NCBI RefSeq assembly: GCF_006937785.1
Contig: NZ_SJEE01000001.1
Location: forward strand, 248,001-312,000
Origin: Pseudanabaena sp. UWO311
GTDB taxonomy: Bacteria > Cyanobacteriota > Cyanobacteriia > Pseudanabaenales > Pseudanabaenaceae
Reading direction: 5' to 3'
Length of the DNA stretch: 64,000 nucleotides
Shown here in pieces: positions 1 through 64,000 of the stretch. The notes under the pieces were generated by a model, which worked only from the letters and a program-made list of their open reading frames with translations, searched no databases and was not told where the DNA came from. The translations under genes and the position numbers were made by a program. Position 1 is the stretch's first letter, and each line of letters opens with the position of its first letter.

Positions 1-666
1 CGCACGCAAGGGACGCAGATCGATCATATTTTCATTCAAATAATTTTTAGCTTCTACAGGTTCTTCGATCGCTGCACCTAATAATAAACTTGTGCCAAGT
101 GGTTCCGTAACGATCGCATCAAGGACATATTGACGACCCACACCAATCAGCTCAGGGATTTTGAGCTTAACAGGAGGTGGCGCATCACCAGAACTCAGCG
201 AAGAATTTTCTGCTAACACTTGTTGAGAAACAACTTGTAATTGACCATTGGTGCTTTTGTAGGTCTGAGTAGAAATCAGTCTGGCATCCAATTTGAAGTT
301 ATCATTCTCGGCTCCCCGTACTCCTTGGATCATCGTTACTGTTTCCGCAGTAATTAAGTCACCTTTTTTTTCCCATTTTGAAATTTCAGTGCGATAGGAA
401 ATATTTTTATATCGTTGCCAGAGTTGGCTCAATAACTGTTTGTAGCGATCGCGGTTTAGCCCATCGGAATGATTGAAAGTCGGAGCATAATATTTCATCA
501 CCGCTTCGATATCTTGCTTGCTGGCAGCTTTGTCTAAAGCAAATACGATATTTTCCAGCTCGGCTGGAGCAGGCTTAGATGATTGGGCTGCAAATGTAGG
601 ATCGACGATCGGCGCGAGTGTGGCAGTTGCCGCAGCAACAAGTAACAAACTAATTCTTTTGAACAT
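1..666 (-). CDS. Exported NTF2-like hypothetical protein (3' end outside window)
   Basis: The frame is open from an ATG at 666 down to base 1, 222 codons without a stop, so the gene runs off the window edge. This is why the ORF track omits it. The N terminus is a clear signal peptide: Lys-Arg, a hydrophobic Leu/Ala core, and a cleavage site after TFA. The next ~110 residues start with a helix containing DKAASKQDIEAVMKYY and continue into a region resembling SnoaL/NTF2-like folds, where small exported proteins track a 'moving' helix then a curved sheet. The family assignment is by general look only. It is probably periplasmic. No function can be given. A pair of hairpins and the pyrF-pyrE gene lie upstream on the same strand. 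Confidence 0.75.
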   Translation of the reverse strand, partial: MFKRISLLLVAAATATLAPIVDPTFAAQSSKPAPAELENIVFALDKAASKQDIEAVMKYYAPTFNHSDGLNRDRYKQLLSQLWQRYKNISYRTEISKWEKKGDLITAETVTMIQGVRGAENDNFKLDARLISTQTYKSTNGQLQVVSQQVLAENSSLSSGDAPPPVKLKIPELIGVGRQYVLDAIVTEPLGTSLLLGAAIEEPVEAKNYLNENMIDLRPLRA

Positions 667-702
667 GCGTAACTCTAATCAATAACCTGTAAGGATGAGC
701 TT

Positions 703-795
703 GCGAGTATAAATTTGTCTACGACAAATTTATACTCGCGATATTTAAGGATGGGATTGTGAGTATTAGTTGGTCTACGACCAACTAATACTCAC
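703..795. repeat. Two tandem hairpins with covarying stems
   Basis: Two copies of a ~56-bp unit lie in tandem. Each has a 17-bp perfect stem closed by the apex GTC-TAC-GAC (703-719/723-739 and 759-775/779-795). The stems differ at four positions and every difference is matched on the other arm. The second hairpin lies 5 bases past the pyrF-pyrE stop codon and may end that transcript. No U-tract is obvious. Confidence 0.8.
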
Positions 796-800
796 GGTAT

Positions 801-2309
801 TTAAGAATGCGACAAAGCAACAAATTGTTTCTCAGTTATACGCCCTGCTTGGTATAGTGTCTCATTTATTTCAGAGATTTTTAACACCGCGTGGGGTGAA
901 TATCCACTTGCTTGAATGCGATCGCATACTCCCGACTCATGATCTATAAATACGACGATATCACGCACCTTTAATCCACAGCTTTCAATTTTTTGCGCTC
1001 CCTCGATCGCACTCTTGCCAGAAATCAAAATATCATCAACCACGACAATGGTTTCTCCTGTTTCATAATTACCCTCGATCAAGCGTCTGGCTCCATAGGC
1101 TTTCACCTCCTTACGCGGAAAAATCAATGGAAAATTTAAACGCAATGCTAAGCCTGAAGCCGTGGGCAAGGAGCCGTAGGGAATCCCTGCAATGCGATCA
1201 AATTTAAGATTTTGCAAGATTTCGGCATAAGTACCAATTACTGCATCAAATACTTGAGGATTGGAGATAATCCGCCGTAAATCGATGTAGTAGGGGAAAA
1301 TTTGACCTGAGGCCTGTACGGTTTCTTCAAAGGTAATGCAACCAATATCAAACAATTGCAAGATTAGATTCGCATGGGGATGTCCAGCTTGATCGAGCAA
1401 ACAAACATTTGGCATCCACAAATCGCAAGCAGGACGATGATGATGGGTTACCGCGATCGCCTGATTGACTTCATCCCGTAGCGATCGCACTAATTGGGCT
1501 GGTTCACCGATCGCTAGCGCGTCCTGATTGACAGGCAAAATCAAACCGCCACCATTGGCATCTAACCCCGCGTTGAGAATTTCTGCTAAATTTTCGATAC
1601 TCTGATGATTATCTTGACCACCACCTTGGCTACTTGCCCAAATACTTCTTGCTAAGATTAAGCGCTCAGGAGCTAGCGATCGCACCTTTGCCAAAGCATC
1701 AGGATTTTCTGCACCAATCTCTAGCGCTAAACCCTCTATTCCCGCCCAAGCTTGACAATTTTGCACCACATTGAGATACAAAGGCTTATCGGAATTGGGA
1801 TATTCTTGAAAAGTTTGTGCGGTTGTATTTGATGAATAGCAGCTCACAAAAATCGCCTTATCTGGATACATCAAAAATCGCGCCGCCAAATCTTGTCCAA
1901 TATAGGGACTCAAGGTAATCGCATCCACACCCCACTGCTCAAAGGCTGTCTTTGCCATGACACTGCTGCTATTTAGATCCGCGTGCTTAGCATCGAGAAT
2001 GATCGGAATTTCTGGCGGAATCGCCGCTAAGGTCTTGGCTAATAGCTCCAACCCGCGCGCACCCAAAGCCGTATAAAAGCCCAAAGTTGGTTTATAAGCA
2101 CAGACCAGATCAGCCGTGGACTCAATAATAAAATTCATCCATTCCCATAAATAAGCCACAGTGCGATCGGGATATGCTCCAGCATTCATCTCCGAGTCAT
2201 ATTTGGCTTTGTACTTGACAGGCATCACTTCAGGATTGGGGTCAAGACCCAAACATAAAATGCTCTGATTTGTCGCGATCGCAGTCCTGAGTTTTGAGGC
2301 AAAGCTCAT
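801..2309 (-). CDS. pyrF: Bifunctional orotidine-5'-phosphate decarboxylase / orotate phosphoribosyltransferase
   Basis: A 502-residue fusion catalysing the last two steps of UMP synthesis in the cytoplasm. Residues ~1-275 are a type-2 OMP decarboxylase. The catalytic D-x-K-x-x-D is seen as DAKHAD at 106-111, where most type-2 enzymes have an Arg-Gly pair after the lysine. Residues ~300-502 are an orotate phosphoribosyltransferase with the PRPP-binding motif VVVDDILISGKS at ~422-433. The decarboxylase-first order is the reverse of the animal UMP synthase. This reversed fusion is known from some cyanobacteria and from kinetoplastids. The ATG at 2309 begins the conserved MSFASKL segment. The gene is transcribed alone and divergently from the AMIN/M23 gene. 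Identification of both domains is secure; kinetic consequences of the motif variation are unknown. Confidence 0.95.
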   Translation of the reverse strand: MSFASKLRTAIATNQSILCLGLDPNPEVMPVKYKAKYDSEMNAGAYPDRTVAYLWEWMNFIIESTADLVCAYKPTLGFYTALGARGLELLAKTLAAIPPEIPIILDAKHADLNSSSVMAKTAFEQWGVDAITLSPYIGQDLAARFLMYPDKAIFVSCYSSNTTAQTFQEYPNSDKPLYLNVVQNCQAWAGIEGLALEIGAENPDALAKVRSLAPERLILARSIWASSQGGGQDNHQSIENLAEILNAGLDANGGGLILPVNQDALAIGEPAQLVRSLRDEVNQAIAVTHHHRPACDLWMPNVCLLDQAGHPHANLILQLFDIGCITFEETVQASGQIFPYYIDLRRIISNPQVFDAVIGTYAEILQNLKFDRIAGIPYGSLPTASGLALRLNFPLIFPRKEVKAYGARRLIEGNYETGETIVVVDDILISGKSAIEGAQKIESCGLKVRDIVVFIDHESGVCDRIQASGYSPHAVLKISEINETLYQAGRITEKQFVALSHS

Positions 2310-2377
2310 AATTTAACGGCTTAGATGCAAGCAGATTTTTTGAGGTTGCAACAAATATACCGCTTAGATCTTCATTA

Positions 2378-2441
2378 TTTTTGGTTCTGTAATATTCTGG
2401 GTGGTGCGGCTTTGCTACCTAAAATATTGCAGAACCAAAAA
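2378..2441. repeat. Imperfect hairpin in a divergent intergenic region
   Basis: A 12-bp perfect outer stem (TTTTTGGTTCTG with CAGAACCAAAAA) encloses an imperfect inner stem with GGCTTTGCTACC near its apex. It lies between two genes that point away from each other, so it cannot be a terminator for either. The rest of the 2310-2709 spacer shows no gene; it should contain both promoters, but I could not pick convincing -35/-10 pairs. Confidence 0.6.
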
Positions 2442-2709
2442 CTGGTTTTCTTGATCGATACCTGCTATAAATAGCGGCTTTTGCTGACAAGTATTTATCT
2501 GCAAAAACAACTTTTTATCTGACTAATAATCGCAAGTTGCCATATTTGATCGAAATTTCATCAAAATTGATGTAGAATCTCCCTCGTTCCTGTTACACAA
2601 ATCTTCAGAGCATTATCCCTAGCCTTCTACAAGTCTTATCACAAGACTTTTTGTGCATTTTTGTACGGCTTGTAGCTTGCTCTCAACCGTCCTACAGCGC
2701 AACGTTCCT

Positions 2710-3642
2710 ATGCAAAACTTTATGTCTCGCTCCCACCAATTTAATTTATTGACCAATCGCAAATTAGCCAATAAATCCAAATCCCTGAACCTGCGTCTGC
2801 TATCACTGAGTCTGTGTGGCTTGACTAGTAGTTTAGCGATCGCAACACCTACAGCTCACGCAAACCGTCTCGAAACCTTTGTCTACGATTTAACTGATAG
2901 CAGGATTGAATTTTCTGTCAAAAATGACATTGAGCCCAAGGGAACTGTCATTAGCAACCCTACCCGCATCGTGATTGACTTGCCTGGTATTGTCTATCAG
3001 GGCCCAACGGTAAGACGACGTGTAGGCAAAGGCGTGCAAGCAGTAAGGGTTGGACAGGTTGATGCAAATACCACCAGAATGGTCGTGGAGTTTTCGCCTG
3101 AAGTTAAACTTAATCCACAGGATTTACGCCTCAAGTCAAGACAGCCAGGACGCTGGACAATGCAACTTCCACAAAATATTTCGGCGATCGACCTCAATAG
3201 GGTTTCTAACTTTACTTTGCCTATAACAGGAGCAGCCATCAGTTCTGGATTTGGATGGCGAGTACATCCCATCACGGGTGAGAGGAAATTGCATAAAGGT
3301 GTGGATTTTGCTGCGCCCACAGGCACACCAATTTTTGCAGCAGCTGAGGGTGAGGTCACCTATGCAGGATGGACGGATGATGGCTATGGCAATGTTGTCG
3401 AGTTGCGCCATGACAATGGCGAGCTGACGCTTTATGCTCATACCAATAGAGTGTATGTATCCAAAGGACAAATTGTGAGCAAGGGACAGGCGATCGCAGA
3501 AGTAGGCACGACGGGACGGAGTACGGGGCCACATCTACATTTTGAGATCCAACCCGATGGCAGAACTGCTGTCGATCCGATGGATTATTTACAGCTTCGC
3601 CAAGTAACTCTCGATTTAGCTTCTAATAGCTTTAAAGATTAA
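2710..3642 (+). CDS. AMIN-domain M23 family metallopeptidase
   Basis: An exported peptidoglycan hydrolase of the LytM/M23 type. From the ATG at 2710 the protein has a basic N region, a hydrophobic stretch ending AHA-N (likely signal cleavage), an AMIN domain (~54-132), and a C-terminal M23 domain (~168-292). The zinc ligands are seen in HKGVD (H195, D199) and HLH (H275, H277). AMIN domains are known to bind cell wall and localise amidases and peptidases at septa in other bacteria, so a role in cell separation or wall remodelling is inferred. The ORF track starts at a GTG at 2653, but its extra residues carry Cys/Thr-rich sequence unlike a signal peptide. The ATG at 2722 is also possible. A long hairpin follows the stop codon. 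Confidence 0.92.
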   Translation: MQNFMSRSHQFNLLTNRKLANKSKSLNLRLLSLSLCGLTSSLAIATPTAHANRLETFVYDLTDSRIEFSVKNDIEPKGTVISNPTRIVIDLPGIVYQGPTVRRRVGKGVQAVRVGQVDANTTRMVVEFSPEVKLNPQDLRLKSRQPGRWTMQLPQNISAIDLNRVSNFTLPITGAAISSGFGWRVHPITGERKLHKGVDFAAPTGTPIFAAAEGEVTYAGWTDDGYGNVVELRHDNGELTLYAHTNRVYVSKGQIVSKGQAIAEVGTTGRSTGPHLHFEIQPDGRTAVDPMDYLQLRQVTLDLASNSFKD

Positions 3643-3645
3643 AAA

Positions 3646-3745
3646 AGAGATGATGTGCCGCGCTATGCGCAGCACATCATCTCTCAAACCAAAAAAAATT
3701 GAAAGCGTTGCTTTGCAACGCTTTCAATTTTTTTTGGTTTGAGAG
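3646..3745. repeat. Two adjoining perfect hairpins, the second with a 31-bp stem
   Basis: The first hairpin (3646-3684) has a 13-bp stem and an inner GCGC-TAT-GCGC. The second (3681-3711/3715-3745) has a 31-bp perfect stem with apex GC-TTT-GC, and shares CTCTC with the first. They lie just after the M23 stop codon and before the convergent cyclase gene, so either could stop transcription. Confidence 0.85.
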
Positions 3746-3762
3746 ATAGCAAAGCGCCGATT

Positions 3763-3790
3763 GAAGAGAAAGCTCTAGTGCTTTCTCTTC
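3763..3790 (-). terminator. Putative terminator of the FHA-cyclase gene
   Basis: An 11-bp stem (GAAGAGAAAGC with GCTTTCTCTTC) with a 6-base loop begins 3 bases beyond the cyclase stop codon. On the minus strand no long U-tract follows directly, so intrinsic termination is only likely in combination with the adjoining hairpins. Confidence 0.5.
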
Positions 3791-3792
3791 GA

Positions 3793-4830
3793 TCAGTCTG
3801 AGTCTAGCTTCTGAATGTATGTACCTAATTCATTAAAAGTGCCAGCATAGGTAACCGTGGGGGTCGTGTAGCCTTTAAGATCCACAGAATATTGCTTTAG
3901 GGGTAGTAAAACCGCTGCATATGGTGTATGACCATAAGTCATAGAGCCAATCGCTACATCTAGCCCCAATTGCTTAGTTGATGACTCCAATCGGAAGGCA
4001 GCATTAACCGTATCACCAAGAGCCGTGTAGTCTGGGTGCTCACTAGTTCCCATTTGTCCAACCATCGCATATCCAGTATTTACACCTGCACCAACGCGCA
4101 ATTGAAATGGTAATTCAAACTGTTGATTAAGTTGATTGCTCATTTCATAAAGCTCATGCAGAGCGCGGTAGACCTTGAGCATGTCTTGAGTTGCCACAGT
4201 CTCTGAGCCGCTTCCAGCGTCATGAATCCAGACGGTCATGACCGCATCGCCAATATATTTGTCTACCCAACTGCCGTAGCGATCGATAATCTCTCCAGCA
4301 CGACGGAACCAAGTGCCGATCGCTTCTGAAAGAATCTGCTCATCCATTTGCTGCGTTAGTTTCGTAAAGTCCCGAATATCAACCACTAACACCGTAATTA
4401 GTTGTCGCTTGTGAAGCATGGCAGTCGCGGCTGCATCGGTATTCTCGTCATTATTTGGACGTGCGTTGGTGTCGGGGGATGTGATTGTTTCTGGGCAGTA
4501 AAATTCTAACTTTGTTTCGCCTAGGATGATGCGATCGCCATTTTTTAAGCTCACAGGAATGGTCACTCGCTTGCCATTCACAAATGAACCATTGCGACTA
4601 CCAAGATCGATTAGAAAATAGCTGCTTTCGCCAACAATTTGAAACATGGCGTGGTTGCGCGATGCACATTTATCAGACAAAGGAATATCATTTTCTGAGC
4701 CTCGTCCTAATGTCCAAGAATAAGCATTCACAAGAGGAATCTGCATCGTATCATCAGATCTGTGAAGTACGATATGTGGTTTTTCATCCCAAATTGTGGC
4801 AGGCTGACTCACAAGGTTATTAACCCTCAA
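3793..4830 (-). CDS. FHA domain-containing class III adenylate cyclase
   Basis: A 345-residue soluble protein. Residues ~32-110 form an FHA phosphothreonine-binding domain, with the family motifs GRGSEND, SRNHA and GSRNGSFVN. Residues ~145-320 form a class III nucleotide cyclase. The two metal-binding aspartates lie in VVDIRDF and IGDAVMTVW. The lysine in DKYIGD and the threonine preceding the VNAAFR element fit ATP rather than GTP. The transition-state Asn and Arg of VNAAFR are present. It probably makes cAMP in response to a Ser/Thr kinase signal read by the FHA domain. There is no membrane segment. The gene is monocistronic, facing the M23 gene. A paralogue with an extra GAF domain lies at 35348-37030, and a Ser/Thr kinase lies at 58875. 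Confidence 0.92.
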   Translation of the reverse strand: MRVNNLVSQPATIWDEKPHIVLHRSDDTMQIPLVNAYSWTLGRGSENDIPLSDKCASRNHAMFQIVGESSYFLIDLGSRNGSFVNGKRVTIPVSLKNGDRIILGETKLEFYCPETITSPDTNARPNNDENTDAAATAMLHKRQLITVLVVDIRDFTKLTQQMDEQILSEAIGTWFRRAGEIIDRYGSWVDKYIGDAVMTVWIHDAGSGSETVATQDMLKVYRALHELYEMSNQLNQQFELPFQLRVGAGVNTGYAMVGQMGTSEHPDYTALGDTVNAAFRLESSTKQLGLDVAIGSMTYGHTPYAAVLLPLKQYSVDLKGYTTPTVTYAGTFNELGTYIQKLDSD

Positions 4831-4935
4831 ATATAAATTTACGAGTGGATCTAAGAATTTTTGCGTCTCTTTGAGTCTTTGCTTTTGCTAATATACCGTT
4901 TTTTTGATGGTTGCAAGTAATCGGTCAAAAACCTA

Positions 4936-5015
4936 GCAATTCTCATTATGAAACCAATTTTGGGTTTTCCAGCGCCGCAGGCACTGGAAAACCCAATTTT
5001 TAAAATGAGAATTGC
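4936..5015. repeat. Nested hairpin with conserved left box
   Basis: Outer arms GCAATTCTCATT/AATGAGAATTGC enclose an inner 13-bp stem (TTGGGTTTTCCAG/CTGGAAAACCCAA). The left box GCAATTCTCATTAT recurs at 21755 in front of another hairpin group, so this is a dispersed repeat. Confidence 0.75.
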
Positions 5016-5026
5016 GATCAAAACCC

Positions 5027-5079
5027 AAAACCCAAATAATAACGGTAGCGCGAAGCACTACCGTTATTATTTGGGTTTT
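5027..5079. repeat. 22-bp perfect hairpin with GCGAAGC apex
   Basis: Arms 5027-5048 and 5058-5079 pair perfectly. The outer part is AAAACCCAAAT, as at several other loci in this window. It lies in the spacer between two divergent genes (cyclase minus, adaptor plus), so it is not a terminator for either. Confidence 0.85.
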
Positions 5080-5105
5080 GGTCGCGATAATTTTGTGGCA
5101 ATGAT

Positions 5106-5249
5106 GCTGAGGGGCTGATTAACTGACAGATCTCTGTAGGGGCAGGTTTAGTAGATCCGTGATTGTTTTACAGCAAAGCTTTTAGCAAAAACTGCCCCTA
5201 CGGTTAAAAGCTGATTTCAACAGTTTTGTCAGTCAATCAGGCTGAGGGG
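5106..5249. mobile_element. Non-coding MITE with 9-bp target-site duplication
   Basis: A 126-bp element (5115-5240) is bounded by inverted ends CTGATTAACTGACA and TGTCAGTCAATCAG (one mismatch). It is flanked on both sides by the 9-bp direct repeat GCTGAGGGG (5106-5114 and 5241-5249). A second inner pair, GTAGGGGCAG/CTGCCCCTAC, is also present. It has no coding capacity, so it would be mobilised by a transposase elsewhere that makes 9-bp duplications. Confidence 0.75.
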
Positions 5250-5282
5250 TGATGCAAAATAAACGCTAATACCATAACTTAT

Positions 5283-5382
5283 TTATAAGTACCTCGGCAT
5301 AATTCAAAAAATAGAGTCAAGATCTGTACTGCTCGCATAGCGAGCAGTACAGATCTTTGGGATTCTGCCCAGCTGCTTATAA
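5283..5382. repeat. Second MITE-like palindrome around an 18-bp hairpin
   Basis: A perfect 18-bp hairpin (5319-5336/5340-5357, apex GC-ATA-GC) is the centre of a larger imperfect inverted repeat. Its ends are TTATAAGTACCTCGGCA and the mirrored TGCCCAGCTGCTTATAA. No clear target duplication was found. It lies immediately upstream of the HlyD-type gene. Confidence 0.6.
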
Positions 5383-5425
5383 AATTAATTTCTCATATTG
5401 TCAGCTTTGATCAAGCTTAATCTCG

Positions 5426-6760
5426 ATGCAAACTACTGTCTCCCCAAAACAAGAAAATAATAAACTCAAAAGTCTCTGGAAAAAGCCTTGGTTAGTTGTA
5501 GTTTTAATCGTTGTTCTTCTAGGTGGTGGATTTATTGTCTTTCGCGCCTTAGCTAGTAGAGATCAAAGCTCAACTCTAGTCAATGATAAAACTGAACAAG
5601 TTGAATCAAAGTCTCTAGCGATCAAAATTAAATCTAGTGGCTCTGTTGTCCCGATTGAAACCGTGAATCTCAGCCCGAAGCAGGCTGGAAAACTAATTGA
5701 GCTATTAGTTGAGCAAGGGGCAAGAGTAAATCGAGGACAGGTGATTGCCAGAATGGACAATGCTAACTTGCTACCGCAACTTTATCAAGCTCAAGCTAGT
5801 GCCGCTGCCAGTGAGGCTAATTTAGTCAAATTACGCAATGGTAGTCGTCCTGAAGATATTGCGGCGGCTCAGGCTAGGGTAGAAGCTGCTCGCGGTCGTT
5901 TAGATGCAGCCCGATCGCGTTTAGCTTTAACCAATATGAAAACGAATCGTTTTCGGAGCTTACAAACTGAGGGCGCGATTTCTAGCGATCGCTTTGATGA
6001 AGTTGTAACTGACGATCGCAGCGCTCAGGCTGATTTGCAAACTGCTCAAGCTAATCTGGTTGAGGCTACTCGTCTATTAGAAGAATCACGTAATGGAAGT
6101 CGTGCTGAAGATATTGCTCAAGCGGAAGCACAACTTGCTCAAGCGATCGCAGGTATCAGAATCATCGAAGTCCAGATCGAAGATACGATTATTCGCGCTC
6201 CCTTTGCGGGGATTATCACCCAAAAATATGCCAATGCAGGAGCCTTTGTAACGCCGACAACGACAGCTTCGGCAAGCAATTCTTCTTCTTCAACTTCAAT
6301 TGTAGCGATCGCGAATGGCTTAGAGATTATAGCGAAGGTTCCTGAAGTAGATATTTCCCAAATCAAGATTGGTCAAGAAGTGGAAATTGTTGCTGATGCT
6401 TTTCCGACTGAGGTGTTTAAGGGAAAAGTCCGTTTGATTGCGCCTGAAGCAATCATTGAGCAGAATGTTACGTCATTTCAAGTGCGTGTAACTTTAGAAA
6501 CTGGCAAAGATAAGTTGCAATCGGGAATGAATACGGATTTGCGCTTTATTGGCAAACAAATTGATGGTGCTCTGGTTGTGCCGACGGTGGCGATCGTCAC
6601 GCAAGAAGGCAAAACAGGTTTATTAATTGCTGATGAAAAGGGGCAACCCCAGTTTCAACCTGTGACGATTGGTTCAACTGTAGACAATCAGACTCAAATT
6701 TTAAGTGGTGCGAAAGTAGGTGATCGCGTATTTGTGAAACAACCAGATAAAAAGCCATAA
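5426..6760 (+). CDS. HlyD/RND-type periplasmic adaptor (membrane fusion) protein
   Basis: A 444-residue membrane fusion protein of the DevB/HlyD type. It has a short cytoplasmic tail and one N-terminal membrane anchor (~residues 18-42). A split biotinyl-lipoyl domain follows, with a long alpha-hairpin between the halves (~110-260), then beta-barrel and C-terminal domains. The hairpin contains a duplicated block: NGSRPEDIAAAQA and NGSRAEDIAQAEA. Such adaptors link an inner-membrane ABC or RND pump to an outer-membrane TolC-like channel for export. In cyanobacteria devB is usually followed by devC and devA, but here a terminator follows directly and no pump gene is adjacent, so the substrate cannot be inferred. 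The ATG at 5426 gives the usual short N tail. Confidence 0.9.
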   Translation: MQTTVSPKQENNKLKSLWKKPWLVVVLIVVLLGGGFIVFRALASRDQSSTLVNDKTEQVESKSLAIKIKSSGSVVPIETVNLSPKQAGKLIELLVEQGARVNRGQVIARMDNANLLPQLYQAQASAAASEANLVKLRNGSRPEDIAAAQARVEAARGRLDAARSRLALTNMKTNRFRSLQTEGAISSDRFDEVVTDDRSAQADLQTAQANLVEATRLLEESRNGSRAEDIAQAEAQLAQAIAGIRIIEVQIEDTIIRAPFAGIITQKYANAGAFVTPTTTASASNSSSSTSIVAIANGLEIIAKVPEVDISQIKIGQEVEIVADAFPTEVFKGKVRLIAPEAIIEQNVTSFQVRVTLETGKDKLQSGMNTDLRFIGKQIDGALVVPTVAIVTQEGKTGLLIADEKGQPQFQPVTIGSTVDNQTQILSGAKVGDRVFVKQPDKKP

Positions 6761-6792
6761 AAAAAGGGAGTCTCGAAGAGACTCCCTTTTTT
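6760..6792 (+). terminator. Rho-independent terminator of the adaptor gene
   Basis: A 15-bp stem (AAAAAAGGGAGTCTC/GAGACTCCCTTTTTT, loop GAA) ends in a T-run. It starts on the last base of the stop codon. Confidence 0.9.
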
Positions 6793-6813
6793 GTCTAATA
6801 TGTTGGGGAACAA

Positions 6814-6849
6814 AAGCGATCGCTAAATTTTTACATCTAGCGATCGCTT
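6814..6849. repeat. Hairpin whose arms are HIP1 octamers
   Basis: AAGCGATCGCTA and TAGCGATCGCTT form a 12-bp stem with a 12-base loop, just downstream of the convergent small gene at 6860. It may end that gene's transcript. Confidence 0.6.
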
Positions 6850-6859
6850 CAGTTACAAT

Positions 6860-7144
6860 TTAGTCAATGTCGTTATTAGCGAGGTATTGATTGGATGGGC
6901 AGTCTAGCTTCTCAACTTGTGGGGCTGGGCTATCTGGGATATGAGTCGATGAGGGTAGGTTAACGAGAGTTACACCAATTGTCATGAGATGTGATAGCAC
7001 AAATCCGCTAATTTTGGCGATGAGTGGTAAGCGTTTCCAAGGGATTTCTAGCTCTAGGTGCAGTCCTTGCTCGTTAGCGGAGATTTCTAATTGGGTGTCG
7101 TTGATTGCTTGGTTATCTTTGTTGTTATCGATATTGTTAGCCAT
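6860..7144 (-). CDS. Small hypothetical protein with one hydrophobic segment
   Basis: 94 residues. The N terminus is polar and Asn/Asp-rich. The middle contains LELEIPWKRLPLIAK, then a hydrophobic helix of ~22 residues (~45-67) that could span the membrane, then a Pro-rich tail with one Cys. I do not recognise the family. The ATG at 7144 is preceded by AGGAGCTAAAGGAC on the coding strand, a good ribosome site. It stands alone, converging with the adaptor gene. Confidence 0.65.
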   Translation of the reverse strand: MANNIDNNKDNQAINDTQLEISANEQGLHLELEIPWKRLPLIAKISGFVLSHLMTIGVTLVNLPSSTHIPDSPAPQVEKLDCPSNQYLANNDID

Positions 7145-7364
7145 GTCCTTTAGCTCCTATTTTAAAGTTTAATTTTTCTGGACTAAACCTATTAAAATGC
7201 CTGTCAGAAGGGTGTCTGAGGATAATCAATGCGGATAATCAGCAACTTTAGAAAATACTTTTCAAATCCTGAAAAGCATTATTTAGCAAGGCTTTTGGGG
7301 CTTTGGGTAAGAATTGCGGATTTTCAGCAGTGGTTTGTTGATTTTCAGCAGGTGGAGGTGAGTT

Positions 7365-8420
7365 TTGGCTAATTGGAGATTGAGTAATGAGGGATATAAA
7401 CTTTTTAACGAACGACTAAAAGCTAATGGCTGGGATTCGCTTAACAAAACTGAATTAGCAACATTGCTAAAAGCGGATCGCAATAACATAGTGACGAATT
7501 TGCTTAATAGGGATCATGAAGGACAGCTATCAAAACTAAAAGCTGTCATGATCCGTCTGGGATTAGATGAAGATGATGTTGAATCAGATAGTTTTGCAAG
7601 ACGATATTTTGAAGAAGTTAAAACTCCTGCTAAATCTCTATCTGACGATAAGCTAGAATCTGGAATATTTCAGAGAGAAGAGATAGCGACTAACTCAAAC
7701 ACAAACTCATTTACTCAAAATCCTTTTGTTCCTCGTTCAGGGACTATTAACGATCCTGAACATTTTTTTGGGAGAGATAAGGAGATATATGACGTTTTTG
7801 AGGCAATTAACTCTGGTGACTGTGTTGAGTTGTTAGGAAAGCAACGACAAATCGGTAAGTCATCGATATTAATTCAGATTAAGAACCTTGCAATTACAAA
7901 ATTTAGAGATAAATGGGAACCAATCTATCTCAATTTGAATACAATTCATACGGAACCAGATTTTTATGAATCTTTTTGCGATGAATTGAATATATCTGGT
8001 TGTACTGGTAATGACTTAAAAAGGCAGTTTAGGAAGAGACAAAACCGCATACTTTTACTTTTGGATGAGACAGAGAATTTAACAGAAAAAGGTTTTACAA
8101 GGGAAGTAAGACAGTCTCTAAGAGGTTTTGCAGATGAAGGTTATCTGATTTATGTTGTAGCGGTTTTTACGCCGCTCAAAGAAATGTTTAAAGATAGTCA
8201 TGAGCAAGGGAAAACTTCACCTTTTCAAGATAGGTGTACGACAACGGTGGAAATCAATCCTTGGGATGAGAAAACGGTGTGTAGGTTTATTACTTCAAAA
8301 CTAGAAAATACTGGAGTTTGCTTTAGTAATGCAGAAATAGAAAAATTGTGGTTAGAGAGCCAAGGTCATCCACAAAAACTGATGAAAGCTTGTTTTGATC
8401 TATATCGTCAATATCGCTAA
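7365..8420 (+). CDS. AAA/STAND-like NTPase with N-terminal HTH-like domain
   Basis: 351 residues, starting at a TTG supported by GGTGGAGGTGAG just upstream. No better in-frame ATG precedes the conserved start. Residues ~1-70 resemble the small helical/HTH-like domain that precedes the NTPase in many cyanobacterial STAND proteins. Residues ~125-345 form an AAA-like NTPase, with FGRDKEI, Walker A in GKQRQIGKSS (~158-167) and Walker B RILLLLDE (~228-235). There is no membrane segment and no C-terminal repeat sensor. The stop codon is 5 bases before the next start, so the two NTPase genes are translationally linked. The role is unknown; regulated ATP-dependent switching in stress response or defence is inference from the architecture. 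Confidence 0.8.
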   Translation: MANWRLSNEGYKLFNERLKANGWDSLNKTELATLLKADRNNIVTNLLNRDHEGQLSKLKAVMIRLGLDEDDVESDSFARRYFEEVKTPAKSLSDDKLESGIFQREEIATNSNTNSFTQNPFVPRSGTINDPEHFFGRDKEIYDVFEAINSGDCVELLGKQRQIGKSSILIQIKNLAITKFRDKWEPIYLNLNTIHTEPDFYESFCDELNISGCTGNDLKRQFRKRQNRILLLLDETENLTEKGFTREVRQSLRGFADEGYLIYVVAVFTPLKEMFKDSHEQGKTSPFQDRCTTTVEINPWDEKTVCRFITSKLENTGVCFSNAEIEKLWLESQGHPQKLMKACFDLYRQYR

Positions 8421-8425
8421 AACCT

Positions 8426-11305
8426 ATGACCGAAGAAACATCCACAGCACAAGTCCCACTCCTCGACCTCGCGCCAAAACTCAAGCGTCCACTGTCACTC
8501 TGGAATCCTCTTGATTATCTATTGTTGCTCTATTGGGTGTTCTATTTCCCACAAGCAATTCGTTGGTATGTGGAAACCTATTGCGAACCTGAACCCGAAT
8601 CAGACCGACTAACATGGCAACAACGCTGGCAACTAGTCATAAACTCGCGCAAACGCCACCTAGCACTCATGGGATTACTTCTGGAAATAGCTGTTCCTAT
8701 ATCGATCTTTTTTAGTTTGGAAAGTGTCGGCATTCCAATTAATGAGAATTATCTTGAGTTTTCTGTGATTTTATCAGCTGTGATAATGGTTTTGACGCTA
8801 TTTACGTCGAAAGGTTTGGAGATAGGTTCGTTGTATGGTTTGTTTTTGGGGATTATGGGTTTGGCAGCGTTTGGGGGGACTGGTGGGGCAGGAGGTGTGA
8901 CTGGTGGGGCAGGAGGTGTGACGTTATTTGTGGTATTTGGTGTGACATTTGTTTCTAGGGCTAGTATAGCGGGTGGTGTGGCTTTGAGAGTAGCGAGTAG
9001 TATGGGGTCGTGTGTCACGATGGGTTTGGTATTTGGTGCGGGTGCGGGTGTGACATATGTTTTGGCGTTATGTGTGGCGAGCAGTGTGGCTATATTACGT
9101 CTAGATAATCTATTGCTCTCGCTTGGTTCCATTCCTAGAACTACACCCTTAACCTTACCTTGCCTTAGACATCAGCTTGACATTTGGCTTAAATCTGACT
9201 GGCAAAGCGGTCTGATGAATGTAAACCAACTCTTAAAATATTCCCTCCAATTTATTTCCGTTGATGTTTCACTTAACAAAGAACTTAATAGATTAGATTC
9301 TAGCTTGTTAGTTTCTCACATTGCTGCACTCAGCGATCTTATTTGGGATTGGGAAGTGCTGCGTTACACTTCAGCTTCTCTCACGGATGCCCTCAAAGCC
9401 GAATTTGTTGAAAATATTATTTGGCTCCCTTACAAATCATGGTTTGCAAGCCGTTGGGGAGCAAATCGAGATCTCCGTTTTGACACAGATGCTCATACTG
9501 CCGCCGCAGGTTTTTGGTATCTCTATGAAGCCTCAAAAGCTAAAGAAGTTGACGAATCTATTTCAAGTCTGACAAAAGCTGTAGAAGTATTTGAGAATTT
9601 AAGACAGATTAGACATGGCGATGAGATGTGTAAAATTGTCATAAACCTACGAAACTATAGTAAACCAACGAATCTAGAAGAGTTATTAAATATTCCCTCA
9701 ACTGAATTTCCTAATGAAGCAAATTTTAATACCCCTAATTCACAAATATTTTCAGGGTTAGATATTTCCGATATCACAGTTAAACCTGCGCTTAAATCAG
9801 TATATTTTATTCCGATATCATTTATACCACCAGAAAAAGCAGAAGATAATATCTCAGGAAATTCTCCTCGCGTTGCAGCCGTTAAATTCTTAAGACTTGC
9901 ATTTGATATTTTACGTCCTCAAACATGGAATTTAATTAGTAAATTATCAATTGCCCTCTCACAGATTCAAACTATTAGTCGCTCCACATCTCGTACCACC
10001 CGTTCCTACTCTCTAAACAGCGCTCTTGGACAAATCACAGAAGTCCTTAAAATTATTGATACGTTACCGACTGAAGTTTCTCGTGTCGAAAAACCAATCC
10101 TAAAAGATATAGCTATTCGCTGGCGCGATATCCTTCTCAGTGCAGCCAGTGAAATCGGACAAATCGAAATTGACAAACCGATCGCGAATCCCTACACCAT
10201 CGGCGATCCTGTTATAGGTGAGCGTTTCATCGGACGAGAAGACATTCTCCGCCAACTCGAAGAACTCTGGTTTATCAACACTAGTCCACAATCGGTGATC
10301 CTCTATGGACATCGCCGCATGGGTAAAACCTCCATCCTTCGCAATGCCACCACCAAAGTTAATAGCGAAGTTCGCGTTGCCTACGTTAACCTCCTCAGCG
10401 TTAGTAGCGCCAACAACGGCATTACCGACATCCTCATGGCAATTTGCGACGCACTCGAAGAAGTTACCGAAATTCCTGTACCAAGCAATAACGACCTACT
10501 CCAATTCCCAGAAACCACCTTTCGCCGCTATTTAGAACAAATCACGAAAACCTTCACAGGCAAAGGACTCATCATCTCTCTTGACGAATTTGAGAAAATC
10601 GAAGAACTGATCGATGCAGGTAAACTCAGCAAAGATTTTCTCGGCTTCCTGCGTGGCATGGTGCAAATGAGCAGCAAACTCGCCTTTGCCTTTGCAGGAC
10701 TGCACACCCTCCAAGAAATGAACGCCGACTACTTCCAGCCCTTCTTCTCTAGTTTTATTTCTATCCCCGTTACCTTCCTCACCCGTGAGGCAACTCACCA
10801 AGTCCTCGCCAACCCCGATCCCGAATTCCTACTCGAATACGAACCTACCGCCCTTGACCATATCTACGACCTTACCAACGGACAGCCCTACCTCACCCAA
10901 CTGATCGGATTCCAACTCGTGCGCCTATTTAACGACTATGTATTCGAGCAAGGCAAACCACGCGATCGCACCTTCACCATTGATGATGTACGCACCATCT
11001 GCTCAGGCGAAAACTTTTTCGCCACAGGCATTAACTACTTCAATGGAGTCTGGCAACAAGCCGCCGAAGGTGCAGCTCATCAACAAGACATTCTCAAAGC
11101 CCTAGCCCCTCATCCCCAAGGACTCAACGAATCAGAACTAATCTCACAAACTAATCTACCTAGCGAAACTCTACAAGCCGCCCTCAAAACCCTCAAAGAT
11201 CACGACGTAATTCGCGTTCAAAAAACTAATGAGATGGTTAATTATGCGATCGCTGTCGAACTCTCCCGTACTTGGGTCGTTAGATACAAACTGAGTAATA
11301 CTTAG
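8426..11305 (+). CDS. Membrane-anchored AAA-like NTPase
   Basis: 959 residues. The N-terminal third has hydrophobic segments at ~87-136 and a Gly/Val/Ala-rich membrane region at ~138-230. The middle region (~240-590) is of unknown fold. The C-terminal third is an AAA/ORC-like NTPase: FIGREDILRQL, Walker A GHRRMGKTS (~627-635), Walker B GLIISLDEFEK (~713-723), then a winged-helix-like end (~880-950). It is in one operon with the soluble NTPase at 7365. Codon use changes inside the gene: the first part is T- and G-rich, the C-terminal part C-rich. This suggests a fusion of parts with different histories. The joint function is not known to me. Confidence 0.8.
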   Translation: MTEETSTAQVPLLDLAPKLKRPLSLWNPLDYLLLLYWVFYFPQAIRWYVETYCEPEPESDRLTWQQRWQLVINSRKRHLALMGLLLEIAVPISIFFSLESVGIPINENYLEFSVILSAVIMVLTLFTSKGLEIGSLYGLFLGIMGLAAFGGTGGAGGVTGGAGGVTLFVVFGVTFVSRASIAGGVALRVASSMGSCVTMGLVFGAGAGVTYVLALCVASSVAILRLDNLLLSLGSIPRTTPLTLPCLRHQLDIWLKSDWQSGLMNVNQLLKYSLQFISVDVSLNKELNRLDSSLLVSHIAALSDLIWDWEVLRYTSASLTDALKAEFVENIIWLPYKSWFASRWGANRDLRFDTDAHTAAAGFWYLYEASKAKEVDESISSLTKAVEVFENLRQIRHGDEMCKIVINLRNYSKPTNLEELLNIPSTEFPNEANFNTPNSQIFSGLDISDITVKPALKSVYFIPISFIPPEKAEDNISGNSPRVAAVKFLRLAFDILRPQTWNLISKLSIALSQIQTISRSTSRTTRSYSLNSALGQITEVLKIIDTLPTEVSRVEKPILKDIAIRWRDILLSAASEIGQIEIDKPIANPYTIGDPVIGERFIGREDILRQLEELWFINTSPQSVILYGHRRMGKTSILRNATTKVNSEVRVAYVNLLSVSSANNGITDILMAICDALEEVTEIPVPSNNDLLQFPETTFRRYLEQITKTFTGKGLIISLDEFEKIEELIDAGKLSKDFLGFLRGMVQMSSKLAFAFAGLHTLQEMNADYFQPFFSSFISIPVTFLTREATHQVLANPDPEFLLEYEPTALDHIYDLTNGQPYLTQLIGFQLVRLFNDYVFEQGKPRDRTFTIDDVRTICSGENFFATGINYFNGVWQQAAEGAAHQQDILKALAPHPQGLNESELISQTNLPSETLQAALKTLKDHDVIRVQKTNEMVNYAIAVELSRTWVVRYKLSNT
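8881..8922 (+). repeat. 21-bp tandem duplication inside the membrane NTPase gene
   Basis: TGGTGGGGCAGGAGGTGTGAC occurs twice in direct succession and encodes two copies of a Gly-Gly-Ala-Gly-Gly-Val-Thr unit inside the membrane region. Slippage could change its length in frame. Confidence 0.7.
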
Positions 11306-11385
11306 CCTGTCGCTCTGCCACTCCTTTACCATCCCTCTTCACGCCTGCGAGATCGAATTTTTTTCGCGATTTTCAACACTTCACC

Positions 11386-11775
11386 CTAACTCATTGTTGG
11401 TAACCAAGAACAACCTACAAGATTTTGATCGACAGTTGCTAAAGTTAGTTCATAGAAAATAGCTGAAGCAGCGATGAAGCGATCGGCAGGGTCTTGATGC
11501 GGTAACTCGATCTGGCGGCTTAAAAGTGCAATATCATGATTTAAGTTTGCTTCACGAGTTTCTAAGTTATTTAACGCTAATCCTATCCAGATTCTTGCTT
11601 CAGGTTTCAAAGAAATACGTTTTTTTTCAGCAAGTAGTAAGGTTTCCCAAATGCTAATTGGACTAAGCTAAAGCTCAGTGGATGAATCGGCGATCGCGGA
11701 TTGTAGCTGTAGCGATAGGCGATCGTCACCAAGTTGATACCAAAGCCAAATATGAGTATCCAGCAGTAGTTTCAC
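11386..11775 (-). pseudogene. PIN-domain toxin gene (VapC-like) with an in-frame amber codon
   Basis: Read from the GTG at 11775, the frame encodes a full 129-codon PIN-domain toxin. It starts KLLLDTHIWLWYQ (first acidic residue of the site) and continues through SPISIWE and DPADRFIAASAI (last acidic residues). It is broken only by TAG at codon 36 (11670-11668), where relatives usually have Trp, so one TGG to TAG change explains it. The ORF track therefore shows only the distal 74 residues from a TTG. The start overlaps the antitoxin stop by 4 bases (GTGA), the usual coupling. VapC-type PIN proteins are ribonucleases. As it stands, only a 35-residue fragment or an internally restarted half-domain could be made, so the toxin is probably dead. 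Confidence 0.85.
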
Positions 11776-12035
11776 TGAAGTACTTCCCATACATTTTCAG
11801 GCAATGCTGGCATAACAATATCTCCCACAATCTCTCCGCTTCCTTTCAAGCTCCCAAAAGCTGGGCGTTGTTTTTGAGGCGTGGCAGGATAGATAATTAC
11901 CCAAGGCTTGCCATTATGAAACACTGTTAGGGGTGTTTTGGTCTGCTGAATTTCTGTGAATAGATTCAATAAGGCTTGGGGTAGTTCGGCGGTACTCAGT
12001 TGTCCCATAAGATTTTGTTGTATTGATAAGGGCAA
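11772..12035 (-). CDS. Type II antitoxin, Phd/YefM-like (VapB role)
   Basis: 87 residues. The N-terminal half is the DNA-binding Phd-like fold, with VFHNGKPWVIIYPA as the family-like strand pair. The C-terminal tail (FGSLKGSGEIVGDI) matches tails that wrap the PIN toxin. It is intact and is immediately upstream of, and overlaps by 4 bases, the broken PIN toxin gene. It would normally neutralise the toxin and repress the operon. With a dead toxin it may persist as an orphan that can still neutralise related toxins. Confidence 0.85.
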   Translation of the reverse strand: MPLSIQQNLMGQLSTAELPQALLNLFTEIQQTKTPLTVFHNGKPWVIIYPATPQKQRPAFGSLKGSGEIVGDIVMPALPENVWEVLQ

Positions 12036-12156
12036 TATATCACAAACATTTTTTATGATTTTTCTAACAACTGTTCCAGAGTCTCAGGAAAATCGCCATG
12101 CCTTAGCACCATTTTTTAATTTAGTCTCATCAATCGGTGTTTCATCCGCATCAAAA

Positions 12157-12193
12157 GCAAAAAAAGGAGTCGCTTCGCGACTCCTTTTTTTGC
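12157..12193 (-). terminator. Terminator after ndhN
   Basis: A 17-bp perfect stem (arms 12157-12173 and 12177-12193) with apex GC-TTC-GC and a run of seven A/T pairs. It touches the ndhN stop codon. Confidence 0.9.
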
Positions 12194-12642
12194 TAAGCAG
12201 CAACTGCTTGTTTGAGTGGTTGCCAAGTCACTTGGCGATCGCTACCTGTTTCAATCACGATTTTTACTCTGGGATCGCGATCGGGAATCTGGCTTAAAGT
12301 CTCAAGTTCTTCCTTAGATAGGTATTTACCCTCGATCAGCCACACAACTAAGCCCTTAGCTTTAGGAGGTAAAGCATTGAGGCGAAACTGGATCGCGGGT
12401 GGGATGAAATATGTGCGAATCTCGGTTTTGCCAAGGTGAGAAGGACGCACACCATGAACTCCAGTGAGATAGCTATTCACATCACCTAAACCACGCGCAG
12501 AAATGAACAAAATGTCATAACCCGCATTCTTCAGTCTAAGTTGGTAGCGACCTTCATATCCGCCTTCTGGGGGAACGCGCATTGCTAAAGCGCCTGCCTT
12601 TTCTAGGTCTTTGACAATTTTATCGGTTGCAATCAAGGGCAT
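12193..12642 (-). CDS. ndhN: NAD(P)H-quinone oxidoreductase subunit N
   Basis: 149 residues, matching the cyanobacterial/chloroplast NdhN family throughout. The family hallmarks VPPEGGYEGRYQLRL near the N terminus and ARGLGDVNSYLTGVHGVRP in the middle are both present. NdhN is a peripheral subunit specific to photosynthetic NDH-1. It helps form the membrane-facing module for plastoquinone reduction in cyclic and respiratory electron flow at the thylakoid. It has the normal length and no transmembrane segment. It is monocistronic with its own terminator. The ATG at 12642 precedes PLIATDK as in relatives. Confidence 0.95.
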   Translation of the reverse strand: MPLIATDKIVKDLEKAGALAMRVPPEGGYEGRYQLRLKNAGYDILFISARGLGDVNSYLTGVHGVRPSHLGKTEIRTYFIPPAIQFRLNALPPKAKGLVVWLIEGKYLSKEELETLSQIPDRDPRVKIVIETGSDRQVTWQPLKQAVAA

Positions 12643-12693
12643 GGTGACATCCTATGCTAAACGCTAAATATAGAGCTAACAGTATTTTATACC

Positions 12694-12736
12694 TAGAAAG
12701 GAAAAGGATGCGCGAAGCGCATCCTTTTCCTTTCTA
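12694..12736. repeat. 20-bp perfect hairpin, apex GC-GAA-GC
   Basis: Arms 12694-12713 and 12717-12736. It lies between the zinc-ribbon gene's stop and the ndhN start, both on the minus strand, and may end the former transcript. Confidence 0.85.
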
Positions 12737-12764
12737 AAAAATGATCCAAAACAGGAGGATGTAC

Positions 12765-13148
12765 TCATTCGACAACTTGGACATCAACATCGATAGTACC
12801 TGGTGGGGTAAGCCGTACAAATTTATTTTGCTGCTCTTGCAAAGGTTCACCACAGTTAGGACATTGAAACTGACTTGACCTTGAGGCATTAAAAGTTGTG
12901 TCGCATATAGGACAATCTGCTGTCACGATGCTGCGTTTAATCCACCATTGCAAACCAAAAAAGGCGACGACAGGGACGACTGTAATGAAACCAATCAAAA
13001 TGAAAAACGAGTTAACTAGCCAACCTAGCCCGATCGCACTAAAAGCCCAAAAAACAAGCATAGTTGTTAGCCAAAAACGCACACCTGACCAGCGATCGCC
13101 ACCGCCGCCGCCGTTGGGAAAATTATTGCCAAATGTGTAGTATTTCAT
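12765..13148 (-). CDS. Membrane protein with C-terminal zinc ribbon
   Basis: 127 residues. A glycine run (NGGGGG) near the N terminus is followed by two transmembrane segments (~25-45 and ~47-68). A cytosolic zinc ribbon follows with CPIC and CPNC pairs (~79-102). The tail is acidic. The layout is seen in conserved cyanobacterial hypothetical proteins, possibly thylakoid-associated. The function is unknown. It is divergent from ktrB, with a perfect hairpin in between. Confidence 0.75.
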   Translation of the reverse strand: MKYYTFGNNFPNGGGGGDRWSGVRFWLTTMLVFWAFSAIGLGWLVNSFFILIGFITVVPVVAFFGLQWWIKRSIVTADCPICDTTFNASRSSQFQCPNCGEPLQEQQNKFVRLTPPGTIDVDVQVVE

Positions 13149-13244
13149 TAGTTTCAGTCCCTGTATTTACCCTGTATTTGCATAATAGCGATCGTAACAC
13201 TCTTATCTAATGTTGCCCTTCTGTCATTGGGTATGGTTAACCAC

Positions 13245-13291
13245 AAATAAAGATTAGAGGCGGCGCTTTGCGCCGCCTCTAATCTTTATTT
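13245..13291. repeat. 22-bp perfect hairpin between divergent promoters
   Basis: Arms 13245-13266 and 13270-13291, apex GGCGC-TTT-GCGCC. Genes on both sides are transcribed away from it, so it cannot terminate either. A cruciform or regulatory role, or a mobile origin, must be considered. Confidence 0.85.
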
Positions 13292-13381
13292 TGTGCCGCC
13301 GCAAAAATTTGTGTCGTCGCTATTTCCAACGATCGCTATAGAATTAATTTTGTAACTCACGGATATACTTGCGGAATCAAC

Positions 13382-14716
13382 GTGAACCCAGCTAGAACAA
13401 TTTGTCTTGGATTCGTGGCTGTCATATCAATTGGGACATTTTTACTAATGCTGCCGATATCATCTAGTAACGGCACATGGTCAGATCTGATCACCGCTTT
13501 ATTTACCTCTACTTCTGCTGTATGCGTAACAGGTTTATCTGTAGTTGATGTCGGTAAATTTTATTCATTCTGGGGACAACTGTTCCTGACATTGTTAGTT
13601 CAAGTAGGCGGCTTGGGCTATATGACCGCAACTACTATCCTCTTATTGCTGATTGGACGTAGATTTAGCCTAAGGGACAAAGTGACTTTGCAGTCCGCAT
13701 TAGATACCAATGGTATTCGTAGCGGTCTGCAATTAGTTAAGTCGATCATTGCCGTGACCATGTTATTTGAATTGACAGGGGTATTTGCCCTAATGCCCAT
13801 CTTTAGCCAAAAAATGAGCTTTACGGAAAGTGTTTGGCAATCAATTTTTCATAGTGTTAATGCTTTTAATAATGCTGGTTTTAGCCTATTCACCGATAAT
13901 TTGATGGGCTATGTGAATTCACCGATGGTCAGTATCATTATTGGCTTACTGATTATCTTTGGTGGCATCGGCTATCAAGTTATTTTGGAGGGTTATCTGT
14001 GGTTAAGAACAAAATTTTCACGCGATCGCGATTACATCTCCTTTAGCCTAACCTTCTGCGTAGCCACAAGCACAACCATTGCCTTACTCCTATTTGGAAC
14101 TATATTTTTCTGGTTTACAGAGTTTAGTAATAGCGAAACATTGGGTAAATTGCCACTGTTTGATCAGATCGTCGGTGCATGGTTTCAGTCGGTTACTACG
14201 CGCACGGCTGGCTTCAATACGATTGACAATGGCAAAATGACTGTAACTGGGATATTTATCACGATCGCCCTAATGTTTATTGGTGCAAGTCCTGGAGGCA
14301 CAGGCGGTGGGATTAAAACCACAACTGCGAGGATTTTAGCTAGTTGTACAGGCGCAGCATTACAGGGGCGAGATCAAATCAATCTTTATAAGCTGCAAGT
14401 ACCAAATGGTCTGATCTTAAAAGCTGTTGGTGTCGCAGTGGGTTCATTATTTACAGTAATTTGTTCGACAGGGTTACTATCCCTAACTGATCGCAATATA
14501 GGCTTTATAAATATCCTATTTGAAGCAACTTCAGCTTTTGGTACAGTTGGCTTATCAACGGGGATTACCTCCGCGCTCTCACCAGCAGGTCGCCTTGTAA
14601 TCATTGCCACGATGTATATCGGTCGGGTTGGCGTATTACTATTGATGGCAGCAATCTTTACTGATACCCGTCCTAGTTTGATTAAATACCCTCAAGAGTC
14701 GATGCTGGTAGGTTGA
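13382..14716 (+). CDS. ktrB: Potassium uptake translocation subunit KtrB (TrkH family)
   Basis: 444 residues, eight to ten hydrophobic segments in the four-fold M1-P-M2 plan of Trk/Ktr channels. The four pore loops each keep the filter glycine: VCVTGLS, NNAGFS, RTAGFN and GTVGLS. It moves K+ (in Synechocystis with Na+ dependence) across the plasma membrane and matters for osmotic adaptation. The start is a GTG at 13382. The gating-ring partner KtrA follows 77 bases later on the same strand. A short hairpin between them may reduce downstream expression. No KtrE-like gene is adjacent. Confidence 0.93.
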   Translation: MNPARTICLGFVAVISIGTFLLMLPISSSNGTWSDLITALFTSTSAVCVTGLSVVDVGKFYSFWGQLFLTLLVQVGGLGYMTATTILLLLIGRRFSLRDKVTLQSALDTNGIRSGLQLVKSIIAVTMLFELTGVFALMPIFSQKMSFTESVWQSIFHSVNAFNNAGFSLFTDNLMGYVNSPMVSIIIGLLIIFGGIGYQVILEGYLWLRTKFSRDRDYISFSLTFCVATSTTIALLLFGTIFFWFTEFSNSETLGKLPLFDQIVGAWFQSVTTRTAGFNTIDNGKMTVTGIFITIALMFIGASPGGTGGGIKTTTARILASCTGAALQGRDQINLYKLQVPNGLILKAVGVAVGSLFTVICSTGLLSLTDRNIGFINILFEATSAFGTVGLSTGITSALSPAGRLVIIATMYIGRVGVLLLMAAIFTDTRPSLIKYPQESMLVG

Positions 14717-14720
14717 ACGA

Positions 14721-14749
14721 CTAAAGACAGAGCTTCGCTCTGTCTTTAG
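14721..14749. repeat. 13-bp hairpin between ktrB and ktrA
   Basis: CTAAAGACAGAGC/GCTCTGTCTTTAG with apex TTC. There is no T-run after it, so it may be an attenuating or mRNA-stabilising element rather than a full terminator. Confidence 0.8.
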
Positions 14750-14793
14750 CAATGTGTAAAATTAAATCACCGTAAGGAATACAGGAAAATTTT

Positions 14794-15570
14794 GTGGATA
14801 TATCTTCTTTAAGCTTTTTTCGCAGTCTGCGCCACGAGAATAAGCAATTTGCCGTGATTGGCTTAGGGCGATTTGGGCGATCGGTATGCTCGACCCTTGA
14901 TCGCTTAGGGCATGAGGTCTTAGCTGCTGACAAAGATGAAGAGAGTGTCAGTCATGTACGTGCCAATAACCTAGCGGCGCATTGTATCCAATTAGATTCC
15001 ACTAATCCACTCGCACTCAAAGAATCTGGCATTCTCGAAATTGATACGGTGATTGTTGCGATCGGCAATTTTTTAGAAGAGAGTATTATCACTACACTTA
15101 ATGTGAAGGAAGCGGGAGTGAAGCATGTTGTTGCCAAGGCTTCATCTGAAGTACATGGTACTTTGCTCAAAAAAGTTGGTGCGGATCTAGTCGTTTATCC
15201 TGAAGCAGAAATGGGAAGAGCTTTAGCGCGATCGCTGACTCAACGAGGCATTTTAGAACGCTTTGAACTCGATCCAGATAACAGTATTGTCGAAGTGATG
15301 GTTCCTGAAGAGTTTGATGGGAAAACAATTCTAGAACTAAAGCTGCGTGGTCACTATGGCGTAAACGTGATTGCCGTTAGCCACGATCAAAAGTTTGAAA
15401 TCAACCCTGATCCAAACCAAAAGCTGTTCAAAGGATCAGCGATCGTTGTAATTGGCAGCAACAAGAATATTAGTCGTCTGCCAATTTCCTGTGATTTGTT
15501 CAATAACGATGGAACCTATGTAACGACGCAGTTACCATTACATCAATCATCAGAAGTTAAACTTAAATAG
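14794..15570 (+). CDS. ktrA: Potassium channel gating-ring subunit KtrA (RCK/TrkA-N)
   Basis: 258 residues. An N-terminal Rossmann RCK domain carries the nucleotide motif VIGLGRFGRSV (~22-32), followed by an acidic residue at the second strand end. A C-terminal RCK_C/TrkA-C domain follows (~155-235). It binds ATP/ADP or NAD(H) and gates KtrB from the cytoplasmic face. The GTG start at 14794 has AAGGAATACAGG upstream. The C-terminal ~25 residues are an extra tail. It is co-directional with ktrB. Confidence 0.92.
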   Translation: MDISSLSFFRSLRHENKQFAVIGLGRFGRSVCSTLDRLGHEVLAADKDEESVSHVRANNLAAHCIQLDSTNPLALKESGILEIDTVIVAIGNFLEESIITTLNVKEAGVKHVVAKASSEVHGTLLKKVGADLVVYPEAEMGRALARSLTQRGILERFELDPDNSIVEVMVPEEFDGKTILELKLRGHYGVNVIAVSHDQKFEINPDPNQKLFKGSAIVVIGSNKNISRLPISCDLFNNDGTYVTTQLPLHQSSEVKLK

Positions 15571-15621
15571 AACAATCTAAGAGCAAGCACCCACTTAAAT
15601 AGCTACTCTAGTTAAGACATA

Positions 15622-15670
15622 AGCCCAAAGAAGAGTTGTAGCGCAAAGCGCTACAACTCTTCTTTGGGCT
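15622..15670 (+). terminator. 23-bp perfect hairpin after ktrA
   Basis: Arms 15622-15644 and 15648-15670, apex GCGC-AAA-GCGC. It may terminate ktrA, though no clean T-run follows. Confidence 0.7.
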
Positions 15671-15781
15671 TTGAGTAGAAGCTTAATTCTAATAAGTGTT
15701 TTTAACTAAACCTTAACTATTTTTAGGCGCACGAAATATAATGTGTCTAATTTAACAAAAAATTTTACTTTCGGAGTCCAA

Positions 15782-16885
15782 ATGATTAGACATACCCTTG
15801 CAGATAATCTGGCAGAGGATTTTCACAACGCGGCAAGTGCTCCTGTTCCTACTCTGGCAAATATTTGGGCTAAGAAGTATATTCAAAATCTGCAAGCGGA
15901 TTCCACTAAGCAGGATATTAAATCTAATAATTTAGAAGAAATCTTATCACCACAGAGGCGTGAAGCTACAGCTAAAAACCTACTGCAATCTCTGCGCTTC
16001 TCTAGTGCTCAGGCTTGGGCTAAGACTGAAAATTTATTAATGGGGCAGTTGCAATCCCATGGTATTTCCGCAGATTTAATCGATCCTTGGGAAATCGCCA
16101 CAGATTCACGTTTTATGTTAGAGCAGGTTCTAAAGGTCTATACAGAGAATGCTGATAATCGGCTTTTAGAGATAGACTTGAACACAAATGGGCAAACGTT
16201 GAGTCTAGCGAGTCATACTCATCTGCCAACAATTGGACAACTCTCAGTAGCGATCGCTCAAAACGTCGGTAAGATTCGCAAAAAATACACATCGGTTGAT
16301 GCGCGGGCGATCGGCTTTGTGAGTATGCAGTTTCATTACAGTGGGCAGTTACTTCTCGACTCACTCCCACCACTCGAAAAATTGATGGTCAACTCTTACT
16401 TCAAAGTCATAGACGATCATCTCTACATGCCCTTGCAAAGATGCTACGAAGCAGCTGGAAATCTAGACTATGATGACATTGCTCTAGAATCAGTGCGTCA
16501 TTTGCTTACATTAACTAGTGAAATTGCAAGGCAAGTTTCTCAAAAAACACTGATTATGCATTCAGACTATCAGTGCTATAACGGCGTGCTGAGCTCACCT
16601 CAAATTCGCATTTCCAGCTTGCGCGATATTGAGATGTTTCAGGTTTATCTCTGTCTATGTGTTCTCGAAAAAAGCGTTGCTTCAATTCAGCAAGAGCTTT
16701 TCCCCCTCTGTATTATGCTCTATCCACCGTTAAAAGTTAGTTGGGAACTAGTGCGAACTTTGTTAAGACTACTTTCTCAAGAAATGCAAAATTATCTTAG
16801 CGAAGAACATGTTCACCAGTTCGAGCCATATCTCACCACCTTGAATGAAATGTTTGGTGATGATGTGCTGCCCGAAGCCCGATAA
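15782..16885 (+). CDS. Conserved hypothetical protein, mostly helical
   Basis: From the ATG at 15782, preceded by TCGGAGTCC as ribosome site, the protein has 367 residues. The ORF-track GTG at 15743 has no such site. The sequence is largely amphipathic helix, soluble, with a Cys-containing stretch near residue 295 (QVYLCLCVLEKS). I see no known catalytic motif. The layout resembles a conserved cyanobacterial protein of unknown function; that is an impression only. It lies alone between ktrA and murF. Confidence 0.7.
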   Translation: MIRHTLADNLAEDFHNAASAPVPTLANIWAKKYIQNLQADSTKQDIKSNNLEEILSPQRREATAKNLLQSLRFSSAQAWAKTENLLMGQLQSHGISADLIDPWEIATDSRFMLEQVLKVYTENADNRLLEIDLNTNGQTLSLASHTHLPTIGQLSVAIAQNVGKIRKKYTSVDARAIGFVSMQFHYSGQLLLDSLPPLEKLMVNSYFKVIDDHLYMPLQRCYEAAGNLDYDDIALESVRHLLTLTSEIARQVSQKTLIMHSDYQCYNGVLSSPQIRISSLRDIEMFQVYLCLCVLEKSVASIQQELFPLCIMLYPPLKVSWELVRTLLRLLSQEMQNYLSEEHVHQFEPYLTTLNEMFGDDVLPEAR

Positions 16886-17008
16886 TAATAAAGCTTAGAA
16901 TATTAAACCTATAAGCTTGGTACAAAAGTTGCGAAACCTGTGACTTTTGTACCAGATTTGAGTTTGCCATCCGAAGCGCAGAACAGCTACGAACAGAAAA
17001 AATTAAGC

Positions 17009-18394
17009 ATGACCTGTATTTGTACGATTAGCCAAGCGATCGCCATTACTTCGGCAACGGTTGCCAATATTGACGAAAACGCGCAAAACAACATAGAGAT
17101 AAGGGGCGTTATTTCCGATAGCCGCAAACTCAAAGGTGGAGAGTTATTTGTAGCTTTAACTGGCGAGAACTTTGATGGTCATATGTTTGTGGCAAGAGCG
17201 ATCGCCCAAGGAGCAGTAGCCGCACTCGTCAGCCATGAATGGGCTAGCTCGGTTGCCGCAGTCGGTTTACCAGTCTTAGCAGTTGACGATATAATCACGG
17301 CGTATCAAGATCTAGCCCGCTGGTGGCGATCGCAGTTTTTACACCCAGTTGTATCGATTACTGGCTCAGTGGGAAAAACTACTACTAAAGAAATTATTGC
17401 CAGTATGTTGGCTAGCTATGTTGAGCCTGATCAGCGAGTTCACAAGAGTCAGGCTAACCATAATAATGATATTGGTGTGGCGCAAACTTTGTTGTCGATT
17501 GATCCTGAGCTGGATCGTTTTGTAGTTGTAGAAATGGGGATGCGTGGTCTAGGCGAAATCGAACGCCTCGCCAAAACGGCTTTGCCAACGGTGAGCGTAA
17601 TCACTAATGTGGGAACCGCACATATTGGCAGATTGGGTTCGCGAGAAGCGATCGCTCAAGCTAAATGCGAACTTTTAGCAGAGACTTCACCTACTGGCAC
17701 GGCAGTTTTAAATGCTAGTAATCCCCTTTTACTAGAAAGTGCCAGCAAAGTTTGGCAAGGTAAAATAATCACCTATGGCTTAGGTATTGGGGATATCAAT
17801 GGTGAACTAATTGATACTCAGTTACATGTGGAAGGTCTAACTTGGGACTTGCCCTTACCAGGTCGCCATAATGCTTTAAATTTTTTGGCAGGTCTAGCAG
17901 TTCTCAGAGCCTTAAATCTCGATTGGGCTCGGACAATTCAAGGTATTGGGAAACTCGATCTGCCATTTGGTAGAGCGCAGGTATACGAGTTGCCTCAAGA
18001 TGTGATGATTCTTGATGAGACTTATAATGCTTCCCCTGAAGGAATGTTAGCCGCTCTACGCCAACTAGCTGATATGCCTGCAAAGCGTCATTGGGCTGTT
18101 TTAGGGACAATGAAAGAATTGGGGGAGATGTCTACTCAATTGCATCGTCAAGTTGGTGAAGCGATCAGTAACTTAGGAATTGAAGGCGCGATTATCTTGA
18201 CCGATGGCGAAGCGGATGCGATTTTGGCAGGAGCTAATGGTTCATTGAAATATGCGATCGCCTGTCAGTCCTATGACGATATCACCCAGACGCTTTTAGA
18301 AAAAGTTAAAAGTGGCGATCGCATTCTGTTCAAAGCTTCGCGATCGGTTGGGATGGATCAAGTTGTCAAGGCATTTCGCCAAACTTGGCAATAG
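17009..18394 (+). CDS. murF: UDP-N-acetylmuramoyl-tripeptide--D-alanyl-D-alanine ligase
   Basis: MurF adds D-Ala-D-Ala to the UDP-MurNAc tripeptide in the cytoplasm, using ATP. The Mur ligase P-loop ITGSVGKTTTK (~117-127) and the following Asn-His-Asn-Asn (QANHNND) are seen. So are the central EMGMRGLGEIE segment typical of MurF and the C-terminal domain with DETYNASPEGM. From the ATG at 17009 the length is 461 residues, close to the usual ~450. The ORF-track GTG at 16940 adds 23 polar residues not seen in relatives. No cell-wall genes adjoin it. Confidence 0.93.
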   Translation: MTCICTISQAIAITSATVANIDENAQNNIEIRGVISDSRKLKGGELFVALTGENFDGHMFVARAIAQGAVAALVSHEWASSVAAVGLPVLAVDDIITAYQDLARWWRSQFLHPVVSITGSVGKTTTKEIIASMLASYVEPDQRVHKSQANHNNDIGVAQTLLSIDPELDRFVVVEMGMRGLGEIERLAKTALPTVSVITNVGTAHIGRLGSREAIAQAKCELLAETSPTGTAVLNASNPLLLESASKVWQGKIITYGLGIGDINGELIDTQLHVEGLTWDLPLPGRHNALNFLAGLAVLRALNLDWARTIQGIGKLDLPFGRAQVYELPQDVMILDETYNASPEGMLAALRQLADMPAKRHWAVLGTMKELGEMSTQLHRQVGEAISNLGIEGAIILTDGEADAILAGANGSLKYAIACQSYDDITQTLLEKVKSGDRILFKASRSVGMDQVVKAFRQTWQ

Positions 18395-18431
18395 TTTGTT
18401 TTTACAGCAATTATCGATCAAACGAACCACT

Positions 18432-18478
18432 AGAAATTTTTTGAAAGTGTTGCAAAGCAACACTTTCAAAAAATTTCT
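18432..18478. repeat. 22-bp perfect hairpin, apex GC-AAA-GC
   Basis: Arms 18432-18453 and 18457-18478, preceded by CAGCAATTATCGATCAAAC. That left flank matches the flanks at 37040 and 56216. It lies between convergent genes murF and the hybrid kinase. Confidence 0.85.
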
Positions 18479-18509
18479 GGGTTTGGTTTTGAATGATAAG
18501 CGTAGCTAT

Positions 18510-21500
18510 TTATGTAGTCTTTAGAAGCTGTTTCTGAATAACTGTAATTAAATGAGATAGTTGCACAGGTTTAGCGAGATATTCATTCGCACCAACAGCT
18601 AAACATTTTTCGCGATCGCCTGCCATCGCCAAAGCTGTGAGAGCCACGATGGGAATATTGTTTACATCAGGATTTGCTCGTATAGTTTCAATTGCGCTAA
18701 TTCCATCTATTACTGGCATTTGAATATCCATCAGAATCAGATCAGGGTTTTGGGCGATCGTCATATTGATTGCTTCCTGACCATCAGATGCAAAAATCAG
18801 CCGATATCCTCTACTAGTTAAATAATTAGAGAAAGTCTCAATATTAATGGGATTATCATCTGCTAGCAAAATCAAAGGATTAACAGCTAGATTATTCCCT
18901 AAATTGCTTACTTGTTTAAGATTCTGATCGAAGGAATCTAATGGAGGCTCAGCTTTATCTGATTGACCTAATTCAATCGATTCTGTATAGGGTAAAACTA
19001 TCGAAAAACAACTACCCTCACCAACTTGACTAGTAACACTCACATAGCCACCATGTAATTCTGTAAGCTGCTTAACGAGAGTAAGCCCCAACCCCGTACC
19101 AGAATATTGTCGGTTTAGACTACTATCGATCTGCACAAAAGCTTGAAATAAATTACTGATATCTTCTGGAGAAATGCCAATACCTGTATCAATAATTGAG
19201 AAGACCATTGTATAAGAGTATTCAGCATTTAGCTCTGTTGTTTCTGATGCTTGTAGCTTAACTTCTAAGCAAACTTTCCCCCCTTTAGGTGTAAACTTGA
19301 CCGCATTGCTAAGCAGATTTATTAAAGCTTGCCTCATCCGTCGTTCATCAACTGTGATCATTTTGATGCTGTGATTGATAGACAACTTGAGTTGAATATT
19401 TTTCTGATTAGCGATTTGCTTAACAAAGTTTAGGCTAGATTTGCAGAGATATTCGATCGCTACGGAACTAAGCTCTAGATCTAATTTACCTGCTCCAATT
19501 TTGGCTACATCCAAAATGTCATTAATTAATTCTAATAAATGCCGACCACTAGTTTCGATTAGGGATAGCGATCGCATCTGTCGCTCGTTTAAATCTCCAA
19601 ATACTCCCGTCATCAAACCTTCAGACATCCCCAACACAGCATTAAGCGGAGTCCGAAGTTCATGGCTCATATTGGCAAGAAATTCATCCTTTAGTCTAGT
19701 CGCTCTAGCAAGCTCACTATTAGCCACGCTTAGTTGCTGATTGGTATCCTGAAGCTCTTGAGTACGTTGCGCAACTCTTGACTCCAATTGTTGATTGAGT
19801 TGATATAGCTCATCGATCGCTTCTTGTCGTTCTATCTCTGCACTAGCTAAAGATTTTTCAGTTTGTTTGCGATCGCTAATATCTTCGATGACCCCGACAA
19901 AAAGTGGTGGCTGACCAACTTCATCCAATATTTTAGAACTAGTTGTTCGTACCCAAATCATTTCCCCATTTCGGTGAAAAAGCCGTTTTTCCATTTGATA
20001 GCTTTCACTTTCATCAGACAAGACTTGACTACGCAGTCGCAAATTATCTTCTATATCTTCAGGCAGCATGTTGTCAGTAAATCGCATTAATTGCAATTCA
20101 TTTTCAGAATAGCCGACCATTTCTTGATAGCAGGGATTAGTACGAATGAAATGACCATTTGTATCTGTAATAGCCATACCCACTGGCGACTGTTCAAACA
20201 TGGCGCTCAAGAGAGATTCGCTTGCTCTTAAGCGTTGTTCACTCTCCCTTAAAGCTATTTCTGCAATCTTGCGATCGCTAATATCTTCAGCAATAGCAGC
20301 CATTTGCTCAATTTTTCCATTAGCATTTTTTAAGGGAAAGCAGCGCCCCCATATCCATCGAATAGTGCCATCAGGACGAATAATTCGATACTCATCACTA
20401 AAGAATCCACTATTAACCGTTAATTTATAAAGCTGAAGGACTTTATCAATATCTTCAGGATGGATAGATTGCATCCAAACTTCTGGATTTTGATATAAAT
20501 ACTCACTTGAGTGTCCCCAAATTTCAGAATATCGAGGACTTACATACACTACCTTCCCAGAGCTAAATTCACGAAGAATAATTGCTCCACGATTATTCTC
20601 AGCGAATTGACGAAACATATTATTACTGTCTGCTAGGGCAAATGTGCTTGCTTGCACTTGGCTCTCTAACAGTTTATTGCGACTTTCAAGTAGTTCTAGT
20701 TTCTCTTGCTCTAGTCGAGACATCTTTGTTTCTAGCGTCGAGACTAATTTATAAATCTCGGTAGGCTGAAGGGTATTGAGCAAATCAGTTTGGCTAATGA
20801 TACCTTCCATTGTTCCATCTGCATTAGTCACGATTAAGTGATTAATCATCCGTTCTTGCATTATTTCTCGCACTGTCCAAAGCGTCTCATCTGGACTGAC
20901 TGTAGCAACTGGAAAGCTCATTACTAGTTGTACAGATGTTGTCACCAGAGCTAACTCTAAAGCAAGATATTGAACGATATCGCCCTCAGTTAAAATTCCT
21001 ATAGGCAATAAGCCATTATCTCCCTCTTCTATGATCACTACTGAGCTAACTTTTTGTTCCAGCATTAAGTTGGCAATCTGTGCGACCGAAGCTGTAGAAT
21101 CTGCATAAATTACATGAGTAATCATGACCTCCTTAACCTGACGCAAACGCAACATATCAATGGGACGAAGTAATTGCCGTAAACTCTCATGGGTGAGCAA
21201 TCCAACGATTTCACCGAGATCATTTACTAGGGGCAAATGTCGAATTCGATAGCGATGAAAGCGATTAATCGCCACAAGTATATCGGTAAATTCCCACTCC
21301 AACAGCGCTTGAACTGGATATACCATTACCTCCGCGATCGCAGTTTCGAGAAGAGTTTGCGCCGAATTTTGGACTAAAGTTTCAGGATTTGCATTTTGTC
21401 CACATAGCTTAACCAAGTCACGTTCAGTCAAAATGCCAATTAATTTTTTTCCTTCAGTTACTAAAATGCAACTGTTTTGGGCATGTGCTAATTGCAAATT

Positions 21501-21665
21501 TGTTTCTGAGTCAATCTCACATAATAAATTGCAAGTTTGTCGGCCTACACTCATCAGGGTGATCGCGTCGGCAACAGTTGCACTTGCAGCGATCGTTAAG
21601 GGAGAGCGAATAATCGCTTGTTCTAGTGGTACTTCCTGACTATTCGTATACATAGGTGAACCCAC
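18510..21665 (-). CDS. Hybrid sensor histidine kinase (CBS-CBS-PAS-PAS-HisKA-HATPase-REC)
   Basis: 1051 residues, soluble. The N-terminal ~300 residues hold four CBS motifs in two pairs, which in other proteins bind adenine nucleotides. A coiled coil (~305-345), two PAS/PAC units (~350-465 and ~485-600) and a second coiled coil follow. HisKA follows with MSHELRTPLN (phospho-His near 668), then HATPase_c with the DTGIGI and GTGLGL boxes. The C-terminal receiver has its phospho-Asp in LILMDIQMP (~978). It likely senses energy state plus a PAS ligand and passes phosphate through its own receiver to a separate Hpt protein. The gene is monocistronic and convergent with murF. The ATG at 21653 is an equally good start. 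It lies just upstream of, and divergent from, the chemotaxis operon. Confidence 0.92.
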   Translation of the reverse strand: MGSPMYTNSQEVPLEQAIIRSPLTIAASATVADAITLMSVGRQTCNLLCEIDSETNLQLAHAQNSCILVTEGKKLIGILTERDLVKLCGQNANPETLVQNSAQTLLETAIAEVMVYPVQALLEWEFTDILVAINRFHRYRIRHLPLVNDLGEIVGLLTHESLRQLLRPIDMLRLRQVKEVMITHVIYADSTASVAQIANLMLEQKVSSVVIIEEGDNGLLPIGILTEGDIVQYLALELALVTTSVQLVMSFPVATVSPDETLWTVREIMQERMINHLIVTNADGTMEGIISQTDLLNTLQPTEIYKLVSTLETKMSRLEQEKLELLESRNKLLESQVQASTFALADSNNMFRQFAENNRGAIILREFSSGKVVYVSPRYSEIWGHSSEYLYQNPEVWMQSIHPEDIDKVLQLYKLTVNSGFFSDEYRIIRPDGTIRWIWGRCFPLKNANGKIEQMAAIAEDISDRKIAEIALRESEQRLRASESLLSAMFEQSPVGMAITDTNGHFIRTNPCYQEMVGYSENELQLMRFTDNMLPEDIEDNLRLRSQVLSDESESYQMEKRLFHRNGEMIWVRTTSSKILDEVGQPPLFVGVIEDISDRKQTEKSLASAEIERQEAIDELYQLNQQLESRVAQRTQELQDTNQQLSVANSELARATRLKDEFLANMSHELRTPLNAVLGMSEGLMTGVFGDLNERQMRSLSLIETSGRHLLELINDILDVAKIGAGKLDLELSSVAIEYLCKSSLNFVKQIANQKNIQLKLSINHSIKMITVDERRMRQALINLLSNAVKFTPKGGKVCLEVKLQASETTELNAEYSYTMVFSIIDTGIGISPEDISNLFQAFVQIDSSLNRQYSGTGLGLTLVKQLTELHGGYVSVTSQVGEGSCFSIVLPYTESIELGQSDKAEPPLDSFDQNLKQVSNLGNNLAVNPLILLADDNPINIETFSNYLTSRGYRLIFASDGQEAINMTIAQNPDLILMDIQMPVIDGISAIETIRANPDVNNIPIVALTALAMAGDREKCLAVGANEYLAKPVQLSHLITVIQKQLLKTT

Positions 21666-21768
21666 AAAATTTTATAAAATTTCTATACAAACATCCCTTG
21701 GCTAAATTCTACTTTAAGTTATTGATTTTTACTTGACAATCACAAATTTGCCAGCAATTCTCATTATA

Positions 21769-21862
21769 AAAATCGGGTTTTTGAAAGCCACTTTGGGCGG
21801 GCTTTCAAAAACCCGATTTTGGTATTTACAGAGCCAAAGGCTCTGTAAATACCAAAATCGGG
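21769..21862. repeat. Two chained hairpins sharing one arm
   Basis: Hairpin A pairs 21769-21789 with 21799-21820. Hairpin B pairs 21812-21835 with 21839-21862 (24 bp, apex GCC-AAA-GGC). The A right arm and B left arm overlap at CCCGATTTT, so the two cannot both form fully on one strand. The left flank is AGCAATTCTCATTAT, as at 4935. Confidence 0.8.
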
Positions 21863-21877
21863 CATAAGCAATAAATT

Positions 21878-21927
21878 CCAAACCCTTAAGGCTGCGCCTC
21901 TGCGGGGGGGCAACCTTAAGGGTTTGG
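21878..21927. repeat. 14-bp hairpin with a C/G-rich loop
   Basis: CCAAACCCTTAAGG pairs with CCTTAAGGGTTTGG around a 22-base loop containing eight consecutive G's. Confidence 0.75.
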
Positions 21928-22110
21928 CTGTCTAATGGATTAAGTGTGTCTAATTAAAGAGAATTCCTGCGAATTTGCTAGCGATTGTCATTATGAAACT
22001 GAATTTGAATTTTGTTAACCTAGATGCTGAGTACAACAGTTCTAAATATGAAAACAATTTTGGATTGTGTGTGTTAATGCTGCTGGAAGACTATCTCAAT
22101 AGTATTGAAA

Positions 22111-22143
22111 TTTGCTAAATATTTGCCAAATATTTGCTTAACA
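22111..22143. promoter_or_regulatory. Three 11-bp direct repeats upstream of the chemotaxis operon
   Basis: TTTGCTAAATA, TTTGCCAAATA and TTTGCTTAACA follow each other without gaps. The 11-bp period is about one DNA turn, so three proteins could bind the same face. They lie ~215 bp before the first gene of the operon. The remaining 21928-22359 spacer has no gene. Confidence 0.45.
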
Positions 22144-22359
22144 CAGAAAAAAAGAATAATTCATATAGTATAGTAATCTTTAAACCAGTCTTCCAAGATA
22201 GACTCAGGTAAAAAGTTTGTTTAATAGTTTTTTTAACTGTATCTAAAGCTACTTAGTGAGATTCTTATGATTACTTTGTAAACAGATACTTTATATCAGC
22301 AGGTGGTAAAGATATATGTCTATATTCTATTTGCCTATGATTTTCAGTATTGCTTATCC

Positions 22360-23574
22360 ATGCTACTTACCAGACTTGCTCTTGTGGACACATCAATTCA
22401 ATTACAACCTAAGTTTATTCAAGATTTGAAGCAGTTACATGTCCTGTTTCAACAGGCTACTGGTGAATTGTTGGTAACTGGAGACCAAGAGACAGATCCA
22501 GCTTGGAATATATATTTTTATCTAGGACGTTTGGTATATGCAACTGGAGGCAAACATCGTGTCCGCAGGTTGGCTAGAGCGATTCGGCAACATTCACCCA
22601 ATGTAAATATTCAAGAATTACTAGAACAGGCTAAGCCTAACGCCGAAGCTTGGGAGCTAAAAATTATTGAACAGGCTATCCACGAAAATTCGCTGACTAC
22701 TGAGCAAGCTCGATCAATTATTCAGTCAAGTATTCATGAAGTCTTTTATAGTCTTAGTGATCAAAAAAATCCCAAATCATCTTGGAAACCACTAGAAGCC
22801 TTAGCCTTTAAGCCAATCGTTGCCCTGCCTACGATCCAGACCCTAGATAGCGTTGTTGTAGCTCAATCAAGGTGGCAACAGGCGGGATTGTCGCATGTAC
22901 AGAATATGATTCAAGGGTTTTCCTTTGATTTAGCGCCCTATCTGGCTAATCCAGATCAATTAGACGTGATGTTAAATGCTGATGCCATCACGAGCAAAAC
23001 CTATAAAACTCTCAAGAAAATTGTTAATGGCAAAAATACTCTATGGGATATGTCAATCATCATGCACTGCTCGATGATTGCCGTGATGCGATCGCTATTA
23101 CCTCTTGTCGTAGATGGAATTGTAGCTTTTCGCGAAGTTCCTGATTGGATATCACCAAATTGGAAACAGCCTAGTAAGCCAATTAATGTCCCACTTCGAG
23201 GTTTGATTGCTTGTATTGATGACAGCCCTCAAGTAGCAGTTGAAATGAAGCGAATACTTGAACCATTGGGCTATGAAGTTCTGGGCATTACTGAGCCTTT
23301 ACAAAGTGTTAGTACTTTATTGCAACGTAAGCCCGACTTAATTTTTCTTGATTTGGTGATGCCAAACACTAATGGTTACGAACTATGTACTTTTTTACGG
23401 AAAACCACCACATTTCAGGAAATCCCTATTGTGATTTTGACTGGACGAGATGGGATGATTGATCGGGTAAGAGCGAAGATGGCTGGCTCATCGGACTTTT
23501 TGAGCAAACCACCAGATCCTGTGAAAGTTTTGCAAATATTGCGCAAGTTTTTGCAGATTCCTGAGCTTAATTAG
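22360..23574 (+). CDS. PatA/PixG-type response regulator (PATAN-REC)
   Basis: First gene of the chemotaxis operon, 404 residues from the ATG at 22360. The ORF-track GTG at 22303 adds an unlikely Tyr/Val-rich leader. Residues ~15-130 and the following region form the PATAN/DUF4388-type domain of PatA, PixG and TaxP1 proteins. A receiver lies at ~278-400 with CIDDSPQ, LIFLDLVMP (phospho-Asp) and the switch Lys in LSKPPD. In Synechocystis such proteins (PilG, PixG) take phosphate from the CheA-like kinase and steer type IV pilus motility, which is the inferred role here. The CheY-like gene follows after 76 bases. Confidence 0.88.
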   Translation: MLLTRLALVDTSIQLQPKFIQDLKQLHVLFQQATGELLVTGDQETDPAWNIYFYLGRLVYATGGKHRVRRLARAIRQHSPNVNIQELLEQAKPNAEAWELKIIEQAIHENSLTTEQARSIIQSSIHEVFYSLSDQKNPKSSWKPLEALAFKPIVALPTIQTLDSVVVAQSRWQQAGLSHVQNMIQGFSFDLAPYLANPDQLDVMLNADAITSKTYKTLKKIVNGKNTLWDMSIIMHCSMIAVMRSLLPLVVDGIVAFREVPDWISPNWKQPSKPINVPLRGLIACIDDSPQVAVEMKRILEPLGYEVLGITEPLQSVSTLLQRKPDLIFLDLVMPNTNGYELCTFLRKTTTFQEIPIVILTGRDGMIDRVRAKMAGSSDFLSKPPDPVKVLQILRKFLQIPELN

Positions 23575-23650
23575 CTTAGAGAAGCCACTAATTCAAAGCA
23601 TTTACCTTAATAAATCATCAATCAATAACACATTAAAGGAAAATTTTTAT

Positions 23651-24016
23651 ATGAGTACGATTTTAGTCGTTGAAGACACAATGACTCAAGCGGAGATTAT
23701 TACAGGAAGTCTTAGAAATGCTGGGTTTAATACTATCTTGGCAACGAACGGCGATGAAGCTCGAACTAAAATTAGCCAACAAAAGCCCAGTGCTATTGTT
23801 ATGGATGTGGTTTTACCCAATGAAAGTGGATTTGAGTTGTGCCGAGACCTAAAGGACAAGCCAGAGACTAAAGATATACCGATCATTCTTTGTTCTACTA
23901 AGAGTGGTGAGATGGATAAATTTTGGGGGATGAAACAAGGCGCATCGGCTTATCTGACCAAGCCAGTTGATGCTGCTGAACTGATCCGTACAATCAAGTT
24001 GCTAGTAAAAGATTAG
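23651..24016 (+). CDS. CheY-like response regulator (PilH type)
   Basis: A single-domain receiver of 121 residues: acidic pair E8-D9 in VVEDT, phospho-acceptor D52 in IVMDVVLP, conserved Ser/Thr in LCSTKS and Lys in YLTKPVD. It is the second gene of the operon, in the position of pilH/pixH/taxY genes. A likely role is as the output or phosphate-sink partner of the CheA-like kinase encoded downstream. AAAGGAAAATTTTTAT precedes the ATG. The stop is 13 bases before the CheW start. Confidence 0.92.
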   Translation: MSTILVVEDTMTQAEIITGSLRNAGFNTILATNGDEARTKISQQKPSAIVMDVVLPNESGFELCRDLKDKPETKDIPIILCSTKSGEMDKFWGMKQGASAYLTKPVDAAELIRTIKLLVKD

Positions 24017-24029
24017 GAAAGCGATCGCT

Positions 24030-24557
24030 ATGACAAATCAGATGATTAGCAGTCAGAAAAAATCAACTCAGCTAGCTAAGTATCACGCTGCGATTGAGCA
24101 ATTTCTGTCATTTTATTTGGATGCGAATCAGCAAGCTTTACTGCCAACTCAACAATTACTCGAAATCGTCAAAGTTAGTCTGGTAGAAATAACCGCGATC
24201 TCAGGGCTAGCTCCCAGCATTATGGGCATATATAACTGGCGGGGAGATGTGATCTGGGTCGTTGATTTAGCTAGTCTTTTAGGATATAAGCCTCTTTATG
24301 CACAGCAATATGAGCAGGAGAAACTTCAGGACAAATGCCACATTATATTTCTGCGTAGTCAAGATAATGTAATTGGCTTTGCAGTACAGCGTGTGGGGCA
24401 GATAGTTAAATGTGATATTTCCACAATTCAAACTTCAGATCTCACATTTGCAAATCCAGCTATGATGCAGGCTTGTCGAGGCTATTGGTTGAGTGGGGCA
24501 GAGGAAACTTTTTTAGTAATTGATGGCGATGCGATTGTCGAGATTGCAAGTAAATAG
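24030..24557 (+). CDS. CheW-like chemotaxis adaptor (PilI type)
   Basis: 175 residues. One CheW fold occupies ~30-170, with the family features LAPSIMGIYNWRGDVIWVVDL and IGFAVQRVGQI. It would couple the two receptors encoded downstream to the CheA-like kinase at the membrane. The start is 13 bases after the CheY-like stop, so they are co-transcribed. A second, shorter CheW closes the operon. Confidence 0.9.
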   Translation: MTNQMISSQKKSTQLAKYHAAIEQFLSFYLDANQQALLPTQQLLEIVKVSLVEITAISGLAPSIMGIYNWRGDVIWVVDLASLLGYKPLYAQQYEQEKLQDKCHIIFLRSQDNVIGFAVQRVGQIVKCDISTIQTSDLTFANPAMMQACRGYWLSGAEETFLVIDGDAIVEIASK

Positions 24558-24677
24558 ATTAATTTCTGGTCATAACCACGTTATGCTTTTGTCGTAATTT
24601 TTCTGGGATTTGACTGATTGAAAATTACAAGTTTTATTTTTAAATACTTTTTAGATATTTAGGGAGCAGGATCAATA

Positions 24678-27014
24678 ATGTTGACACAAAATAATCAGCC
24701 AAAAAACCAACCTCAATCAGCAGATGCTGAAATAAATGGTAATAGCGCTACTGCAACTAATGCAGAGTCTCTCGAAAACTTACTAGAAGATGCCTTTTCA
24801 ACCATTCCTCAAGAGCCTAAACAAAAAAAATGGGGCTGGAGATCGCTGTCTCTGCGGAACAAGGCAACGTTATTAGCAGTATTGATTAGTACGATTCCTG
24901 TAGTCGCGATCGGTAGTGCAGCTTACTACTTCTCTAGCCGTTCACTTGATGAACAAATTCGTGAATCGCAGCTGCAAAAGATCAGTACGGTCGCTAACAA
25001 AATCAATCGCTTTATATATGAGCGTTATGGCGATGTTCAAGTACTGGCAAGTCATCCTATTTTCACAAATCGCAAGGCTCAAGCTGTTATTAACCTAGCC
25101 GATCGCGAAGCTATTTTGAATGACTATGCCAAAGTCTATGGCGTATACAACCTGATTGCGTTTGCGGATTTGGAGGGGAACACGCCAATTCGTTCAACGA
25201 TTACAGATGATCCTGCACCAAATATCAAAGAACGTGACTTCTTTAAAATGGCTTTATCCACAGGTAAGCCATTCATTAGTCAGCCTGGGAAATCAACCGT
25301 TACCAAAAAAGTTAGCTTGTTTTTATCCTCTCCTGTAAAGGAAATTGGCTCAGATAAGCTTATTGGCGTTGTGCGGACAAGGATACCAATTGAAAAACTT
25401 GAGGATGTTGTTAAAGATGGTGTTAGTGAAGATGAAGAATACCATTTGATTGATGGGGCAGGCAAAATGTTTGTAGTCAAAGAAAAGGAAGAATTAGATA
25501 AATCAGCTAAAGAATCATTTCCCAGCCTAGCTTCTGCGATTGACCGCAAGACTGCTGCTACAGAAATCAGTATCGATAGTGGTAAAGAGCAACTCTTAGC
25601 CTATTTCCCATTGCCTAATTTTCAGAATATGCCCAATCTCAATTTGGGCGTAATCTTATCGATTGAGACTCGTTTAGCCTTTAAACCCCAACGCGATCTG
25701 TTAATTACTCTAGCTACTGGAACAGGCATTACTACTATATTAGTAGCATTGTTAGCAGCTTTTATCGCCAATCGAGCTGTAAAACCAATTCAAGAAGCGG
25801 CTACAGTGGCCGAAAAGATTGGGCTAGGCGATCTAGATACTCGCCTTGAGGTAGTGAGTGAAGATGAGCTAGGTGTTTTGTCTAGTAACATCAATGGCAT
25901 GGTCGAGCAACTCAAGTATCTGAGTGACATTCAGCAACAAGAAGCAGGAAGATTGGAAAATGCCCGTAAAGAGGCGAGAGCAGAAGCCGATGAACGGGCG
26001 GAACAACAAAAACAAGAAAAAGAATTTTTGCAACGTCGTGCATTAGAGCTATTGATGGAAGTTGATCCTGTTAGTCGTGGTGACTTGACGATTCGGGCGA
26101 ACGTAACTGCTGACGAAGTTGGGACGATCGCTGACTCGTACAACGCGATTATTCGTAACTTACGGAAACTAGTAGTTGAAGTGCAGGGAGCCTCACAATC
26201 TGTAACCCAAACGACTATCAGTAATGAAATATCAGTGCGATCGGTTTCTAATGAAGCATTGAAGCAGTCGGAATCGATTAACTCAGCGCTACAGGAAATT
26301 AAAGTCATGACTGAGTCAAGTCGAGGCGTAGAAAATAGAGCCAAACAAGCCGAACAGGGAATGCAAGTAGCAGTATCAGCCCTGCAAGAAGGAGACGAGG
26401 CGATGAACCGCACGGTTGAAGGGATTTCTGAGATCCGTGAAACTGTGTCGGAAACTGCGAAAAAGGTCAAACGTCTGGGAGAAACTTCACAAAAGATTTC
26501 GCGGATTGTTAACTTGATTAGTAACTTTGCCGCCCAAACTAACCTACTAGCTCTTAATGCTGCGATTGAAGCAGCCCGTGCTGGTGAAGAGGGACGAGGA
26601 TTTAGTGTGGTTGCGGAAGAGGTTCGAGATCTGGCGGAACAGTCGGCAACATCAACGGCAGAAATCGAACAATTAGTAGAAGAGATTCAATCTCAAACTA
26701 ATGAAGTAGTTGCAGCAATGGAAACTGGTACAGAACAGGTAGTCGCAGGGACAAAGCTTGTCCAAAATGCTCGTGAAAAGCTAAATCAGATTTCGATGGT
26801 GAGCAAACAAGTAAACTCAATTGTGCGCGAGATTGCGATCGCTGCGAATACCCAGACTAAAACCTCAGATCACATGGGTGAGACAATGCAAAGTATTGCC
26901 GCAATTGCTGAAGATACATCCAAGCAGTCCGAAGACGTAGCACGATCGTTCTCTGAGCTTTTGCAAGTTGCTCAAGATTTACAGGTGAGTGTATCTCAGT
27001 TTAAGGTTGCTTAA
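24678..27014 (+). CDS. Methyl-accepting chemotaxis protein 1 (PilJ-like)
   Basis: 778 residues. An acidic ~60-residue cytoplasmic leader is followed by TM1 (~63-84), a periplasmic Cache-type sensor (~90-335), TM2 (~340-364), a HAMP domain, a coiled segment and a second HAMP-like unit with [11 protein letters not shown] (~455-510). The signalling hairpin has its tip at [19 protein letters not shown] (~620). There is no GAF/phytochrome module, so unlike PixJ it is unlikely to be a bilin photoreceptor. A Cache ligand is likely. Glu/Gln pairs in the adaptation helices are present but no CheR/CheB is encoded in the window. It is followed by a paralogue. Confidence 0.92.
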   Translation: MLTQNNQPKNQPQSADAEINGNSATATNAESLENLLEDAFSTIPQEPKQKKWGWRSLSLRNKATLLAVLISTIPVVAIGSAAYYFSSRSLDEQIRESQLQKISTVANKINRFIYERYGDVQVLASHPIFTNRKAQAVINLADREAILNDYAKVYGVYNLIAFADLEGNTPIRSTITDDPAPNIKERDFFKMALSTGKPFISQPGKSTVTKKVSLFLSSPVKEIGSDKLIGVVRTRIPIEKLEDVVKDGVSEDEEYHLIDGAGKMFVVKEKEELDKSAKESFPSLASAIDRKTAATEISIDSGKEQLLAYFPLPNFQNMPNLNLGVILSIETRLAFKPQRDLLITLATGTGITTILVALLAAFIANRAVKPIQEAATVAEKIGLGDLDTRLEVVSEDELGVLSSNINGMVEQLKYLSDIQQQEAGRLENARKEARAEADERAEQQKQEKEFLQRRALELLMEVDPVSRGDLTIRANVTADEVGTIADSYNAIIRNLRKLVVEVQGASQSVTQTTISNEISVRSVSNEALKQSESINSALQEIKVMTESSRGVENRAKQAEQGMQVAVSALQEGDEAMNRTVEGISEIRETVSETAKKVKRLGETSQKISRIVNLISNFAAQTNLLALNAAIEAARAGEEGRGFSVVAEEVRDLAEQSATSTAEIEQLVEEIQSQTNEVVAAMETGTEQVVAGTKLVQNAREKLNQISMVSKQVNSIVREIAIAANTQTKTSDHMGETMQSIAAIAEDTSKQSEDVARSFSELLQVAQDLQVSVSQFKVA

Positions 27015-27027
27015 GTTAAAGATGGTC

Positions 27028-27060
27028 AAAGATGGTCAGCGCTTTTCGCTGACCATCTTT
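27028..27060. repeat. 14-bp hairpin between the two MCP genes
   Basis: AAAGATGGTCAGCG pairs with CGCTGACCATCTTT around a 5-base loop. A direct copy of AAAGATGGTCA lies just before it at 27018. It may partly terminate or stabilise the message. Confidence 0.75.
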
Positions 27061-27093
27061 ATTAAATATTAATCATTAGATTTAGAGAAAATT

Positions 27094-29697
27094 ATGTTAC
27101 TTAAAGACAAACCTGAGATGCCATCACCTGAGGATGCAGAGAAAATCTCACTTGTAACATCATCAGAAGACAGACAGATTTCGTTAACAAAGGCGAGATT
27201 GCCTAGACCTAAAGTCCCTTTTTGGAAGTTGCCCTCACAAGCTTGGAACAGCTTGGGTGTACGCTGGAAATTATCGATCGTACTATTGTTGGCTTCGGGG
27301 CTGCCAGTATTAATCGTGACCCAGACACTGGTTAAATACTCAGAACAGGCTGCTCTTAGAGAATTACGTACTTCAGTAAAAGAGAAAGGTTCGTTTTTTG
27401 TTTCGGAATATGTGCTTTGGACAAACAATGAAAGTAAGAAGGATGCCGAAGCGATCGCCAAAAGTATTGAAGATTCTAACTTGGATCTAAGCGATGCAAC
27501 TGCCCTAGCCCCTAAACGTTCTATTCTGCAACCATTACTTCAAATGAGCGGCGAAGGGCTCGATCCTGAATCGATTAAGAATGTAAAGTTGATCACAGAT
27601 AGCAGTGGTCGCAGTATTGAAGGAAATGCACTTGTTCTAAATGATGATTTTTCTAAGTTTCCACCGTTAGCAGCTAAAGACCAAAAGGAATTAGTTCCTC
27701 AGTTTTACAGACAGGAAACAGTCCCAGCGAATAGCAATTTATCGAATCTGCCGATTGTTAAAAATGCGATCGCGACTGGCAAGCCGATGTATGGAATTGA
27801 ATTGGTAAAATCAGCCGATCTACAAGCCTTAGGATTAGAAAAGCAAGCTAACATTGGCATTCGCCCCCAAATAACACAGGGGCTTATAGCATCAAAGCAG
27901 CCAGCTCCAATAGGAACCTACGACACTGAGCAGGGTAAGTCTGGCTTAGTAAGTATGGCGGTATATCCAATCAAGGTCAAAGGACGTGTAGTCGGGACTG
28001 CTGTGGTGGGAGCCTTGCTCAATCGAAACTATGGCATCGTTGATAAGTTTTCTAAAAGATACAATATTCCCACAGCAACGATTTTTGCACAAGATTGGCG
28101 AATCACCACCAACGTTCCTTATGTCGATCCGAACACTAAAAGCGCAGATAGTACCAGAGCGATCGGCACTCGTGCGGCGCGTGAAGTGTCGGATGCGTTG
28201 CTACAACAAGGTCAAGAATATATTGGGGAAACGAATATTACAGGTGTCAATTACTTGACATTTTATGCTCCTCTTTATGATCACCGTAAGCTACTTGATG
28301 ATACTGCCAAGCCCGTTGGCATTGCTTCTGTGGGTCTTCCTCTATCCGAAGTTCAAGAACTGTTAAGCATCTTGTCTAATGATGGCTATATAATCGCCTT
28401 GATTTCGATTGTGATTGCTAGTGCGATCGGTTTAATCATTGCTGGCTCTTTTTCCAGCCCCTTGCGCCGTTTGTCAAGTTTCACTCAAAAAGTGGGTCGT
28501 GGCGAAATGACCGAAAGATTAGCTGATAGCGATCGCGGTGATGAAATTGGCACCCTGTCACAAGAGCTCAACAACATGGCTGAACAGCTAGAAATGCTGA
28601 TTGCTGAGAAGCAGCTAGAAGCAGAGCGTATCGCGGTAGCTAGGCAGGAGGCAGCTAAAACCGAGGCAGAATCACGTATTCAAGAGCAACGTCAAGCGAA
28701 GGAATTCCTACAAAAACGAGCCTTGGAATTACTGATCGAAGTTGATCCAATCAGTCGTGGTGATTTAACTATTCGCGCTAATGTCACTGAAGATGAAATT
28801 GGCACGATTGCTGACTCCTATAATGCCACTATCAGAAACCTCAGTAAGCTGGTACTAGAAGTACAATCTGCGTCTCAGTCAGTATCTCAAAACGTTTTGA
28901 AGAATCAACCAACTATGGAAAACGTATCCAATGGAGCTTCAGAACAAGTAATAGCGATTAATCAGACTCTTGCAAGAATTCATACGCTCACCGAATTGAT
29001 CGCAGGTGTAGAAATGCGTGCAGTTCAAGCGGAAGCAAAGGTGGAATCAACGAACCAAGTGCTGATTGAAGGTGATGCGGCAATGAATAGAACAGTTGAA
29101 GGCTTCACGGCAATTCGTGAGACTGTAGCTGAAACCGCCGAAAAAGTGCAGCAATTAGGAGAGGCTTCCCAAAAAATCTCGAAGGTTGTCAAACTAATTA
29201 GTGGGTTTGCCAATCAGACCAATATGCTAGCGTTAAACGCTTCGATTGAAGCCGCAAGAGCTGGTGAGGAAGGTCAGGGCTTTGGTGTAGTTGCTAACGA
29301 AGTTCGTGCACTTGCCCAACGTTCGGCAAAAGCTACCACCGAAATTCGACAGTTGATCGAGGAAATCCAAGCTCAAGTTAGTGCCCTGATCAAAGCAATG
29401 GCAACGGGGACAAAACAAGTAAACAGTGGTTCACAATTGGTTGAAGAAACCCGCCAAAAGCTAACTGATATTTCGGTATCTAGCCAACAAGTTAACCAAT
29501 TGGTGAGGGAAATCGCTCAATCAGCTTCTTTGCAATCACAGACTTCGGATCAGGCTAGCCAAACGATTCAAAACGTAGCTGAGATAGCCACTGCCAACTC
29601 TGGCTATGCCCAAAACCTCAATGATTCCTTTAGCGAGTTACTTAAAGTTGCCGAAGAATTGCAAGTTAGTGTAGCTCAGTTTAAAGTCAATACTTAG
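27094..29697 (+). CDS. Methyl-accepting chemotaxis protein 2 (PilJ-like)
   Basis: 867 residues with the same plan as MCP 1: cytoplasmic leader, TM1 (~58-78), a larger periplasmic sensor (~80-430), TM2 (~431-455), HAMP, second HAMP-like unit with [11 protein letters not shown] (~550), and signalling domain with tip [19 protein letters not shown]. The signalling halves of the two MCPs are closely alike, whereas the sensor halves differ. This points to tandem duplication followed by sensor divergence or replacement. The two may form mixed arrays with one CheA. Its stop lies 45 bases before the CheA-like start. Confidence 0.92.
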
Positions 29698-29742
29698 AAT
29701 CCATAAAGAGAGAGAATCAGGCAAAAAAGCAGGATAGCAGCC

Positions 29743-32700
29743 ATGTACAGCACAGAAACAGAAATCCATGATCAGGCTTACCAATTTTTTAAGCAAGAAG
29801 CACCTGAATTTTTGCAAACGATTGAGACAGGCTTGCTCTGTTTGCGTGAAGATCGTAGCACCAATAATATCCATTCGATCATGCGAGCTGCTCACTCGAT
29901 CAAAGGCGGTTCCGCTAGCCTCAATCTCGAAGGTATCAAAACGGTCGCTCATCAATTAGAAGATGTATTCAGATCGCTATACCGTTTTGAAGGCGAGATT
30001 GATGCCGATGTAGAAGGTCTTTTGTTTCAAGCTTATGATTGCTTGCGTTTGCCATTGATGGATCAACTGCAATCAGGACAATACGACTCTGCTGCTGCGA
30101 TCGCAGCAGCAGAACCAGTATTTGAAGTGCTAAAGATGTATTTGGGTGATACAGATGAAGATGTTGAATTACCAACAGCGGCTGAGTTAGGTGTTGATAT
30201 TGTTCAGATCGTCTTTGAAGGTGATGTGCAACAGGGTCTTATCCGCTTACAAAATGTCCTAGCCAACCCTGAAGGCATACCTGTGGCTGGGGAAATTCGA
30301 GCGCAAATAGAAGTATTCAGCGGTATTGGTGAATTACTAAATCTGTCTGGGTTTAAAGCGATCGCCAATGCCACCCTAAAGGCTCTTGAAAATAATTCTG
30401 ACAATCCCATTTTGGTAGGTCAAGTTGCTGTTGCTAATTTTGAAGCTGCCCGTGATGAGGTTTTGGCTGGTGATCGCGCTCAAGGTGGGCAACCCAGTCC
30501 AGAGTTAATTGCCTTAACAAAATCTCATTTTCAAGCTAGTCAAACCCCATCTAGTCAGATTGAGACAATTCCAACATCAACAATTTCAGACTTGATGGAG
30601 GAGGATCCTTTTGAGGCAGATTTTGACAATGCTGACGATTGGTTCCAGTCTTTAGAGAATGAACTCAATGAGATTAATTTTCCAGATCCTAACTCAGAAC
30701 TAGAACTTGAAACACAGACTGATTTAGCCCCAGACAATTTCTTTGGTGATTCTCTAGAAGCAGAATTAGATTTATTTGCTGATAATCAAGAATTTGATCG
30801 TTTTGACGATATCGAAGTCATCAATTCTGAAAATCATACTGATTTATCAGAAACAAAAACAGAAAATGATGCATTTGATTTTGATGTTGATAATCTTGAT
30901 CAAGGTTTTGATATTTTTACTGAAACGATAGGTCAAAATGCCAATAATTCTATAGAAATAGATCGGTTTGAAGAAGGAGATGAAGTAGAAGAACTAGAGA
31001 AAATAGATCCGTTTGAAGAAGGAGATGAAGTAGAAGAACTAGAGAAAATAGATCCGTTTGAAGAAGGAGATGAAGTAGAAAAAGTATCAGATATATCTGC
31101 ACTCTCTAATTTCTTTGAACCTCAAGAAGCCTCATTAGCAAATACATCTTCTTCCAAATTAGCTGGAAATGAGCCACAGCTTCCCAAGACAATACCTGCT
31201 AATTATATTACCCAAGAGGCTGTCAGTACAACTAAAAATGCAATTCCTTCTATTGCCGAAACTATTCGCGTTGCAATACCCAGATTAGATCGATTAAATA
31301 ATTATTCTAGTGAATTAGTAACGCAAGATAATGCTTCAATTCTTCAAAATCAGCAGCTTCAAGCCAAAATTGAACGCATTCAAAAGCAATTTAAAGGTTT
31401 TGATCAGCTCTCTAAAAATTTACAAACTTGGCTTGATAAAGCGCAGCGATCGCAGGTTAGAACTCGAGAGATGACTGTAGATTCTCCTCATCCCGATACC
31501 TCAGAGACTAATGCGATCTCCAACAGCTTTTCCCCTTCTACGACTCTACTGGCAGATTTCGATCCATTATTAATGGATTCCTATAGCCATCTGCATAGTT
31601 TTATCCAAGAAGCGCTCGAAGATATTGCGCAAATGGATGAAGGGATGCGCGACATGACAGTTTTAATGCAACAGACGCAACAAACGCAAAGGCGCAAGCA
31701 GCAAATTCTCAAACAAGTACGTTATGACTTGCTGTGGTCGAGAATGTTGCCACTGGGAGATATTCTCAGCAGTTTGCCGCGCATGGTGCGGGAGATGTCA
31801 AACAAATATAACAAGCAGGTCAATCTAAAATTAATTGGGACAGGAACATTAGTTGATAAATCGATATTAGAAAAACTTTATGATCCCTTTGTACATCTAG
31901 TCCGTAATGCTTTCGATCATGGTACTGAACCAGCTCAAAATCGACTAGATCGAGGCAAGCCCTTGATTGCCAGTATTGAAATTCGTGCTTATTATCGCGG
32001 CAATCAAACCTATATCGAAATCAAAGATGATGGTCAAGGGATTAATCCCGATAAAGTCAAAGCAAAGGCGATCTCATCTGGTTTATTATCGTCTGAACAA
32101 GCCAATCAGATTACTGATGAAGAAGTTTATCAGTTTTTGTTTGAACCTAATTTTTCGACAGCGGCTGTAGTGTCTGAGCTCTCAGGTCGAGGGATGGGGC
32201 TATCGACTGTCCAAGAGCAAGTTCGTAGTCTTAAAGGTTCAATTGAAGTCAAGTCGGAACTAGGACAAGGTACGACTTTTACGATTAAACTACCGCTTAC
32301 TTTGAGCATTGCTAAGCTGATGATTTTCAGCATTCAAGAACGATTATTGGCGATCGCGATCGATAGCTTACTAGGTATTATCACCGTTGATAGTAATGAC
32401 ATTCAAATTATCCAAGGTAATGAGTTCTATCGTTTTGAAGATCGGTTAGTTCCTTTATATCCAATATCTTTATTTGCTGATGGTTATCCATTGCCCAAGC
32501 AGTCCCTAGATATGTTTAACACGGAGTCATTTACGGAAGAGAATCAGACTACCTTACTGCTTTTTTCTGATGGCGAGCAAGTTGTAGCTCTCCCTATTGA
32601 TCGGGTGCTTAATGAGCAGGAGTTAGCGATTAAACCTTTTGGAAAAGCAATCACACCGCCACCTTATTTATACGGTTGTACAGTTTTGGGCAATGGAACA

Positions 32701-33198
32701 CTTGTACCCGTAATTGATAGTTCAGTTTTGCTCTCTATCAAACAGTCTACCAAATCCTTGCTATCAGCATCGCCATCCGCAGACGCATCTACTAACACAC
32801 CTTTATTGGAAGCAAAGCCTGTTGCGCCTAAGCGAAAAACAATCTTAATTGTGGATGATTCACTCACTGTTCGCCAAGCACTGTATTTGACCTTAGAAAA
32901 ATACGGCTATCAAGTGATTCAAGCTGGTGATGGACGCGAAGCTCTCGAAAAGCTTGCTAGATCTTCTGAAATTCAAGCAGTGTTGTGTGATGTGGAAATG
33001 CCGAACATGAATGGATTTGAATTTTTAGCTGCTTGTGGTAAAGATGTCCGTTATCGAAAGATACCTGTAGCCATGCTTACTTCCCGCAGCGGTGCTAAGC
33101 ATCGCGGCGTTGCTCAAATGCTAGGGGCTTCAGGATATCTCACCAAACCCTATTTAGAGCAAGAATTAATCAAAACTATCCAAGGGCTAATCGTATAG
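29743..33198 (+). CDS. CheA-type hybrid histidine kinase with C-terminal receiver (PilL-like)
   Basis: 1151 residues. The N-terminal Hpt has its phospho-acceptor H51 in AAHSIKGGSAS. A second helical unit (~155-260) looks like an Hpt that has lost its histidine. A long acidic linker (~270-480) contains a 15-residue tandem repeat. The kinase core follows, with N box HLVRNAFDHG (~716-725), G boxes DDGQGIN and GRGMGLST, a CheW-like regulatory domain (~865-1005), and a receiver (~1032-1150) with phospho-Asp in VLCDVEMP. It is the signal-processing kinase of the operon, phosphorylating the PATAN-REC and CheY-like proteins. Confidence 0.93.
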   Translation: MYSTETEIHDQAYQFFKQEAPEFLQTIETGLLCLREDRSTNNIHSIMRAAHSIKGGSASLNLEGIKTVAHQLEDVFRSLYRFEGEIDADVEGLLFQAYDCLRLPLMDQLQSGQYDSAAAIAAAEPVFEVLKMYLGDTDEDVELPTAAELGVDIVQIVFEGDVQQGLIRLQNVLANPEGIPVAGEIRAQIEVFSGIGELLNLSGFKAIANATLKALENNSDNPILVGQVAVANFEAARDEVLAGDRAQGGQPSPELIALTKSHFQASQTPSSQIETIPTSTISDLMEEDPFEADFDNADDWFQSLENELNEINFPDPNSELELETQTDLAPDNFFGDSLEAELDLFADNQEFDRFDDIEVINSENHTDLSETKTENDAFDFDVDNLDQGFDIFTETIGQNANNSIEIDRFEEGDEVEELEKIDPFEEGDEVEELEKIDPFEEGDEVEKVSDISALSNFFEPQEASLANTSSSKLAGNEPQLPKTIPANYITQEAVSTTKNAIPSIAETIRVAIPRLDRLNNYSSELVTQDNASILQNQQLQAKIERIQKQFKGFDQLSKNLQTWLDKAQRSQVRTREMTVDSPHPDTSETNAISNSFSPSTTLLADFDPLLMDSYSHLHSFIQEALEDIAQMDEGMRDMTVLMQQTQQTQRRKQQILKQVRYDLLWSRMLPLGDILSSLPRMVREMSNKYNKQVNLKLIGTGTLVDKSILEKLYDPFVHLVRNAFDHGTEPAQNRLDRGKPLIASIEIRAYYRGNQTYIEIKDDGQGINPDKVKAKAISSGLLSSEQANQITDEEVYQFLFEPNFSTAAVVSELSGRGMGLSTVQEQVRSLKGSIEVKSELGQGTTFTIKLPLTLSIAKLMIFSIQERLLAIAIDSLLGIITVDSNDIQIIQGNEFYRFEDRLVPLYPISLFADGYPLPKQSLDMFNTESFTEENQTTLLLFSDGEQVVALPIDRVLNEQELAIKPFGKAITPPPYLYGCTVLGNGTLVPVIDSSVLLSIKQSTKSLLSASPSADASTNTPLLEAKPVAPKRKTILIVDDSLTVRQALYLTLEKYGYQVIQAGDGREALEKLARSSEIQAVLCDVEMPNMNGFEFLAACGKDVRYRKIPVAMLTSRSGAKHRGVAQMLGASGYLTKPYLEQELIKTIQGLIV
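30961..31083 (+). repeat. 45-bp coding minisatellite in the CheA-like gene
   Basis: Two full and one partial copy of a 45-bp unit encode the acidic 15-residue block DPFEEGDEVEELEKI. Copies are nearly identical at the DNA level, so the expansion is recent. It lengthens the flexible linker between Hpt and kinase core without a frame change. Confidence 0.85.
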
Positions 33199-33255
33199 GC
33201 GGCTCGAATCTCTTCCTATATCAGATTTCACTATCCGAATTAATAATTAAGTACT

Positions 33256-33711
33256 ATGCTCAGCAACAAAAAAAAAGTAGAAACGCTTAAATTCCTGATC
33301 TTCACGATGGCAGACCTCAATTTAGCGATCGGCATTGAGAGTGTGGTGCGAATTATCCCTTTACCTAAAATTCATCGTAGTGGTGATAAATTATTGGGAA
33401 TAGCGAACTATGAAGATCAAGAGGTTTTAGTCATTGATTTGTACAAGCGAATCTATGGTAAGGAGATAAATCTAGCTAAAGGCTTTTTGGTAATTTTTTC
33501 GGGTCTAAACTCTTTGTTTGGCATTACGATCGCCAACTTACCAAATGTGGAGAATGTTTCTGTAAATAGTTTGCAGCCAATACCATCTGCATATCGCGAG
33601 CTTGACACATTAGGAATTGCTAGTCACACAATGCAAGTCTCCATTAAAAGATCTAATCCACAAACTGTATTTCTACTAGATTCCGAACTGTTGCTAAAAA
33701 TGGCAGCTTAG
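33256..33711 (+). CDS. Second CheW-like protein
   Basis: 151 residues forming one CheW fold: VETLKFLIFTMADLNLAIGI, then the GIANYEDQEVLVIDL segment and a closing strand pair. It is the last gene of the chemotaxis operon, 57 bases after the CheA-like stop. It may serve the second receptor or act as a competing adaptor. The sequence is clearly diverged from the CheW at 24030. Confidence 0.82.
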   Translation: MLSNKKKVETLKFLIFTMADLNLAIGIESVVRIIPLPKIHRSGDKLLGIANYEDQEVLVIDLYKRIYGKEINLAKGFLVIFSGLNSLFGITIANLPNVENVSVNSLQPIPSAYRELDTLGIASHTMQVSIKRSNPQTVFLLDSELLLKMAA

Positions 33712-33752
33712 CAGCCTGTCGGAGCATTGATTTCTGTCAAATAAGATTTACT

Positions 33753-33827
33753 GTAGGGTGCGTTAGCCATAGCGTAACGCACCGTCTGGACTTTGATGGT
33801 GCGTTACGCTGCGCTAACTCACCCTAC
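33753..33827. repeat. Dispersed palindromic repeat (GGGTGCGTTA type)
   Basis: Left arm 33753-33783 and right arm 33798-33827 form a ~30-bp imperfect stem starting GTAGGGTG. The sequence matches in style the GTAGGGTGCGTTACGC repeats common in filamentous cyanobacterial genomes. It lies between the operon end and the argD terminator. Confidence 0.75.
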
Positions 33828-33846
33828 AACTAACTTAACTGCCGCC

Positions 33847-33885
33847 AAAAAGAGCAAGTGTTGCGAAGCAACACTTGCTCTTTTT
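33847..33885 (-). terminator. Terminator of argD
   Basis: An 18-bp perfect stem (33847-33864/33868-33885), apex GC-GAA-GC, with T-runs on both strands. It starts 3 bases past the argD stop and could act in both directions. Confidence 0.88.
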
Positions 33886-33888
33886 TAT

Positions 33889-35148
33889 CTAGAAAGCAGC
33901 GATCGCCTTTTCGACGATGGCTAAAGCTTGGTCAATCTCCTCAGCAGAGACGATCAGAGGTGGCACAAAGCGCACCACTTTCACACCCGCAGGAACTAGC
34001 AGCAAACCATTTTCAATTCCTGCCGCAACCACATCACGAGCTTGGATATTGCTAGACTCTTGCAAAACTAACCCATCGATTAAGCCCCAGCCACGGACTG
34101 AAGCAATATGCTGAGGATAGCGATCGCAAATAGCTTGTAGTCCAGTTCGCAATTGCTGACCACGCTCTCTCGCATTGGCAATCAAATTATCCTGAACCAT
34201 CGTGCTACAAACGGCTAAGGCAACCGCACAGACAAAAGGATTACCACCGAAGGTACTCGCATGATCCCCAGCCTCAAACACATCGCAATGCGCCTTACAC
34301 ATCATCGCGCCAATGGGAATGCCGCCGCCTAATCCCTTTGCTGAAGTGAAGATATCGGGCTGAATGCCAAGATTTTCATAACCCCAGAGCATTCCACTAC
34401 GTCCCATACCAACTTGAACTTCATCAATAATTAACAGAATTTTCTTCTCGTCACAGATTTCACGAACCCGCGCAAAGTAAGCGCGATCGCCAGGATTTAC
34501 ACCACCTTCACCTTGTAGTGGTTCGAGCATGATCGCGCAAAGTCTACCTTCATACTTTTTGACAGCATCTTCAAGGGCGGCAATGTCGTTATATTTAATG
34601 TAGTCAAATCCTTGGACAAGGGGCGCAAAATTCTTGTGGTATTTAGGTTGCCCCGTTGCTGTGACAGTAGCAAGGGTACGTCCGTGAAAACTAGCATTTG
34701 CGGTTAAAATCAAGGGATCTTCAATGCCGAGCTTAGTATGGGCATACTTACGAGCTAATTTGATTGCGCCTTCATTTGCCTCAGCACCAGAGTTACAGAA
34801 AAAAGCCTTATCCGCACAAGAGTTTTGTACCAGCCATTTAGCCAATTGACCTTGAGGCGCAAAATAGAACAAATTAGAGGCATGGTGTAGAGTTTGGATT
34901 TGTTCAGTTACGGCTTTGACCATTGCGGGATGCGCATGTCCCAACGTACAAGTAGCAATGCCCGCTACAAAATCCAAATATTCTTTACCTGTGCTGTCCC
35001 AGACTCGGCAACCTGCGCCTCGCTCTAAGGCGATCGGGAAGCGAGCATAGGTACTCATCACATATTGATTAAACTCGGAAATAGGATCAGTTGAAACCTG
35101 AGTATCTGCCTGAACTTGAGATTGTACTTCTAACGTAGTTGGAGACAT
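33889..35148 (-). CDS. argD: Acetylornithine aminotransferase
   Basis: 419 residues, class III PLP-dependent aminotransferase, converting N-acetylglutamate semialdehyde to N-acetylornithine in arginine synthesis. Visible hallmarks are CNSGAEANEGAIKLAR (cofactor phosphate), FHGRTLA, LIIDEVQVGMGRSG and the PLP lysine in TSAKGLGGGIPIGA. ArgD is preferred over GABA or ornithine aminotransferases because of overall length and the ANEGAIKLARKYA block. It is the only such gene in the window. It is monocistronic, with a strong terminator. Confidence 0.93.
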   Translation of the reverse strand: MSPTTLEVQSQVQADTQVSTDPISEFNQYVMSTYARFPIALERGAGCRVWDSTGKEYLDFVAGIATCTLGHAHPAMVKAVTEQIQTLHHASNLFYFAPQGQLAKWLVQNSCADKAFFCNSGAEANEGAIKLARKYAHTKLGIEDPLILTANASFHGRTLATVTATGQPKYHKNFAPLVQGFDYIKYNDIAALEDAVKKYEGRLCAIMLEPLQGEGGVNPGDRAYFARVREICDEKKILLIIDEVQVGMGRSGMLWGYENLGIQPDIFTSAKGLGGGIPIGAMMCKAHCDVFEAGDHASTFGGNPFVCAVALAVCSTMVQDNLIANARERGQQLRTGLQAICDRYPQHIASVRGWGLIDGLVLQESSNIQARDVVAAGIENGLLLVPAGVKVVRFVPPLIVSAEEIDQALAIVEKAIAAF

Positions 35149-35232
35149 GGATAAAAATGTGATAATGCTGTTAATTTCATTATGAATGATACGAGAGTTT
35201 TCGTAAGTACTTCTGTAGTGGAATTAGCTAAT

Positions 35233-35313
35233 AAACCCAAAATTTTTATTGAAAGTTTTACTTTGTAAAACTTTCAATAAAAATTTTGGGTTTTACTTCA
35301 GCGCTTTGCGCTG
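35233..35313. repeat. 29-bp perfect hairpin plus a small GC-TTT-GC hairpin
   Basis: Arms 35233-35261 and 35265-35293 pair perfectly (outer AAACCCAAAA). A second stem, CAGCGC/GCGCTG, lies at 35299-35313. Both lie in the spacer between divergent argD and the FHA-GAF-cyclase gene, ~35 bases before the latter's ATG. The ORF track's longer reading frame wrongly translates this palindrome. Confidence 0.85.
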
Positions 35314-35347
35314 TAATGATATTGCAGTAGTCGCGGTAGGAAAAAAT

Positions 35348-37030
35348 ATGCCATATATTATTCAAAGTCAAGGTACTCCCCATGAGCGCATCTGCGATCT
35401 ACGACATGGTGTAAATACGATCGGGCGGGGACTAGATAACAGTATCGTCGTCGAAGATGATGCGCGAAGTCTTTCGCGGCATCATGCGGAAATTCAGGTA
35501 ACAGATAAAGGCTTATATGTTACGGACTTGAATAGTAGTAATGGCACTTTTGTTAATCAGGTCAAGATTATCCAACAAAAGTTAAACCATGGTGATTTAG
35601 TTCAGTTTGGTAGTGTCGTATTTAGATTAGTTGACGAGTCACAATCTGCGGATGATTCTGCTAGTCAAAAAGTAGTTCCAAATTCAGGCTTATCGATTTT
35701 AATGAGAGTTTCTCCAGAGAAATCTCGTGTAAATATGCAAGATTTGCTAAAACAGCAGAAGTTAACAACATCAGGCTCAGTGTTGATGATTCAGGGTACA
35801 GACGAGGTACAGAGGACATCAGCAAAGCTAAGAGTTTTACTAGAGGTTAGCCAAGAATTAGCATCTCCTGAAGCTTACTCAGCTCTACCTGAAAAGATTT
35901 TAGAATTATTACTAAAAATCATGTCAGTTGATCGCGCAGTCTTATTATTAGTCGATGAAAAAACTGGACTACTAGAACCAAAAGCCTATAGATTTAGCAA
36001 TCCTAACTCCACAGCCGATCTTGATTTTTATAGTCGTAAAATTACTAATTTTGTATTTCAACAGGGAGATGCGATTATCAGTGATGACGCTTCGCTTGAT
36101 CGCCGTTTTGATAGTTCGCAATCTATCATTCAACAATCGATTCAAGCTGCGATGTGTGCGCCATTAAGACCCAGAGATCAGACAATCGGTGTTCTGTATG
36201 TGGATAATTTATCCCGTGGTCATGCCTACAATAAAGAAGATTTAGAGTTTTTAAGCAGCTTAGCGAATCAGGCTGCGATCGCGATCGAAAATGCTAACCT
36301 CTATCGCAACATGCAATCAGAAGTAATTCGTCGCACTAAATTAGAGCGATTTTTCCCCGCCGCAGTCAGTCAAAAGATCGAAGAAGGTTGGGATCTAAAT
36401 CGGATTATCGAAACGGAAGTGACCGCTCTGTTTTCTGATATTAGTGGGTTCACAGAAATGACTGCACCAATGCAGCCCCGTAAGGTTCTCGAATTTTTGA
36501 ATGAATATTTCAAAGTAATGGTCGAAGATATCGTCTTCCCATTTGGTGGCACATTAGAGAAATATATCGCTGATGCCCTTTTAGCAGTGTGGGGTTCACC
36601 CTATCGAAAAGATGATGATGCAATCATGGCGGTGAATGCTGCGATCGCAATGCAATGGGCGATGAAAGAGTTAAATGAACAGTGGACAGAACAAGGACGC
36701 GATCTGCAAATCCAGATTCACATTGGGCTAAATACGGGGATGGTCGCTGCTGGAAATATAGGATCTGAGAATCTCATTCAGTACACTAATATTGGCGACA
36801 CCATGAATGTGGCGAGCCGAATTTGTACAGCCGCAAAAGCTGGAGAAGTCTTTATTTCTGAAAGTACAAGGACTCATATTGCCATTCATAATCTACCGCT
36901 AGAGAAGCTAGACCTAATTAAGGTGAAAGGAAAAGAAGAGCCATTACAGCTATATCGAGTCCTTTGGGAAAATGTTGATATTAAAGAAATGCTTAGTAAA
37001 ACCAAAACTAGTTTTTCGAGTTTGCCCTAG
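35348..37030 (+). CDS. FHA-GAF-class III adenylate cyclase
   Basis: 560 residues from the ATG at 35348. The ORF-track start at 35249 lies in a palindromic repeat, and the FHA domain begins right after this ATG. Domains: FHA (~24-95, with IGRGLDNSI, SRHHAEI, SSNGTFVN), GAF (~160-325), cyclase (~357-545). The catalytic aspartates are in LFSDISGF and KYIADALLAVW, where the usual Gly of the second motif is Ala. The purine-specifying Lys and Thr fit ATP. The VASR Arg is present. It likely makes cAMP under control of a GAF ligand and a phosphoprotein partner. It is a paralogue of the cyclase at 3793. Confidence 0.9.
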   Translation: MPYIIQSQGTPHERICDLRHGVNTIGRGLDNSIVVEDDARSLSRHHAEIQVTDKGLYVTDLNSSNGTFVNQVKIIQQKLNHGDLVQFGSVVFRLVDESQSADDSASQKVVPNSGLSILMRVSPEKSRVNMQDLLKQQKLTTSGSVLMIQGTDEVQRTSAKLRVLLEVSQELASPEAYSALPEKILELLLKIMSVDRAVLLLVDEKTGLLEPKAYRFSNPNSTADLDFYSRKITNFVFQQGDAIISDDASLDRRFDSSQSIIQQSIQAAMCAPLRPRDQTIGVLYVDNLSRGHAYNKEDLEFLSSLANQAAIAIENANLYRNMQSEVIRRTKLERFFPAAVSQKIEEGWDLNRIIETEVTALFSDISGFTEMTAPMQPRKVLEFLNEYFKVMVEDIVFPFGGTLEKYIADALLAVWGSPYRKDDDAIMAVNAAIAMQWAMKELNEQWTEQGRDLQIQIHIGLNTGMVAAGNIGSENLIQYTNIGDTMNVASRICTAAKAGEVFISESTRTHIAIHNLPLEKLDLIKVKGKEEPLQLYRVLWENVDIKEMLSKTKTSFSSLP

Positions 37031-37050
37031 CATTTGACAGCAATTTCCGA

Positions 37051-37107
37051 TCAAACCCAAATAAATGAAGGCGGCGCTTCGCGCCGCCTTCATTTATTTG
37101 GGTTTGA
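37051..37107. repeat. 27-bp perfect hairpin, apex GCGC-TTC-GCGC
   Basis: Arms 37051-37077 and 37081-37107. The left flank GACAGCAATTTCCGA recurs at 56211. It follows the cyclase stop and precedes the permease gene on the same strand. It may be a terminator. Confidence 0.88.
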
Positions 37108-37273
37108 TGCCCTAAGCAAAACTTTCATTGCTATAGTCACAAAAAAAGTCGGGGATCTGGGCATTTATAGGTTTCTTTCGCTGACCTACTTAAAGTGGCG
37201 CAGCGCTTACACACGAATTTAGATTAATATAGCTGAAGAGTAAATGCCCCAAATTGACTAGCAACTTTGATCT

Positions 37274-38302
37274 ATGACAACTGCAAACCAAGGAAATCGA
37301 TCTTTCTGGCGCTTGATCATAAATGACACCACGGGTTTTGTGGTGAAGCGACTCGGACAGGCAGTTATTGTCGTTTTAGGTGTGTCAATTTTAAGTTTTT
37401 TTGCAATTACTAAGTCCCCTGGTAATTGCTTCTCAGATCTACGAAACAATCCTAATACTCCGAAAAAGACAATCGAGCAGTTGGAAAAGCAACTGAACTA
37501 CGATAAACCTGAAGCAATCCAATATCTTTTGTGGTTGCAGAATACGTTAGGTGGGGATTTAGGAGTGCGTTGCCAAGGTTTAGCACCTGTCACACCGCTA
37601 ATTGTTGAGCGGGCTGGCAATACACTTTTGATGTCTATTGTGTCCCTGCTCACGACATGGCTGTTAGCAATTCCCCTCGGTATTTACAGTGCGGTTAAAC
37701 AAAATACTTGGAGCGATCGCCTAATTCAAATAGTAAGCTACGCTACCCAAGGTTTTCCCAGCTTTGTTTTGGCAATCCTCTTACTGATGTTGGCTCAAAA
37801 TACTGGCTGGTTTCCTGTGGGAGGTATGACGAGTATTAACTTTGCGGAGCTATCTCCTTTTGGGAAGTTTCTCGATATTTCCCACCACATGATTTTGCCG
37901 ATCTTGACTTTGACTGTGGTTAGCTTTGCGGGATTACAAAGAATTATGCGCGGTAGTTTACTGGACGTGTTGCGTCAGGACTATATCAAAACTGCCCGTG
38001 CCAAAGGATTACCAGAGAATAAAGTGATCTACGTCCATGCACTGCGTAATGCGATCAATCCTTTGCTTACTTTATTAGGATTTGAATTTGGGGGACTATT
38101 AGGTGGTGCATTTATTACTGAATTCTTTTTTAGCTGGCCAGGGTTAGGAAAGCTTCTCTTAGATGCAACTAAAGAAAAAGATACTAATCTGGTCATGGCG
38201 GGGCTGATGTTAGGGACTTTGATGCTAGTCGTTGGCAATCTTATTGGTGACTTATTACTCAAAGCCGTCGATCCACGCATCAAGCTTGATGATATGGAAT
38301 AA
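37274..38302 (+). CDS. ABC transporter permease, DppB/OppB type
   Basis: 342 residues with six membrane segments and a large first periplasmic loop. The EAA-type loop near the C-terminal half is ARAKGLPENKVIYVHALRNA, the signature of peptide/nickel permeases. It would form one half of the channel for di- or oligopeptide uptake at the plasma membrane. The partner permease (DppC), ATPases and binding protein are not adjacent, which is common for dispersed cyanobacterial oligopeptide systems. The protein has ~40 residues before TM1, a bit longer than usual. It is followed by a terminator. Confidence 0.9.
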   Translation: MTTANQGNRSFWRLIINDTTGFVVKRLGQAVIVVLGVSILSFFAITKSPGNCFSDLRNNPNTPKKTIEQLEKQLNYDKPEAIQYLLWLQNTLGGDLGVRCQGLAPVTPLIVERAGNTLLMSIVSLLTTWLLAIPLGIYSAVKQNTWSDRLIQIVSYATQGFPSFVLAILLLMLAQNTGWFPVGGMTSINFAELSPFGKFLDISHHMILPILTLTVVSFAGLQRIMRGSLLDVLRQDYIKTARAKGLPENKVIYVHALRNAINPLLTLLGFEFGGLLGGAFITEFFFSWPGLGKLLLDATKEKDTNLVMAGLMLGTLMLVVGNLIGDLLLKAVDPRIKLDDME

Positions 38303-38330
38303 AAAAGCGGCGCAATGCGCCGCTTTTTTA
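38300..38330 (+). terminator. Terminator of the permease gene
   Basis: A 14-bp perfect stem (38300-38313/38317-38330), apex GC-AAT-GC, with T-tracts. It starts on the stop codon and can serve the convergent gene as well. Confidence 0.9.
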
Positions 38331-38346
38331 TTCTCAAAAATTGGTA

Positions 38347-38823
38347 TTAAAGAATATTTGAGATGATGTCAAGAATCACATTTTTAATTGGATCAATCAC
38401 AATCACATTGGAGCCTACGACAATAATATTCGTATTAGCAGGTAAATTGACGTAGTTTACAACAGATACAGGAAGTAAGACTTTCTTAGCGATACCAGGG
38501 GGGAGCCCTTTCCCACGGGCTAGATTTTTCTGAATCCCTGGGGGTAAAGAACTGACTTGAGTGTAGATTTGCTGACGTAACATGTTATTGATTAGATAGC
38601 TATAGGTACTTGTCCCACGGATAATCTCTACGATTTGAGTCCGTTGAATTGTAGTCAGACTGATTGTTTCTATTGATGTGGTCGTCGTGGTTACAGTAGT
38701 TACGGCATCTTTCTCAGGCTTAACTTTATTTGGCTTTTTTGCTTCGACTGTACTAGCTAGTAAAGTGCTGCTCCCCAAAGTTAGAATGCACAGTAATAAA
38801 GCGGATTTTTGCTGCCAGTGCAT
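38347..38823 (-). CDS. Exported RcnB/CigR-like protein
   Basis: 158 residues with a signal peptide (cleavage around STVEA-KK). A Lys-rich then Thr-rich linker is followed by a domain with LPPGIQKNLARGKGLPPGIAKK, and an end with VVGSNVIVIDPIKNVILDII. The repeated LPPG-K motifs and the VIVIDP end match the RcnB/CigR-type family of periplasmic proteins. Members have been linked to metal homeostasis or inner-membrane regulation in enterobacteria, but no role is known in cyanobacteria. It is periplasmic and monocistronic. Confidence 0.75.
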   Translation of the reverse strand: MHWQQKSALLLCILTLGSSTLLASTVEAKKPNKVKPEKDAVTTVTTTTTSIETISLTTIQRTQIVEIIRGTSTYSYLINNMLRQQIYTQVSSLPPGIQKNLARGKGLPPGIAKKVLLPVSVVNYVNLPANTNIIVVGSNVIVIDPIKNVILDIISNIL

Positions 38824-39005
38824 AATTAATCTATCTCCATAGTTTTAAGAGTCAACACAATCTCTCGTTACTACATAGACTCCTAAATTTTTAATTTGTT
38901 CCTTTTAAGACACAAAGACTAGCAATAGCAGAAATGCACAGCTGTAAAGCATGAAGCCATAGCGATAATTGCTAAAATCTATAAAGCTGTCGCTTATGGT
39001 TAGCA

Positions 39006-39653
39006 ATGTTTCCTTTACATGATGATAATCCGACTCAAGATACTTCCATAGTTGTCTATGTGCTGATCTTAATAAATGTGCTTATTTATGGATATCAAGC
39101 TAGTTTGCCAAATTTTCAACTGGGAGAATGGTTTGGAAATTGGGCGCTATTTCCCAAAGAATTAATTGCTAATCCTGCAAAAGGGGCAATTGCACTAGTA
39201 TCATCACAGTTTCTCCATGGCAATATTTTCCATTTAGTTGGGAACATGTGGTTTCTCTATCTATTTGGCAATCATCTCGAAGACCAACTTGGGCATTGGA
39301 AATTTTTGTTTTTTTACTTGTTTTGTGGAGTTGTTGCAGGAGTTGGTCAAGTGATCACTGCACCAATGTCTTTGGTTCCGATGGTGGGAGCTAGTGGCGC
39401 GATCTCAGGTGTAATGGGTGCATATCTAATTCGCTTCCCCCGCGCAAGGATTTTGAGCTTAGTATTTTTAGGTTTTTTTGTAACGGCAATTCCGATTCCT
39501 GCGGCAGTATTTTTGGGACTATGGATTGCAGGTCAAACTGTTTATGCGGCTATGGCGAATCCTAATTTACCAGGGGTGGCTTATTTGGCTCACATTAGCG
39601 GCTTTGCGATCGGAGCGATCGCCATGCTTTTATTCTCAAAACGAAAAAGATAA
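39006..39653 (+). CDS. Rhomboid-family intramembrane serine protease
   Basis: 215 residues with six membrane segments. The catalytic serine lies in GASG (S130), the paired histidine in AHISG (H196), and the HxxxN oxyanion-side motif in HLVGN (H76, N80). All elements needed for proteolysis inside the membrane are present. It is shorter than eukaryotic forms, with no extra cytosolic domain. The substrate is unknown. It is a single gene converging with the NurA-like gene over a shared hairpin terminator. Confidence 0.93.
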   Translation: MFPLHDDNPTQDTSIVVYVLILINVLIYGYQASLPNFQLGEWFGNWALFPKELIANPAKGAIALVSSQFLHGNIFHLVGNMWFLYLFGNHLEDQLGHWKFLFFYLFCGVVAGVGQVITAPMSLVPMVGASGAISGVMGAYLIRFPRARILSLVFLGFFVTAIPIPAAVFLGLWIAGQTVYAAMANPNLPGVAYLAHISGFAIGAIAMLLFSKRKR

Positions 39654-39686
39654 AGGGCGGCGCAAAGCGCCGCCCTTTATCTTTTT
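39644..39686. terminator. Bidirectional terminator between convergent genes
   Basis: A 20-bp perfect stem (39644-39663/39667-39686), apex GCGC-AAA-GCGC, with A- and T-tracts at the ends. It overlaps the last codons of the rhomboid gene and lies 6 bases from the NurA-like stop. Confidence 0.88.
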
Positions 39687-39692
39687 TGTTGG

Positions 39693-40769
39693 TTATGTTG
39701 GCTGAAAATTTGCAGAATCAGCTAAAAATCCGCGTAAACGTCGAGCAATTAATTCACGACTACCCATTCTCCGCCCTAGCTCTTTTTCTAAAGCTCCCAC
39801 TGGTGTAAGATTTTGTGGTGCACGGGGATCGCGAGTGGGATGAGAAGCATATTGGGGAATTAAGTATGTGCTCTGATCAGCGATCACCTTAGCTCGTTCT
39901 AGGGGAATTGCTCCATCTAGGTCAATGCGAATAATTCCATGTAAATCATGATAACCCAGCTTTTTATAGTTCAAATCTTTACTGCCAGATCGCAAATACC
40001 AACTGAGATTCGAGCCATTGCTATTAGAAATCCTAAAAATCGGTGTTCGCTCTCCTACCTTAAGCGATCGCATAACTTGAGCATTATCACCCTTGAGATA
40101 AGCTTTACCCATTGTTTTCACATAGCCCATCGTATCGTAGGGAGTTTGATAAACCCGATAAAGCAAAGGCCCATCGCGAACAATTAGTGTATTTTCTTTG
40201 ATTAATTCTTTATTTAAAGAGAGAGCATTAGCAATCCGCAGTTCTTCGTCGAGCATTTCGCTTTGAACTAATTGAGAAGGAGTATCTGGTTGATTGTTGC
40301 TGCTAGTCAAACAGCGATCGTATTTTAAATCACCTCGACCACTTACAGGACAGGGAATTGATGTTACAGGAGGAGTCAAGTTTCCACCCAGAGCAATAAT
40401 CCTTGTTACTTCTGTCGCTACACATTTTGCTCTACTGATCGTGCGATCGACTAACACGGCTCCCACTGAAATAGTGGCAAATGCACCATACAAAATCTCA
40501 TCATCGCGCCGACCCAAAAAACTAGCATCGAGGCGTAGTCTGCCATCAATGAACAAAATTTGATTAGGAAGTTCGGGTGCGATCTCCGCCCTAATTGGCT
40601 GCCATTCACCATTACCAAACTCAACTTCAGTATTTACCCTGTCACTAGTGGGAATTTCTTCAGGATTAATGCTGACAGGCGCATCATAGCCCATACTCCA
40701 AGGCTCTAAGCGAATATTATACTCGCTCCAAAAATTGTCTGCTATTGGCTTTATAAGGTTAGCAACCAT
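39693..40769 (-). CDS. NurA-like nuclease domain protein
   Basis: 358 residues from the ATG at 40769. The ORF-track start at 40826 adds a hydrophobic Cys-rich leader that I think is not translated. The order of motifs fits the NurA 5'-3' nuclease superfamily: FIDGRLRLD early, LIVRDGPLLYR in the middle, GYVKTMGKAYL, then the charged end YASHPTRDPRAPQNL. NurA with HerA processes DNA ends in archaea and some bacteria. Cyanobacterial homologues are mostly annotated as hypothetical. No HerA-like ATPase is adjacent. The assignment rests on motif order alone. Confidence 0.6.
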   Translation of the reverse strand: MVANLIKPIADNFWSEYNIRLEPWSMGYDAPVSINPEEIPTSDRVNTEVEFGNGEWQPIRAEIAPELPNQILFIDGRLRLDASFLGRRDDEILYGAFATISVGAVLVDRTISRAKCVATEVTRIIALGGNLTPPVTSIPCPVSGRGDLKYDRCLTSSNNQPDTPSQLVQSEMLDEELRIANALSLNKELIKENTLIVRDGPLLYRVYQTPYDTMGYVKTMGKAYLKGDNAQVMRSLKVGERTPIFRISNSNGSNLSWYLRSGSKDLNYKKLGYHDLHGIIRIDLDGAIPLERAKVIADQSTYLIPQYASHPTRDPRAPQNLTPVGALEKELGRRMGSRELIARRLRGFLADSANFQPT

Positions 40770-40860
40770 AGAAATTAAGCTGTACAAATTGGAAAGGATT
40801 ATACATGAGCAAGCCATTAATACCAATAAAACTAAGGTTTAGCTCCATAGGGGCGCAATC

Positions 40861-42324
40861 TTAAGGGCTTTGGGCATTCTTTTTTCGCTTACGTCTCCAC
40901 ACTCTATACACAATCCATCCTCCCAAAATAACTACGATTACTCCAGCAACTTGCAGACCAAAGATTAAAGTAATAGCAGGTTGATGTATCGCCACAAAAC
41001 GACGCTGTGGCATAAAATAGACTTGAACAACGCGCACTAGATCCTGATCCGAGACTTTCTCAATCTCTGTAACATAATCTGGGATGGGTTCCATATCTGA
41101 AAGTATTGCTGACCAATACATCAACGAATCTGCGATCGCGCTGTTACTTTCCCTAGAGATTGACCAAGAGCGAATCAAACTCGTCTTAGCCTCAGCCAAG
41201 CGTTTTGCATCTATTTTTCCTTGACGGACATTCTCGATATAACCATCTATAAGCTGTAAAATCGTATCGCGATGCTTCTCCTCAGAGCGTGTAGTAACAG
41301 CAAAATATCCCACATCACGATAGCTACTGTTAAATGCAGATAGACTGTAAACCAATCCACGCTTTGTGCGGATCTCTTCAGATAGATCTCGACTCATCAT
41401 TTTTGCTAAAACATCGAGACTCCAGCGATCGCTATGTCCATCTCCAACTGTTTGCGTACCAGTGATTAAGCGAATCTGATCATTGAGCATTGGGCCCGCG
41501 ACCTTGACTCGATAACCTCCTTTATCAGCAGAAACTGCTTTATCAATAGCGGCAGGCTCACCCTGCGATCGCAAATCACCAAAGTATTTTGCTACCAAAG
41601 GTCGCAACTGCGACGCTTCAACATTACCGACAACGATGAGAGTCGCATTCTTAGTGTTGTAATGTTGCTTGTAATAATCAAGTAACATATTGCGATCAAT
41701 CCGCTTTAGCGAATCCTCTTCCCCAATAACAGTCATCGTCAAAGTTGAATTTGGAAATAACGCTTTTTCTACCTCACGCCATAGGTCGTAACCATATCCC
41801 CATGCTTCCAATTGGTTAATAAACCATCCATATTGTCCTCCCTTCTCTTGAAAAACTACATGCCGTTCTTTTTCAACCTTATCCACAGGAAATGTCGGAT
41901 AAAAAACTATCTGCGATAGCCAATCCAAAGCGATTTCCACATCAAGATCAGCAACTAAAGCATAAAAGCCAGTTTGCTCTTTATTTGTCCAACCATTCCA
42001 TGACCCACCAATATTTGCGATCGTGTCTTTAACTTGTTCCTCTGTCCAACGCTCTGTACCTGTAAAGACCATATGCTCAACATAATGGGAAATTCCATTG
42101 TTGAGGATTGTCTCATTTCGCGAACCAGTTTGGAGCACGAGATAAACGATCACAGATTTGCTGTCAGGACGATATTGATGCCACACCCGCAGACCATTCT
42201 CTAGTTGATAACGATTTAATGGAACTGAAGAATTCGATTTAGCCTCTAGGACTGTAGGAGCAAAGGCTGCTACAGCGGCTAAAAGAAACAATGGCAGTAG
42301 AACAAAATCGCGAATTAATTTCAT
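40861..42324 (-). CDS. M16 family zinc peptidase with C-terminal membrane anchor
   Basis: 487 residues. There is a signal peptide (to about residue 28), then an M16A peptidase domain with the inverted zinc motif HYVEH (H80, E83, H84) and the third ligand region EKERHVVFQEKGG. The second, inactive-type M16C domain follows. A transmembrane helix (~450-470) is followed by a basic RRKRKK tail. So the enzyme is probably exported and held to the membrane by its C terminus, an unusual layout compared with soluble M16 peptidases. M16 proteins often act in pairs but no partner is adjacent. Confidence 0.9.
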   Translation of the reverse strand: MKLIRDFVLLPLFLLAAVAAFAPTVLEAKSNSSVPLNRYQLENGLRVWHQYRPDSKSVIVYLVLQTGSRNETILNNGISHYVEHMVFTGTERWTEEQVKDTIANIGGSWNGWTNKEQTGFYALVADLDVEIALDWLSQIVFYPTFPVDKVEKERHVVFQEKGGQYGWFINQLEAWGYGYDLWREVEKALFPNSTLTMTVIGEEDSLKRIDRNMLLDYYKQHYNTKNATLIVVGNVEASQLRPLVAKYFGDLRSQGEPAAIDKAVSADKGGYRVKVAGPMLNDQIRLITGTQTVGDGHSDRWSLDVLAKMMSRDLSEEIRTKRGLVYSLSAFNSSYRDVGYFAVTTRSEEKHRDTILQLIDGYIENVRQGKIDAKRLAEAKTSLIRSWSISRESNSAIADSLMYWSAILSDMEPIPDYVTEIEKVSDQDLVRVVQVYFMPQRRFVAIHQPAITLIFGLQVAGVIVVILGGWIVYRVWRRKRKKNAQSP

Positions 42325-42360
42325 GTAGTCACGAATAGGCTGGTATGGTTGGACGATCTG

Positions 42361-42708
42361 TTAGCTCATCTTACCTTTTACTACCAAATACAGTGAACCA
42401 GGGAACCAAAAACCAAGAGTAACAGGAAATTGAGCAAAATCACCTCTACTACCACCTTCTATAAGATTAAATATGCAACTTGCTATTCCGATCACTCCGA
42501 TAATTCGCAAGGTTACAGGTCGAGCTACGGGAAGGAAACAGGTAATGACAATCGTAGCGAGAATGCCAAAGATCAAAACACCACCTGCAATGAATTTAGG
42601 GCGATGTTCAGGTGATAAAGCTGCAAATCTCTCTGGTTGTGACATAAAGAATATCGTGCCTGCCACGATAGTAAGAATACCAAGAATATTCCAAGTCGTT
42701 TTACTCAT
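42361..42708 (-). CDS. Small integral membrane hypothetical protein
   Basis: 115 residues with four hydrophobic segments (~8-24, ~38-58, ~66-84, ~95-110) joined by short polar loops. I do not recognise a family. Its stop lies 36 bases from the M16 start, so it is probably in an operon with the peptidase and upstream of it. Confidence 0.65.
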   Translation of the reverse strand: MSKTTWNILGILTIVAGTIFFMSQPERFAALSPEHRPKFIAGGVLIFGILATIVITCFLPVARPVTLRIIGVIGIASCIFNLIEGGSRGDFAQFPVTLGFWFPGSLYLVVKGKMS

Positions 42709-42838
42709 GATAGGAACTCCAAAAAAACAGTGCTAAATCTATTTCTCCGCCTATTATGCAAGCTCTCTCGACTAGAGGAGATGATCTCTATCTGTCTAAA
42801 TTTGTGTTCTTCAACATACATAACTGTGATCAAGATCG

Positions 42839-42887
42839 GGAAGCAGTTTTTGTGGCGCGGCTTCGCCGCGCCACAAAAACTGCTTCC
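42839..42887. repeat. 23-bp perfect hairpin, apex GGC-TTC-GCC
   Basis: Arms 42839-42861 and 42865-42887. It lies in the spacer between the divergent small membrane gene and the pentapeptide/TerB gene, so it is not a terminator of either. Confidence 0.88.
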
Positions 42888-42973
42888 TGATTTTACTGTT
42901 AGCCAATTACTGGGAACGACAGCCGTATGGTAATAAATAGTATTACCTATTGCTGATTTTGACTGGGACTAAC

Positions 42974-45256
42974 ATGCCACAAAACTTTGCAGGCGAATAT
43001 TTGCGCGGACGCTCTTTTAAAGGACAAGACTTGACAGGAGCAAACTTTAGTCGTGCGGATATTCGTAGCGCTGACTTTACTGGAGCAAACCTCACAGATG
43101 CAAATTTTACTAACGCCAAAGCAGGTTTAACCGATGGGCGGAAAGCGATCGCGCTCACAGGATTGGTTGCTCTTGCTAGCGTGACAGGTGTTTTCTCGTT
43201 TTTCCTGAGTACTGCGATCGCTAGAGAGACGACGGAAAGAACAGGGCTTGAGACTATTCCTGGAATACTTTTACTAATTGTGCTGGCTTTTGGGACTCAA
43301 GTTACCTTGCGGCAGGGTTTTATTGTCCTAGATGGGTTCCTGTTTAATGGCATGGTAGCTGCAACAGTCATCGCAACTTCAATTATTGCTTCTCACCGTT
43401 TGTTAAGTGAGTCGCTAGCTACTAGTACTCTAGCCATACTTTTAGCATTCATAATTGCTAGAGGAGTAGCGGCGATCGTGGCAAGTGCGGAGATGATTCG
43501 GGGGAAGGCGATGGGGGCATTTGTCGGCGCGATCGCAATCGTGGCGGCATTTATCGGATGTCAGTTCGCCAATGCCCCTGCATGGAGCTCTTTGGGCGCA
43601 GTGGGCTTAGGTATCTATGTGGCGGTGAGGGCTGTAGCAGGTGATGTAGAACATACTGCCATTCATAATTTTGCTGTAGCCTTTGCCGCATTTTTAGGAA
43701 CGAGTTTTCGTGAGGCAGATCTCACCAATACCAATTTTTCTCAAGCCCAATTGAATAATGCTGACTTTAGAAAAGCAATTTTGATGCGATCGCGCTTTTA
43801 TGAAGCCGAGCAGCTATTGCTAGCCAGAGTAGATCGTGGCTCGATTTTGAGCCAGCCAGCTTTATTGCATCTGTTAGTCACAGGCAATGGCAGAAAGCAA
43901 TCCTATGTGGGGATGGACTTTCAAGGGGCAAATCTAATTGGAGCCGACCTCAATGGTGCAAACTTAAGGGAAGTAGACTTGCGCGGCGCTACCTTAAAAA
44001 GTGCAAATTTGGAAAGTGCCAATCTTACCTTGACCAATGCTGTCGGTGCAGATTTCAGCAACGCACTATTTACAGGCATCTGTCTAGATCGATGGACTAT
44101 TGATGCCACTACCAATCTCACCCAGATTGACTGTCGTTATATCTATTTACAGTCTGTTTTAACACAAGATTTAACGCAAGACAGTCGCTTGGAACGTATA
44201 CCAAGTCAAGGCGACTGGACATCAGGAGAATTTACTCGCCTATATACAGTCGCCGAGCGCCAAGCTGAAAGCGTCTTTGATTCGACATCCTTAGAGGAGT
44301 CCGCGATAAATCGTGATGAGATCTTAGCAAGTCTGTTGATTTTGATACAGGTCGCGATCGCGGACAATCATATAGATGAGCAAGAAAAAGCGATTCTAGA
44401 AGAGGCGATTGCGGCTTTGGAGCTTGAAAAAGAGATTACGCTCGAACGTCTCTTAGAAGAACATATTTCTACCAACGATCTGCTCAATAAAATCAACAGT
44501 CCCTTAATTAAAGAGCAGTTGTACCAATCAGCCTACATCTTGGCAAAAGCCGATAGTGATGTCAGCAGACCAGAATCTGAACTCCTGCAGACGCTTCAAG
44601 ACAAATTTGCATTGGCGGATGGCACAGTTGAAAAGCTAACTGCGATCGTTGATGCGGCTCAAAACATGTCAATTTCCGAGCAAATGGAAGCGATCGCCGA
44701 TCCTGACAAGCGCGAACTAGCGGTTAATACCAATGTGCGCCTATTTGCAATTATGCATGCTGTGGGTGGCGCAATGCCCACTCCTGGATTTGCCACCGTC
44801 AGTCATCTAATGATTTATAAAGATCAAGTAGAGCTTGTCCAAAAAATTGGCAAGATTTGGGGATATCCTGCTAATCATGCTTCTCCAGATTTCAATAAGG
44901 TTGTGTTTGGTAGCGTAGGTGCTACAGCAGCAAGAATTGCTCTCTCCAATATCGTATTGCTGATCCCTGTCGCTGGCAGCATTATCAGTGGTTCCGCAGC
45001 ATTTAGTATGACTTGGGCAATTGGGAACCTCGCAAATCAATATTTTGCTGAAGGCTGCGAAATGGATGATGTGACGCTAGCAGAACTATTTGCTAACGCC
45101 AAATCTGAGGGAAAACGCACTTTTCAAGATCTCCAAAAGGCAATTGCCGATAAGCAAAAAGAGCTGTCACCAGCGATCTCTGCTTTACAAGAGAAATTTC
45201 AGGCAGGAAAGATTAGTGAAAATGACTATATTCGCGAAATCAAAGAGATCGCATAA
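42974..45256 (+). CDS. Multidomain membrane protein: pentapeptide repeats, TerB domain, C-terminal hydrophobic domain
   Basis: 760 residues from the ATG at 42974; the ORF-track TTG at 42950 has no support. Order: short pentapeptide-repeat block (~10-45, A-[DN]-L/F-x-x); about six transmembrane segments (~52-225); a second pentapeptide block (~245-375); a TerB-like helical domain (~445-575, with a DNHIDEQEKAILEEAI metal-site-like motif); a region with two hydrophobic helices resembling DUF697/EcsC (~610-700); and a short C-terminal SHOCT-like helix (LQEKFQAGKISENDYI). TerB domains are linked to membrane-associated stress systems. The exact combination is not one I know. Its role is unknown. 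Confidence 0.78.
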   Translation: MPQNFAGEYLRGRSFKGQDLTGANFSRADIRSADFTGANLTDANFTNAKAGLTDGRKAIALTGLVALASVTGVFSFFLSTAIARETTERTGLETIPGILLLIVLAFGTQVTLRQGFIVLDGFLFNGMVAATVIATSIIASHRLLSESLATSTLAILLAFIIARGVAAIVASAEMIRGKAMGAFVGAIAIVAAFIGCQFANAPAWSSLGAVGLGIYVAVRAVAGDVEHTAIHNFAVAFAAFLGTSFREADLTNTNFSQAQLNNADFRKAILMRSRFYEAEQLLLARVDRGSILSQPALLHLLVTGNGRKQSYVGMDFQGANLIGADLNGANLREVDLRGATLKSANLESANLTLTNAVGADFSNALFTGICLDRWTIDATTNLTQIDCRYIYLQSVLTQDLTQDSRLERIPSQGDWTSGEFTRLYTVAERQAESVFDSTSLEESAINRDEILASLLILIQVAIADNHIDEQEKAILEEAIAALELEKEITLERLLEEHISTNDLLNKINSPLIKEQLYQSAYILAKADSDVSRPESELLQTLQDKFALADGTVEKLTAIVDAAQNMSISEQMEAIADPDKRELAVNTNVRLFAIMHAVGGAMPTPGFATVSHLMIYKDQVELVQKIGKIWGYPANHASPDFNKVVFGSVGATAARIALSNIVLLIPVAGSIISGSAAFSMTWAIGNLANQYFAEGCEMDDVTLAELFANAKSEGKRTFQDLQKAIADKQKELSPAISALQEKFQAGKISENDYIREIKEIA

Positions 45257-45274
45257 ACGCGCATCGCCTTAAAC

Positions 45275-45333
45275 CCAAAGACCAAAAAGACAAATCTCCC
45301 ACTAAGAGGGAGATTTGTCTTTTTGGTCTTTGG
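45275..45333 (+). terminator. 26-bp perfect hairpin terminator
   Basis: Arms 45275-45300 and 45308-45333, 7-base loop. It follows the pentapeptide/TerB stop by ~18 bases. This is one of the few hairpins here without the GC-NNN-GC apex. Confidence 0.8.
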
Positions 45334-45469
45334 TCTCATGCCTAGCGTATAATCTTAAGGTAACTTTTTATCTGTATTAATCTAATCAAAAGTGCAAGTA
45401 GTTAAAACTTATACTAAAATCTAGATTTAGTGATAAGTCCACAAAAATTCTGAACTTTGACGAAGATTC

Positions 45470-46102
45470 ATGCCATCTCCAACTTCTTCCTCCCTCCGAA
45501 ATACCTTTGCCAGAACTGAAATCCGCCGTCTGCAAGACTTGCTGCCGCCAGAATTACAAGCATGGGTAAAAGTGCTTAATGCTGACGGTGTCCGCCCGCC
45601 CCTAATAGCCTGTGAAGAAGCTGGCGGTGATGAAGTAGTGATTTTAGTTGATATGGTGCGCTGGGAACGCATGGCTGAGGATCAGCGTAATTTGTTGTAT
45701 TGGCATGAAGTAGCCCGTATCCAAAATGACGCAGTGCCAAAAGATGGCTGGGAAGTCGCAGCGCTAGCTATTGGTCTAGGTGGTGCAGTTGGTGAGCTTT
45801 GGGTGCAAAACGGTTTACTATTTGTGCTGGCGCTTGGTATCTGTGGCGTAGCTGGGTTTCAGCTATGGCGCAAGGGCACGAGCAAAAAAGATATTCGCAA
45901 CTTGATCGAGGCTGATCAAGGCGCAATTCGTCTAGCTGTTCGTAATGGTTATCCTTTGCCTGCGGCTTATAAAAGCTTAGGCAGTGGGCTGAAGATTATG
46001 CTCAGTGATGCATCAAAGGGGCGATCGCGTACATTGATCGAAAAACGTCTGGATGCATTGCGCAATGAAGCAAATAAAGCCAGACGTACCTATGAAAATT
46101 AG
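45470..46102 (+). CDS. DUF3318 family protein
   Basis: 210 residues, matching the cyanobacterial DUF3318 family: TEIRRLQDLLPPELQAWVKV at the N terminus, VRWERMAEDQRNLLYWHEVARIQ in the middle, two hydrophobic helices (~100-135), and a basic C-terminal helix. The conserved WHEVARI patch is reminiscent of a metalloprotease helix, but a full HExxH is not present (HEVAR only). It is presumably a membrane protein. The function is unknown. Confidence 0.85.
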   Translation: MPSPTSSSLRNTFARTEIRRLQDLLPPELQAWVKVLNADGVRPPLIACEEAGGDEVVILVDMVRWERMAEDQRNLLYWHEVARIQNDAVPKDGWEVAALAIGLGGAVGELWVQNGLLFVLALGICGVAGFQLWRKGTSKKDIRNLIEADQGAIRLAVRNGYPLPAAYKSLGSGLKIMLSDASKGRSRTLIEKRLDALRNEANKARRTYEN

Positions 46103-46159
46103 CAAACCAGAAATCCCACTCGCTGTGAACAATTAGTTGAGTGGGATTTCTAGTTTGCT
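46101..46159 (+). terminator. 21-bp hairpin overlapping the DUF3318 stop region
   Basis: AGCAAACCAGAAATCCCACTC pairs with its mirror at 46139-46159 with one G-T wobble. It starts on the stop codon. Confidence 0.75.
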
Positions 46160-46165
46160 GTTGCT

Positions 46166-46262
46166 CCCAATCAAAAATCAACAAACTGCGATCGTCCCAA
46201 CCAAATATCAAACCAGCGATCACACATTCATCTCCTCAGCACCAAGCGATCGCCCCCATGTC
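46166..46262. repeat. HIP1-linked minisatellite fragment
   Basis: Degenerate copies of the ~30-bp units CCAATCAAAAATCAACAAAC and CATTCATCTCCTCAGCACCAA, each followed by GCGATCG-type octamers. It is related to the larger array at 47983-48348. Confidence 0.7.
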
Positions 46263-46269
46263 AAACTTT

Positions 46270-46791
46270 TTAGGAATTTAGCTGAAATCTAGCTAGGATT
46301 TTATCAAAGATATCAATTGAGAATTTGTATCCGTCTATCTCCACAAACGTAGGTAATTCCACACTTTTAGAATGGTTGACAAAAACTCCTGACGTAATTA
46401 TGTCACCCAAATAAAACATCTCAAAATCAGACTTTTTCTTGCTTGGGAAAATTTCAAATAAAAGGATTCTATGAATTAACGGCAGTGGTTCTGGTTCTGT
46501 TTGTGACTCTCGAAGATACGCTTTACTGTATACTCGCTCAGAGAAATCTTTCAGTGTTGAATAGAGCTCATCTAATCGACTGAATTTGAACATATAGGTT
46601 GTGCAACCAATAGTCATTGTAATCCCTTCTTCATCTACTTCTTCCACGAAATATTTATCTATACCTATAATTTTGTGGAGTTTTTCAAAGGATTCACGAA
46701 AGTCAATCTTTATACCAGTGCCAGCGATCTCACCAGTTTGAATGATGTATTTCCCAAGATTTTTGCCCATAAAAGTCTTAACCTTCCACAT
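46270..46791 (-). CDS. Hypothetical protein of the accessory island
   Basis: 173 residues, soluble, mixed alpha/beta by appearance. I recognise no motif. The ATG at 46791 overlaps the end of the small upstream ORF (46778-46912), so the two are translationally coupled. It is more AT-rich than the flanking core genes, consistent with acquired DNA. It lies downstream of antitoxin-like genes and between HIP1 minisatellites. Confidence 0.6.
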   Translation of the reverse strand: MWKVKTFMGKNLGKYIIQTGEIAGTGIKIDFRESFEKLHKIIGIDKYFVEEVDEEGITMTIGCTTYMFKFSRLDELYSTLKDFSERVYSKAYLRESQTEPEPLPLIHRILLFEIFPSKKKSDFEMFYLGDIITSGVFVNHSKSVELPTFVEIDGYKFSIDIFDKILARFQLNS

Positions 46792-46912
46792 TTTGTAATT
46801 TCAACAATTGGTAGTACAAGTAAGCATCATCACCAGAAAGTAACACATCATCTTCTACTTCCTGCATCAACTTAGCCAAGCCAAAGTTTTCTAAAATTTC
46901 TTCGGATGTCAT
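46778..46912 (-). CDS. Short antitoxin-like protein lacking its N-terminal half
   Basis: 44 residues, too short for the ORF track. From EEILENFGLAKLMQEVEDD it is nearly identical to the end of the protein at 49782-49934, then continues with LLSGDDAYLYYQLLK. The N-terminal IPKQYVFDE part of that paralogue is missing here. It overlaps the next gene start by 14 bases. It is probably the remnant or the C-terminal half of a RelB/Phd-like antitoxin that can still bind a toxin. Confidence 0.55.
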   Translation of the reverse strand: MTSEEILENFGLAKLMQEVEDDVLLSGDDAYLYYQLLKLQNVEG

Positions 46913-46947
46913 TCTGCTGCCCCCAATCCAAATCTTTTAAAGCGTTC

Positions 46948-47214
46948 TCAGTCCAAGTAAGCCTTAACATCTATTTCTCTTACTTTTCCTTGTTCATGCT
47001 GTGAAATACTTTGATATAGACGCTCTCTATTGGCTGGGTTGCTTAATAAATACAATGTTTCCATTAAGCTGCTATATTCTCTTTCATCCAAAATCACAAT
47101 GCTCTTCTCAGGTTCTTTATAAACTGAAATAACTTCATGATTTTGCAGAACTCTCTCAAAAATTTTTGCAAATTGAGTATTGCATTCTTGGAATGTGACT
47201 TGCTGTGTTGACAT
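46948..47214 (-). CDS. Orphan Phd/YefM-family antitoxin
   Basis: 88 residues with the Phd/YefM plan: N-terminal FQECNTQFAKIFERVLQNHEVISVYK, then SIVILDEREYSSLMETLYLLSNP as in YefM/RelB-type antitoxins, then a toxin-binding tail. The expected RelE/YoeB toxin gene is not next to it; the following 36 bases lead into the short ORF at 46912. The antitoxin may be a solitary regulator or the survivor of a lost pair. Confidence 0.82.
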   Translation of the reverse strand: MSTQQVTFQECNTQFAKIFERVLQNHEVISVYKEPEKSIVILDEREYSSLMETLYLLSNPANRERLYQSISQHEQGKVREIDVKAYLD

Positions 47215-47284
47215 GGCTTAATAGTCTCAGGGACAAGTTTGCATAATATTCTAACCTATGATTGTTTAAAGCATAACCTACTCA

Positions 47285-47399
47285 CATTGCCCCAACCAAA
47301 TATCAATAAGTGCTCGCCCCTTCATCTCCCCATAAAAAAGCGATCGCCCCAATCAAAAATCAACAAGCAGCGATCGCCATTAGTATTTGATTAGCTAAT
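47285..47399. repeat. HIP1-linked minisatellite fragment
   Basis: Degenerate copies of CCCCAACCAAATATCAATAA and CCTTCATCTCCCCATAAAA units with GCGATCGCC octamers. It fills most of the spacer between the Phd antitoxin and the BrnA gene. Confidence 0.7.
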
Positions 47400-47405
47400 C
47401 GAGAT

Positions 47406-47657
47406 TTACGGATTTTCAGATTTCATTGATAACTGGTCGTCTAATTGTGATGAATTTTGCTTAATTAATCGCATTAGCAATCTTAGACCTTCATTGACTG
47501 ATACCGAATTTGGAAATAACTTAGCAACATCAGGATCTAGATTGACAGTGACAGTGCTTTTCTTTCTTCCCTGACCACGAGCAACAACGGTCATTTGAGT
47601 AAAATCATATTCAGGAAGTAAATCATCTTCCATATCAATCTCAGAGTTCTGATTCAT
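47406..47657 (-). CDS. BrnA-like antitoxin 1
   Basis: 83 residues. The C-terminal half is a ribbon-helix-helix-like unit (TVTVNLDPDVAKLFPNSVSVNEGLRLLMRL). The N-terminal acidic part (MEDDLLPEYDF) is suited to occupy the toxin. Its start overlaps the end of the BrnT gene by 17 bases, as in brnTA operons. It would neutralise BrnT and repress the operon. Confidence 0.82.
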   Translation of the reverse strand: MNQNSEIDMEDDLLPEYDFTQMTVVARGQGRKKSTVTVNLDPDVAKLFPNSVSVNEGLRLLMRLIKQNSSQLDDQLSMKSENP

Positions 47658-47916
47658 ATGCTTTACGTTCTTTACGAGTAGCTGGACGGACGCTAATTAG
47701 GCGTGTTGTATTTTGTCTTTCTGTATAAGATACGACTAGTAGTCTACCTCTAGCCGATTCTCCCATAATAATAAAACGTTGTTCTTGGATGGAATGTGTC
47801 GGATCGGCAAAAGTTAAAAACAAAGGATCGTCAAATACAGAGGTTGCTTCATCAAAGGATACTCCATGTTTAGCTAGGTTACTTTTGGCTTTGGTTTCAT
47901 CCCAATCAAACAGCAT
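47641..47916 (-). CDS. BrnT-family ribonuclease toxin 1
   Basis: 91 residues, full length for BrnT. Family features are FDWDETKAKSNLAKHGVSFDEA at the N terminus, an E-x-R-x-x-x-x-G strand (QEQRFIIMGES), and RLISVRPATRKERKAYE at the end. BrnT is a RelE-fold ribonuclease that blocks translation. It is first in a two-gene operon with BrnA 1. All usual charged residues appear present, so it is probably active. Confidence 0.88.
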   Translation of the reverse strand: MLFDWDETKAKSNLAKHGVSFDEATSVFDDPLFLTFADPTHSIQEQRFIIMGESARGRLLVVSYTERQNTTRLISVRPATRKERKAYESEL

Positions 47917-47982
47917 GGGTTAATTATTTAACATTATTCTTAGAATTATAGTGGATCGCCCCTAACCAAATATCAACAATCC

Positions 47983-48348
47983 GCGATCGCCCCTTCATCT
48001 CCTCACAACAAAGCGATCGCCCAACCAAATATCAAAAACTAGCGATCGCCCCCAACCAAAATCAACAAACAGCGATCGCCCCCAACCAAATATCAATAAA
48101 CAGCGATCGCCTATTCATATCTCCACAAAAAGCGATCGCCCCCAACCAAATATCAATAAACAGCGATCGCCTATTCATATCTCCACAAAAAGCGATCGCA
48201 TCCACCAAATATCAACAACAGCGATCGCACATTCATCTCCTTAGCACCAAGCGATCGCACTCAATCAAATATCAAAAACTGCGATCGCCCCTTCATCTCC
48301 CACAAAAAAGCGATCGCCCCTAATCAAAAATCAGCAAGCAGCGATCGC
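47983..48348. repeat. HIP1 minisatellite: 13 perfect GCGATCGC octamers in ~366 bp
   Basis: Thirteen perfect HIP1 octamers recur about every 29 bases. They separate two alternating spacers, one of the type CCCAACCAAATATCAATAAACA and one of the type CTATTCATATCTCCACAAAA (each shown once). The stretches 48071-48130 and 48131-48190 are identical 60-bp copies. No reading frame is present; this array fills the spacer between BrnT 1 and the gene at 48374. Confidence 0.92.
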
Positions 48349-48373
48349 TTATCTATTTCCCAATATTTAACTT

Positions 48374-49591
48374 CTACAAATGTAAATTTGGAGGTTCTTT
48401 AGTTGTTGTATGGCAAGTGAACGGATTATCTTCTACAAATAAAGAATCTAAATAGTGATCGGGGATTTTTGTGAAGTCTCTTAAAAAATTTACATGCTTT
48501 TTCTTGATTTCATCTTCTGACAAGGATTCATAATGTACTTCTATTCGATAAATGATTCCATCAAAATACATCAAATCTGATTCCTTTTCATCAGATTGCT
48601 TGCCAATGAAAATCCTATCTTCTTTGCCATCGGGATTTGTTTCAGGATACCTGATCGAATGTTTTCTACACTTACGAAGTTTAAAATCAGAAAGATTTAA
48701 ATGGGACCATATGTGTCCTCTCTCCATCTTATCTATAATATTTTTGCGTTCGTCTAGGTATATACAGTTATCATAAAACTGAATAGTTCCTTCATTAATA
48801 TCCTTGTCATTTTGAGTAATGGTAAATGCAAGGAAGTGGTTTTTATTGTCATCAATCTTAGCTCCAGAACCAAAGTCACCTGAATGAGCATGAATATTTG
48901 GTCTTAGGTGATTTACTGGTGGAATATATGCTTTAAATTCACCAAGATAATGCTCTGGGTAGTCTCCTTTGATAAGATTATCAGTGCTTTTTGGAACTCT
49001 ACTCTTATCTCCTTGTATGATTATTTTATTGCCATTTTCGTCAATATCAATCGGTAATCCTTCTATGTAAAATTCAAAATGATGCTCATCAATAACTTTA
49101 AACTCCTTTTTAGGCTTGTTATATTGAGAAATAATAGTCCTATGATTTTTATAAGCAATAGAATTATCGTCAGGTTCGGAAGCTCTTAACCAAACCAAGA
49201 CAGTCATATTTTTGCTATAAATTATTCTCTTTTTGACTGATATATATTCCTTTCTCCGCATCGTAAAGTTGTATCCCCAGCCTGCCCGTACTAATTCTTC
49301 TCGAAGGGATTGTAGCAAAGAGAAGCTAGCATTATTAACAGCATCAAGCTCAAATAAGCCTTCTGGACTAGGTAACTTACCACGATTCCTCTTGAATTTC
49401 TGAAAACTCATCCATGGAAATTCATCAATAGTGCGTTTGTCTTGACTACGGATACTTAAAATCTTGGGTGGTTTTACATATTCATATTCCTTACTTTCAT
49501 TAATTGTAGATAATATTTTATCTAACGCTTCAGGGCTATCTTTTACCAGAGCAAGCAAGAGTTGGATTATTGATACGATGAATTCATTCAT
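48374..49591 (-). CDS. Hypothetical protein of the accessory island
   Basis: 405 residues. The first ~30 are a moderately hydrophobic helix (FIVSIIQLLLALV) and the rest is polar and Lys/Asp-rich. A Gly/His segment (NIHAHSGDFGSGAKI) and strand-rich regions suggest a beta-rich fold, but I recognise no family. It is clearly AT-rich relative to the RuBisCO operon nearby and is flanked by HIP1 minisatellite on one side and toxin-antitoxin genes on the other. This supports recent acquisition. Whether it acts in defence cannot be told from sequence. Confidence 0.65.
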   Translation of the reverse strand: MNEFIVSIIQLLLALVKDSPEALDKILSTINESKEYEYVKPPKILSIRSQDKRTIDEFPWMSFQKFKRNRGKLPSPEGLFELDAVNNASFSLLQSLREELVRAGWGYNFTMRRKEYISVKKRIIYSKNMTVLVWLRASEPDDNSIAYKNHRTIISQYNKPKKEFKVIDEHHFEFYIEGLPIDIDENGNKIIIQGDKSRVPKSTDNLIKGDYPEHYLGEFKAYIPPVNHLRPNIHAHSGDFGSGAKIDDNKNHFLAFTITQNDKDINEGTIQFYDNCIYLDERKNIIDKMERGHIWSHLNLSDFKLRKCRKHSIRYPETNPDGKEDRIFIGKQSDEKESDLMYFDGIIYRIEVHYESLSEDEIKKKHVNFLRDFTKIPDHYLDSLFVEDNPFTCHTTTKEPPNLHL

Positions 49592-49781
49592 GGCAAAAAA
49601 ACAATATGAATAATATATGTAAACCTGTATCTGAAAGCCCGTCAGCCTGATATTTTAAACTATTATAATTATATCTTGATGATTTTGTAACTGCGTATGA
49701 GAAACATATATATTCTCAAAGTAATTACTAGTTTTTGTTTAACGGTTTAAGATACGAGTAAGCAACATCACCAGAAAGCAA

Positions 49782-49934
49782 CTAATCATCTTCTACTTCC
49801 TGCATTAATTTTGCCAAACCAAAGTTTTCTAAGATTTCTTCGATTTGGTTATAAATATCTATAGAGATTTGCACCGCAAGAGGACGGTGCTGCTCATCAA
49901 AAACATATTGCTTTGGGATATCTATCATATTCAT
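49782..49934 (-). pseudogene. Antitoxin gene cut short by an amber codon
   Basis: 50 residues start with NMIDIPKQYVFDEQHRPLAVQ and end in LMQEVEDD before TAG. Beyond the stop the frame continues LLSGDVAYSY, matching the paralogue at 46778-46912, so the ancestral protein was longer. The start is supported by GTAAGG upstream. The sequence has the look of a small cyanobacterial antitoxin family. No toxin partner follows in the same operon. The rest of the 49592-49964 spacer shows nothing. Confidence 0.55.
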
Positions 49935-49964
49935 GCCTTACTCTATACAAATAAATTACAAAGA

Positions 49965-50234
49965 CTACGCTGCTTGATGAGCTTCAGCATAGATTTTTAA
50001 TGCTGCTGCCATTTTCTTCTCATAGTCATCGCCTTGTGACTGAAACCACGCAAGTGTTTGAGGATCAACTTGCACAAGAGCATTCAATGGAGATACAGGC
50101 TTCCACCAGCGCGACTTATTGAAAAACTCTTCGGTCAAAGGTGGAATATCAGATGTATCAATTTCTGATTCTGATAGAGCGTCAAGTTTAGCCCAATTCG
50201 TCTCTGAGGTATTGTTCATAATATTTTTGCTCAT
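49965..50234 (-). CDS. BrnA-family antitoxin 2
   Basis: 89 residues from the ATG at 50234; the ORF-track start at 50264 lies deeper in the toxin gene and is less likely. Typical BrnA features are SRWWKPVSPLNALVQVDPQTLAWFQSQGDDYE and a C-terminal amphipathic helix. It is the ribbon-helix-helix antitoxin to BrnT 2, overlapping it by ~47 bases. Confidence 0.88.
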   Translation of the reverse strand: MSKNIMNNTSETNWAKLDALSESEIDTSDIPPLTEEFFNKSRWWKPVSPLNALVQVDPQTLAWFQSQGDDYEKKMAAALKIYAEAHQAA

Positions 50235-50475
50235 ATGGTAAAGCTTTGCGGAGTGAAATAACACGGATCGTTTGAGCGTCTATTTCTGTGAAAACAATAA
50301 CGACAACACGACCATCAAGTAACCCAAGACCAACCCATCGCTCTTCTCCATAGTCTTGTCTTTCGTCTAAAGAAACTCGAAGAGGAAGTTTAAAAACCTT
50401 ATAAGCATCAGCAAAGTCAAGTTGATGCTTGGCAATATTGCGCTGGTTTTTCTGTTGATCCCACTCGAATTTCAT
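50188..50475 (-). CDS. BrnT-family ribonuclease toxin 2
   Basis: 95 residues. It starts FEWDQQKNQRNIAKHQLDFADA, has ERWVGLGLLDGRVVVIVFTE in the middle and IRVISLRKALPYEQKYYE at the end: the full BrnT plan. It is clearly different in sequence from BrnT 1, so the two modules are independent. The gene starts ~50 bases from the rbcS terminator and shares its strand with the RuBisCO operon. Confidence 0.9.
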   Translation of the reverse strand: MKFEWDQQKNQRNIAKHQLDFADAYKVFKLPLRVSLDERQDYGEERWVGLGLLDGRVVVIVFTEIDAQTIRVISLRKALPYEQKYYEQYLRDELG

Positions 50476-50524
50476 TTTTTGATTTTACCAAATTTTATTT
50501 GCGATCGCCATTAGCGTCAGAAAT

Positions 50525-50567
50525 AACAAACAAAAAAGCCCCGCATTGCGGGGCTTTTTTGTTTGTT
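50525..50567 (-). terminator. Strong terminator of the rbcLXS operon
   Basis: A 20-bp perfect stem (50525-50544/50548-50567) with a GC-rich core GCCCCGC-ATT-GCGGGGC and flanking T/A runs, 5 bases after the rbcS stop. Confidence 0.95.
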
Positions 50568-50572
50568 AAAGC

Positions 50573-50908
50573 TTAGTAACGAGCAGCGTTAGGCTTGTGT
50601 ACGATGAAGCTTTGGACTTGGCACTGCTTGATGTTGTCGAAAGCAACAACGCGGATGAAGCTACCAGGATAGCTAGAGCGGCAAGCTTGAACTTCAGTCA
50701 AAACTTCTTGAGGAGTTCTGGCGCTGAACAAGGGCAACTTCCAAAGAGTCCAGTAGTGGATTGCTGGATCGGAATCTTCGTTGAATTCGATCGCAGGGTA
50801 GAAACCTTGCTTAAGGGTGTACTCGATTTGACGAGTGATTTGAGCATCGCTCAAAGGGGGAAGATAAGAAAGAGTTTCGTAACGACGCTCTTTTGGTAAA
50901 GTTTGCAT
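50573..50908 (-). CDS. rbcS: RuBisCO small subunit
   Basis: 111 residues, the usual cyanobacterial size. It has the signature [21 protein letters not shown], the [10 protein letters not shown] block and the closing [12 protein letters not shown] strand. It caps the L8 core to form the L8S8 form IB enzyme in carboxysomes. It is last gene of rbcL-rbcX-rbcS. The leader carries GAGGAAATAATG, a strong ribosome site. Confidence 0.98.
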
Positions 50909-50935
50909 TATTTCCTCGCGATTAGAATTATATTT

Positions 50936-51457
50936 CTATTGATTTTGTTGAGTGGTAGCGCGATCGCTATCAACATCTGAATCCGCAATCGATTCTAAAG
51001 GTTCTTCCAAGAGATTTCCAAGACTAACTTCTAAACTAGATTCTGGATTGCTTTTCTCATCAATCCCAGTATCTAACTTATTATCTAGATTCTCGCATTC
51101 TGCATATCCCTCAGAAGCCTGAACATTCATAATGCGTTCAAAATGCTGACGGCGAAGTTGCATATTTGATTGTTGGATGCCAGTCCGAGTCATCTCTGGC
51201 AAAAATTCTAAAATTTCATTCGCCAGATGCTCTCGCACTGTCATTACTCGAAAAGCCATTTCTTGGTGAACCTCAAAAAGGTCTTTGATATAAAGCTCAC
51301 CATTTTGGAGTCTTTCGCGCGTTGAGAACTGATTAAACCAAAGAGCTTTTAACTTATCGGTTTCCTGCAATTGCTCACCAATAGTCTTGACAGCCTCGAA
51401 GGTCAAAAAATTGATCAACATATTGGCTGTGGACTTAGTACTGCGCTTAATATCCAT
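50936..51457 (-). CDS. rbcX: RuBisCO assembly chaperone RbcX with acidic C-terminal extension
   Basis: 173 residues. Residues 1-113 are the RbcX helical chaperone (TANMLINFLTFEAVKTI, the ENGELY-like QNGELYIKDLF, and the arc-forming LRRQHFERI). It dimerises and binds the RbcL C-terminal tail during L8 assembly. Residues ~114-173 are an acidic, low-complexity extension (AECENLDNKLDTG, SDVDSDRATT). Most RbcX proteins end near 130-135, so the tail is longer than usual. It is in the middle of the operon. Its start follows a hairpin after rbcL. Confidence 0.96.
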   Translation of the reverse strand: MDIKRSTKSTANMLINFLTFEAVKTIGEQLQETDKLKALWFNQFSTRERLQNGELYIKDLFEVHQEMAFRVMTVREHLANEILEFLPEMTRTGIQQSNMQLRRQHFERIMNVQASEGYAECENLDNKLDTGIDEKSNPESSLEVSLGNLLEEPLESIADSDVDSDRATTQQNQ

Positions 51458-51479
51458 AGGCTGAACTTAACCAAGAATT

Positions 51480-51518
51480 ATTACTATATTGTTTCGCGTA
51501 GCGAAACAATATAGTAAT
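51480..51518. repeat. 18-bp perfect hairpin between rbcL and rbcX
   Basis: Arms 51480-51497 and 51501-51518, apex TTCGC-GTA-GCGAA. There is no T-run. It lies 12 bases past the rbcL stop and could make rbcL message end or stay stable, setting the L to X/S ratio. Confidence 0.85.
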
Positions 51519-51530
51519 GGAGCTAATCAA

Positions 51531-52961
51531 TTAGACGGTATCCATTGCTTCAAATTCAAACTTGATTTCTTTCCAGAGTTCAAGAGCAACGTTCAATTCA
51601 GGAGACCAACGACCAGCTTCACGGAGGATGTCGCCACCTTCACGCATCATGTCGCGACCTTCGTTACGTGCTTGTACGCAAGCTTCGAGAGCAACGCGGT
51701 TAGCGGTTGCACCAGGAGCAGCACCCCATGGGTGACCCAATGTACCACCACCGAACTGTAGGCAAGAGTCATCGCCGAAGATTTCGACGAGCGCAGGCAT
51801 GTGCCATACGTGGATACCACCCGAAGCAACGGGCATAACACCAGGCATAGAAGCCCAATCTTGAGTGAAGTAGATACCACGTTCGCGATCGAGTTCGATG
51901 TGGTCTTCACGCATTAGGTCAACAAAGCCCATGGTGATGCCCTTTTCGCCTTCGAGCTTACCAACAACGGTTCCAGAGTGGAGGTGATCGCCACCAGACA
52001 TACGAAGACACTTAGCCAAAACGCGGAAGTGAATACCGTGGGTTTTTTGACGGTCAATAACGGCGTGCATTGCGCGGTGAATGTGCAAGAGCAAGCCATT
52101 GTCGCGGCAATACTTAGCAAGAGAGGTGTTTGCTGTGAAACCACCAGTCAAGAAGTCATGCATGATGATTGGTGTGCCGATTTCTTTTGCGAAAGCTGCA
52201 CGTTCCATCATTTGTTCAGATGTAGGAGCAGTTACGTTCAAGTAGTGACCCTTGACTTCGCCAGTTTCAGCTTGAGCTTTTTCGATTGCTTCTTGTACAA
52301 ACAGGAAGCGATCGCGCCAGCGCATGAAAGGCTGAGAGTTGATGTTTTCGTCGTCTTTGGTGAAGTCCAAACCGCCGCGAAGACATTCGTATACTGCACG
52401 ACCGTAGTTCTTAGCAGATAGACCCAATTTAGGCTTGATGGTACAACCCAATAGAGGACGACCGTACTTGTTCAACTTGTCGCGTTCAACTTGAATACCA
52501 TGAGGAGGTCCTTGGAAGGTCTTCAAGTATGCAATAGGCACACGGATGTCTTCTAGACGAAGTGCACGAAGAGCTTTGAAACCGAATACGTTACCAACCA
52601 ATGAGGTTAGCAAGTTAGTTACAGAACCTTCTTCAAACAAGTCAAGAGGATAGGCGATGTAAGCGATGTATTGATTGTCTTCGTTGGGTACTGGTTCGAC
52701 ATCATAGCAACGACCTTTGTAGCGATCGAGGTCGGTCAACAAATCTGTCCATACAGTTGTCCATGTACCTGTAGAAGATTCAGCGGCTACCGCAGCAGCA
52801 GCTTCTTCTGGAGGTACGCCTGGTTGAGGCACGAAGCGAAAAGCAGCGAGAAGGTCAGTATCTCTGGGTGTGTAATCGGGGGTATAGTACTTTAGTTTAT
52901 AGTCCTGAACACCTGCGTCGTACCCAGCCTTGGCTTTAGACTGTGTTTTTGAGTAAGACAT
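51531..52961 (-). CDS. rbcL: RuBisCO large subunit (form IB)
   Basis: 476 residues, the normal length. It is the catalytic subunit fixing CO2 onto ribulose bisphosphate. Active-site residues are seen with an offset of +1 from plant numbering: K176 in TIKPKLG, carbamylated K202 with D204 and E205 in [13 protein letters not shown], and loop 6 K in GKLEGEKG. The N terminus [10 protein letters not shown] is conserved. GTAAGGAGATATTA precedes the ATG, a strong ribosome site. First gene of the operon. Confidence 0.99.
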
Positions 52962-53706
52962 TAATATCTCCTTACTATGGTTGAATGAAAATCAGTAAAC
53001 TGCAAATATATATCTGCAAATTGCACGGCAAAAAAAACTAAAGAGTCAGAGTCAATAGTCAAATCGAAAATTAAAGAAAGATTGAAAATCTGTTAAAAAT
53101 CTAATTAGCCCTTTGATATCTGCTTCTTTGGTGGAATACTTTTTTGCTTTATATAAGTTAATCCTATCAGGAATTCTTCGTGAGAAGTCCTTGAGCGATG
53201 TCTCTAATTTAAACATAAAGTGCGTATCCACATTTACTTTTTTTGAAAAAAAATTTTTGAAACTCTCTATTTTTGGTAACAAATTCATATAAAAAATTTA
53301 TATAACTCTAATAAGCTAGATATATCCTCTAGTACTTGTTTTTGCGAGATCTTTCTAGGCTGAGCCGCGTAAACCCTTTAAATATAAGGATCAGTCTGTA
53401 AGTTAGCGAGGTAGTTTATGTTAAGAAAAATAGCGATTTATGAATATGTTTTTGTACTGATACGATACATAATGATACAAAAACTAATATTAATAGTCAG
53501 TAATCTTAATAAGATTAAAAAAATATTAGAAATCCTAATGACTTATATATCAATACAGAATCAATCGATTTGATCTGAATTTGTTGTTAAGTTGACCGTC
53601 AATTTCATTAGAGTATTTTTACTCATTGCTGTAGTGATAAAAGCTAAGGCAGCGCGAAACACTGCCTTTAAGAATAATTGAAGCAGCACAAAGTACCGCC
53701 ATATTT
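52962..53706. other. Long leader and spacer upstream of rbcL
   Basis: About 745 bases of AT-rich DNA. It holds the rbcL leader and promoter (minus strand), which I could not place exactly. A hairpin at 53448-53484 (GTTTTTGTA/TACAAAAAC) contains GATAC three times. The ORF at 53052-53288 is treated as doubtful. A small palindrome at 53646-53668 (AAGGCAG/CTGCCTT, inner GCGAAAC) follows the DUF1350 gene. Confidence 0.6.
53052..53288 (-). CDS. Doubtful small ORF in the rbcL upstream region
   Basis: 78 codons, Lys/Phe-rich, no recognisable motif, in AT-rich DNA where chance frames are frequent. The start at 53288 has no convincing ribosome site. If expressed it would precede rbcL on the same strand. 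It is listed only for completeness. Confidence 0.2.
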   Translation of the reverse strand: MNLLPKIESFKNFFSKKVNVDTHFMFKLETSLKDFSRRIPDRINLYKAKKYSTKEADIKGLIRFLTDFQSFFNFRFDY

Positions 53707-54480
53707 TTACTGAGCTTGCTTAGCTAGCCATGCTAGCAAGACTAGTTCAAGGCTCTGGTTATTTTTGTGCATTTCCTGCTTGACCCATTGCGCGATCGCA
53801 TCGATCGCCGAGAAACTAGAACCAGCTTGCCATTTCATGTCGATACCCATGGAAGTGAGGTGAGTCCCTTCGAGGGTCTGCAAGCTGACGGTTTTAGGGA
53901 ATTTTTGGGTGAGTAGTTGGGAAAGGGTCGAGATTTCATCAATGCTATCGTCTACAAATTTGACTAATAAGTTATTTGCAGTCTGATAATTGGCGGTGAC
54001 TAGTTGCTCAGTTTCCTTTGGGGTGGGCGTAAACTCCATTGATGACATTTCGGGAATCGTGCCTGCGAGTTCCTTAAAAAATGGAATCGAGCGATCGGCG
54101 CTGTAGTTGTTGTAGGCGATGTAAATATTGCCAGCACGAGCGGGTTTATAGAGACTATTAATCAATAGATGGATTTTGCAGCCCATGCTGTGACCCATGC
54201 CAAATACTGGGAAATAATCAAGAAAGAGTTTGCTGCGGGCTTTCCGAAATGAGGTGTTGACTTCACGAGCAATCTGACGGTGGTCGAAAGTATTATTCAG
54301 AAATGGGGTAGCGACGATCGCGTAATTATTTTTGGCAAGTTGCTCTAGCACGCGACCGTAGGTAACATGGGGCGCAGCCGCAAAAAATGCACCTCCCAAA
54401 AAGTGAATTACGCCTTTGGGCTTGGGCGGTGTCAACACCCAATTTTCTTCGATTTGCTTCCACTCCATCAGTTTCGCCAC
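53707..54480 (-). CDS. DUF1350 family alpha/beta-hydrolase-like protein
   Basis: 257 residues. It has the DUF1350 hallmarks: GVIHFLGGAFFAAAPHVTYG near the N terminus (oxyanion-hole-like GG), a nucleophile elbow GHSMG (S98), and a C-terminal THLTSMG with the probable catalytic His. It is conserved in cyanobacteria and plastids; the substrate is unknown. Position ahead of the RuBisCO promoter region gives no clue. The ATG at 54480 is one choice; the internal ATG at residue 5 is the other. Confidence 0.88.
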   Translation of the reverse strand: MAKLMEWKQIEENWVLTPPKPKGVIHFLGGAFFAAAPHVTYGRVLEQLAKNNYAIVATPFLNNTFDHRQIAREVNTSFRKARSKLFLDYFPVFGMGHSMGCKIHLLINSLYKPARAGNIYIAYNNYSADRSIPFFKELAGTIPEMSSMEFTPTPKETEQLVTANYQTANNLLVKFVDDSIDEISTLSQLLTQKFPKTVSLQTLEGTHLTSMGIDMKWQAGSSFSAIDAIAQWVKQEMHKNNQSLELVLLAWLAKQAQ

Positions 54481-54534
54481 TATTTACATTTCTTTATATT
54501 TATTATATAGCTGTCGCCATTCTTGTTAGGACTT

Positions 54535-54589
54535 AAAACCCAAATAGTGAGAGGCGGCGCTTCGCGCCGCCTCTCACTATTTGGGTTTT
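54535..54589. repeat. 26-bp perfect hairpin, apex GCGC-TTC-GCGC
   Basis: Arms 54535-54560 and 54564-54589, outer AAAACCCAAATAGTG. It lies ~55 bases upstream of the DUF1350 start and downstream of the DUF3611 gene. Confidence 0.88.
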
Positions 54590-54630
54590 GATTTGTCTTG
54601 ATAAAAGTGGCTAAGGCTATACTTAGTCTA

Positions 54631-54687
54631 CAAATCGAGAATAAAAAGAAACCCGCTTTTTGAGGGTTTCTTTTTATTCTCGATTTG
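54631..54687 (-). terminator. Terminator overlapping the DUF3611 coding end
   Basis: A 24-bp perfect stem (54631-54654/54664-54687) with a T-run. Its upstream arm covers the last four codons and stop of the DUF3611 gene. Confidence 0.85.
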
Positions 54688-55288
54688 GTTTGTCAGTAGC
54701 ACGGTTGAGCAGTAAGAGTGAGCAGACTAAGCCAACAAAATGGGCAAAAATAATATTAAAACTAGCTTGAATAATTTGGAAATCGAGGGGCTGAATTACA
54801 GAGTTAAAGCTACCTGCACCAGGTAATATTGCTTGTCCTTGTCCTGCTCTAAGCGTTAATGCACCAATAATTGCAAAGGCTCCTAGTAAAGTAACAAACA
54901 TGCCAATCAGATTAATAATCAATCCAATTTTGATTTGAAATACGGTCTGGCTTTTAGTTGGACGATCAGGCGATCGCAGCTTTTTCGCCATTTGCGTATA
55001 ACGGAAATTCCAGAAAATACTTGCACCTAGCACAGCTACACCAACCCAAGCAAAGCTAAGTCCCGGTAGTGAGGCAGGGCTAGTATCTAATCCTGTAGGA
55101 CTAATTGTTCCAGCCCTAGGAAACAAAAAAAGTTGTAATAGCACTACCGATGAAACTACGCACAAAACTACTTGTGTCCAAAAAGCTGTCCAGCCCCAGC
55201 GCCTAAAAGATAAAACAACTCGCAATACGTTGGGCGAAACATCACTGTTATCTTCTTCGTTTTTGGCGCTTTTTAGTTCTCTGGGCAT
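54674..55288 (-). CDS. DUF3611 family membrane protein
   Basis: 204 residues with four hydrophobic segments (~38-58, ~78-96, ~122-146, ~175-195). It begins with a polar stretch, then VLRVVLSFRRWGWTAFW, the conserved entry into TM1. DUF3611 is found in cyanobacteria and chloroplast-bearing organisms. It is a probable thylakoid or envelope membrane protein, role unknown. Single gene. Confidence 0.85.
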   Translation of the reverse strand: MPRELKSAKNEEDNSDVSPNVLRVVLSFRRWGWTAFWTQVVLCVVSSVVLLQLFLFPRAGTISPTGLDTSPASLPGLSFAWVGVAVLGASIFWNFRYTQMAKKLRSPDRPTKSQTVFQIKIGLIINLIGMFVTLLGAFAIIGALTLRAGQGQAILPGAGSFNSVIQPLDFQIIQASFNIIFAHFVGLVCSLLLLNRATDKPNRE

Positions 55289-55361
55289 TTTTTTATGGTG
55301 GCTGCTAGTAAAACCAGTAAATACTATAGCGTTTTACGCTTTCATAAAATCCAGAAAAATC

Positions 55362-55438
55362 AAAGGGGCGCTTAGCGCCCCTTTTTAGTGAGAAAAAGGT
55401 AGGCATAGGCGGCGCTAAGCGCCGCCTATGCCTACCTT
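55362..55438. repeat. Two hairpins with TTA/TAA apices
   Basis: First: AAAGGGGCGC-TTA-GCGCCCCTTT (55362-55384), with a T-run suited to end the gene at 55464 only if transcribed rightward. Second: a 20-bp perfect stem (55396-55415/55419-55438), apex GGCGC-TAA-GCGCC. The second starts 25 bases past the stop of the TerB gene and may be its terminator. Confidence 0.85.
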
Positions 55439-55463
55439 ATAAATAGGGCTATCGCCCCCTTGA

Positions 55464-56111
55464 TTAGCAATATTTTGATACATCTTCGCCTTTGTCAGCA
55501 AGATAACTTAGCGATCGAAACCGTAAACCTACCAGTTGATCGTATAGAGGATTAATCTCGCACATAGCAGGAATATGCATGATCTTGCGTCCAAATAGAA
55601 CTATATCGCGCTCAAAGGGACATTGAGCAGGAACGACTTTACAAATTAAATTCGCAAGGCGGGAATCATGAATATCCATATGATCGAGCCATTCTTTGAC
55701 AGGCTCTAACAGATTTGGATGATGTTCTTCGTGGTGAGATGATGATTCTAGTTTTTGCCGTAAATCATTAATTGGCTTGATTTCTTGTTTTAGCGCTTTG
55801 CAAAATTCTTGAATAATGCAATCTTCTGTATCCGTGTATTTACCATCGGCAAGTGCCATCATCACTGCCATCCGTAAAAAGTTTTCGCCTACCTTGCGAT
55901 CGCTACCCAATGCATCAGCCAAGTCTTGAGCACTAATCGGTTCAAAATTAGAGACGGTTACTTCTTCGCCCCATTCTTCGCTATGACTAATTTGATCAAA
56001 GAGGGTGCGCTCTTGCTCACTGTACTCATTGTCTGCAAGGGCAATGCTCATGAGTCCTCGAAACCAAGCTGAAATCTGTTCTTGCGTATAAGTCGGATGA
56101 TTTTTTTGCAT
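55464..56111 (-). CDS. TerB-like and Mo-dependent nitrogenase C-terminal domain protein
   Basis: 215 residues. The N-terminal ~115 are a TerB-like helical domain with two acidic repeats (IALADNEYSEQERTLFDQI and MALADGKYTDTEDCIIQEF). The C-terminal ~85 match the Mo-nitrogenase C-terminal domain (Mo-nitro_C): LANLICKVVPAQCPFERDI and IPAMCEINPLYDQLVGLRF. That domain occurs in many cyanobacteria, including ones without nitrogenase, so the name does not prove nitrogen fixation. Cys residues in CKVVPAQCP and AMCE could bind metal. The function is unknown. Single gene. Confidence 0.85.
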   Translation of the reverse strand: MQKNHPTYTQEQISAWFRGLMSIALADNEYSEQERTLFDQISHSEEWGEEVTVSNFEPISAQDLADALGSDRKVGENFLRMAVMMALADGKYTDTEDCIIQEFCKALKQEIKPINDLRQKLESSSHHEEHHPNLLEPVKEWLDHMDIHDSRLANLICKVVPAQCPFERDIVLFGRKIMHIPAMCEINPLYDQLVGLRFRSLSYLADKGEDVSKYC

Positions 56112-56152
56112 AACAAGTCAGTCTACAGGTTGAATAAATCATATAGCAATTT

Positions 56153-56205
56153 AAAACTCAGAGATTAGAGGTGGTGCTTTGCTTCTCCTCTAATCTCTGA
56201 GTTTT
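56153..56205. repeat. 19-bp hairpin with imperfect apex
   Basis: AAAACTCAGAGATTAGAGG pairs with its mirror at 56187-56205. The inside TGGTGCTTTGCTTCT looks like a decayed GC-TTT-GC apex. Confidence 0.8.
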
Positions 56206-56230
56206 ATACTGACAGTAATTTCCGATCAAA

Positions 56231-56289
56231 CGAACCGAAACTTTTAAAAAAGTGTTGCAAAGCAACACTTTTTTAAAAGTTTCGGTTCG
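56231..56289. repeat. 28-bp perfect hairpin, apex GTTGC-AAA-GCAAC
   Basis: Arms 56231-56258 and 56262-56289. The left flank AATTTCCGATCAAAC is shared with 37042 and nearly with 18412. It lies in the spacer between divergent genes, ~50 bases upstream of thiD. Confidence 0.88.
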
Positions 56290-56341
56290 GGTTTGAGCTT
56301 AAAGCGCTGTAATATCTATTAATTATTGCTTGATATCGAAT

Positions 56342-57154
56342 ATGACAAGTTTTGATGGTTCGCAAATACCGATCGCAATGACGATCGCGGGTTCTGATAG
56401 TGGGGGTGGCGCGGGGATACAAGCTGACCTCCGTACTTTTGCTTTTCATCTGGTGCATGGCACTAGCGTACTTACTTGTGTAACTGCTCAAAATACGCAA
56501 GGCGTAACAAGGGTAGATGCGTTGTCAGTGGAGTCTGTGACAGCACAATTTGAAACTGTGATGATCGATATGCGGATTGGGGCGATCAAAACGGGAATGT
56601 TGCTCAATCAAGAGATTATTAAAACTGTTGCCAAAAAGCTAGTTGCTTTTGGTTTTGGGAATGTGGTAGTTGATCCTGTGATGGTTTCGCGGACTGGGGC
56701 TCAGTTAATTGATGATGATGCTGTGAAAACCATGGGTGAGACGCTAATTCCCCTTGCCGCGATCGCAACGCCTAATCGCTATGAGGCGCAAATTCTTGCT
56801 GGGATGGAAATTCATACGCTGGAAGATATGCAAGCTGCGGCTCAGAGAATCTATAAATTAGGAGCGCGATCAGTACTGGTGAAAGGTGGTGGCATGTCAG
56901 GCGATCTCAAAGCAGTTGATGTGTGGTTTGATGGCGATCGCCTTGAGGTGTTGCGGACTGAAGTGATTGAAACTATACATACTCATGGAACTGGATGCAC
57001 TCTGTCCGCTGCGATCGCTGCAAATCTAGCATTAGGGAAATCACGGTTTCAGTCTGTGGTGGATGCGAAGAACTATGTGACTGAGGCTTTGAAATATGCT
57101 TTAGCGATCGGAAAAGGACAGGGGCCAGTCGGGCATTTCTTTCCATTGTTATAG
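56342..57154 (+). CDS. thiD: Hydroxymethylpyrimidine/phosphomethylpyrimidine kinase
   Basis: 270 residues from the ATG at 56342; the TTG of the ORF track adds four residues without support. ThiD phosphorylates HMP and HMP-P in thiamine synthesis. Hallmarks are TIAGSDSGGGAGIQADLRTF at the N terminus, GTSVLTCVTAQNTQGV, VDPVMVSRTGAQL, VLVKGGG and the catalytic Cys segment THGTGCTLSAAIAANLA near the C terminus. It is not fused to ThiE. No TPP riboswitch was seen upstream. Single gene. Confidence 0.95.
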   Translation: MTSFDGSQIPIAMTIAGSDSGGGAGIQADLRTFAFHLVHGTSVLTCVTAQNTQGVTRVDALSVESVTAQFETVMIDMRIGAIKTGMLLNQEIIKTVAKKLVAFGFGNVVVDPVMVSRTGAQLIDDDAVKTMGETLIPLAAIATPNRYEAQILAGMEIHTLEDMQAAAQRIYKLGARSVLVKGGGMSGDLKAVDVWFDGDRLEVLRTEVIETIHTHGTGCTLSAAIAANLALGKSRFQSVVDAKNYVTEALKYALAIGKGQGPVGHFFPLL

Positions 57155-57165
57155 GTCTAGCAAAA

Positions 57166-57204
57166 AAAAGAGAGTTGCGGCGCGAAACACCGCAACTCTC
57201 TTTT
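57166..57204 (+). terminator. Terminator of thiD
   Basis: AAAAGAGAGTTGCGG/CCGCAACTCTCTTTT, a 15-bp stem around CGCGAAACA, ends in a T-run 12 bases after the stop. Confidence 0.88.
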
Positions 57205-57272
57205 GGGTTTTAGGTAACTGTGTTGTGGGAGCTTTGCGCCCACGCTGCATGACTAACAAAATCGCTATTCCT

Positions 57273-57785
57273 TTAAATAATTTTGCCAAAAATCACTAAG
57301 CTTTGATCGATGCCATCTAATTCAGCGATTTCTGGCAAAAAGCCCCATTCCGTAAAGCCTAATCTTTCAAATAGACGACGACTGGCGGCATTATGGGCAA
57401 ATACAAATCCGACCAATTTAGTAATATTCAACTTAGGGCATTGGGCGATCGCATGACTAAGCAACTTTTTGCCGATTCCCTTGCCTTGAAACATCGGATC
57501 TATATAAATGCTTACCTCGGCAGTTTTGTGATAGGCAGGGCGACCATAAAACATCTGCAAGCTTAACCAGCCAATGATCTTCTCATTTTGATCGCTTTGA
57601 ATATTGCGATCGCCGATTGTGATCACCCAAACAGGATAGCGATCTTCATGCGATCTGAACCAAGTGCGACGGCTCTCAACTGAGATTGGTTCGAGATCGG
57701 CAGTGGCAAGACGACTAGGAATAGCCGCATTATAAATTTGAATAATTGCGGATAAATCAGCCTCTACTGCCACCCGAATTTGCAT
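57273..57785 (-). CDS. GNAT acetyltransferase, phosphinothricin-acetyltransferase-like
   Basis: 170 residues, a single GNAT fold: N-terminal RVAVEADLSAIIQIYNAAI, the WFRSHEDRYPVWV segment characteristic of PAT-like enzymes, AEVSIYIDPMFQGKGIGKKL (acetyl-CoA pyrophosphate loop Q-G-K-G-I-G), and NAASRRLFERLGF. It transfers an acetyl group from acetyl-CoA to an amine, perhaps an amino-acid analogue such as phosphinothricin or methionine sulfoximine. The natural substrate is not known. Single gene, convergent with thiD. Confidence 0.88.
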   Translation of the reverse strand: MQIRVAVEADLSAIIQIYNAAIPSRLATADLEPISVESRRTWFRSHEDRYPVWVITIGDRNIQSDQNEKIIGWLSLQMFYGRPAYHKTAEVSIYIDPMFQGKGIGKKLLSHAIAQCPKLNITKLVGFVFAHNAASRRLFERLGFTEWGFLPEIAELDGIDQSLVIFGKII

Positions 57786-57883
57786 GGACTTATACTCCCA
57801 AAGTTCTTTGTTGCTTCAAAAAATTGCGCCGCCCATCTTGGAAATAGCTATAAAAAAATATAGCGCTTTGCTCTCTTATACCA

Positions 57884-58034
57884 AAACACAAAATGGCTAC
57901 GCCATTTTGTGTTTTTAAAACCCTTATGGGGTTTTAATACCAATTCACAAAAGTGTCGCGACACTTTTGTGAATTGGTATTAAAACCCAGAAATTAAAAG
58001 CGACGCATAGCGTCGCTTTTAATTTCTGGGTTTT
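57884..58034. repeat. Array of four consecutive palindromes
   Basis: 57884-57914 (apex GGC-TAC-GCC), 57917-57935 (AAAACCC/GGGGTTTT), 57936-57981 (46-bp perfect palindrome centred on GTCG/CGAC) and 57982-58034 (25-bp stem, apex GC-ATA-GC, outer AAAACCCAGAAAT). They abut almost without gaps. They fill the spacer between two divergent genes. Confidence 0.88.
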
Positions 58035-58068
58035 GGTTTATGATCACATAGTTACTCATCTCCTTTTT

Positions 58069-58866
58069 ATGGAATTATTTGCTGGGTTACTCACCACGGT
58101 TTTAGGTTTAGCAGGCGCACCAGGAATTGCAATTGATAAAGTTGCGACGGACTTTTTGCGTGGGCAAATCGTACGGGCTGATGTCCTAGAAGTACGAGTT
58201 GATAATGCTCCTAACTATCAGATTCTTTTGGGTAACGTCGATCGCATCCGTGTTGCAGGTCGTGGAGTTTACGTTTTAGAATTTTTGCGAATTGATCAGG
58301 TGGATCTGGAAACTGATCCGATTAGCATCGACCCTAACTTGTTACAATCTGGCAAAATTGTCTTGCGTCGTCCGTTGCAGGCTGCTGCGCGTGTCGTTTT
58401 GCGTTCCGAAGATATTAATACGGCTTTGCGATCGCCAAACGTTCAACCTTCCTTTAGAAATCTCAGCATTGATATTACTGGAACTAATAAAAATCCCGAA
58501 ATTCTTGATCTAATCAATCCAGAAGTTACTTTTTTGGAAGGCGATCATATTCGCCTCTCAGCCACATTAAAATCGCAACCAACAGCAACTAAGCCTAAAG
58601 TCACAAGTCTCGATGTCTCCGTGAATGCGCAGATAAAGACTATTGGAGGAACCAAACTACAAATTATCAATCCTAAAATTGAATTGGCAGGAACGCCAGT
58701 GCCCGATCGCATTGCCAGAGCTTTTACAGAAGGATTGAATAAAGTCTTAGATTTGCGGCAATTAGAAAGCAAAGGCATCACAGCGCGAGTTCTCAAACTA
58801 GAACTTACAGAAGGAAAAATGCAAGTGATTGGCTTTGCCAAGATGGATTCTCTTCCTGAGCAATAG
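58069..58866 (+). CDS. DUF2993 (LmeA-like) protein
   Basis: 265 residues from the ATG at 58069; the ORF-track TTG lies inside a palindrome. The N-terminal helix (LFAGLLTTVLGLAGAPG) may be membrane-associated. The rest is repeated beta strands with the DUF2993 motifs VRVDNAPNYQILLGNVDRIRV and LRSEDINTAL. DUF2993 proteins include mycobacterial LmeA, a periplasmic lipoglycan-linked protein. In cyanobacteria the role is unknown, probably lipid-related. The stop is 8 bases before the kinase start, so the two are co-transcribed. Confidence 0.85.
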   Translation: MELFAGLLTTVLGLAGAPGIAIDKVATDFLRGQIVRADVLEVRVDNAPNYQILLGNVDRIRVAGRGVYVLEFLRIDQVDLETDPISIDPNLLQSGKIVLRRPLQAAARVVLRSEDINTALRSPNVQPSFRNLSIDITGTNKNPEILDLINPEVTFLEGDHIRLSATLKSQPTATKPKVTSLDVSVNAQIKTIGGTKLQIINPKIELAGTPVPDRIARAFTEGLNKVLDLRQLESKGITARVLKLELTEGKMQVIGFAKMDSLPEQ

Positions 58867-58874
58867 TTGCAACC

Positions 58875-60767
58875 ATGAGTCAATGCCTCAACCCTAACTG
58901 CAATTTTCAAAATTCAGATCCCAGACTTAGTTTTTGTAGTCAATGTGGCTCAAAGCTAAAGATTGGCGATCGCTATCGGGCGTTGAAAATTCTTGGGCAA
59001 GGTGGCTTTGGCAGAGCTTTTATTGGTATTGATGAAGCTCTGCCTTCTCAGCCACACTGTGTCATTAAACAGTTCTTTCCTGCTGATCTCAGTAGCGCAG
59101 TGAAAGCAGCCGAATTATTTCAACAGGAAGCTATTCGCCTTGATGACTTGGGCAAACATCCACAAATACCGACATTATTCGCCCATTTGGAACATGATGG
59201 TTGCCAATATCTGATCCAAGAATTTGTTGATGGGCAGGATCTGTTAAAGGAACTTCGAGAACAGGGAGCTTTTAGTGAAGCCAAAATTCGGATGCTGTTG
59301 GCAGACTTACTGCCAGTTCTGCAATTTATACACGATCGCAACGTAATCCATCGAGATATCAAGCCCGAAAATATTATCCGTAGGCGATCGCCCAGCACCT
59401 CTGGCTCTTTATCTAACTCCATGGCGACTGGTAATCATGTGTTAGTTGATTTTGGCGCAGCAAAATTCGTGACGGCAGCCGCAATGATGGAGACAGGAAC
59501 CCGCATCGGGAGTGCAGTGTATGTTGCCCCAGAACAAATGCGAGGGAAAGCAATATTTGCTAGTGATCTCTATAGTTTGGGTGTGACCTGTATCCATCTG
59601 CTGACTAATGTGTCACCATTTGAGTTAATGGATATCGACGGAACTTGGATTTGGCGTGATTTTTTAGAAAACACTTCCATTAGCCCTGTCCTTGGTCAGG
59701 TTTTAGATCGCATGATTGCCTCAGCTCCAAGTCATCGCTATCAGACGGCTCAAGCAGTGTTAAGCGATCTGAAAAATTTAACTTCATCATCCTCGCAATC
59801 GAATAGACCAAGATTCCAAAGACCAACTTACTTGAAAGCAGGTGCGAAAACACTGATTACTCCGATCGCTCCACCCAAATCTCAACCAACTCAAGCGATC
59901 GCACCGTCGTTATCTCAATTTTCATTTGAGACAGCCATAGTTACAGTTAATCGGAATGCGATTAACAAATTAACTCAAAATCAGTTGCAAATTAGCACAA
60001 GACAAAAAACTGGAAGAATTTATATTGAGAATCTCGGTAATATTCAAGGTAAACCGATTGGGCTGGAGATGGTATTCATCCCCGCAGGAAGATTTCAGAT
60101 TGGGTCGCCGATCAATGAGTTAGAACATAGCGAGGAAGAAAGTCCACGCCATATCGTGAACATCCCCCCATTCTTTATGTCTCGATTTCCAATCACACAA
60201 AGGCAATGGAAAATATTGATGGATAATAATCCTGCAATTTTTATAGGCAATAGCGATCGCCCTGTGGAAACTGTGACTTGGGATGACACCCAGCTTTTTT
60301 GTCAGAAACTAGCAGAGCGAACTGGTCGCCCCTATCGCTTGCCCAGTGAATCGGAATGGGAATATGCTTGTCGAGCAGGAACGTTAACAGCTTTTGGTTT
60401 TGGGGAAACGATCGCTGCAAATTTGGCTAATTATAATAGTGCAAGTCCCTACAAATACGCACCACAAGGTGTCAGTAATTCCTCAACATCTGAAGTTGGG
60501 ACTTATCCTGCCAATGGCTTTGGTTTACATGATATGCATGGAAATGTTTGGGAATGGTGTGCAGATAATTGGCATGACGATTATGACCTTTTGCCCAAGG
60601 ATGGCAGTGCTTGGACTCAAGGAGGTGATCTCAGTTGTCGAGTAATCCGTGGAGGCTCTTGGCGCGATCCTGCTCATTATTGTCGTTCGGCTAAGCGTTC
60701 CCGAAATGCAACAAGTCAAGGCGATCGCAGCACAGGTTTTCGCATTGCTGTTACTTTAACAATTTGA
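58875..60767 (+). CDS. Ser/Thr protein kinase fused to a formylglycine-generating-enzyme-like domain
   Basis: 630 residues. The N-terminal zinc ribbon has C4, C9, C21 and C24. The kinase (~30-310) has the glycine loop GQGGFGRAF, K65, HRDIKPEN and DFGAAK in place of the usual DFGLAK-type motif. A Ser/Pro-rich linker follows, then an SUMF1/FGE-like domain (~393-630) with GLEMVFIPAG, RLPSESEWEYACRAG, GLHDMHGNVWEWC and RGGSW. The final Cys motif has one Cys (YCRSAKRS) where true FGE has two, so formylglycine formation is doubtful. Many cyanobacterial kinases carry such a sensing domain. It could phosphorylate the FHA-cyclase partners; this is inference only. Confidence 0.9.
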   Translation: MSQCLNPNCNFQNSDPRLSFCSQCGSKLKIGDRYRALKILGQGGFGRAFIGIDEALPSQPHCVIKQFFPADLSSAVKAAELFQQEAIRLDDLGKHPQIPTLFAHLEHDGCQYLIQEFVDGQDLLKELREQGAFSEAKIRMLLADLLPVLQFIHDRNVIHRDIKPENIIRRRSPSTSGSLSNSMATGNHVLVDFGAAKFVTAAAMMETGTRIGSAVYVAPEQMRGKAIFASDLYSLGVTCIHLLTNVSPFELMDIDGTWIWRDFLENTSISPVLGQVLDRMIASAPSHRYQTAQAVLSDLKNLTSSSSQSNRPRFQRPTYLKAGAKTLITPIAPPKSQPTQAIAPSLSQFSFETAIVTVNRNAINKLTQNQLQISTRQKTGRIYIENLGNIQGKPIGLEMVFIPAGRFQIGSPINELEHSEEESPRHIVNIPPFFMSRFPITQRQWKILMDNNPAIFIGNSDRPVETVTWDDTQLFCQKLAERTGRPYRLPSESEWEYACRAGTLTAFGFGETIAANLANYNSASPYKYAPQGVSNSSTSEVGTYPANGFGLHDMHGNVWEWCADNWHDDYDLLPKDGSAWTQGGDLSCRVIRGGSWRDPAHYCRSAKRSRNATSQGDRSTGFRIAVTLTI

Positions 60768-60780
60768 TCAGCAAAGCAGT

Positions 60781-60896
60781 AGCCCTGCACTCAAGTGCGG
60801 GCTGAAAGCTCAAACCCGTTGAAACGGGTTAATTAGAAGTATTCTTTAGTCTGCTTCAGCAGCCTTGAGTTTTTAGCCAAGAACTTTAGTTCTTGG
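60781..60896. repeat. Three-hairpin palindrome array, possibly transposon end relic
   Basis: 60781-60803 (AGCCCTGCACT/AGTGCGGGCT), 60813-60830 (AACCCGTT/AACGGGTT) and 60877-60896 (CCAAGAAC-TTTA-GTTCTTGG). The last type of hairpin is reminiscent of ends of IS200/IS605 elements. No transposase is present. It lies between the kinase-FGE and nadB genes. Confidence 0.6.
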
Positions 60897-60906
60897 GTTG
60901 CTTGCG

Positions 60907-62487
60907 TTATAACAAAGCAGGTGAACGCCTGATTTCTTGACCTTCGATAATTGTGTGTAGCTGCCAATTAGGATCAGTATCAGGGAAATCGGAACGATAA
61001 TGAGCGCCGCGACTTTCGGTGCGAAATAGAGCCGATCGCATTAACAAATATGCATAGTCAGCCAGATTACGGGTTTCGATCCATAGGCGTGAAGGTTCAG
61101 CTAGTTCAACTAACTCGAATTGCCATGCCAAAATTTGATTTAAAGCAATTTCTAAATCAGCTTGGACTCGACAGATTCCTGCCGCTTGCCAACTCAGATT
61201 TTGAATTCCAGATTTAATTTGTTGAATAGTTGCCGAATGATTATGATCTTCTAGTTTGGGTGCGATCGCCTTCGGAACATTAAAAATCTGCGTTTGCTGT
61301 GAACAGACCTGCTCTGCTAAACGTTCTCCAAACACAAAGCATTCTAAGAGAGAATTACTCGCTAAGCGATTAGCTCCATGTACGCCCGTGCTTGCCGTTT
61401 CACCAACAGCATAGAGTCCGCTGATGGAAGTGGCTCCATAGGAATCCACGGCAATACCTCCCATACAGTAATGAGCTGCGGGTGTCACAGGAATCGGTGT
61501 AGAGAAAATATCAATTTGCCATTGCTGACAGATTTTGATGATATTGGGAAAGCGATGAGCGATTCTCTCTTTGGGAATTGCTTGTAAATCGAGAAATACT
61601 GTAGGTTCCTTGGTCTTCTGAAGATGGTTAAATATGGCGCGACTAACAACATCTCTAGGTGCTAGCTCACCCTTTGGATGATAACTAAAAGCAAATCGAT
61701 CGCCTTGATGATCGATCAAATGTGCTCCTTCCCCACGTACTGCTTCACTGATGAGAAATCTGGGAGCTTTAGGCAAAGCGAGAGCAGTTGGATGAAACTG
61801 CACAAATTCCATATCTCGAATTACAGCTCCTGCACGCCATGCGATCGCGACACCATCTCCCGTGCTTGAGGGTGGATTGGTATTTTGCGAAAATACTTGA
61901 GCACCGCCACCTGTTGCCAAGACTACCACTGGCGAACTTAAACAACTAATTTCCTGTTCCTGATCTAAATAAAAAACACCGCCACAACGTCCCTTTTCCA
62001 TATACAAATCTAAAACTAGGGTTGTACTCAAAACCTGAATACTAGGATTCTGGAGTACTGCGTCGGCAAGCTTTGACACCAACGCTCGACCTGTTGTATC
62101 TGCCGAGTGCAATACTCTACGTCTTGAGTGAGCAGCTTCTAAGGTGAGGGCAAGGCTACCATCTTCATCGCGATCGAAGTCTACGCCCAAGGCGATTAAT
62201 TGCTGAATTTGTCGAGGTGCGGCGTTAACTAATACATCTACCGCCTCGGTTTCACATAAGCCAACCCCAGCGGCTAATGTGTCTTTGCCATGAAACTGAG
62301 GCGCATCATTTTTGTCGATAACTGCGGCAATCCCACCTTGCGCCCAGTCACTAGCCGAAGTTGACAAATTATCCTTAGTCACTAAACCAATCCGCCAGTT
62401 TGGTGCTAAATCTGTAAGTCGAAGCGCAGTATAAAGTCCAGCAGCACCGCTGCCAATGATCAAAGCATCAAACCTTGTTTGGTTCAT
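60907..62487 (-). CDS. nadB: L-aspartate oxidase
   Basis: 526 residues. It makes iminoaspartate from aspartate for NAD synthesis, using FAD. The FAD-binding start is ALIIGSGAAGLYTALRL, followed by SASDWAQGGIAAVID, the catalytic region GGIAVDSYGATSISGLYAVGE and a helical C-terminal domain. The Glu and Arg pattern (RGEGAHLID, ELAPRDVVSRAI) fits NadB rather than succinate dehydrogenase; the lack of a matching iron-sulfur subunit nearby agrees. NadA and NadC are not adjacent. Single gene. Confidence 0.95.
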   Translation of the reverse strand: MNQTRFDALIIGSGAAGLYTALRLTDLAPNWRIGLVTKDNLSTSASDWAQGGIAAVIDKNDAPQFHGKDTLAAGVGLCETEAVDVLVNAAPRQIQQLIALGVDFDRDEDGSLALTLEAAHSRRRVLHSADTTGRALVSKLADAVLQNPSIQVLSTTLVLDLYMEKGRCGGVFYLDQEQEISCLSSPVVVLATGGGAQVFSQNTNPPSSTGDGVAIAWRAGAVIRDMEFVQFHPTALALPKAPRFLISEAVRGEGAHLIDHQGDRFAFSYHPKGELAPRDVVSRAIFNHLQKTKEPTVFLDLQAIPKERIAHRFPNIIKICQQWQIDIFSTPIPVTPAAHYCMGGIAVDSYGATSISGLYAVGETASTGVHGANRLASNSLLECFVFGERLAEQVCSQQTQIFNVPKAIAPKLEDHNHSATIQQIKSGIQNLSWQAAGICRVQADLEIALNQILAWQFELVELAEPSRLWIETRNLADYAYLLMRSALFRTESRGAHYRSDFPDTDPNWQLHTIIEGQEIRRSPALL

Positions 62488-62562
62488 TAAGTAAAGCCAA
62501 GTTGTCTATAGTCGATATTATCTCACTAGATCAATATCATTTCATTGAGTAAGAATCCAGTA

Positions 62563-62635
62563 GAGGGAGCATAGCATTTACGCCACAATTTTTAAACACA
62601 CAACAACAATCTCGATCTGCAAATGCTATGCCCTC
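62563..62635. repeat. Inverted repeat with long loop upstream of nadB
   Basis: GAGGGAGCATAGCATTT (62563-62579) and AAATGCTATGCCCTC (62621-62635) are mirror copies except for one extra base, separated by 41 bases. Nothing else is recognised in the 62488-62770 spacer apart from the sequence TGCTTTGCCCCTAC. Confidence 0.6.
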
Positions 62636-62770
62636 AATGCTTTCACAGATATCATGTCTTTGTGTTTTGAGGTTTTGGGCATAGGATTCTCAAATTATGG
62701 CGATCGCAAAATTTATAGATTGTGAAGGGAATGCTTTGCCCCTACAATTCCATGATCAACCTCAAATATT

Positions 62771-63283
62771 CTATTTTCCGATATGTCTATAGACCATATT
62801 AAAAGAGATATCGCCAACCCGATTGACAGTTTCGCTATCTTCCACTTTCACAAACCCCACCCGTTGATATAAATTCACCACTGGATTATCTGCTCGAACA
62901 CTCAGACTCACCGCAGGAAATAAACCTTGAGACAGTTCTAAAACTTGCTTTAGCAATCTACTACCAACCCCATTACCTCGATATTCAGGCAACACCGCGA
63001 TCGCTAATTCTGGAATAGCGGGGTCAATACAACCAAATCCTCGATCATCATCTGCCCACAATCGGAGCCAAGCGGCGGCGAACGCATTTTCATTCATAAA
63101 TGCCACAGCACCCATATCGCCTAGCCTGCCCCATCCCGCGACATAGCGAGCGAGAATCGGCTGACTTTGCACAGATTTAAGGGAGTCTTCATGGGCAGCA
63201 TACATCAACATCGTCCATAAGATTGGCTCATCTTCTATTGTCAATTCTCGAACTATGTAATCCATATCCATATCTAACTTCAA
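62771..63283 (-). CDS. GNAT acetyltransferase
   Basis: 170 residues. It has a GNAT fold with IAVLPEYRGNGVGSRLL as the acetyl-CoA loop (R-G-N-G-V-G) and VSLSVRADNPVVNLYQRVGF at the end. The start is uncertain: the ATG at 63283 or one a few codons on (MDYIVREL) are possible. The substrate is unknown. It lies 13 bases after the stop of the DUF4259 gene on the same strand, so the two may form an operon. Confidence 0.85.
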   Translation of the reverse strand: MKLDMDMDYIVRELTIEDEPILWTMLMYAAHEDSLKSVQSQPILARYVAGWGRLGDMGAVAFMNENAFAAAWLRLWADDDRGFGCIDPAIPELAIAVLPEYRGNGVGSRLLKQVLELSQGLFPAVSLSVRADNPVVNLYQRVGFVKVEDSETVNRVGDISFNMVYRHIGK

Positions 63284-63296
63284 AAATGATGAAATT

Positions 63297-63707
63297 TTAT
63301 AAATTGACGCGATTCTTTAATTCAGAGACAGAGGCTAACCAAGCTTCGTAGTCTTCAGTTTCTTGCCATAATTCATTCAATTCAGAATTTTCATCAAGAA
63401 TGAGATCGATCGCTAAATGAGCCTTCTGAACTAAAGCGGTTGAGGGCAGAATTTTGTTGGTTTCAACCCAATTGTCAAGCCTCTCGGAATAAGCACTGCG
63501 TTTACCCCAATTGCCTTGTAAACGAGCAATAACTTCGATCGCAGCAATCGCCTCGGTTGCTTCAGAAGCCTCAACACCTTCTTCACCAGAATTAAGTACT
63601 GCATTTAAAGCTTCTTCAACTGGCGAGAGGTCACTAACTTTCTCCAATTCATATGTCCAGTCACAAGCATCATCATTCCCAAAGGAATCAACAGCCCAAG
63701 TTCCCAT
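63297..63707 (-). CDS. DUF4259 family protein
   Basis: 136 residues, soluble and acidic. It begins MGTWAVDSFGNDDACDWTYE, the DUF4259 signature, and contains the NWVETN region expected of the family. Role unknown. In other bacteria DUF4259 genes are often in small accessory operons. It is upstream of the GNAT gene here. Confidence 0.85.
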   Translation of the reverse strand: MGTWAVDSFGNDDACDWTYELEKVSDLSPVEEALNAVLNSGEEGVEASEATEAIAAIEVIARLQGNWGKRSAYSERLDNWVETNKILPSTALVQKAHLAIDLILDENSELNELWQETEDYEAWLASVSELKNRVNL

Positions 63708-63879
63708 AAATCTCTCTTAATAAGGTACAAAGTAAATATACATTTTTCTGAGCAAGAGCAAATAGCTTTTTAGTTTTGGCAATCATTATTGAGTTACAGA
63801 AAATGTAACAGCGATAAGCGATCGCAAATTATGTCCTAAACTAAAAACATAGAAATATAGACATCTTAAAATCAGCATT

Positions 63880-64000
63880 ATGAACACTTGTTATCGAGCC
63901 ACGCTCATTAGTCTGTTAGCTTTAGCCTTAATAGGATGTGCAGTCCCAGACACTCGTAATCCTCAAGTTTCACTAATTAGCACAGTGAGTCCAGCGCCAA
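63880..64000 (+). CDS. Lipoprotein, N-terminal part only (runs off window)
   Basis: The ATG at 63880 starts 40 open codons to the window edge. Lys-less N region, hydrophobic core LISLLALALIGCAVPD with lipobox LIGC (Cys at residue 19) then a polar stretch. It should be lipid-modified and anchored in a membrane. The nature of the mature part is outside the window. Confidence 0.65.
   Translation, partial: MNTCYRATLISLLALALIGCAVPDTRNPQVSLISTVSPAP

Follow-up and report, generated by a model that had tools for sequence, protein, structure and literature searches.

A coupled pair of soluble and membrane STAND NTPases in Pseudanabaena, apparently undescribed and very likely related to self-sacrifice defence systems

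Two P-loop NTPase genes, A and B, lie next to each other in the 64,000-nucleotide stretch of Pseudanabaena sp. UWO311 DNA analysed here (the window); do they form a functional unit and, if so, what does this unit do? A first-pass annotation, made from the sequence, had proposed a two-gene system able to sense a signal and act at the membrane. Its open reading frames, coordinates and strands, the same for both genes, and the 5-base gap between them were confirmed by an ORF check of the window (Table 1). Among the 72 B loci with sufficient upstream contig, A was found immediately upstream of B and on the same strand in 68; the genes proposed as partners are thus mostly together in other genomes, and this recurrence indicates that their arrangement is not due to chance. 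They are side by side in nearly all G-genome loci, the arrangement spans cyanobacteria and Methanothrix, and two natural A-B fusions were found, in L072 and in L077 (a TIR-TIR-A-B protein). The distances between A cores and between B NTPases were correlated (r=0.77 with a null maximum of 0.24, the distances still including shared species history). A and B are a genuine coupled unit that joins a soluble and a membrane STAND protein.

Table 1. Features of the A-B locus (positions in the window)
Feature	Positions	Strand	Remarks
ORF94, small single-TM protein, 94 aa	6860-7144	-	divergent to A; third gene of the HTH/helical-type variant
ORF94/A divergent intergenic region, putative operator/promoter	7145-7364	.	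conserved in three Pseudanabaena copies
Direct repeat TGAGGATAATCA	7217-7228	+	
Direct repeat TGCGGATAATCAGCA	7230-7244	+	
Direct repeat TGCGGATTTTCAGCA	7315-7329	+	
Direct repeat TGTTGATTTTCAGCA	7336-7350	+	
RBS of A, GGAGGTGA	7354-7361	+	just 5' of TTG; GGAGGT core kept in copies
Gene A	7365-8420	+	351 aa, TTG start; helical/HTH-like N-terminus and nSTAND1-like NTPase
Putative output/adaptor segment of A, residues 1-118, exchangeable	7365-7718	+	13 N-terminal clusters among homologues
Walker A of A, GKQRQIGKSS	7836-7865	+	one extra residue
Walker B of A, LLLLDE	8052-8069	+	Glu kept in window copy; lost in 37/77 homologues
Gene B	8426-11305	+	959 aa, ATG start; membrane STAND/Orc-like ATPase
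Conserved N-terminus of B, residues 1-60, LDLAPKLKRPLSLWNPLDYL motif	8426-8605	+	76-88% identity between Pseudanabaena copies
Hypervariable membrane and middle segment of B, residues 61-495	8606-9910	+	22-39% identity, intact Pseudanabaena copies
NTPase and winged-helix end of B, residues 496-959	9911-11305	+	75-93% identity, Pseudanabaena copies; winged-helix matches
Walker A of B, GHRRMGKTS	10307-10333	+	identical in 87/90 B proteins
Walker B of B, LDEFE	10580-10594	+	D and E in 77/77 paired B proteins

Both proteins were scored for the P-loop, the Walker B Asp, an hhGRxxE-type N-terminal motif and the GxP motif, the last of which is reported to be conserved in STANDs (PMC6468293). In A proteins, the Walker B Asp was present in 77/77, the G and P of GxP in 75/77 (two gaps) and the R of the GR motif in 71/77, and the P-loop lysine was kept in all but one of the proteins having residues there. 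In B proteins, the corresponding counts were 77/77 for the G and 76/77 for the P of GxP and 75-76/77 for the GR motif; the Walker B DEFE was found in 90/90, and the Walker A first described is canonical. Judging from these motifs, both A and B bear STAND signatures; their profiles matched each other (hhalign 96.8%), and the two proteins are evidently paralogous STAND NTPases. The nSTAND1 profile (PF20703) matched 22/22 A proteins, several of which exceeded the cut-off (best 6.6e-11); window A scored 20.7 bits, below the 27.1-bit cut-off. STAND NTPases act by an ADP-to-ATP switch with assembly into multimers; the nucleotide switch earlier suggested for both proteins would not be equal in them, as the Walker B Glu is lost in about half of A proteins and the P-loop of window A is atypical. 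Its Walker A is present, but in GKQRQIGKS the G and the GK are separated by five residues where four are usual, a spacing found in no homologue, the canonical one occurring in 73/76 A proteins. The TTG start of A with its strong ribosome site is credible, the start and first residues (LANWRL) being conserved in two other Pseudanabaena copies.

The N-terminal part of A is exchanged between homologues. CHAT, caspase (Peptidase_C14), trypsin (Trypsin_2), TIR (TIR_2), EAD4 and helical/HTH-like domains were found at this position, and at least 21 changes of type were mapped on the B tree. The HTH-like N-terminus proposed for window A is helical in an AlphaFold model of low confidence (pLDDT about 47-72), and a Pfam search with it gave zero family matches; the assignment as HTH is a weak one. 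In B, about six hydrophobic segments, part of them Gly-rich, lie within residues 79-230, in agreement with the Gly-rich membrane domain first noticed, and the membrane repeats are Gly-Val-rich and variable in length. Among the Pseudanabaena copies, dS reached 0.95-3.2 in segment 61-495 compared to 0.3-0.65 in the flanking segments. In these comparisons, the membrane segment of B behaves as an exchanged, hypervariable cassette.

The description as a two-gene system holds for the pair, but for copies with an HTH-type A it had missed a third gene, divergent and encoding a small membrane protein, and the intergenic DNA with its repeats. ORF94, the third gene of the window, was found in 3/26 Pseudanabaena genomes, exactly those with a window-type A N-terminus in an A-B pair. 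In G399, ORF94 and the pair are at a different locus from that of the window, and the two ORF94 copies differ by a dN of 0.02 and a dS of 0.14. A divergent small membrane-protein gene was present upstream in 38/44 HTH/helical loci compared to 0/15 enzymatic loci (Fisher 1.4e-9), a recognised one being absent in 6/44 HTH/helical loci. The phylogenetic contrasts between third gene and N-terminal class amounted to one on supported branches and five in total, with which the independent-pairs test is underpowered. F1 proteins adjoin A-B in both full-length cases (386 genomes).

When positions 7125-7400 were aligned across the three Pseudanabaena copies, the mean column identity was 96%, and the A proteins of other Pseudanabaena copies are 45-61% identical to window A. 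The N-terminal domain of window A is only ~45% identical to those of the other two copies with near-identical intergenic DNA, an awkward combination that would count against A as a site-specific regulator. The sequence TGNNGATWWTCAGCA has 11 exact matches in the genome, three of them clustered inside 121 bp of the ORF94/A intergenic region. Intergenic repeats exceeded shuffles in divergent-gene loci compared to enzymatic loci (p=0.0006), and a repeat phasing of 10-11 bp was seen in several classes of loci. The clear repeats of the intergenic region are all direct, with no convincing palindromic operator there.

A close A-B pair is carried by only 5/26 Pseudanabaena genomes, and the hosts include many cyanobacteria of filamentous or colonial growth as well as an archaeon, a filamentous methane producer. 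The site of the cassette is variable: in the sister genome G403, the same site lacks A-B and carries a textbook iSTAND ternary conflict system (Trypco1, trypsin-EAD9, EAD9-iSTAND, MoxR-like AAA and vWA). By these comparisons, the cassette is evidently mobile. The exchange of CHAT, caspase, trypsin, TIR and EAD4 domains, the patchy distribution and the site common with an iSTAND ternary system are features of conflict or defence systems.

A known housekeeping system had been named as the case against an undescribed pair, and A-B match no curated housekeeping family. The recommended PADLOC search gave no system-specific model for either protein, and for the window proteins only generic NTPase-level matches (PDC-S27/S01 and GajA) were returned; when their sequences were compared with NCBIfam and the PDB, the matches were likewise generic NTPases only, and a BREX-related iSTAND paper (PMC12839542) contained nothing relevant to A-B. 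The pair is apparently undescribed, but might be identical with the Npun2340/2341 family, which is placed in the MNS STAND clade (PMC8195603). The nSTAND2 two-gene conflict system described by Kaur et al. 2021 (PMC8195603) resembles A-B in being mobile, in its neighbouring genes with a STAND NTPase each and perhaps in the tendency of the effector-bearing STAND to lose catalytic motifs (in A, the Walker B Glu is lost in 37/77, compared to 0/77 for B, and the P-loop lysine is mostly kept). In contrast, its effectors are mostly GT4/HEPN, whereas A-B use CHAT, caspase, trypsin, TIR, EAD4 or HTH, with no GT4 or HEPN among the Pfam matches listed for A proteins; its STANDs are near CR-ATPase/Dap3 with no membrane domain described, whereas here A is nSTAND1-like and B is multi-TM; and the divergent small membrane gene is a feature of the A-B cassette.

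The MoxR-vWA iSTAND ternary systems (Kaur et al. 2020, PMC7159879) share with A-B the STAND core, swappable trypsin, caspase, TIR or EAD N-termini and multicellular hosts, and occupy its genomic site in G403; however, the partner of A is a membrane STAND, and a MoxR or vWA gene is absent beside A-B in the window. The EACC1 system (PMC7159879) also has two genes, a membrane association and caspase-type effectors, but its constant component is a single-TM protein without NTPase. In MalK-MalT, a membrane ATPase restrains a STAND regulator (PMC10427625), and a soluble STAND DNA-binding switch under a membrane-bound ATPase is likewise what we propose for A-B. However, MalK is an ABC ATPase unrelated to B, the DNA-binding domain of MalT is C-terminal and effectors are not exchanged. 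Avs and bacterial NLR anti-phage STANDs combine a STAND NTPase with an N-terminal effector, and Avs consist of one large protein each, with the sensor at its C-terminus. A differs in being short and having no sensor there, in keeping with a supply of the sensor by B.

Because the output part of A can be a known cell-death enzyme in one genome and a DNA-binding-like domain in another, we consider the cassette very likely to be related, in a form not yet described, to the self-sacrifice defence systems that multicellular microbes possess; its purpose may be anti-phage defence. We propose, at about even chances, a mobile modular conflict-type system with B as sensor and gate, A as STAND switch and ORF94 as a split-off output under A via the repeats. 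B, a membrane ATPase whose membrane segment is hypervariable and exchanged, would serve as sensor and energy-using gate, and A as a soluble nSTAND1-like switch carrying a swappable output module, which elsewhere is an adaptor (EAD4) or an enzyme of the death type (CHAT, caspase, trypsin, TIR). In the window genome, the module would consist of the helical HTH-like domain, with a split-off output gene, ORF94, on which A would act via the direct repeats (7217-7350). At rest, B would keep A silent at the membrane, presumably by contact; upon a membrane signal B would change, A would bind ATP, assemble on the repeats and switch ORF94 and itself, and the ORF94 membrane protein, a candidate effector, would finally act on the cell. 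Besides the awkward identities of intergenic DNA and N-terminal domain, the points against this model are the small number of phylogenetic contrasts, the HTH/helical loci with no divergent gene recognised, the weak HTH assignment, the atypical P-loop of window A, the merely generic PADLOC matches and the lack of relatives in the phage and viral collections searched.

More tentatively, the constant twin-STAND core might have two output modes, a fused death enzyme or a DNA-binding switch acting via repeats on a divergent small membrane effector, the membrane STAND being a recombination-diversified sensor. If so, the cassette would encode an immune receptor of bacteria with a transcriptional output. 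With the cassette, the conflict systems of multicellular prokaryotes would gain a membrane-coupled twin-STAND architecture. The findings suggest that an immune core may give up its fused killer enzyme in favour of a DNA-binding switch and a small membrane gene apart from it, which would open immune receptors with transcriptional output to direct tests; the exchanged membrane segment of B would help to find out what receptors of this kind respond to.

The roles might be reversed, with B as the killing part whose Gly-rich helices form a pore on ATP-driven assembly and A as sensor or regulator. The Gly-Val-rich repeats of variable length would suit a pore, as would the invariant ATPase residues of B next to an A that often loses its Walker B Glu; we nevertheless consider it unlikely, as A is fused to domains that are classic effectors, the L077 fusion drops the membrane domain and keeps the NTPases, and hypervariability suits a sensor better than a pore. 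The architecture also resembles that of a membrane ATPase over a STAND regulator (PMC10427625), and the pair could regulate ordinary physiology (transport or envelope stress) in the manner of MalT-MalK, with no conflict role. This is rather unlikely given the exchange of CHAT, caspase, TIR and trypsin domains, the patchy presence within the genus, the site common with the iSTAND ternary system and the cassette exchange inside B.

The HTH-like N-terminus of A could instead be an EAD-like adaptor recruiting effectors via a second domain copy elsewhere, ORF94 being accessory only, as in the EAD logic described in PMC7159879 and with EAD4 in the same position in L084; this is very unlikely, as a translated search of the whole genome (E<=10) returned one match only and thus no second copy of the domain, and the upstream direct repeats point to DNA. 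Decay of the window copy, a once-active pair in which A has lost its function, would account for the extra P-loop residue unique to window A, for the AT-rich composition (GC 0.355 compared to 0.418 for the window) and fast divergence of A, and has a parallel in the SR411 copy of B with its four in-frame stops. Yet the reading frames of A and B are open, ORF94 is conserved and dN stays well below dS between the window and G394 (0.32 versus 1.17 for the A core, 0.04 versus 0.30 for the B NTPase), which makes decay quite improbable.

HlyD and the surrounding genes were rejected as part of the system, HlyD being present in 26/26 Pseudanabaena genomes and followed by its own terminator-like hairpin. 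A 139-bp duplicate of the HlyD 3' end brackets the cassette in G193 and was not found in the window. The phage records and viral contigs searched contained no relatives. A single plasmid match was obtained, a remote one in Acinetobacter (24.6% identity).

Genes A and B are neighbouring ORFs with a 5-base gap, as the first-pass annotation had proposed, and their coordinates and the TTG start of A were borne out; the TTG is preceded by GGAGGTGA as ribosome site, and the start and first residues are kept in two other Pseudanabaena copies. The membrane domain attributed to B was recovered as about six hydrophobic segments (residues 79-230), membrane segments being called throughout by hydropathy only and genes mechanically, with uncertain start codons. 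The P-loop claimed for A is present, but its sequence, GKQRQIGKS, is one residue above the canonical spacing; among 76 A proteins this five-residue form occurs only in window A, and 73 keep the canonical spacing. The window genome, of Pseudanabaena type judging by its nearest named relatives, has the pair in single copy.

Features at the A-B locus (window coordinates)
Feature	Position	Strand	Description
HlyD	5426-6760		present in 26/26 Pseudanabaena genomes
ORF94	6860-7144	-	small membrane protein, 94 aa; directly upstream of A, on the opposite strand
Gene A	7365-8420	+	TTG start, 351 aa
Gene B	8426-11305	+	959 aa
PIN-domain (VapC-like) frame	11386-12035	-	in-frame stop in N-terminal part

Searched against Pfam, window A matched nSTAND1 solely and under the cut-off, and window B matched AAA_22 over it and ATPase_2/AAA_16 slightly under it; NCBIfam and PADLOC searches with the window proteins gave nothing specific. 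With homologues included, nSTAND1 was matched by 22/22 A proteins (best 6.6e-11) and the C-terminal end of B was recognized as a winged-helix region. The AlphaFold model of A has a confident core (most blocks 79-96) and a low-confidence N-terminal region, and Foldseek related it to Orc1/Cdc6 and the archaeal ATPases 2qen/2fna. Foldseek matches of B to Orc1/Cdc6 and RuvB and, lower down, to Apaf-1 and plant NRC are indicative only, the model being moderate (mean pLDDT 68, pTM 0.46). The A and B profiles align across the NTPase (probability 96.8), and both proteins carry GxP, a conserved STAND motif (PMC6468293). The Walker B glutamate is present in 77/77 B proteins, whereas the same position in 77 A proteins holds E in 40, N in 31, V in 4, Q in 1 and K in 1, which indicates that B is an invariant ATPase and that A can often work without normal hydrolysis; window A keeps the glutamate alongside its P-loop insertion.

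Strong relatives of B were found in about 26 of 386 cyanobacterial genomes, with A adjoining, and a scan of GTDB contigs yielded 174 relatives. The best 80 of these, chosen by similarity to B and hence leaning to close relatives, belong to cyanobacteria with a filamentous or colonial habit and to two Methanothrix MAGs. The side-by-side arrangement was confirmed: A lies upstream on the same strand in 68 of the 72 B loci with enough upstream sequence, often with a 4-base overlap. More distant pairs (L089-L094) keep this order, with a trypsin or HTH-like A and 7-13 predicted membrane segments in B. Two natural fusions lack the membrane part, one joining A to B (L072), possibly a deletion product, and the other of TIR-TIR-A-B form (L077). 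Three further loci (L086, L087 and L088, in G312 and G237) carry an orphan B-like membrane protein, 483-536 aa long, from which the NTPase is missing; that of L086 adjoins a decayed NTPase remnant with stops. The two MAGs of Methanothrix, a filamentous methanogen, carry a caspase-type A with B (L135, L137), a candidate cross-domain transfer; in L135 the caspase part and A are separate ORFs. The L137 contig has an ORF which, read by eye, we take to resemble an archaeal formylmethanofuran-dehydrogenase-type protein, and this argues against simple contamination.

The N-termini of A fall into 13 sequence clusters by single linkage, the 'helical' classes being putative HTH only. Pfam identified CHAT, Trypsin_2, TIR_2, EAD4, LuxR/sigma-like HTH and Cro-type HTH among them, and the caspase of Methanothrix as Peptidase_C14. 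At least 21 changes of class are needed on a quick tree of B (LG+G4), the exchange pattern described for NTP-dependent conflict systems (PMC7159879, PMC8195603). We infer a sensor role for B, contact between A and B, DNA binding and a defence purpose of the cassette. B, whose membrane segment has probably been exchanged and whose ATPase site is invariant, would fit best as the sensor and gate. The output switch would be A, a short protein that lacks its own sensor domain. An enzyme-bearing A would give direct output, and an A with a helical/HTH-like domain would plausibly act through transcription of the divergent membrane gene. The closest known system, the two-gene nSTAND2 system (PMC8195603), differs in NTPase family and effectors and, unlike A-B, has no described membrane domain. 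The novelty comparison was made with that system; the same paper also names an Npun2340/2341 family. No description of the A-B pair was found in a search that covered mainly open-access papers, and we rate the cassette as a new variation on a known kind of system.

The divergent small membrane proteins belong to four unrelated families (F1-F4). The gene is present in 38 of 44 HTH/helical loci and in 0 of 15 CHAT, trypsin, TIR or caspase loci; the Fisher value of 1.4e-9 overstates the strength of this association, since rows are related and phylogenetic contrasts leave only 1-5 independent pairs, none opposite. Among 26 Pseudanabaena genomes ORF94, which has no match in Pfam, occurs in exactly the three with the window-type N-terminus, in one of them at a different locus with the arrangement unchanged, and is absent from the two with another A N-terminus and the 21 without a close pair. 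A search with F1 in 386 genomes gave two full-length matches, both adjoining A-B. Divergent and upstream of A in the distant pair L092 lies a gene for CyanoTRADDas_TM (3.4e-16), a membrane domain named from TRADD-N systems.

Conservation of the ORF94-A intergenic region reaches 96% across three copies, and the region contains repeats of TGNNGATWWTCAGCA. This pattern, itself derived from these repeats, has 11 exact matches in the 5.2-Mb genome, three of which fall within a single 121-bp stretch of the region. In Cro-type loci the unit is TTNGTATGCGTT, present in three to four copies spaced 11 bp apart, with one extra unit in L113; in L161 and L155 GTAGG-type units recur every 10 bp. Divergent-gene loci show a greater excess of repeats than enzymatic loci (p=0.0006, uncorrected for relatedness), with individually significant repeats in 14/38 versus 2/15. 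Action on repeated sites is an established mode of oligomeric STAND regulators such as MalT. The transporter ATPase MalK keeps MalT at the membrane (PMC10427625). The N-terminal domain of window A differs by over half from those of the two copies with which it shares intergenic DNA, and this divergence is the chief difficulty for a repeat-binding role. Outside the window, TGTGGATTATCCGCA occurs four times at exact 21-bp steps (G000:C1:126404-126481), with one mismatch to the pattern upstream of A.

A close A-B pair is present in 5 of the 26 Pseudanabaena genomes, in three directly after HlyD, and the genes after HlyD vary between genomes. The complete-looking set at this position in G403 (L201), comprising Trypco1, trypsin-EAD9, EAD9-iSTAND, a MoxR-like AAA and a vWA-CoxE protein, corresponds to the iSTAND ternary conflict system defined in PMC7159879. 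The region 3' of HlyD thus resembles a hotspot for conflict systems. In G193 (L061) the 3' end of HlyD recurs as a 139-bp duplicate (89% identity) downstream of B, on the far side of the pair, a possible trace of the insertion event. Within B, dS is 0.95-3.2 over residues 61-495 and 0.3-0.65 in both flanks, so that the membrane segment has probably been exchanged by recombination and not just altered by point mutation; low-complexity membrane repeats and the stops of the SR411 copy add noise, and three comparisons of intact copies agree with the result. In that copy (Pseudanabaena sp. SR411, G394, L200) four in-frame stops lie close together in a short part of the membrane segment, and the B gene is broken in this assembly. 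The PIN frame of the window matches PIN under the cut-off (0.0013), and an adjoining 87-aa ORF, which has no Pfam match, reads like an antitoxin; together they probably represent a toxin-antitoxin pair, now broken, that neighbours the cassette.
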